22,682 bases of DNA. Source: Lachnospiraceae bacterium (GTDB lineage: Bacteria > Bacillota_A > Clostridia > Lachnospirales > Lachnospiraceae). The translations under genes were made by a program, and so were the position numbers. The stretch covers positions 1 through 22,682 of the forward strand of contig JAFZAZ010000002.1 in NCBI GenBank assembly GCA_017561985.1. The letters are read 5' to 3'. Under the pieces are notes generated by a model. It ran no database searches and had not been told where the DNA came from. It saw nothing but the letters and a program-made list of their open reading frames with translations. Position 1 is the stretch's first letter. The number at the start of each line of letters is the position of its first letter. Positions 1 through 22,682 of the stretch are shown here, in pieces.

Positions 1-749
1 TCGAAGATCGTCAGCTCGCCGCGCGGCGCATAATGCCGGTAACGCATGCCCGGCGCTCTCGCAACTATCGTGTCGTCCTTCACCTTCCGGATCACCGCGG
101 GATCGTACTCCGTCGTCAGAAGCACGCTGCGGATCTCGTCTATCGTGATGAAACCGGGCCGCAGGATCAGCGGCACCTCGCCCGTCAGGTCAACGATCGT
201 CGATTCCAGTCCGATGGGGACCGGTCCGCCGTCGATGATCATCGGGATGCGACCGCGAAGATCCTCGTAAACGTGCTCTGCGCGGGTCGGACTCGGCCGT
301 CCGCTCGCATTTGCCGAAGGAGCGGCGATATAAACGCCGCTGTCGCGGATCAGCATTGCCGCAACGGGGTCGCTCGGCATGCGGATCGCCACCGTAGGCA
401 GCCCGCCCGTCGTCGCGTCCGGAACCGTCGGCTGTTTCGGCAGGATCATCGTGAGAGGACCCGGCCAGAACCGCTCGGCCAGCTTCCACGCTCCCTCCGG
501 AACTTCCCTTGCAAGCACCGGCAGAGCGTCCGTATCCGCAATGTGAACGATCAGAGGATTGTCCGAAGGACGCCCCTTCGCCTCGTAGATGCGTCTCGCC
601 GCATCCGGCCGCAGCGCGTCACCTCCGAGTCCGTACACCGTCTCGGTCGGAAACGCAACCAGCTCGCCCGCGCGCAGCAAATCCGCCGCCTCCGCAGGCA
701 TCGTCTCCCGCAAGTGTTCCCGATCCACGGAAACCAACCGCGTCTCCAT
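1..749 (-). CDS. sua5: Sua5-type L-threonylcarbamoyladenylate synthase, 3' end cut by window edge
   Basis: Makes threonylcarbamoyl-AMP from threonine, bicarbonate and ATP, the first step of the t6A37 modification of ANN-decoding tRNAs in the cytoplasm. The reverse strand is open from an ATG at 749 to the window edge, about 249 codons. Recognisable YrdC-fold segments are PTETVYGLGGDALRP near residues 35-50, KGRPSDNPLIVHI near 58-70, the PSANASGRPSPT block, and GLESTIVDLTG. The distal PGMRYRHYAPRGELT segment is the linker typical of two-domain Sua5 proteins rather than short TsaC, so a C-terminal Sua5 domain should continue beyond base 1. A perfect AGGAGG lies 7 bases upstream of the ATG. The gene diverges from hydG and has its own promoter at 812-840. 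The family call is firm; the missing C-terminus is inferred. Confidence 0.92.
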   Translation of the reverse strand, partial: METRLVSVDREHLRETMPAEAADLLRAGELVAFPTETVYGLGGDALRPDAARRIYEAKGRPSDNPLIVHIADTDALPVLAREVPEGAWKLAERFWPGPLTMILPKQPTVPDATTGGLPTVAIRMPSDPVAAMLIRDSGVYIAAPSANASGRPSPTRAEHVYEDLRGRIPMIIDGGPVPIGLESTIVDLTGEVPLILRPGFITIDEIRSVLLTTEYDPAVIRKVKDDTIVARAPGMRYRHYAPRGELTIF

Positions 750-811
750 CCGAACCGCCTCCTAATGCCAAGTTATTCGCATCCTCATTGTTAGATGCGT
801 ATATTACGGTT

Positions 812-840
812 ATTGTACTCCCCTTGCCGACAATAGTCAA
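812..840 (-). promoter_or_regulatory. sigma-A-type promoter of the sua5 gene
   Basis: On the minus strand, TTGACT (835-840) and TACAAT (812-817) are separated by 17 bases. The start codon at 749 is about 55 bases downstream of the expected start of transcription. It is divergent from the hydG promoter, 30 bases away. The match is by eye. Confidence 0.6.
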
Positions 841-869
841 ATGTCAAATGGAGTTTCGGCAAATAGGGC

Positions 870-898
870 TGGACTATCCTCGCGGGACATGCTATACT
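870..898 (+). promoter_or_regulatory. sigma-A-type promoter of hydG-hydF
   Basis: TGGACT (870-875) and TATACT (893-898) lie 17 bases apart. The TATACT is preceded by TGC, which makes an extended -10 and compensates for the weak -35. The leader to the hydG start is about 50 bases. Confidence 0.55.
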
Positions 899-955
899 GT
901 GGCAAATATCTGACGGGGAAGTATTTCTCTGACCCGCAAGAAAGGACAACCAAAT

Positions 956-2413
956 ATGGCAAACTATAACCCTAATTCCATGGTCGCGGAGGAATTCATC
1001 AACGATGAGGAGATCCGCGATACTCTTCGCTATGCAGAGGAACACAAGCGTGACCTTCCTCTGATCGAAAGCATTCTTGAAAAGGCAAGACCGAAGAAAA
1101 CCGCAAAAGGCTGCACCTGTGCAGGCCTGACTCACCGCGAAGCCTCGGTCCTTCTCGCCTGTGACCTCCCCGGGATCAACGAGCGGATCAACGAGATCGC
1201 CGAGGAGATCAAACTCGCATTTTACGGAAACCGAATCGTCATCTTTGCGCCGTTGTACCTCTCGAACTACTGTGTCAACGGCTGCGTCTACTGCCCGTAT
1301 CACCTGAAAAACAAGCACATCCCTCGCAAAAAGCTCACGCAGGACGAAGTGCGCGCCGAGGTCATCGCGCTTCAGGACATGGGCCACAAGAGGCTTGCCA
1401 TCGAGTCCGGCGAGGACCCTGTGAACAACCCGATCGAATACATCCTCGAGTGCATCAAAACCATTTACAGCGTGCACCACAAAAACGGCGACATCCGCCG
1501 CGTGAACGTCAATATCGCGGCGACGACCGTGGAAAATTACCGCAAGCTCAAGGAAGCGGGCATCGGAACGTACATACTCTTCCAGGAGACCTACCATAAA
1601 GAGAGCTACGAGAAGCTGCATCCGACCGGACCGAAGCACAACTACGCGTACCACACCGAGGCGATGGACCGCGCCATGGAGGGCGGCATCGACGATGTCG
1701 GACTCGGAGTTTTGTTCGGACTGGAGCTGTACAAGTATGAATTTGCCGGCCTCATCATGCATGCAGAGCACCTCGAGGCCGTACACGGCGTAGGTCCGCA
1801 CACGATCAGCGTGCCCAGAGTCAAGCGCGCCGACGACATTGATCCCGACGTGTTCGACAACGGAATCGACGACGACACCTTCGCCAAGATCACGGCGTGC
1901 ATCCGCCTCGCCGTGCCTTACACCGGAATGATCATCTCGACCCGCGAGACCGAGCAGGTCCGCTCGAAGCTGCTTCGCCTCGGCGTATCCCAGGTGAGCG
2001 GCGGCTCCCGCACCTCGGTCGGCGGCTACGCCGGCTACACACCCGACGTGCGCCCGCACGACACCGAGCAGTTCGACGTGTCCGACCAGCGCTCGCTCGA
2101 CGAAGTCGTCCACTGGCTGATGCAGAGCGGCCACATCCCGTCCTTCTGCACCGCCTGCTACCGCGAAGGCCGCACCGGCGACCGCTTCATGAGCCTCTGC
2201 AAGACCGGCCAGATCCTCAACTGCTGCCACCCGAATGCCCTCATGACACTCGCCGAGTACCTCGTCGACTACGCGTCGCCCGCGACAAAAGAAACCGGCT
2301 TCAAGATGATCGAGGAGGAACTCTCCAAGATCCCGAACGAAAAAGTCCGCAGCATCGCCGCGCAAAGTATCGAGGACATCAAGAACTCGAACCGCAGGGA
2401 TTTCAGGTTCTGA
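956..2413 (+). CDS. hydG: [FeFe]-hydrogenase maturase HydG (radical SAM tyrosine lyase)
   Basis: HydG cleaves tyrosine to p-cresol and dehydroglycine and turns the fragment into the CO and CN ligands of the [FeFe]-hydrogenase H-cluster. The 485-residue protein has the usual family length. The radical SAM cluster motif CX3CX2C is at C106, C110 and C113 (CVNGCVYC). The C-terminal CX2CX22C motif for the auxiliary cluster is at C398, C401 and C424. The ThiH-like barrel segments EDPVNNPIEYI, QETYHKESYEKLHPTGPK and ISVPRVKRA are intact. A GAAAGGA-type ribosome binding site precedes the ATG. hydF follows after 65 bases. HydE and the hydrogenase structural gene are not in this window. No sign of damage is seen. 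Confidence 0.97.
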   Translation: MANYNPNSMVAEEFINDEEIRDTLRYAEEHKRDLPLIESILEKARPKKTAKGCTCAGLTHREASVLLACDLPGINERINEIAEEIKLAFYGNRIVIFAPLYLSNYCVNGCVYCPYHLKNKHIPRKKLTQDEVRAEVIALQDMGHKRLAIESGEDPVNNPIEYILECIKTIYSVHHKNGDIRRVNVNIAATTVENYRKLKEAGIGTYILFQETYHKESYEKLHPTGPKHNYAYHTEAMDRAMEGGIDDVGLGVLFGLELYKYEFAGLIMHAEHLEAVHGVGPHTISVPRVKRADDIDPDVFDNGIDDDTFAKITACIRLAVPYTGMIISTRETEQVRSKLLRLGVSQVSGGSRTSVGGYAGYTPDVRPHDTEQFDVSDQRSLDEVVHWLMQSGHIPSFCTACYREGRTGDRFMSLCKTGQILNCCHPNALMTLAEYLVDYASPATKETGFKMIEEELSKIPNEKVRSIAAQSIEDIKNSNRRDFRF

Positions 2414-2430
2414 TCATTATAACCCGGAGA

Positions 2431-2456
2431 CGGAGAGCCCGCCAAAAGGCTCTCCG
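2431..2456 (+). other. stable hairpin between hydG and hydF
   Basis: Nine paired bases, CGGAGAGCC and GGCTCTCCG, enclose an eight-base loop 17 bases after the hydG stop. It is followed by GTTTCCGC rather than a run of T, so it is not a canonical terminator. It may protect the upstream message end or lower hydF expression relative to hydG. The pairing is seen directly; the role is inferred. Confidence 0.55.
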
Positions 2457-2478
2457 GTTTCCGCACACGGAGGACAAC

Positions 2479-3681
2479 ATGAGTTTACAGGAAACCGTAT
2501 CGGCCGAACGTATCCACATCGCATGGTTCGGAATGCGAAATGCCGGCAAATCCTCCCTTGTCAACGCAGTGACCGGCCAGGACGTCAGCATCGTCTCGGA
2601 CGTACCGGGTACGACGACGGACCCGGTCCGAAAGGCGATGGAGCTGTTGCCGTTAGGGCCCGTGCTGATTCTGGACACGCCCGGTCTCGACGACGAGGGC
2701 GAGCTCGGCGCGCTTCGCGTCGCTCGCACGGGGAAAATACTGGCACAGACCGACATCGCTGTCCTCGCGGTAGACGCAGCAGCCGGATGGCGTGAGCAAA
2801 ACCGCGAGCTCCTCACGGAAGTCGCGTCGCGAGGGATTCCATTTGTCGTAGCATACACCAAATCCGACCTCGCGGACGAGGCCGTAAGAGCATCGAGACG
2901 AAGCGAGGCGCAAAGCCATCCGTACGTGTTCACGAGCGCAGCGACCGGCGAGGGCATCCATGAGCTCAAGGAACTGCTCGGCACATTTGCCCCGAAAGTT
3001 GCGAAGGAGAAGCGTATCCTGACCGACCTGGTCGCGCCCGGAAGCACCGTGGTGATGGTGACCCCGATCGACGCATCGGCGCCCAAGGGAAGACTGATCC
3101 TCCCGCAGCAGCTGGTGCTCCGCGAACTGCTGGACGCGCACTGCCGTGCGCTAGTCTGTCAACCCGAGGAACTCGCGGGGACACTCGCATCGCTCCGCGA
3201 CGCACCGGCATTGGTCGTGACGGACTCGCAGGCATTTGCCAAAGTACAGGCCGACGTGCCGAAGGAGGTACCGCTCACCTCATTTTCCATATTGTTTGCA
3301 CGCTACAAAGGCAACCTCTGGACGCTCATAGACGGCGCGGAAGCCATCGACCGGCTGAAGCCCGGCGGGAAAGTGCTGATCGCCGAGGGCTGCACGCACC
3401 ACAGACAATGCGAGGACATCGGAACCGTCAAACTGCCCGGCTGGCTCGAAAAGCGCCTGGGCTTCCGCCCGGAGTTCACGTTCACCTCGGGCGGGGATTG
3501 GCCGGACGACCTCACCGAATACGCGCTGATCATCCACTGCGGCGGCTGTACGCTGCCGGAGCGCGAAGTGGCCCGCCGCCTTGCGGCCGCCGAAACCGCC
3601 GGCATCCCGATGACCAACTACGGCATCGCAATCGCATACATGAACGGAATCCTGAAAAGAAGCACCGCGATCTTCCAGTGA
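2479..3681 (+). CDS. hydF: [FeFe]-hydrogenase maturation GTPase HydF
   Basis: HydF is the scaffold on which the 2Fe subcluster of the H-cluster is assembled before transfer to apo-hydrogenase. The 400-residue product has an N-terminal Era/TrmE-like GTPase domain with P-loop GMRNAGKS (18-25), DTPG (66-69) and TKSD (127-130). A dimerisation region follows, then the cluster domain with CxHx45HCxxC (C305, H307, H353, C354, C357), which fits the HydF signature. The ATG at 2479 is chosen because GGAGG lies just upstream and homologues start close to the P-loop; the same frame is open much further upstream inside hydG, but that is overlap. The stop codon lies within the downstream terminator hairpin. 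Confidence 0.96.
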   Translation: MSLQETVSAERIHIAWFGMRNAGKSSLVNAVTGQDVSIVSDVPGTTTDPVRKAMELLPLGPVLILDTPGLDDEGELGALRVARTGKILAQTDIAVLAVDAAAGWREQNRELLTEVASRGIPFVVAYTKSDLADEAVRASRRSEAQSHPYVFTSAATGEGIHELKELLGTFAPKVAKEKRILTDLVAPGSTVVMVTPIDASAPKGRLILPQQLVLRELLDAHCRALVCQPEELAGTLASLRDAPALVVTDSQAFAKVQADVPKEVPLTSFSILFARYKGNLWTLIDGAEAIDRLKPGGKVLIAEGCTHHRQCEDIGTVKLPGWLEKRLGFRPEFTFTSGGDWPDDLTEYALIIHCGGCTLPEREVARRLAAAETAGIPMTNYGIAIAYMNGILKRSTAIFQ

Positions 3682-3700
3682 TCGCGGTGTTTAATTTATT
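3663..3700 (+). terminator. intrinsic terminator of hydG-hydF, overlapping the hydF stop
   Basis: A ten-base stem, CACCGCGATC with GATCGCGGTG, encloses a seven-base loop and is followed by TTTAATTTATT. The TGA stop of hydF (3679-3681) spans the loop and the base of the descending arm, so the last codons of hydF also form the terminator. Confidence 0.8.
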
Positions 3701-3772
3701 GTCTGATTTTTCTTTTCTGCATCCCCATTCAGACACTAAGCCCCGTCATCTCAGCCCGCGCAAAAAGCAATC

Positions 3773-3794
3773 GGCCCGTCTGAGAAGACGGGCC
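3773..3794 (-). terminator. hairpin terminator downstream of the small secreted protein gene
   Basis: GGCCCGTCT and AGACGGGCC pair perfectly around a four-base loop. Read on the minus strand it lies 31 bases after the stop at 3826 and is followed within several bases by CTTTTT. It may serve both strands as an insulator between the convergent units. Confidence 0.6.
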
Positions 3795-3825
3795 GGTCAC
3801 CTTTGTGATTAACACTTCCTGGGGG

Positions 3826-4131
3826 TTATTGATTATCCTGTTTAGCGTTTCTAAACCGCGTCAGCTGCACGCTCTCCACCGCCACCACGATGCTCAGCAC
3901 GGCGATCAGCGCGACCATCCAGATTGGAGCTCTCATGCCGCCGCTCTGGTAAGCGCCGCTGCTCGAGGTACTGTTCTGCATCGCGATCTCGGACTGCTGA
4001 AGGTCCGCGATCTCGAATGAATTCGTATTTTGGGCATCGGTTTCAGCTGCTGCCACGGAGACCATACTCAGACCGAGGATGACCAAAACGAGCAACAGAC
4101 TTATCGTTTTCTTTCCTATCGATTTCTTCAT
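3826..4131 (-). CDS. small exported or membrane-anchored protein of unknown function
   Basis: The 101-residue product is not recognised. It starts with a classic signal peptide: basic MKKSIGKK, a hydrophobic stretch rich in L, V and I, then an AAA-type cleavage site near residue 29. A Ser/Asn/Gln-rich segment of about 35 residues follows, then a second hydrophobic stretch (WMVALIAVLSIVVAVESV) and a short polar tail. The mature protein would be a small envelope protein with a C-terminal anchor. The ATG at 4131 is preferred over one nine codons earlier because GAGGA precedes it. A TATACT-like -10 lies at 4172-4177 on the same strand. The next gene upstream (4224-4556) also encodes a small membrane protein, so the two may be related in function. 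Confidence 0.7.
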   Translation of the reverse strand: MKKSIGKKTISLLLVLVILGLSMVSVAAAETDAQNTNSFEIADLQQSEIAMQNSTSSSGAYQSGGMRAPIWMVALIAVLSIVVAVESVQLTRFRNAKQDNQ

Positions 4132-4223
4132 ATTTTCCTCAACACTCCTATCCGTCATACGAACTATCCACAGTATACCCTATGATTTCCGCGATTCACG
4201 TTTTCTTACAAAAATGTAAGCGA

Positions 4224-4556
4224 CTACTGTTTTTTGTGTTTTCTCTCAATACTTCTGCGCACGATCATCGTGATGATCACTCCCGCGGCAAATGCTGCTA
4301 CCGCAGTAAGCACGTATCCTCCCACACTGTCGGAAAGCATCGAAGCTCCGGTGAAAAGGTTCTCGTCAAAGCTCACCTCTCCGCCGCTCAGTCGGGTCGC
4401 AATTCCGACCACCACCGCCAGCAGTACCATGCTGATTCCTCCCCACAGGTACATTGACCGGCGGGTCTTCTCTCTCTCGATCTCCCGCGCCCTCTGATGA
4501 AGGCGGGCGATCCGCTCCTGATCTGTTCTCACTTGTTTCATCCCTTCTTTTTCCAA
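4224..4556 (-). CDS. small two-helix membrane protein of unknown function
   Basis: The 110-residue product is not recognised. Residues 1-33 are charged and probably helical (DQERIARLHQRAREIEREK). Two hydrophobic segments follow, near 35-53 (MYLWGGISMVLLAVVVGI) and 78-97 (GGYVLTAVAAFAAGVIITMI), joined by an acidic loop, then a basic tail, RRSIERKHKKQ. Both termini are predicted to be cytoplasmic by charge. The start is uncertain: a TTG at 4556 has AGAGG upstream, and an ATG at 4541 has a purine run too close to it. The gene is 92 bases upstream of the small exported protein gene on the same strand. Confidence 0.65.
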   Translation of the reverse strand: MEKEGMKQVRTDQERIARLHQRAREIEREKTRRSMYLWGGISMVLLAVVVGIATRLSGGEVSFDENLFTGASMLSDSVGGYVLTAVAAFAAGVIITMIVRRSIERKHKKQ

Positions 4557-4625
4557 AGAACGCCTCTGCGGTTAACCCGACCGCATAGCGCCGCCACTAA
4601 CACGTTTCACTTTATAAGATACAAA

Positions 4626-4661
4626 AAAAAATGATTCTCCCAGGGGGGAAAATCATTTTTT
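4626..4661. terminator. strong bidirectional hairpin with flanking A and T runs
   Basis: An A-rich arm ending ATGATT pairs with AATCATTTTTT over eleven bases, then one mismatch and a four-base C/G core around AGGG. It has A runs on one side and T runs on the other, so it could end transcription on either strand. No plus-strand gene precedes it. On the minus strand it is a second barrier about 90 bases beyond the terminator at 4752-4789. The rest of the 4557-4822 gap shows no convincing gene. Confidence 0.65.
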
Positions 4662-4751
4662 ACGTTTTATTTACCCTATTTTCTTTGTAAGCGCAAGAAA
4701 ACACCCTTAAGCCAAATGTGACGGCCTCTCTTAATATATAACGCGCCTTAC

Positions 4752-4789
4752 AAATAAAAAGGAACTGCCGCAAATGTGACAGTTCCTTT
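4752..4789 (-). terminator. intrinsic terminator of the ECF sigma / anti-sigma unit
   Basis: AAAGGAACTG and CAGTTCCTTT form a ten-base stem with a twelve-base loop. On the minus strand the stem is followed by TTATTTG, 33 bases after the anti-sigma stop at 4823. Confidence 0.8.
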
Positions 4790-4822
4790 CTTCTGATGAA
4801 TTGGCTATAGTGCTTCGAACGC

Positions 4823-5884
4823 CTAGCGGAGCGAAATCTCCGTTCCGTTAATGCTGATGGCTGTGATCTCCTCAAACGGGAGTACGCGGATGTCCCCGGT
4901 TCCCCTCTGCATAAACTCGCCGATCAAACCGTAGTTCCAGTAATAGTATAACTTTTCGCCGTCGCCGTAACATCCGGCCCTGACCGCCTTCACAAGCGGC
5001 CCGCTATTCTCAAGATGCTCCCAAACGCTTCCGTCTTCCAGTTTTACATATTCAAGAGTCAGCATATCACGCACTAAGCCGTCGTTCATATCCTCCGACT
5101 CCCCGTAAACGGTGATTCTGGTTGTGGATAAATCAACATGCGTTAACGTATAATCATCGTACTTCTTACTGACGGGTACGGTCTTCTTTCTGGAAGCATA
5201 GTCATTGGTCCACTCAAACGGATACGTGTCAGTACTGCCGGCACCGTCCGTAACCGTGACCGTAACCTGCATCGGTACGTCATTGATTTTCACATCCTGA
5301 TTCGTGCCCGAGTAATCAATGCTGTAAAGGTACCAGAGTCTGCCGTCTCTGCAGAAAGAAGCGCTTCCTGCGCCATAGGTGGGCTCACTCGCCAGAATTC
5401 CGACCAGCGTTTCTGTATGTGTCCATCTTTCTTCCGGAATCAGTGCCTTACCGGAGAAGTCAAACGTATAGCCGAGTTCTGTGTCTTTGATCCAGCCGTC
5501 CGGACAACCGGGTAACAGAATATCCGTACTGAATTCACAGTAAAGAACTTCATCATCGCCGATAACGCTCTCGAGGGTAACCGTCACCGGACCTTCGTGG
5601 ACGATTTCCATCGGAATATAGGCTTCGCCGAGTTCTTTCGGCGCGTTTTCTTTGGAAATCAGGCCTAAGAAATCCATTTTCAATACTCCGCTTGCTGCCA
5701 CAACCGTTCCCGCAAGCAAAACTACAAGGCAGGCCGCAATCAATGCTACGCGGAATACTCTTCTTCTGCTCTTCCCGGTACCGGGTTCCGCCTTCAAAGA
5801 GGATTTCGTTCCGCAGGGATCGGCTTCCTCGATGAAGCGCTCGTCAATGTCGGTCATCGCTTTATTTAAATCAAATCCTGTCAT
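4823..5884 (-). CDS. membrane anti-sigma factor, DUF4179-like, partner of the adjacent ECF sigma factor
   Basis: Likely holds the sigma factor encoded just upstream at the membrane until an envelope signal arrives. The 353-residue product has a short cytoplasmic N-terminus with LNKAMTDIDERFIEEAD, a motif typical of Clostridia anti-sigma proteins of the DUF4179 type. A basic patch (KSRRRVFR) precedes one transmembrane helix near residues 46-66. The remaining 285 or so residues are extracellular, beta-rich, and rich in Thr, Val and aromatics. The ATG lies 4 bases after the sigma stop, with AGAAAGGG inside the sigma gene end as ribosome binding site, so the pair is translationally coupled. A terminator follows. 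The family placement rests on domain order and context; the ligand of the outer domain is unknown. Confidence 0.82.
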   Translation of the reverse strand: MTGFDLNKAMTDIDERFIEEADPCGTKSSLKAEPGTGKSRRRVFRVALIAACLVVLLAGTVVAASGVLKMDFLGLISKENAPKELGEAYIPMEIVHEGPVTVTLESVIGDDEVLYCEFSTDILLPGCPDGWIKDTELGYTFDFSGKALIPEERWTHTETLVGILASEPTYGAGSASFCRDGRLWYLYSIDYSGTNQDVKINDVPMQVTVTVTDGAGSTDTYPFEWTNDYASRKKTVPVSKKYDDYTLTHVDLSTTRITVYGESEDMNDGLVRDMLTLEYVKLEDGSVWEHLENSGPLVKAVRAGCYGDGEKLYYYWNYGLIGEFMQRGTGDIRVLPFEEITAISINGTEISLR

Positions 5885-5888
5885 AAAA

Positions 5889-6449
5889 TCATCCCTTTCT
5901 CTTAAGGTGCTTTCTCAGCTTTTTCTTTAAACTGTAAAGATGATTGCTGATGTACTTTTCGTCTTTCCCAATCTGCTCCGCAATCTCAGCTACCGAATAC
6001 GAGTACCAGAATCTCCGCAGGAAAATCGTCCGCTTTTCCGCGGACAGTCCGTCAAGGAAATCTTCCAGTTGCTTCCTCAGTCCTTCTTCGTCGGCAGGCT
6101 CAGTCGTGCGGTTGTCCGGAATACACTCGGCCAGCTCCTCGTAGGATGTCATTGTAACATCTCCCCCGCGCTTCTTCGCCCGGTTGCTTCTGAGCCTCTC
6201 GAAAGAAAGATTACGTATGCTTCGCATCAGGTATGCTTTCAGGTTGTCGGGTTTCGCCAGCGGAACGGACTTCCACACATGGAGAAGCGCGTCATTCACA
6301 CATTCCTCCGCGTCTCTTTCGTCCGTGAGAATGTTCCGTGCAAGACGAAGCATTTGCGTGCCGTATTTCTTCTGGACCGCTTCAACGGCCTCATCCGAAC
6401 CGCTTGAGAACAGCTCAACGATTTGGGTGTCTTCTGTCATTATTTCCAT
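5889..6449 (-). CDS. ECF-type RNA polymerase sigma factor (first module)
   Basis: The 186-residue protein has the standard two-domain ECF layout. Region 2 spans about residues 25-95, with the RDAEECVNDALLHVWKS core and YLMRSIRNLSFERLRSNRAKKR. Region 4 spans about 130-183, with the helix-turn-helix YSVAEIAEQIGKDEKYISNH and a basic C-terminus. The ATG at 6449 is preceded by AGGAGG; a second ATG three codons inside is possible. It is followed after 4 bases by its anti-sigma gene. An AT-rich 125-base gap separates it from the PrsW gene upstream, and no terminator is visible there, so read-through from the upstream operon is possible. A candidate autoregulated promoter is at 6504-6526. Confidence 0.93.
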   Translation of the reverse strand: MEIMTEDTQIVELFSSGSDEAVEAVQKKYGTQMLRLARNILTDERDAEECVNDALLHVWKSVPLAKPDNLKAYLMRSIRNLSFERLRSNRAKKRGGDVTMTSYEELAECIPDNRTTEPADEEGLRKQLEDFLDGLSAEKRTIFLRRFWYSYSVAEIAEQIGKDEKYISNHLYSLKKKLRKHLKRKG

Positions 6450-6503
6450 GGCACGTCTTCCTCCTTTCCGGAATCTTAATCTGCCGGCTCAATTCCTTCT
6501 CAC

Positions 6504-6526
6504 CTATATAGAAGCATTTTTTGACA
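6504..6526 (-). promoter_or_regulatory. candidate ECF-type promoter of the first sigma module
   Basis: On the minus strand TGTCAAAAAATG is followed after four bases by TATATAG, 55 bases before the start codon. The A-tract after TGTCA resembles -35 elements of ECF sigma factors rather than the TTGACA used elsewhere in this window. Autoregulation is inferred, not shown. Confidence 0.4.
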
Positions 6527-6574
6527 GGATATCTAAAGTTTTTTAATTTTTCTTCGGAATTTTTTACGTTTTTT

Positions 6575-7258
6575 CTATATTGTTTCGCTTTTTTCGGGCT
6601 CTTCCGGCGGCAAATTCCGCTTCCGGCACTCCCCGAGTCTGCCCCGCCGCTCACTGATGATCAGGATGATCGCCATCGTGACAACCGGGATAAAAAACCC
6701 GACGGTTGCGACATAGCCCTTCTGCGAGACGAACACATTGTAGATACCGTGGAACGAGATTGCCATCGCGAGAAGGCCGAACGTCCCGGCGATCCGCAGC
6801 CACTCGCGGTCCCACACATGCAGGAACCCCGCTACGATGATGCTCGCACACACGACGTGCATGGCGCCCGTGCCGAATCCGCGGATCAACAGATGCGTAA
6901 GCTTAGCCGCACCGTTTTGCGTCATGAAGCATACATTTTCAAAGGTTGCGAAGCCGATCGCGGTCATCATGATGCCGTCGACCGCATTGTCCGTATCGGG
7001 CTCAAACACTACAAGGTAAAAGAGCGCAGGCAGGAATTTCATGATCTCCTCGACTACCGGCGTAAGTTCCATCGATGCCGTCACCGTGTCGACTTCGAGC
7101 CCTCCCGCAAGAAATGTGCTGATGTACGAAGACAGCAGGCAGGTCGTCATGCCTCCCAACAGAAACAAAAGCGTACGGCGCGCCTTTCCGTGCATGCGGA
7201 GCACGGCAATCGTCAGAGGCGCTGCGAGGCAAATGAACACATTTTCCACGTAATTCAT
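6575..7258 (-). CDS. PrsW-family intramembrane metalloprotease
   Basis: PrsW proteins are multi-pass membrane metalloproteases; the Bacillus one cuts the anti-sigma factor RsiW outside the membrane and so starts release of SigW. The 227-residue product shows the family signature: EExxK at E70, E71 and K74 (TPVVEEIMKFLP), FENV at 106-109, a single His at 134 within GAMHVVCASIIVAG, and His170 in SFHGIYN. About seven hydrophobic segments surround these motifs. The ATG overlaps the preceding stop by 4 bases (7255-7258). It is the last gene of a six-gene unit and lies next to a sigma/anti-sigma pair, which suggests an anti-sigma substrate. The substrate itself is inference. Confidence 0.87.
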   Translation of the reverse strand: MNYVENVFICLAAPLTIAVLRMHGKARRTLLFLLGGMTTCLLSSYISTFLAGGLEVDTVTASMELTPVVEEIMKFLPALFYLVVFEPDTDNAVDGIMMTAIGFATFENVCFMTQNGAAKLTHLLIRGFGTGAMHVVCASIIVAGFLHVWDREWLRIAGTFGLLAMAISFHGIYNVFVSQKGYVATVGFFIPVVTMAIILIISERRGRLGECRKRNLPPEEPEKSETI

Positions 7259-7884
7259 CGGTCCACCGCCTTTCTCATTGCCGGCATGAACAGGAACAGG
7301 CTTACCGACAGAAGCAGGTCACACCAGAAGTACATGTTGTCGATCGTGTCGCCGTCCCAGATGCAGGACGCCGTCCACAGCGCGTACTCCGCAAAGCAGA
7401 AAAACAGCACTGCCGCGTAAAATGCGCGAAGCTTCGCCTCCTCGCCACGCTTCCCGCGGATCGACAGAAGGCCGTCGCTGCCGCGCCAGATGAGGACCGT
7501 CATAATGAATGCCAGAATGGTGTTGCTGACATAGGATCCCCAACGCATGTAGTACGCAGCCATGCCGAACGTAAAAATCGGGACGACCCACAACCACCGA
7601 TGCTTCGGCCGGAACGAGCGCTCGCCCTGCAGCTCCTCAAAAAGAAGCAGCAGGAACAACACCATCGCGTACCAGTCCAGCGACGAAACATAATCAAGCT
7701 GCGGGGAATCCCGGTAAAAGATCAGAAACAGCTGCCAATACAGATCACCCAGGAAGCATGCGCCGAGGAACAAACCCAGCAAAAGCCATGCGCGTTTGCG
7801 TGTTTTGAACGCACGAAAAAAAGCGACCGACGCACAGACCCCGGTCACGACAACCTGAACAGCATTGACAGCGCTTTCAATCAT
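7255..7884 (-). CDS. multi-pass membrane protein of unknown function in the sensor/sigma operon
   Basis: The 209-residue protein is mostly hydrophobic, with about seven predicted helices and short basic loops (RAFKTRKR, RPKHR, RGKRGEEAKLR). No catalytic motif or known domain is recognised. It resembles 7TM sensor modules in size and helix number. The ATG overlaps the preceding stop by 4 bases (7881-7884) and AGAGGA sits just upstream; its own stop overlaps the PrsW start. The tight coupling suggests a stoichiometric role with PrsW and the 60-residue protein, possibly as a membrane sensor or anti-sigma component. Confidence 0.8.
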   Translation of the reverse strand: MIESAVNAVQVVVTGVCASVAFFRAFKTRKRAWLLLGLFLGACFLGDLYWQLFLIFYRDSPQLDYVSSLDWYAMVLFLLLLFEELQGERSFRPKHRWLWVVPIFTFGMAAYYMRWGSYVSNTILAFIMTVLIWRGSDGLLSIRGKRGEEAKLRAFYAAVLFFCFAEYALWTASCIWDGDTIDNMYFWCDLLLSVSLFLFMPAMRKAVDR

Positions 7885-8063
7885 TTTTCGTCCTCTTTCC
7901 GCGACATTTCAATTTCACGCCATTTACGGAGTCGGAGACAAAAGATCGTCACCGCGATTCCGAGAAGAAATGCCACGCCGCCGACAACCAGAAAGCTGAG
8001 AATCCCGGCCTCTGCGAAAGCATTCTCGCTCAATACGGCTACCGCCCGTTCAACTACCGGCAC
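7881..8063 (-). CDS. 60-residue single-pass membrane protein in the anti-sigma position
   Basis: The product is not recognised. A 19-residue N-terminal segment precedes one strong helix (about 20-43), followed by a highly charged tail with RLRKWREIEMSRKEDEK. By the positive-inside rule the tail is cytoplasmic. The start is a GTG with AGGAGG nine bases upstream, inside the end of the sigma gene, which it overlaps by 14 bases. Its stop overlaps the next start by 4 bases. The gene directly after an ECF sigma gene is often its anti-sigma factor, but this protein is too short for a zinc anti-sigma domain, so an anti-sigma role is only a hypothesis. Confidence 0.75.
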   Translation of the reverse strand: MPVVERAVAVLSENAFAEAGILSFLVVGGVAFLLGIAVTIFCLRLRKWREIEMSRKEDEK

Positions 8064-8601
8064 TTGTGATTCCCTCCTTTTCCAGTTCCCGTCTCATATG
8101 CTCCTTCGCCCGGGCAAGCAAGTGGTCCACTCGCTTTACCTTGACCCCGAGAACCGCCGCTGCCTCCGCGTAGCTCATGTTCTCGATGTACACCAGCTGA
8201 AGAACCTCCCGAAGCTCCGGCTCGATTCTTCCCAGGCAAATGTGAAGCGTTCTTTGTTTATCCTCATCCAAAAGAGCGTCGTCCGGCCTCAGACCGTCCG
8301 TGAGCTCCTCCATATCGTCGATTGATTCCTCAACGCTGCGTGACCGGTTGTAATGGAACCGGGCCGCCATATTTCGTGCCGTCTTGTACAGATACGCCCG
8401 GAAACCGTCCTTGCGGATGTTCGGCTTCTTGACCATCAGCCGGGCAAACGTCTCGATCATCATGTCTTCCGCATCTTCCCTGTTACGCAGATATCCGTAC
8501 AGGAACAAAACGAGACCGCTGCCGTGACGGATCATCAATTCGTCATATGCAGCGGTGTCGCCGGCAAGAAACCGTTCGTACAACTCGTCATCATTTTCCA
8601 T
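8050..8601 (-). CDS. ECF-type RNA polymerase sigma factor (second module)
   Basis: The 183-residue protein has region 2 near residues 20-85 (FLYGYLRNREDAEDMMIETFARLM, then AYLYKTARNMAARFHYNR) and region 4 near 115-175 (LQLVYIENMSYAEAAAVLGVKVKRVDHLLARAKEHMRREL). The linker is long and acidic (EELTDGLRPDDALLDED). The start at 8601 is chosen because GGAGG precedes it and family members begin near this point. An in-frame ATG at 8676 overlaps the response regulator stop by 4 bases and would add 25 residues. The gene sits between a two-component system and membrane proteins ending in PrsW, so its activity may be controlled both by transcription and by membrane sequestration. Confidence 0.92.
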   Translation of the reverse strand: MENDDELYERFLAGDTAAYDELMIRHGSGLVLFLYGYLRNREDAEDMMIETFARLMVKKPNIRKDGFRAYLYKTARNMAARFHYNRSRSVEESIDDMEELTDGLRPDDALLDEDKQRTLHICLGRIEPELREVLQLVYIENMSYAEAAAVLGVKVKRVDHLLARAKEHMRRELEKEGITSAGS

Positions 8602-8672
8602 CACACTTTCCTCCCGTGCCGCTTCGAAACAACTGCCCCCGGACTGCGCAATGCAGCCCTTCACAGTTTTCG

Positions 8673-9344
8673 TCATACGCGGTCCAGAAGATATCCCTCG
8701 TTCGCGTTGTACACCACGGTGTAGGGCGTCTCATGCTCCTCGAGCTTGCGGTTCAGGCGGGAAATGGCCGTGTAGATCGCGCTGTTGTTGGTCGCAAACG
8801 GAGAGTTCCACACGTTGCGGTACAAATCCTCCTTCTCGATCGGCTGCCCGCCGCTCGTCACGAGCATCAGCAGCAGGGAAAATTCTTTCTTCGTCAGAAG
8901 AAGGTCCTCGTTCCGGTAGCTCGCCACGCCGGACACGGTGTCAAGCTTCATCTCCTCGTACCACACGCAGCGGTTGCCCGTGTTCACGCCGCGGAGTCTC
9001 GCCTCCACGCGCGCCACAAAAACACCCAGGTCATAGGGCTTGGTCATATAGTCGTCGCCGCCGGCGCGAAGCGCCTTGATGATATCCGCATTTTCCCCGA
9101 GAGCCGAGAGGAACAGGATCGGAACATCATACTCCTCACGGATCGTATGGCACAGCGTGACTCCGTCGCTGTCCGGAAGCATGACGTCGAGAACCACAAG
9201 GTCCACGTCCTCGGACGCAAGCTGCTCCAGGCAGCTCTTTCCGTCATATGCCCGGAGGACATTGTAATCCTCCATCACCAGCGCCTCGTAATTGATTTCC
9301 ATGATGTGCGGATTATCTTCCACAAGCAACACGGTGTAACTCAT
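8673..9344 (-). CDS. OmpR/PhoB-family response regulator
   Basis: The 223-residue protein has a receiver domain (about 1-118) with the acidic pocket VEDN, phospho-acceptor Asp53 in LVVLDVMLP, Ser in LFLSA, and the conserved Lys in DDYMTKPYD. A winged-helix DNA-binding domain (about 130-223) contains LTKKEFSLLLMLV and the recognition helix region NNSAIYTAISRLNRKLEE. It is encoded directly after its kinase with a 4-base overlap (9341-9344) and AAGGAG as ribosome binding site. The next gene is an ECF sigma factor, which is an uncommon continuation of a two-component operon. Its likely targets include the operator-like repeat at 11343-11363; this is inference. Confidence 0.93.
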   Translation of the reverse strand: MSYTVLLVEDNPHIMEINYEALVMEDYNVLRAYDGKSCLEQLASEDVDLVVLDVMLPDSDGVTLCHTIREEYDVPILFLSALGENADIIKALRAGGDDYMTKPYDLGVFVARVEARLRGVNTGNRCVWYEEMKLDTVSGVASYRNEDLLLTKKEFSLLLMLVTSGGQPIEKEDLYRNVWNSPFATNNSAIYTAISRLNRKLEEHETPYTVVYNANEGYLLDRV

Positions 9345-11272
9345 TGTTCTTTCTCCTTAGGTATCGTAAATCGGAAAGTGGTCCCCCCCGGACCGGTGCT
9401 TACCAGCTCCATCTCCCCATCATGCATCGCAACGGTCTCCTTGCAGATCGACAGACCGAGCCCGTTGCCGCCGTCCGTCGTGTACCCCCGCTCAAATATA
9501 TGTTCAACGCTCTCTGTGGGAATTCCGTCTCCGGTGTCGGACAGCGTGAACTCCGCCGCGTTGGATTTCTCAATCAAAGCAAGCGTGATCGTGCCCTGCT
9601 CGGTATGCCGGCTCGCATTGACGATCAGGTTGATCAAAACCTGCAAAAGCAACTCGAAATTGCCGTGCACCACGCCGCCGTTTCCTGTCACGACCAGCTT
9701 GTTGCCGCGCTTCTCGCACACCGGCTTCGTAACCGCAGCCGCACTCTTCGCAAGGTCCGACGTGTCCACCGGGCCGAGCTCGGCGTCCTTGGGCCTTCCG
9801 TACGTGTACGCCATCAGGTTCGAAACCATCTCGCCAAGGCGGTCTGCCTCCGAGCGGATCGTCGTCAGACGTTCCGAAGTCTGCTCGGACATTTTCCCCT
9901 TCTGGATCTGCATGTCGATCAGCTGTGCATAGCCGGAGATAACCGCGAGCGGCGTCTTCAGCTCGTGCGCCACCGTCTGCAGGAAGTCGCGGTTCATGTC
10001 GTTGACGCGCTGCAGAACTTCGTTGCGGCCTTTCTCCTCCTCGAGTCTGACGGTCTGCTGCTGAATCTTATAGTTGATGATCACGGCAAGGATCAGAATA
10101 CACGTGAGCATTCCGAACGGCGTGACGCCGTAGTGAGCGACCAGCGAGTTGCTGCCGGTGCCCATGCCTTCCTGGTACATCGTGTAGATCAGGAACAGCA
10201 AGGCCGCTATCGTACCGATATCCGCAAAATCGGGCCTGCCGTGCTTTCGGTACCACAGCACAAAACGAATAACCATCAGAACCGCGATGACAAGGCAGTA
10301 GTAATAACAAATATGGCAGAGCAGCACGAGGTCATGCGTATCCATCGTAAAATGAAGGATCGCCAGCACCGCGTAGATGCCCGTAAACACGATCTTATCC
10401 CTGCGAAGCAGCACCTTCGGGAAGAATACTGCCGGAAGAAGGTAGCCGACCGCGGGAATCAACGATGCAACCAGAACGGACAGCCGGTACCGAAGCAGGA
10501 AGTCAATCTCCGGAAGGAACATCTCGAAAGCAAAGAACTGATTGCGGAACGCGATCAAAACACAGCACAGCGCCAGAATACCGTAGCCGCGGTTGCGCAG
10601 ATGCGCCGCGCTGATCAGAAAAAACATCGCAAGGAACAAAAGGCCGCACGAAGTGAACAGCGAGTACATCGTGATGCCCCGCACGAACTTGGTGATATTT
10701 TCCGGGGTGGAGATCGTGGTGGACTGGATGAAGCCGCCTTCGTTGTGCATGTAGTTGCAATACTGATAGATCAACTCGACCTCGCCGGTTTCTCCGGTGT
10801 AGAACGGAAACGTCATAAAACGACCGCCGTGAACCGCCTTCGCGGGATCGTCGGAAACATAACCGATATTCAGTTCCTCACGTCCGTTCACGAACACGCG
10901 CGTCGCATAGTCGATACCGTAGCTGGCGATTTCCAGGTACTGGTTCGGCTTTGTCTTCAGGATTACGCGGTACGTTCCGAGGTTGTAGTCCCAGACGTCC
11001 TTGCCGCTCTTCGAGTTGACGACCGCCTCGTCCTTGAAATCCTCGGGTCCGTACAGATGCCCCGCATAGTAGTCCCAGCTGTTCACCATGTGATAAACGC
11101 TCTTCGAAAAATCGACGTCCCTCGCATCCACGACGCCGTTCTCCGGGTGAACCTGCGGCATTTCCGGCTGCAGCCGGCCGTTTACATACAAGTAAAGAAG
11201 CCCGATGCCGGCAATGACAAGCGCGGGAAGAATCCAACCCAGTATTCGATTGTACGCTCGAGCCTTTCTCAT
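9341..11272 (-). CDS. sensor histidine kinase with 7TMR-DISM-like sensory region
   Basis: The 643-residue protein has an N-terminal helix (about 10-28), then an extracellular region of about 180 residues that looks like a jelly-roll sensory domain (GTYRVILKTKP, YATRVFVNG). About seven helices follow (roughly 210-395), matching the 7TMR-DISM arrangement. After a short coiled coil, the HisKA domain has His436 in VAHELKTPL, and the HATPase domain has the N box NLIVNASRH near 552, DTGDGIP near 580 and GGNGLGLSI near 602. The ATG at 11272 has AGGAGA five bases upstream; the frame is open 37 codons further but without a ribosome binding site. It is the first gene of the six-gene unit and partner of the adjacent regulator. 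The signal is unknown. Confidence 0.91.
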   Translation of the reverse strand: MRKARAYNRILGWILPALVIAGIGLLYLYVNGRLQPEMPQVHPENGVVDARDVDFSKSVYHMVNSWDYYAGHLYGPEDFKDEAVVNSKSGKDVWDYNLGTYRVILKTKPNQYLEIASYGIDYATRVFVNGREELNIGYVSDDPAKAVHGGRFMTFPFYTGETGEVELIYQYCNYMHNEGGFIQSTTISTPENITKFVRGITMYSLFTSCGLLFLAMFFLISAAHLRNRGYGILALCCVLIAFRNQFFAFEMFLPEIDFLLRYRLSVLVASLIPAVGYLLPAVFFPKVLLRRDKIVFTGIYAVLAILHFTMDTHDLVLLCHICYYYCLVIAVLMVIRFVLWYRKHGRPDFADIGTIAALLFLIYTMYQEGMGTGSNSLVAHYGVTPFGMLTCILILAVIINYKIQQQTVRLEEEKGRNEVLQRVNDMNRDFLQTVAHELKTPLAVISGYAQLIDMQIQKGKMSEQTSERLTTIRSEADRLGEMVSNLMAYTYGRPKDAELGPVDTSDLAKSAAAVTKPVCEKRGNKLVVTGNGGVVHGNFELLLQVLINLIVNASRHTEQGTITLALIEKSNAAEFTLSDTGDGIPTESVEHIFERGYTTDGGNGLGLSICKETVAMHDGEMELVSTGPGGTTFRFTIPKEKEQ

Positions 11273-11342
11273 TCGTTCTCCTCTGATCTTGCCGATTATC
11301 CTCTTCTCTCCGGTGTCCGCCACCGCGCAAATATCCATTTTC

Positions 11343-11363
11343 GTTGTACACGCAGTATACAAC
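11343..11363 (-). promoter_or_regulatory. operator-like inverted repeat overlapping a -10 element upstream of the kinase operon
   Basis: On the minus strand GTTGTATAC, three bases, then GTGTACAAC form two nine-base arms that match as an inverted repeat at eight positions. The repeat covers TATACT (11354-11359), a good -10, while the -35 is weak, as expected for an activator-dependent or autoregulated promoter. The kinase start is about 75 bases downstream. The symmetry is seen directly; the binding protein is inferred. Confidence 0.5.
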
Positions 11364-11455
11364 CTTTCACGCGCAAAATCCACGTTCTTGCTTTTTTGTA
11401 AGCCGATCCGGGCCGTTTTGAACGAAAAATTCCTCTAAATTTGACTAATCAGACG

Positions 11456-11489
11456 AAAAAAGCCCCGTAATCATACAATTACAGGGCTT
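11456..11489 (-). terminator. intrinsic terminator of the tRNA-Val pair
   Basis: On the minus strand AAGCCC-T-GTAAT pairs with ATTAC-G-GGGCTT, with one mismatch, around a six-base loop. TTTTTCG follows. It starts six bases after the 3' end of the tRNA-Val(GAC) gene. Confidence 0.85.
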
Positions 11490-11494
11490 CTCGA

Positions 11495-11567
11495 TGGAAA
11501 CAATGGGGCTCGAACCCATGACCTCCCGCGCGTCAGGCGGACGCTCTCCCGGCTGAGCTATATTTCC
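11495..11567 (-). tRNA. tRNA-Val, anticodon GAC
   Basis: A 73-base cloverleaf is seen: acceptor GGAAATA with TGTTTCC, D-arm GCTC with GAGC, anticodon stem TCCGC with GCGGG, loop CTGACGC giving anticodon GAC, T-arm ATGGG with CCCAT around TTCGAGC, and discriminator A. CCA is not encoded. It reads GUC (and GUU by wobble) codons. It is the distal member of a two-tRNA unit ended by the terminator at 11456-11489. Confidence 0.95.
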
Positions 11568-11573
11568 AGAAAA

Positions 11574-11646
11574 TGGGGGCGACGGGGCTCGAACCCGTGA
11601 CCTCTCGCGTGTGAGGCGAACGCTCTCCCGGCTGAGCTACACTCCC
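11574..11646 (-). tRNA. tRNA-Val, anticodon CAC
   Basis: A 73-base cloverleaf is seen: D-arm GCTC with GAGC, anticodon stem TTCGC with GCGAG, loop CTCACAC giving anticodon CAC, T-arm ACGGG with CCCGT, discriminator A, no encoded CCA. The acceptor stem GGGAGTG with CGCCCCC has one A-C mismatch at the fourth pair, which is unusual but need not prevent function. It reads GUG. It is six bases upstream of tRNA-Val(GAC). No terminator separates it from the citrate synthase gene, so both tRNAs may be co-transcribed with it. Confidence 0.92.
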
Positions 11647-11674
11647 ATCTATGAACGAACCGCTCGAGGTTGCC

Positions 11675-11687
11675 CTCTCCCGGCTGA
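11675..11687 (-). repeat. D-arm-like 13-base match upstream of the tRNA pair
   Basis: The 13 bases TCAGCCGGGAGAG on the minus strand are identical to the D-arm of both tRNA-Val genes nearby, but no cloverleaf can be formed around them. It could be a remnant of a third tRNA copy or chance. Confidence 0.35.
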
Positions 11688-11716
11688 TTCCTATGCTGTT
11701 GTTGAAGCGACGCGCG

Positions 11717-13099
11717 TCACTCCGTCGGCCGATCCTCCATCGCCTCATAGTCGCGATGCGATCCGACATACTTGTACGCCGGGCGAATGATCTTGCCGTT
11801 GTTGATGATCTCTTCCATCCGGTGAGCCGCCCAGCCGCTGATTCGCGAGATCGCGAAGATCGGCGTGTAAAGCTCCTCCGGGATACCTAACATATCATAC
11901 ACGAAACCGCTGTAAAAATCAACATTTGCGCACAAAGGTTTGAACAAATGACGATTTTCCGCAATGACTTCCTTCGCGATGCGCTCCACCGTGAAGTAAA
12001 GCTCCAACTCGTCCGTGCGTCCCTTCTCCTCAGCGAGGCGAATCGCATAGTCGCGCAGGATGACCTGACGGGGATCGGAGATCGTGTAAACCGCGTGGCC
12101 GATACCGTACACAAGACCGGTGCGGTCGAACGCTTCCTTGCGGACAAGGCGGGTGAGGTACTCGCGGATCGCGCCCTCATCCTTCCAGTCATACACATTG
12201 TCCTTGAGATCGGCGATCATCTGTCGAACCTTGAGGTTCGCACCGCCATGGCGGTAACCCTTCAAAGAAGCGATTGCCGCTGCCGTCGCCGAGTACGTAT
12301 CCGTTCCCGAGGACGTGACAACATGTGTGGTAAATGTCGAGTTGTTGCCGCCGCCGTGCTCCGCGTGGATCACGAGGCAGATGTCGAGAACCTTCGCCTC
12401 AAGCGCTGTGAAGCGACCGTCCGGACGAAGCATCGAGAGGATGTTCTCGGCCGTCGAATACTCCGGCTTGGGATTCCGGATGATCAGACTCTCGTCCATC
12501 CGGAAATGAAGGTACGACCAGTATGCATAAATCGAGATGACCGGCAGCTTCGCGATCAGGTTGATCGACTGGCGAAGCACGTTCTCCACCGAGAGATCCT
12601 CGGCGTTGTCATCGTACGAATAGAGGGTCAGGATACTCTTCTGAAGGCTGTTCATGATGTTTCCGCTGACCGCCTTCATGATGACATCGCGGATGAACTT
12701 GTTCGAAAGCGTCTGGAACGTCGTGATCAACTCGATGAAATCCTTGAGCTGCGTCTCGTTCGGAAGCTCGCCGAACAGCAGGAGGTACGTGGTCTCCTCG
12801 AACGCATAGCGGCGCTCGGCAAACCCCTTCACCATCTCCTGAACATCATATCCCTGATAATACAGCTTGCCGTCCGCCGGAACCTTCGTTCCGCCGATCA
12901 GCTTGTATGCGGTCACATCGGAGATCTCCGTGAGGCCGGTCAAAACGCCTGCACCGTTGCTGTCGCGAAGGCCGCGCTTAACGTCATATTCCGCATAAAG
13001 ATTCTGGTCGATCACACCTGCCTTACGGCATTCGTTGACGAGAAACTCAAAATCCCTCTCGCCCTTCTCGTCCAGTTTCATCATTGACGAATCACTCAT
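11717..13099 (-). CDS. gltA: citrate synthase
   Basis: Condenses acetyl-CoA and oxaloacetate to citrate and CoA, the entry to the oxidative branch that leads to 2-oxoglutarate and glutamate in anaerobes. The 460-residue protein carries the catalytic residues His248 in HAEHGGGNNSTF, His335 in YGIGHAVYTISDPR, and Asp394 in NVDFYSGFVYDML, plus the C-terminal RISGWAAHRMEEI and RPAYKYVG. An N-terminal extension of about 50 residues precedes the domain. The ATG has GAGGG seven bases upstream and a strong promoter at 13165-13192. No citrate-cycle partner gene is adjacent. A 2-methylcitrate synthase activity cannot be excluded from sequence alone. Confidence 0.95.
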   Translation of the reverse strand: MSDSSMMKLDEKGERDFEFLVNECRKAGVIDQNLYAEYDVKRGLRDSNGAGVLTGLTEISDVTAYKLIGGTKVPADGKLYYQGYDVQEMVKGFAERRYAFEETTYLLLFGELPNETQLKDFIELITTFQTLSNKFIRDVIMKAVSGNIMNSLQKSILTLYSYDDNAEDLSVENVLRQSINLIAKLPVISIYAYWSYLHFRMDESLIIRNPKPEYSTAENILSMLRPDGRFTALEAKVLDICLVIHAEHGGGNNSTFTTHVVTSSGTDTYSATAAAIASLKGYRHGGANLKVRQMIADLKDNVYDWKDEGAIREYLTRLVRKEAFDRTGLVYGIGHAVYTISDPRQVILRDYAIRLAEEKGRTDELELYFTVERIAKEVIAENRHLFKPLCANVDFYSGFVYDMLGIPEELYTPIFAISRISGWAAHRMEEIINNGKIIRPAYKYVGSHRDYEAMEDRPTE

Positions 13100-13164
13100 A
13101 GCCTAACCCTCGCAGCTCCTGCGGCACACGCGAACATGCCTGTTTTTCTAACGTTACGCGCTTT

Positions 13165-13192
13165 ATTATACCACAGCGGCGCGTTTCGTCAA
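13165..13192 (-). promoter_or_regulatory. sigma-A-type promoter of citrate synthase
   Basis: TTGACG (13187-13192) and consensus TATAAT (13165-13170) are 16 bases apart on the minus strand. The leader is about 60 bases. The promoter starts 18 bases after the SDR stop codon, and no terminator is seen between the two genes. Confidence 0.7.
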
Positions 13193-13209
13193 CCTTATTT
13201 TACGAGCTC

Positions 13210-13992
13210 TCACTCCTCGCCGACGCGGCTCTTCTGGCCCATGCCGACGATGCGCGCCGTCATGCGGCGGGAGAGGAATCTCGTCCCGAAAATGCCGGCC
13301 TTGACTCCGGCTCCGGGCACAATGATCGTCTTGCCCTTCTCCATCTTTCGAATCGCGTACTCCACGATCTCCTCCGGCGTCTTGGCGCTCGCCCATTCCT
13401 TGCCGTGCGCCTGCTTCGTGAACTCGGTGTACACCGGTCCGGGGCAGAGTGCACCGACATAGATGGCGCTTCCCATGTCCTTAAGCTCCGCCGCAAGCCC
13501 CTGTGTAAAGCTTGCCACGTACGCCTTGGTCGCGTAGTACGTGTTCAGGTACGGCCCCGCGGGAAGCAGGCCCGCAGCGGACGCAACATTCAAAATAGCT
13601 CCGGTCCCCTCCTCCTTGCGAAGGTCCAGGAACCGTCTTGTCAGAATATGAACCGCGCGGATGTTGAGATCGATCATGTTCAACTCTTCCGCAAGCGACT
13701 GCTCCACGGTCGGTCCGAGCAGACCGAAGCCCGCACAGTTGATCAATACCGAAGCGCCCTGACCCCGGATCGTCTCAATAATCCGGTTGCACTCCTCCTC
13801 GCGGGACAGATCCGCCGCAAGCACTTCGCAGGGCACGCCGAGCTCGCCCGCAAGCGCCCGCATCCGGTCTTCCCGGCGAGCTACCAGTATCAGTCGGCAT
13901 CCTTTCGCGGCAAATGCTTTCGCAAACTCACGCCCAATCCCGGAACTTGCGCCCGTGATAACCACGGTCGCACCGGTGAGATCCAACTTCAT
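13210..13992 (-). CDS. short-chain dehydrogenase/reductase (SDR), classical type
   Basis: The 260-residue protein is an NAD(P)-dependent oxidoreductase with a Rossmann fold. Seen motifs are TGASSGIG (13-20) for cofactor binding, an Arg-rich segment VARRED after strand two favouring NADPH, NCAG (85-88), catalytic Ser138 in NVASAAG, and Tyr152/Lys156 in NTYYATKAY. The PGPVYTEF segment and a C-terminal FLSRRMTARIVG tail match the DltE/YqjQ-like group of SDRs that act on lipid or keto substrates, but the substrate cannot be told. AGAGGTGG precedes the ATG. It follows the E2/CAT-like gene by 51 bases without a terminator and is probably co-transcribed with it. Confidence 0.9.
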   Translation of the reverse strand: MKLDLTGATVVITGASSGIGREFAKAFAAKGCRLILVARREDRMRALAGELGVPCEVLAADLSREEECNRIIETIRGQGASVLINCAGFGLLGPTVEQSLAEELNMIDLNIRAVHILTRRFLDLRKEEGTGAILNVASAAGLLPAGPYLNTYYATKAYVASFTQGLAAELKDMGSAIYVGALCPGPVYTEFTKQAHGKEWASAKTPEEIVEYAIRKMEKGKTIIVPGAGVKAGIFGTRFLSRRMTARIVGMGQKSRVGEE

Positions 13993-14043
13993 TTTCCACC
14001 TCTTCTATCGCACAAGATATCGCCGCCCCAAACCGGGCAACGA

Positions 14044-14994
14044 TCACGCGTTCTTCTCTTTTTTCTCTTTCTTCGGCTTCTTAACCTTGTCGATCTTATC
14101 GAAAACGATCTGCTCCGGAGGCGTCAGAAGAAGCTCAGGATGCATGATGTACGTGCGGATCTTGCGAAACGCAACTGCATACGCAAAACCGTCCGCCGCT
14201 CTCTCATCGACAACGAACTGCAGCTTCAGCCGAACGCTGCGCTTCACCGAACCGTCCGCCTGCGTCTCATAGCAGATGCGCTTGCGTCCGATCGCGCCGA
14301 ATACCGACAACGTGCCGAACTCATAGATGTGATGGTACACGGCATCAAGACCGATCGAGCCCATGTTCGTCAGGAAGAAGCTCGTGTGGAACGGGCTCAG
14401 GTTGATCAGCTTCATAGGAAGAAGACCGTAGCGGTCAAGGATCTTAATGAAGCCGATGGCGAGCGACAGGATAAAGTCGGGCAGGATGCTGAAGCTGGTC
14501 TCCAGAAGGTCGAAGGCGCTCTTGTTCTCATCCTCCTCAACGCTCACATTCGTATCGATGCTGTCCGTCTCCGCCTCGATGCGTCTCACCACATCGTAGA
14601 GCGTATCCTCACACTCGAACTGCGGCATGATCATGGTGCGGTCGCTCTCGCGCGACATGCCCTTCATCACGGTCATAGCGGCCTTGATGTAGTTGCGCGA
14701 AAACAGGCGGGAATGCTTGACAAAACGGTTAATCTCCGGAACATCGACGAACGTTCTCTCGATGGCGGCAAATACCACCTCGTAAAGAGAAAGTCTCGGC
14801 AGATCGCCCTGACGCATCTGGCGCACAAACGCCTCGGTCTCGGTGATATCGACCTCGTCCTCAAACAAAACCCATCCGTCCAGCTTCTTGGGCATAATAT
14901 ACGGTTCCAAACGTGTCATCGGATCAACATTACGAACACGAAAACCGTCCTTCCGGTCTCCCCAACGTCTTTTTCTTCCCTCATGAGGTTTCAT
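14044..14994 (-). CDS. E2/chloramphenicol-acetyltransferase-fold protein with altered catalytic motif
   Basis: The 316-residue protein resembles the catalytic domain of 2-oxoacid dehydrogenase E2 acyltransferases but has no lipoyl or subunit-binding domain. Recognisable parts are MTRLEPYIMP, the domain core with LYEVVFAAIERTFVDVPEINRF, SPFHTSFFLTNMGSIGLDAVYHHIYEFGTLSVFGAIGR in separate blocks, and the terminal VVDERAADGFAY. In E2 enzymes the last motif is DHRxxDG, and the His is catalytic; here Glu264 takes that place. The C-terminus is Lys-rich (KKPKKEKKEK). GGAG lies six bases upstream of the ATG. It heads a two-gene unit with the SDR. Acyl transfer by the usual mechanism is doubtful. Confidence 0.78.
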   Translation of the reverse strand: MKPHEGRKRRWGDRKDGFRVRNVDPMTRLEPYIMPKKLDGWVLFEDEVDITETEAFVRQMRQGDLPRLSLYEVVFAAIERTFVDVPEINRFVKHSRLFSRNYIKAAMTVMKGMSRESDRTMIMPQFECEDTLYDVVRRIEAETDSIDTNVSVEEDENKSAFDLLETSFSILPDFILSLAIGFIKILDRYGLLPMKLINLSPFHTSFFLTNMGSIGLDAVYHHIYEFGTLSVFGAIGRKRICYETQADGSVKRSVRLKLQFVVDERAADGFAYAVAFRKIRTYIMHPELLLTPPEQIVFDKIDKVKKPKKEKKEKNA

Positions 14995-15128
14995 ATGACT
15001 CCGTTCCCGCGTAAAGTCTTACACCGCGTATAAATTTTCCTCCGGCGGACACCGTCGGACGTCCTTCCGCCGCAGCGGATCCCGCCCGGACAGAACCGTC
15101 TTTCTGCAGTCCATACCAACACGCCTGT
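14995..15128 (-). other. long GC-rich leader of the E2-like gene
   Basis: About 134 bases separate the expected transcription start from the ATG at 14994. The leader contains a perfect seven-base stem, CGGCGGA (15043-15049) with TCCGCCG (15066-15072), and next to it an extra GGAGG without a good start codon. No known riboswitch consensus was recognised. The 301-base region 14995-15295 otherwise holds only the two divergent promoters. Confidence 0.4.
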
Positions 15129-15157
15129 ATTGTATAATATGCTCTCCGCTCTGTCAA
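15129..15157 (-). promoter_or_regulatory. sigma-A-type promoter of the E2-like / SDR unit
   Basis: On the minus strand consensus TTGACA (15152-15157) and TACAAT (15129-15134) are exactly 17 bases apart. Confidence 0.75.
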
Positions 15158-15222
15158 CAAAAAACTCCCCCCTCCGCACGCCTGAAAAAATGATCTGCAA
15201 GAATGATTTTTCTGTGTTTTGT

Positions 15223-15251
15223 TTGACATGGAATCCGGATTCGAATACAAT
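15223..15251 (+). promoter_or_regulatory. sigma-A-type promoter of the lipoprotein gene with a palindrome in the spacer
   Basis: TTGACA (15223-15228) and TACAAT (15246-15251) are 17 bases apart. The spacer contains the perfect 12-base palindrome GAATCCGGATTC (15231-15242), which is well placed for a repressor site. The leader to the ATG at 15296 is about 40 bases with GGGGAGGG as ribosome binding site. Confidence 0.75.
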
Positions 15252-15295
15252 GAAACCATTAGCAAACCGAGGTCTTCCACGGGGAGGGTTTACAC

Positions 15296-16249
15296 ATGAA
15301 ACGACGCTTAACGCTCCTGTTCGTGCTGCTCGCAGTTCTGGCACTGACCGGCTGCACGGAGCAGGAGGAGAAAAAGATAACATTCAGCGACACCGGCATC
15401 CGCTCGGATGTCATCGGAGTCGCTACGGAAGGAACGACGCTCACGATCAAGGTTGCGGGCACCTACATCCTGACGGGCTCCTGCAATGAGGGCAACATCA
15501 TCGTCGACGCGCCCGGCGGCAAGCCGGTCACGCTCGTCTTCGACGGCCTGAAGCTCACGAGCTCCACCGTCTCGCCGATCTACGTCAAGAATTGTCCGAT
15601 GGTCATTCTTGAGATCCGCGAGAAGACGCAAAATATCATCGCCGACCATCGCCCCGCTCCCGAGGAAAACGAGGACGAGAACGCTGCTGAATCCACCGCG
15701 ACCACGCTTCCCGTTGCCGCCATCGAATCAAAGAGTCCTCTTTTGATCCGCGGCCAGTCCGAGGGCCAGCTCGTTGTAGACGCGGCGTGCCGCAACGGTA
15801 TTACGTCGAACGACACACTCACCATCGAGGGCGGCGTTGTCAACGTAACGGCGAAAAATCACGCTCTCCGCGGAAGGGACTATGTCCTCATCTCCGGCGG
15901 CGTCATCACGCTCAAGGCTGACAATGACGGAATCCGTGCTACCAACATCGACCGTCCGTCTCTCGGCTACGTGCTGATCAAGGGCGGCGTCATCAACATC
16001 ACTGCAGACGACGAAGGCATATACGCACCGCGCTCGATCAACTTCGAGGACGGTACCATCTCCATCAAGTCCAAGAACAACGGCATCAAGGCGGGAATCA
16101 AGGACGAGAACGGACTGCTGTCCGGCGGAACCGTCAACTTCAACGCCGGCATCATCACAGTCACGGCCAATGACAACGCAGTCATCGCCGCCGACCAGAA
16201 CCGCCGCGACGAAGCTCTCGTGACGCTCAACGGAAAAGTGATGGAATAG
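15296..16249 (+). CDS. carbohydrate-binding beta-helix lipoprotein (DUF4353 / Cthe_2159-like)
   Basis: The 317-residue product begins with a lipoprotein signal peptide whose lipobox LTGC places the lipid-modified Cys at residue 20, so it is anchored outside the membrane. The body matches the DUF4353 family: GTYILTGSCNEGNIIVD, then repeated short turns such as ISGGVITLKADNDGIRA, IKGGVINITADDEGIYA and FEDGTISIKSKNNGIKA, which fit the rungs of a right-handed parallel beta-helix with Asp-rich, probably calcium-binding loops. Relatives bind acidic plant polysaccharides such as pectin. An acidic insert (PAPEENEDENAAE) lies near residue 125. It stands alone, with its own promoter and terminator. Confidence 0.87.
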   Translation: MKRRLTLLFVLLAVLALTGCTEQEEKKITFSDTGIRSDVIGVATEGTTLTIKVAGTYILTGSCNEGNIIVDAPGGKPVTLVFDGLKLTSSTVSPIYVKNCPMVILEIREKTQNIIADHRPAPEENEDENAAESTATTLPVAAIESKSPLLIRGQSEGQLVVDAACRNGITSNDTLTIEGGVVNVTAKNHALRGRDYVLISGGVITLKADNDGIRATNIDRPSLGYVLIKGGVINITADDEGIYAPRSINFEDGTISIKSKNNGIKAGIKDENGLLSGGTVNFNAGIITVTANDNAVIAADQNRRDEALVTLNGKVME

Positions 16250-16287
16250 TTTCCGCAAGTTGAAAGAGAAAATCGAATCAAAAAAAC

Positions 16288-16319
16288 AAGGCGGCACGGA
16301 ATACTCCGGGCCGCCTTTC
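16288..16319. terminator. bidirectional terminator between the lipoprotein and cytidylate-kinase-like genes
   Basis: AAGGCGGC and GCCGCCTT enclose an inner CGGA/TCCG stem. T-rich sequence follows on the plus strand (TCTTATG) and a longer run on the minus strand (GTTTTTTT), so it serves both convergent genes. Confidence 0.85.
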
Positions 16320-16362
16320 TTATGTCTTTCGAAACAGTTTCGATGAATGTCAATCAAAAGTT

Positions 16363-16974
16363 TCAATCAAGGTTCTTGACTACCGCGTACAGGATATCCA
16401 CGCAGCCCTCAAGGCCGCACGTGCTCGAATTGAGCGTGATATCGTAGTTCTGTGCCTTGCCCCACTCCGCGTCGGTGTAGTAACGATAGTGGTTGGCACG
16501 CGCCTTGTCCTTCTTGCGAAGGCTCTTCTCAACGCCCTCCGGATCGAAGCCGTAGTCCTTCACGGCACGCTCCATCTTGTCCTCCGCGTTCGCGTGGATG
16601 AACACATGGATCGCATCCGTGCGATCCTTCAGAATGTAGTCCGCGCAGCGACCTACGATGACACATTCCTCCTTCTCGGCGATCTCTTTGATGATATCGC
16701 TCTGAACCACATACAGCTGGTCCTGAAGAGGAAGCATATGTCCGCCGAAGACCTGTCCGGCATACGTCATATTGCTGGCAATGTTGAACAGAAGGCTGCC
16801 CGTAATGTGCTCGCCCTGCTCCTCGATAAATTCCTTCGCCAGACCGCTCTCTTTCGCAACGCGATCGATCAATTCCTTGTCATAAAATGCATAACCCAAT
16901 TTTTCCGCAAGCATGCGGCCAATCGTGCGACCGCCGCTGCCGCATTCGCGGCTGATCGTAATAATTCTCTTCAT
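16363..16974 (-). CDS. cytidylate-kinase-like protein
   Basis: The 203-residue protein starts with MKRIITISRECGSGGRT, a P-loop of the cytidylate-kinase-like family, followed by AEKLGYAFYDKELI. Later VIVGRCADYIL and FIHANAEDKMERAV are typical of the family, and RANHYRYYTDAEWG resembles the lid region. It is probably a nucleotide or nucleoside kinase, but members of this family are not well characterised and CMP is not certain to be the substrate. The ATG at 16974 fits the family start but has no ribosome binding site; a GTG at 16995 adds seven residues, and the nearest AAGGAGG is 26 bases above that. Confidence 0.85.
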   Translation of the reverse strand: MKRIITISRECGSGGRTIGRMLAEKLGYAFYDKELIDRVAKESGLAKEFIEEQGEHITGSLLFNIASNMTYAGQVFGGHMLPLQDQLYVVQSDIIKEIAEKEECVIVGRCADYILKDRTDAIHVFIHANAEDKMERAVKDYGFDPEGVEKSLRKKDKARANHYRYYTDAEWGKAQNYDITLNSSTCGLEGCVDILYAVVKNLD

Positions 16975-17048
16975 AAGCGTTTCGTTGCGAGCCACACCCC
17001 ATTTCCAATGACTTACGCAACAACCTCCTTCCCCTTTTGGGTACTTCT

Positions 17049-17078
17049 ATTGTACCGCAAGGAAGGCTCGGCTGTCAA
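17049..17078 (-). promoter_or_regulatory. sigma-A-type promoter of the cytidylate-kinase-like gene
   Basis: TTGACA (17073-17078) and TACAAT (17049-17054) are 18 bases apart on the minus strand. It lies directly after the stop codon of the last Tad-locus gene, without a terminator between. Confidence 0.7.
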
Positions 17079-17088
17079 CGAAAACGTA

Positions 17089-17847
17089 TTAGCGCATCGC
17101 CCACAAGACTGCCGCAATGAGGCACGTCACCACCGATAATCCGGCGAGAAAAGAACCCCACGTAATACGGCCGGATCCGCGTGCGATCACATCCCCGTTC
17201 GGATAATTTCCCGACGAGTTCTCCTCGACCGCAGTGCAAATCGCCTGCACATCCGCTGACACCTCCCGCTGCATCCCTTCCGGCGAAGGGAGTCCCGGCA
17301 CCGCTACGCCGCAAAATACAGAAACCATCCGCTGCATCGGATTGCCCGTTTCATGGCTCATGACGTGAAACGCATAGCCGTTGTACACGGCTTCCGCATC
17401 CTGTGCGTCCAGATATTCCAGGAGCCAGTCCGAGAGGCGACGCAGCTGTTCCGCAAGCGGACACTCGTATTCCGGACAATATACCAGCTCCGTGTCCCCG
17501 GTGTCGTTGCGCACAAACACGCACTCCGGCGTAAGCACAAAACTCTCCTCCCGCAGCAGATACTTTCGTCCCTGCGCAATACCGGAAAACAGCGACGACA
17601 TCAGCATGCGGAACTCCTCCCCGGAAAGCTTCTGCCCGCGCAGACTTTCCGCCAGAGAACAACAGCCGTCCGTGCGATATCTCCGCTGCTTTTCACCGGC
17701 GACACGGACCGTTTCCATGCGAAGCACCCCGGGAATCTCGTTGTGCTGAAGCATCTCCTCCTCAAAATGATCACCCTCCGGAAGTCCTTTTAATACCAAC
17801 ACACACTCTTCCAAAGTGCCTTGTATCTCCGCCTGAATCTCATACAT
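17089..17847 (-). CDS. DUF6382-like protein with C-terminal membrane anchor, Tad locus
   Basis: The 252-residue protein resembles the DUF6382 proteins found at the end of Clostridia Tad/Flp pilus loci. It contains the segments RYRTDGCCSLAESLRGQKLSGEE and YLLREESFVLTPECVFV and an acidic ELVYCPEYECPLAEQLRRLSDWLLEYLD region. A Ser/Asn-rich linker leads to one helix near 228-250 (WGSFLAGLSVVTCLIAAVLWAM), after which the protein ends. Relatives commonly continue into a cytoplasmic FHA domain; that domain is absent here. The gene follows the TadE-like gene by 44 bases and is the last gene of the pilus unit. Confidence 0.72.
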   Translation of the reverse strand: MYEIQAEIQGTLEECVLVLKGLPEGDHFEEEMLQHNEIPGVLRMETVRVAGEKQRRYRTDGCCSLAESLRGQKLSGEEFRMLMSSLFSGIAQGRKYLLREESFVLTPECVFVRNDTGDTELVYCPEYECPLAEQLRRLSDWLLEYLDAQDAEAVYNGYAFHVMSHETGNPMQRMVSVFCGVAVPGLPSPEGMQREVSADVQAICTAVEENSSGNYPNGDVIARGSGRITWGSFLAGLSVVTCLIAAVLWAMR

Positions 17848-17891
17848 TTTACACTCACCAACCTCTCCGCCTCACATTACCGGATGCCAGC

Positions 17892-18536
17892 TCATTGTCC
17901 CAATCGGTTCACAAGCTGGCTGAGTTTTTCCAAAACCGTGCTGACGCCTTTAATCTGACTTCCCGTCTCCATGATCGCCGAATAAATGCGCGTTCGCTGG
18001 CGCGTGTTTCGGCAGGAAATCTTTCTTGTAATATTGTCGTCAAACCATTGCTCCGTCATACGGCCGAACATCGGCAGGATCGAATTTCCTGCGATCTTCA
18101 TGTGAACGCAGACCTCATCTCCGCCGACCGAAACATACGCATCCTGTACCTTGCAGATCCAGAATCGTCCCTCTGCCTGATCGCGCAGACGCTGCGTCAT
18201 CTCCTTCGCATCCTCCGCATCCGACCCGGCAAACCATCGTGCAAAAATCGATCTTTGAAACTTCCGCTCATACCGGATTTTCCCAAGTTCCGGATCTTCA
18301 TCGTTCAGCACAAGAGCTCTCGTCTCCTCCGCAATGCGGTCCGCGAGCGCCTCTGCCGCCCCCAGATCCCGAAGATACATCGTCATGTCGATCATAAGGA
18401 CAACCAGCATCGTGATAAACGGCACGACAAAGACTGCCTCCACCGTATAAGATGCGCAGCACTTCGCGCAAAAGACATTTCTCTGCCTTCTGCCATCGTT
18501 TCTCTTATGTTCGGTCATCTGCTTTCTTCCCATCAT
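17892..18536 (-). CDS. TadE-like pseudopilin
   Basis: The 214-residue protein has a basic Cys-containing leader, then the TadE-type segment SYTVEAVFVVPFITMLVVLM (about residues 29-48), with the conserved Glu at the start of the helix, as in class IVb pseudopilins processed by the prepilin peptidase. The rest (about 165 residues) would be outside the membrane. The start at 18536 follows GGGGAGAGG; a second ATG is adjacent. It lies 79 bases after the prepilin peptidase gene and 44 bases before the DUF6382-like gene. It probably acts as a minor pilin in Tad pilus assembly. Confidence 0.82.
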   Translation of the reverse strand: MMGRKQMTEHKRNDGRRQRNVFCAKCCASYTVEAVFVVPFITMLVVLMIDMTMYLRDLGAAEALADRIAEETRALVLNDEDPELGKIRYERKFQRSIFARWFAGSDAEDAKEMTQRLRDQAEGRFWICKVQDAYVSVGGDEVCVHMKIAGNSILPMFGRMTEQWFDDNITRKISCRNTRQRTRIYSAIMETGSQIKGVSTVLEKLSQLVNRLGQ

Positions 18537-18615
18537 CAGCCTCTCCCCTGTTATCGTTTCGTCCTCGCCGCAATCTCTGCGGCAGATTCACCACCACAAA
18601 CTTTCGCAAGCAGCT

Positions 18616-19053
18616 TCACCACAACAATCCCGCGATCAACATCGCACACCCGGCGGCAGCAAAAGGATAAAACGGAATGGTATCCCTGCGCGACCGGTGA
18701 AGTGCCGTCAGGAAGAATATTGCCGCCGGCAGCAGGCACAAAAAACTCAGCATCAGGAAAATGCACAACAGCCGAAAGCCGATGCCCCAGCCATATAAAA
18801 GTACAAGCGCAGCATCACCTACACCAATCATTTTCTTCCAAAAGCTAATTCCTATCATCACTGCCCCGGGGATCAATCCGACTGCACGCTGCCACCAGGT
18901 CACCTCATGCGGAAGCAGCAATGCAACAATCAACGCCACCGCCCCGACCAGCAGAAGCCGCAGCGGAACCGTCTTCGAGCGGATATCCCAGACCGCTCCG
19001 GCTGTCGTTATCCCCCATAGAATCGCAATTGAAACCCAATCGCCTGAGCCCAT
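18616..19053 (-). CDS. A24-family type IV prepilin peptidase (TadV/CpaA type)
   Basis: Cuts the leader from Flp pilin and pseudopilins at the membrane. The 145-residue product has the length of short TadV-type enzymes. The two catalytic Asp residues are visible: one in AVWDIRSKTVP near residue 22, the other in the GxGD motif VGDAALVLLY near residue 80. About five hydrophobic helices are present. The ATG at 19053 is chosen because GGAGGG precedes it; the frame is open nine codons further with no ribosome binding site. It lies between the two TadE-like genes. Confidence 0.88.
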   Translation of the reverse strand: MGSGDWVSIAILWGITTAGAVWDIRSKTVPLRLLLVGAVALIVALLLPHEVTWWQRAVGLIPGAVMIGISFWKKMIGVGDAALVLLYGWGIGFRLLCIFLMLSFLCLLPAAIFFLTALHRSRRDTIPFYPFAAAGCAMLIAGLLW

Positions 19054-19125
19054 AACTCTCCCTCCGGACATAATTCTCATATCTTCTCTGCAACGGTGGT
19101 TTCACCCCGACCACACTGCTCCACA

Positions 19126-20019
19126 CTACTGCGAACCGTCTCCGTTGCCCGCCGTGGTCTTCCCGCATTTGCTGCACGCCCGCAGGCCCTGGGCGGTCGC
19201 CTCGGAGATTGTCATCGTCCGATACGAACGCTTCAGCTCGCTGCACGAGATTGTTGTGTGGTACCGGTTTCCGTAGTCGGTAATATAGACCGTATCCCCC
19301 ACCGGCGTATGGTCGCAGTATGTACAGGGACGGTATTTTTCACCGTTTTTGTTTCGCTCACTGCCGACGTCAGCGTAAGACACCTGATAGATCGTCAGCT
19401 TAAGATACGTGCAGGTCGCGGAGCAATGATAAACTCTTCCCCGGTCCGCAACGAACACTTTCTCTTCGTCCGGCTCGTCGTCTCCCTGTGCATCGCCTGC
19501 TTTCACCTCGCGATTTCGCCCGAACAAACTGCGCGCGTCAACGCGCTGTACCACAGGAACCGTGCCGAAGGAGAACAAACCTCCTGTCGCCGCAAAACGA
19601 TAGGAAACAACCAAACACAGTTCGCCGTTTTTCTCAAACATCGAACTTCCCGAAGTGCTCACGCCCGCCGCGCCTCCGCGGATCCACCCGAGCCATCGCT
19701 TGTCGCGAATCTCTTCGCGCAGCAGATATCCCATGTATGCCTGCGACGTGTATCGCCCAATCGCCGTATCCGCCCCGATTTTATGTATGAAATCATCCGC
19801 CTCGTCTGCGCTCATCGAAGACAGCTGAGAATATACGGTTCCGTATTCGGAAAGTTTTCTCACCACCGAGTTCATGGCCCGCTGCATATCCGCCTGGATT
19901 CGCAAAAACAAAAACAACTGTAAAAACGCATATATCGCGAAAAACACTGCCGGCACGGCAAAGGATGCCTCCACCGTCAATGACGCGCTGCATACTCTTG
20001 TCTTCTCACGACCGATCAT
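19126..20019 (-). CDS. TadE-like pseudopilin with two tandem His/Cys modules
   Basis: The 297-residue protein begins with a short leader and the TadE segment ASLTVEASFAVPAVFFAIYA (about 13-32). Near residues 188-285 it has two similar modules. The first has YH at 197-198, C203, C232 and C235; the second has YH at 253-254, C259, C282 and C285. Each reads as YH-x4-C, a spacer of 28 or 22, then C-x2-C, a pattern that could bind a metal such as zinc outside the cell. The ATG at 20019 has GAGGAGAGGA just upstream; an open extension of 53 codons upstream lacks a ribosome binding site and overlaps the preceding gene. Pilin-like role is by context; the modules' role is unknown. Confidence 0.82.
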   Translation of the reverse strand: MIGREKTRVCSASLTVEASFAVPAVFFAIYAFLQLFLFLRIQADMQRAMNSVVRKLSEYGTVYSQLSSMSADEADDFIHKIGADTAIGRYTSQAYMGYLLREEIRDKRWLGWIRGGAAGVSTSGSSMFEKNGELCLVVSYRFAATGGLFSFGTVPVVQRVDARSLFGRNREVKAGDAQGDDEPDEEKVFVADRGRVYHCSATCTYLKLTIYQVSYADVGSERNKNGEKYRPCTYCDHTPVGDTVYITDYGNRYHTTISCSELKRSYRTMTISEATAQGLRACSKCGKTTAGNGDGSQ

Positions 20020-20075
20020 TCCTCTCCTCCCCGCATCATGCCTGACAATCGCACAGTATGTACGAAGACCCCCTT

Positions 20076-20144
20076 TGACAGCTATCCCAGTGAAAATCCC
20101 CCGGAGAAAGTATGGTTTTTGTTTGAGTTTAGGAATAGCTGTCA
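20076..20144 (-). other. long-range inverted repeat in the Tad operon mRNA
   Basis: TGACAGCTATTCC (minus strand, 20144 to 20132) pairs with GGGATAGCTGTCA (20088 to 20076), 13 pairs with one G-U, across a 43-base loop. It lies between the DUF5702 stop and the TadE-like start. No T run follows, so it is not a normal terminator. RNA processing or differential stability is possible. Confidence 0.55.
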
Positions 20145-20159
20145 GAGAGGGACGCTGCC

Positions 20160-22445
20160 CTAGTACGAAACAGCGCACTTCTCCGTTATTTCAAATCCGT
20201 TTATCATTCCCTCGGGATCTTCCCCGAAGAACACATCGGTGTACAGCGACGGTATCGTCGCCGTCACCTCTGCTTCAAACCCATATATGCAGTCACGTAT
20301 CCGAAAATGATCATCGTACTTCATCCGGATGTTTGCCTGGATGAGATCCAGCGCACGGAGTGTCGACGTATCGGAGTTTCGGAACAACAGAAACAGCAAA
20401 AGATAATGCTTGTACTTAAGCCCGATTCCCGCCGGTGACACATATTCCTGCGCCTTTTCGATCCGTTTTGCCCGTGTCATCATAACCGCATCGGAGAGCG
20501 ACAGCTGAAAATTCCCTGAGTTTACAACCAAAGGTACAGCTTTTCCCTGAATCAACTCGGCCGTCTCCAGATACGCATTCTGTATCGCCCAAACCGCCAT
20601 GATCAGATACTGTGCGATCTTAATCAGAAACGGCAACGGCAGCAGCGAGAGAAGCTCGGCCGCAATCACAAGTGCCTCCGCACGTTTCGCGGAATTCGTA
20701 AACACGTGCACCAGATTCATCACAACGCGCAGACCCAGTATGCTCCGTGTGGCGGCCTTCTGATTGTCGGAGTCCTTATTCTTGCCGTATAAAAGATACT
20801 CAAGTTCGTAGTCGAGAACACTGTCCGATTCCAAATCGCCATCCGCGAAACTTCTCATATGTGTGTTGAAGTACGTGACCAGCAGAAGTTTTTCCGACAG
20901 CGCAACCACGCCGTCAGCCAGGCTGTCCAGAAGCGTTCTGAAGAAGTTTCCCTCCAGGATGCGCTTCAGAAAATCAGCGCTGAGTCTGCCTTCGGTCGGA
21001 AGCGCCGGAACCAGATACAGGCTTTCAATCTCTCCATACGTCTGTGCCGACGGTCGATCCGTCTCCCACCGAAGCGAGCTGCTTGAAAGCGAAATATCCT
21101 TCGGATACACTCCACCGGTGATTCCGTTTGCAACGACATCCTTGACAGCGGTCCAGAACGAAGAGTTCCCGGCGGAAATCTTCACCGAAGAATAATCCAG
21201 TTCCAAAGCGGTCAGACGATACTCCCGAAAAACTTCTGGCAGTGTCCGATAAAGCTCCTTCCATTCCTGAAAAGTCCTCGGAATCCGAAGAAGCTTCTCC
21301 TTTGCAGTCTTCAAAATGACAAGATTACTCTCAAGCGTCTCCTTCATCCTGCGAAACGGGTACTCCGTCCCGTCACCGGTATCTCCGAGATACCGCTTCA
21401 TCGTTTTGATGCTCGACTGCAATGCCTGATATGTATCGTTGTTCAACATGGATCTCACGGATTCCACATAACTCTCAAAATCCTTCACAAGCGGACGATA
21501 TTTGTCCTGCATCGCAATCAGATCATCCACAAGTTTGATTGCAGACTCTGTCGGTTCGCATGCGTCCGTCACCGCAGTGATCAATTTCATGTGTCCGATC
21601 GAAACCGTATCATTCACCTCGGCCCCCGTGATCCTTTCCAATTCCGCCCGCACGGCTTCCGCAGTCTCCGCCAGCGCCGTATAATGCGGCTGTAGCAGCC
21701 CGTAAAATGTCTCGTTGTTCATGTGAACGGCCTTGGCACTCACCGGTCCTCTGACCGCCCGTTTGACGAACTTTTTCTCGGGCGTAAACGTCCCGTCTTT
21801 CGACAGTTTCACGCCGGCGGAATCCGTCGGAACACCATCAAGATACTTCATCAGTGCCAGGAGCTTTTCGTCAAACTTCGCCAGTTCGAGTTCAAGCTTC
21901 TGCTCCCGTTCCATGGCCGTCAGCGACGCTTCCGAATCCTTCAGAAGATGCACTGCCTTAAGCAGCATCTCCGCAAGTTCCTGAACTCCGCTCACAGCGC
22001 CCTCTTCGATCATCTGGTTTTTGCATATGGCAGCCCCGCCCTGCAACAGTCCGACGGACTTCGTGAGTGCGACATCCGCAATCTCGTACGCATAACTGTA
22101 ATAAGACCTGCTCTCGCCGGAATAACCGGTTGGCTTCCCATCGCTCGGTTGTGCCGATGCTTCTGCGCATTTGGCAAGCTCCTCGCGGATGTCTACGTCA
22201 TACAGTCCGTAAATCCCGTAATCATCAAAAAGCGGCGCATAATACGACCCCAGCACGGATTCCGACGCCGTTTGTACATTCATTCTCACCATCGCAACCG
22301 CCCCCTGCTGCCTGGCGGACTCAAGCCCGACCAGTACAAGCGAAACAATCAGGAGAAACACTACCGTCATCATGATCGTGACGGCTCCGTCCACTCTCCC
22401 GGGCCGTGCGATATCCCTTTCCCGCAAATCACTGCGCGGGATCAT
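20160..22445 (-). CDS. DUF5702-like Tad-locus protein
   Basis: The 761-residue protein has a basic N-terminus, one helix near residues 20-43 (GAVTIMMTVVFLLIVSLVLV) and then GLESARQQGA, the pattern of DUF5702 proteins in Clostridia Tad loci and similar to TadG-type pseudopilins. The long extracellular part is largely helical, with many heptad-like Leu-rich stretches between residues 150 and 400, and a hydrophobic stretch near 605-640 (AELLSLLPLPFLIKIAQYLIMAVW). The ATG overlaps the stop of the small pilin-like gene by 4 bases (22442-22445), with GAGG nine bases upstream. It may act as a structural or anchoring part of the pilus; the exact function is unknown. Confidence 0.83.
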   Translation of the reverse strand: MIPRSDLRERDIARPGRVDGAVTIMMTVVFLLIVSLVLVGLESARQQGAVAMVRMNVQTASESVLGSYYAPLFDDYGIYGLYDVDIREELAKCAEASAQPSDGKPTGYSGESRSYYSYAYEIADVALTKSVGLLQGGAAICKNQMIEEGAVSGVQELAEMLLKAVHLLKDSEASLTAMEREQKLELELAKFDEKLLALMKYLDGVPTDSAGVKLSKDGTFTPEKKFVKRAVRGPVSAKAVHMNNETFYGLLQPHYTALAETAEAVRAELERITGAEVNDTVSIGHMKLITAVTDACEPTESAIKLVDDLIAMQDKYRPLVKDFESYVESVRSMLNNDTYQALQSSIKTMKRYLGDTGDGTEYPFRRMKETLESNLVILKTAKEKLLRIPRTFQEWKELYRTLPEVFREYRLTALELDYSSVKISAGNSSFWTAVKDVVANGITGGVYPKDISLSSSSLRWETDRPSAQTYGEIESLYLVPALPTEGRLSADFLKRILEGNFFRTLLDSLADGVVALSEKLLLVTYFNTHMRSFADGDLESDSVLDYELEYLLYGKNKDSDNQKAATRSILGLRVVMNLVHVFTNSAKRAEALVIAAELLSLLPLPFLIKIAQYLIMAVWAIQNAYLETAELIQGKAVPLVVNSGNFQLSLSDAVMMTRAKRIEKAQEYVSPAGIGLKYKHYLLLFLLFRNSDTSTLRALDLIQANIRMKYDDHFRIRDCIYGFEAEVTATIPSLYTDVFFGEDPEGMINGFEITEKCAVSY

Positions 22446-22576
22446 TTTACAATCGCCTCGGAATTGAGTTTGATAGAACTGAATGCCGAACTTACGATGG
22501 ACGTGATTTCGTTTTTAAAGATCAGCACCAGACCGATCAGGATCACGAATAAATACACAACACCCCTCGAAAGCAT
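22442..22576 (-). CDS. small Flp1-type pilin-like protein
   Basis: The 44-residue product reads as a short leader (MLSRG), a helix VVYLFVILIGLVLIF, and an amphipathic tail KNEITSIVSSAFSSIK. This resembles the C-terminal half of Flp1-type class IVb pilins of Clostridia (helix followed by IFK-x2-IT). The usual Glu five residues after the processed Gly is not present. The start is uncertain: the same frame is open to a TTG at 22639 (65 residues), with a GTG at 22606 also possible; no start has a strong ribosome binding site. Its stop overlaps the DUF5702-like start by 4 bases. The 100 or so bases to the window edge are AT-rich with no clear gene. Confidence 0.6.
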   Translation of the reverse strand: MLSRGVVYLFVILIGLVLIFKNEITSIVSSAFSSIKLNSEAIVK

Positions 22577-22682
22577 ATTGTTTTCTGGTCTTCCAACACA
22601 AAACACATTGCATTCTTTGTGTTTTTCAAGTGACAACAAGTAAACATAATGATATAATTTTCTTCACAAATGTCACACACAA

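Follow-up and report, generated by a model that had tools for sequence, protein, structure and literature searches.

A labile join of a kinase-regulator pair and an ECF sigma/PrsW cassette at a Lachnospiraceae locus

What does it mean that a Lachnospiraceae bacterium encodes a two-component system (TCS), an ECF sigma factor and a PrsW-type protease in six tightly packed genes? A sequence-only reading of the window, the whole stretch of 22,682 nt analysed here, had proposed a single envelope-sensing cascade with two input points, encoded on one transcript. All six ORFs are genuine, run in one direction on the minus strand (6575..11272) and match the families named for them; the listed overlaps (9341-9344, 8050-8063, 7881-7884 and 7255-7258) are exact, and both the tight junctions and the two membrane inputs are supported. 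A single transcript is likely as well, starting from a box upstream of the kinase. A single established cascade is not supported: a search for the six-gene order in relatives, named by that reading as its own means of refutation, found the parts separated. Instead of a conserved six-gene cascade, the locus shows two cassettes in a labile join. Its kinase-regulator part, cassette 1, ends at a short seam:

11387..11402, minus strand: regulator box A (CTTACAAAAAAGCAAG), ahead of the kinase gene, with TATACT 27 nt further downstream
11351..11364, minus strand: the kinase operon's -10-like element TATACT, also conserved at L001, the ECF locus of genome G001
9341..11272, minus strand: sensor histidine kinase, 643 aa, with TM, extracellular beta-sandwich (about 45-188), 7TM, HisKA (His 436) and HATPase
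8673..9344, minus strand: OmpR-family response regulator (RR), 223 aa (Asp53), by family match
8602..8672, minus strand: RR-sigma seam, 71 nt, junction of the two cassettes

The kinase matches Pfam HisKA (1.2e-14) and HATPase_c (1.1e-23), and the best Foldseek matches of its modelled sensor are Wntless and CBM35/beta-glucuronidase sandwiches. Behind the seam follow cassette 2 (sigma-SMP1-7TM-PrsW-SMP2) and a small surface-type protein; SMP2, its promoter, the two regulator boxes and the surface protein, all in the window, lay outside the earlier reading.

8050..8601, minus strand: ECF sigma factor, 183 aa from its likely start (longest ORF: to 8676)
7881..8063, minus strand: SMP1-delta, 60 aa; loop, TM2 and C-tail kept, N-terminal cytoplasmic helix and TM1 lost
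7255..7884, minus strand: seven-helix protein, 209 aa, without a Pfam family above cut-off; helices possibly arranged as in rhodopsins
6575..7258, minus strand: PrsW-type intramembrane protease, 227 aa (Pfam PF13367)
5889..6449, minus strand: SIG2, second ECF-type sigma factor, encoded within the module, after PrsW and before SMP2
4823..5884, minus strand: putative anti-sigma factor paired with SIG2; its DUF4179 match is weak and below cut-off
4608..4641, minus strand: ECF-type promoter of SMP2 (GGGAGA...GTATCTTATAAAGTG), PWM score 25.2, the sole site above threshold in the window
4224..4532, minus strand: intact SMP2 of 102 aa, with N-terminal helix (RTDQERIARLHQRAREIE), TM1, loop and TM2
4205..4220, minus strand: regulator box B (CTTACATTTTTGTAAG), again with TATACT 27 nt further downstream
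3826..4131, minus strand: small surface-type protein of 101 aa with a signal peptide, a linker and a C-terminal TM; G001 has a homologue in the same place

The sigma factor belongs to the ECF class by Sigma70_r2 (34.8, cut-off 24), Sigma70_r4_2 (46.8, cut-off 25.7) and TIGR02937 (87.9, cut-off 42.9), and has regions 2 and 4 only. Its start is most likely the ATG at 8601, which has GGGAGG upstream and is in line with the homologues' starts, so that regulator and sigma genes would not overlap and 71 nt would lie between them. SIG2 is not present at the L001 locus. The protease scores 63.3 bits against PF13367 (cut-off 23.5), and E70, E71, E107, H134, H170 and N174, which we take to be among the family's membrane-embedded catalytic motifs, are invariant across 22 aligned sequences. 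With 29.5 bits it stays below the cut-off of 225 for the NCBIfam equivalog NF033739, and we therefore regard it as a PrsW family member, not as an RsiW-cleaving orthologue. In the AlphaFold2 model (mean pLDDT 89) the 209-aa protein forms a helical bundle of seven-TM type, for which fold searches gave no decisive match. Among the matches listed, the window's PrsW and 7TM proteins were found on six contigs, which makes a chimaera less likely.

How firmly the two cassettes belong together was assessed in 80 ECF/PrsW loci, the best 80 of 205, with mechanical ORFs as gene calls. Cassette 2 is complete and in order in 61 of these 80 relatives, while six have the other four genes in order with no SMP2 found, six have sigma-7TM-PrsW-SMP2 and seven show other states. 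A kinase-regulator pair adjoins it only in L001 (1/80 of these best loci), with at least 2.7 kb upstream of sigma covered in 52 of the 75 sigma-bearing loci. Conversely, cassette 1 adjoins citrate synthase and tRNA-Val in the genus, normally without the ECF part. Among the 13 other kinase-bearing genomes, counted without the 28%-identity kinases of G047, G086 and G150 and including G378, whose contig ends 724 nt after RR, only G001 has the ECF module at the kinase locus; the closest kinases, in G411 (80% identity) and G418 (79%), lack it there. Kinase and PrsW family co-occur in 2 of 397 genomes of the family (G001, G040) and 2 of 22 of the genus (G001, G418), and are adjacent in G001 alone. 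As the window groups with the module-less G411 and G418 in the HK+RR tree (split support 94), the join is unstable, either gained and then lost or gained twice. Between window and L001, pN is lower than pS in all eight rows kept (the sigma row, out of register, was dropped), a purifying-type ratio.

Within cassette 2, counted over the window plus 80 relatives (best 80 of 205 loci), sigma and SMP1 share exactly 14 nt in 41 cases, and 7TM and PrsW exactly 4 nt in 54; part of the deviating values is due to mechanical ORF starts. Conserved in this way, these overlaps are not chance. The membrane proteins SMP1 and SMP2 have two helices each and are paralogues; Pfam searches returned weak, scattered matches for them and none above cut-off. 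The 60-residue single-pass protein noted earlier exists as an ORF, but it is a shortened member of a two-pass family. From sigma stop to 7TM start the window has 165 nt, where the 62 loci that carry a full SMP1 have a median of 325 nt. Zinc anti-sigma factors of the RsiW-like ZAS class carry an HxxxCxxC motif in their cytoplasmic domain; alignments of SMP1 and SMP2 show a conserved His and no CxxC in the N-terminal part. Judged by sequence, the SMPs are candidates for anti-sigma factors of a new type and for substrates of PrsW. One SMP homologue (P0262) bears the label DUF4179, which Pfam did not confirm. Three further loci, L004, L034 and L080, have a shortened SMP1 too, with no TCS in the upstream sequence covered (about 7.5 kb in L004; 517 nt and 48 nt before sigma in L034 and L080). 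The truncation therefore does not go with the TCS, and it was discarded as a sign of TCS control.

Two motifs mark the transcriptional inputs. The ECF promoter motif (GGGGAATT, 12-14 nt, GTATCTATATAAGTG) was scored with a PWM trained on 36 other sites, window and L001 left out; the window scores 25.2 and L001 22.1, against a maximum of 5.7 in six random 22-kb sequences. GGGRA-N13-17-GTATCT lies upstream of SMP2 in 35 of 72 loci (shuffle mean 0.02), and pattern searches of G001 gave two strict matches, one of them SMP2, and no relaxed match. The idea that sigma has an autoregulatory ECF promoter was rejected (0/73 upstream regions); these regions are TATAAT-rich instead. In 31 of 71 relatives' loci TATAAT stands ahead of sigma, and a search for it in the window's 71-nt seam found none; an unrecognised promoter may lie inside the seam or RR.

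The second motif is the palindrome CTTRCA-N4-TGYAAG, which stands about 27 nt ahead of TATAMT in front of the kinase and secreted-protein genes; it is likely the regulator's site. Of 14 genomes, 11 have it no more than 500 nt in front of HK (missing there in G090, G040 and G052), and all 14 have it after RR, 12 of them with TA[TA]NNT at 26-28 nt (exceptions G413 and G417). The window has two matches, whereas shuffles average 0.04 and only 1 of 100 reaches at least two; among the best 80 of 205 ECF loci, the strict box is found in L001 alone. Raw counts show no excess over the reversed control (4 against 7 in G001, 9 against 11 in G411), and a relaxed search of G001 gave four matches against five in the control, with fewer than two mismatches only for the two at the locus. 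The signal hence comes from placement and from the strictly palindromic subset, which numbers one to five in each of 11 kinase-bearing genomes and none in each of three without the kinase. Among 19 of 20 extra boxes (18 boxes plus L138; C121 of G052 left out), 11 precede a signal-peptide-like ORF, as assigned by reading, and eight do not.

In the window SMP2 is followed by the 101-aa signal-peptide protein, whose gene carries box B. In relatives a giant secreted protein usually comes after SMP2; of the 59 genes called after cassette 2, 47 have a signal-peptide-like N-terminus, 33 of these with at least 900 aa. No collagen/FG-GAP giant was found at the locus in the window or L001. Giants behind the TCS resemble giants behind the ECF module, with 34% identity in G040 (about 1,160 columns) and 44% in G052 (about 1,070), suggesting that TCS and ECF regulators may both serve one protein family. 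An orphan giant of G001 (L137) was dismissed as a target of either motif, having no ECF site above threshold and no box.

The reading we favour with moderate confidence is that an ECF cassette (sigma, SMP1, 7TM, PrsW, private promoter and SMP2) entered between the TCS and a TCS-controlled surface-protein gene, so that the TCS would supply sigma and PrsW/SMP2 would gate it, an AND logic proposed, like every binding, cleavage and regulation step in it, from sequence. The kinase, with its carbohydrate-binding-like sandwich and 7TM part, would phosphorylate the regulator, which at box A would drive transcription of kinase, regulator, sigma, SMP1-delta, 7TM and PrsW, and at box B that of the small surface protein. 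Sigma, now presumably without a sigma-A promoter of its own, would rely on box A. SMP2 would tether sigma to the membrane, its N-terminal helix being the putative sigma-binding part, until a second signal, with the 7TM protein as sensor or adaptor, leads PrsW to destroy SMP2; SMP1-delta would be a remnant retaining the second helix. Once free, sigma would transcribe SMP2, closing a negative feedback loop, and read-through would extend to the gene of the small surface protein.

The two systems may also be mere neighbours, the ECF cassette lying behind RR, transcribed by read-through, and each system working alone. The cassettes are apart in nearly all relatives examined, the join is missing from the closest kinases, and the position after RR holds varied cargo in the nearest relatives. 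Yet window and L001 keep the six-gene order and the shortened SMP1 at 60-76% protein identity, sigma has no visible promoter of its own, and the same small gene is flanked by both motifs in both species; we thus consider a missing functional link unlikely.

Pure TCS control, with sigma unchecked, its amount set by the regulator, and PrsW and 7TM left over or acting elsewhere, would agree with the loss of the SMP1 part likely to bind sigma and has a precedent described, in excerpts of PMC6767563 and PMC8999054, without an anti-sigma factor. With SMP2 intact behind the sigma promoter, and with PrsW 67% identical to its L001 counterpart and still carrying the motif residues, it appears decidedly improbable. 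Still further from what we expect is that PrsW cuts a secreted surface protein instead of an anti-sigma factor, as in PrsW-linked polymorphic toxins: giant secreted proteins do follow the cassette in relatives, and an excerpt of PMC3482391 proposes a toxin-releasing role for PrsW, but PrsW domains in polymorphic toxins are fused to the toxin, whereas here PrsW is a separate gene in a sigma operon, retained in window and L001 despite the missing giant.

Beyond this locus, we hold it an even question whether cassette 2 represents an undescribed ECF class, combining sigma, two paralogous two-TM mini anti-sigmas, a rhodopsin-fold 7TM sensor, PrsW and one private promoter, with each cassette dedicated to the adjoining giant and TCS pairs serving as alternative switch for the same protein family; the TCS of the window's lineage would have captured one, giving a two-signal gate on one surface protein while SMP1 decays to its second helix. 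No literature on cassette 2 was found among open-licence PMC papers. If true, two main types of bacterial signalling would have merged in one circuit, with the intermediates (separate, joined, lost again) still visible within one genus, and gut Clostridia and Erysipelotrichaceae would share a widespread undescribed switch for very large surface proteins with testable motifs.

That TCS and ECF systems are normally encoded apart, as the sequence-only reading had it, holds in relatives but not for the nearest precedent, Streptomyces coelicolor sigE-cseA-cseB-cseC (ECF39), where, according to excerpts of PMC6767563 and PMC8999054, ECF sigma and kinase/regulator share one operon and the TCS controls sigma via transcription. 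Window and L001 share this one-operon arrangement by order and spacing; the window's regulator scores 138.6 bits against the CseB model, below its cut-off of 350. In sigE-cseABC sigma comes first and anti-sigma, PrsW and 7TM are absent, whereas in the window kinase and regulator come first and the full membrane cassette with PrsW and SMP2 is kept, the putative anti-sigmas being a shortened SMP1 and an intact SMP2. Bacillus subtilis SigW-RsiW-PrsW, in which the membrane-bound inhibitor is cut in RIP (excerpt of PMC5358783), has in common with the window an ECF sigma and a PrsW-family protease; the SMPs differ from RsiW in lacking a zinc-binding CHCC-type anti-sigma domain and having two TMs, not one, and the window has PrsW inside the sigma operon and a 7TM protein added. 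In B. subtilis SigM-YhdL-YhdK two small membrane proteins of the sigma operon jointly form the inhibitor (excerpt of PMC6827917); by description, the window is set apart by its PrsW, its 7TM protein and paralogous SMPs, one of them behind sigma's promoter. The kinase resembles 7TMR-DISM histidine kinases in its modelled architecture, an extracellular beta-sandwich and seven TM helices before the kinase core, with its 7TM part at 14.9 bits below the Pfam 7TMR-DISM_7TM cut-off of 29.

The six-gene overlapping operon described in the sequence-only reading, in which a two-component system (TCS), an ECF sigma factor and a PrsW-type protease form one cascade, is exact in the window as regards its six ORFs and the four overlaps named, and the family assignments (kinase, regulator, ECF sigma, seven-helix protein (7TM) and PrsW) stand on checking. 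As the sigma gene most likely starts at 8601 instead of 8676, a 71-nt gap lies between the response regulator (RR) and sigma. The six-gene order did not hold up as a general arrangement in relatives, because among 22 genus genomes, nine with the kinase and eight with PrsW, the two are neighbours only in G001. A kinase search of 397 genomes of G001's family gave nine hits at E<=1e-50, six of these with at least 40% identity, while PrsW of this protein family was found in 29 of the 397; both co-occur only in G001 and in G040, where they lie on different contigs.

The locus of the kinase-regulator pair (HK+RR) is preceded by citrate synthase in the window and in 8 of 9 genus genomes, the contig of G418 stopping short of that position. 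Behind the RR we found the ECF module in the window and G001, very large secreted proteins (giants) in G404 and G408 as well as G040 and G052, and small signal-peptide/TM proteins in G413, G416, G417 and G190; no recognised gene follows in G411, G418 and G090, and the contig of G378 ends. Another TCS/ECF neighbourhood is seen in G378 (L092:105-2368), with an ECF sigma and a 565-aa membrane-type partner upstream of the kinase.

The ECF module is itself a recurrent cassette. A PrsW alignment run against species genomes yielded 205 confirmed places; the best 80 of these, nearly all from MAGs of ruminant-gut and other Clostridia and Erysipelotrichaceae, carry the order sigma-SMP1-7TM-PrsW-SMP2 in 61 cases, sigma-7TM-PrsW-SMP2 in six and other arrangements in seven. 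SMP2 was not found in six of the 80, three of them with <1.4 kb to the right, and the others (L015, L045 and L066) despite 2.2, 4.7 and 8.9 kb, respectively. SMP1 and SMP2 are paralogues of ~100-110 aa, each with an N-terminal helix (MRTNEERIxxMHxRAxEL), TM1, a short loop, TM2 and a charged tail; no Pfam family reached the cut-off for them, and the 327 homologues retrieved are mostly named hypothetical. One 387-aa PrsW homologue (P0051) carries the PrsW domain duplicated in tandem, which may be an assembly effect.

The 60-residue protein is a real ORF whose start matches the SMP1 start of relatives with its 14-nt overlap with sigma; it is a shortened SMP-family member (SMP1-delta) with only loop, TM2 and tail left, and its L001 (G001 locus) counterpart is similar at 68 aa. 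Between sigma and 7TM lie 165 nt in the window and 173 nt in L001, compared with a median spacing of 325 nt for 62 loci whose SMP1 is complete; the spacing is 105, 91 and 119 nt in L004, L034 and L080, and -4 to 29 nt in six loci without SMP1. Thus SMP1 was repeatedly shortened or lost, with SMP2 usually retained.

In the window, SMP2 is displaced by an insertion:
4224-4532, minus strand, SMP2, downstream of the inserted second sigma/anti-sigma pair
4823-6449, minus strand, second ECF sigma and 353-aa putative anti-sigma (weak DUF4179), between PrsW and SMP2

This pair is absent from L001, where SMP2 directly follows PrsW. Shared with G001 are radical-SAM and GTPase genes (956-3681, plus strand) convergent to the module end, which we take to resemble the hydrogenase maturation genes HydG/HydF. 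Upstream of SMP2 lies a sigma-type promoter, GGGGAATT...GTATCTATATAAGTG, whose dyad precedes SMP2 in 35 of 72 loci (shuffles 0.02) and was found upstream of sigma in none of 73 regions. A matrix built from 36 other sites gives the window site a score of 25.2 and that of L001 22.1, the maximum in six random 22-kb sequences being 5.7; a score of >=10 is reached in 50 of 74 gaps, so that about one third are without this promoter form. In strict genome scans, supplemented by a relaxed one, the canonical site occurs mainly at the cassette itself, which hints, weakly given how strict the patterns are and that MAGs were scanned, at a one-promoter regulon. A terminator-like hairpin with T-tract (4623-4659, minus strand) overlaps the -35 and spacer of this promoter and may be a combined terminator-promoter insulating two transcripts; L017, L021, L011 and L049 resemble the window in this overlap.

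The kinase-regulator pair has a candidate site of its own. Of 14 genomes, the window among them, 11 carry CTTRC-N6-GYAAG <=500 nt upstream of the kinase, all 11 with TA[TA]NNT at 26-28 nt; all 14 carry it behind the RR, 12 of them with TA[TA]NNT at this spacing. Of 32 listed distances between box and TATANT, 21 are exactly 27 nt, the sources being partly selected for having the box. The two boxes of the window are its sole matches (shuffle mean 0.04). Other palindromic boxes precede signal-peptide-like, often very long ORFs in 11 of 19 cases, and a dispersed surface-protein regulon behind candidate boxes is possible in related genomes. Off the TCS locus, very long signal-peptide-like ORFs lie behind boxes at L199, L201, L205, L207, L208, L210, L211 and L138.

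In the window and G001, the second box (B) is located past the ECF module, before a small signal-peptide/TM protein gene found in both. Insertion of the module between the RR and the TCS surface gene would be the simplest reading. In the HK+RR tree, for which the six other genus members served as root, G001 falls outside a group made up of the window and the G411/G418 pair (support 94); given this placement, the module would either predate the G001/window split, with later loss in G411/G418, or have been gained twice. Between window and L001, pN is below pS for HK, RR, SMP1-delta, 7TM, PrsW, SMP2, the small protein and citrate synthase, with pS high and the ratios rough.

As to what the cassettes serve, a same-strand gene follows SMP2 within 1.5 kb in 59 of 73 SMP2-bearing loci, 47 of the 59 products having an N-terminus that resembles a signal peptide, with 45 reaching 300 aa or more and 33 reaching 900 aa or more; many are ended by contig edges. 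Eight such proteins, one from a TCS locus, were scanned for domains and yielded collagen, FG-GAP, fn3, Ig, Big_2 or LysM, with none found in that of L025. The giants after the TCS in G040 and G052 match giants after ECF modules at 34% identity over ~1,160-1,200 columns and 44% over ~1,070 columns, respectively, a cross-identity which argues that the TCS and ECF cassettes are alternative switches for related giants. The window lineage has the two cassettes joined and no giant at the locus; for a giant elsewhere in G001 (L137), neither ECF promoter motif nor regulator box was found.

ECF genes under TCS control are already described in PMC8999054 and PMC6767563 (SigE/CseBC, SigQ/AfsQ1Q2), as are a membrane inhibitor of SigM made of two proteins (PMC6827917) and the role of PrsW in RsiW cleavage (PMC5358783). 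The sigma-SMP1-7TM-PrsW-SMP2 cassette was not found in the open-licence PMC papers searched. Thus, as far as searched, the cassette and its capture are without precedent, and the logic of a joined TCS and ECF system is precedented.
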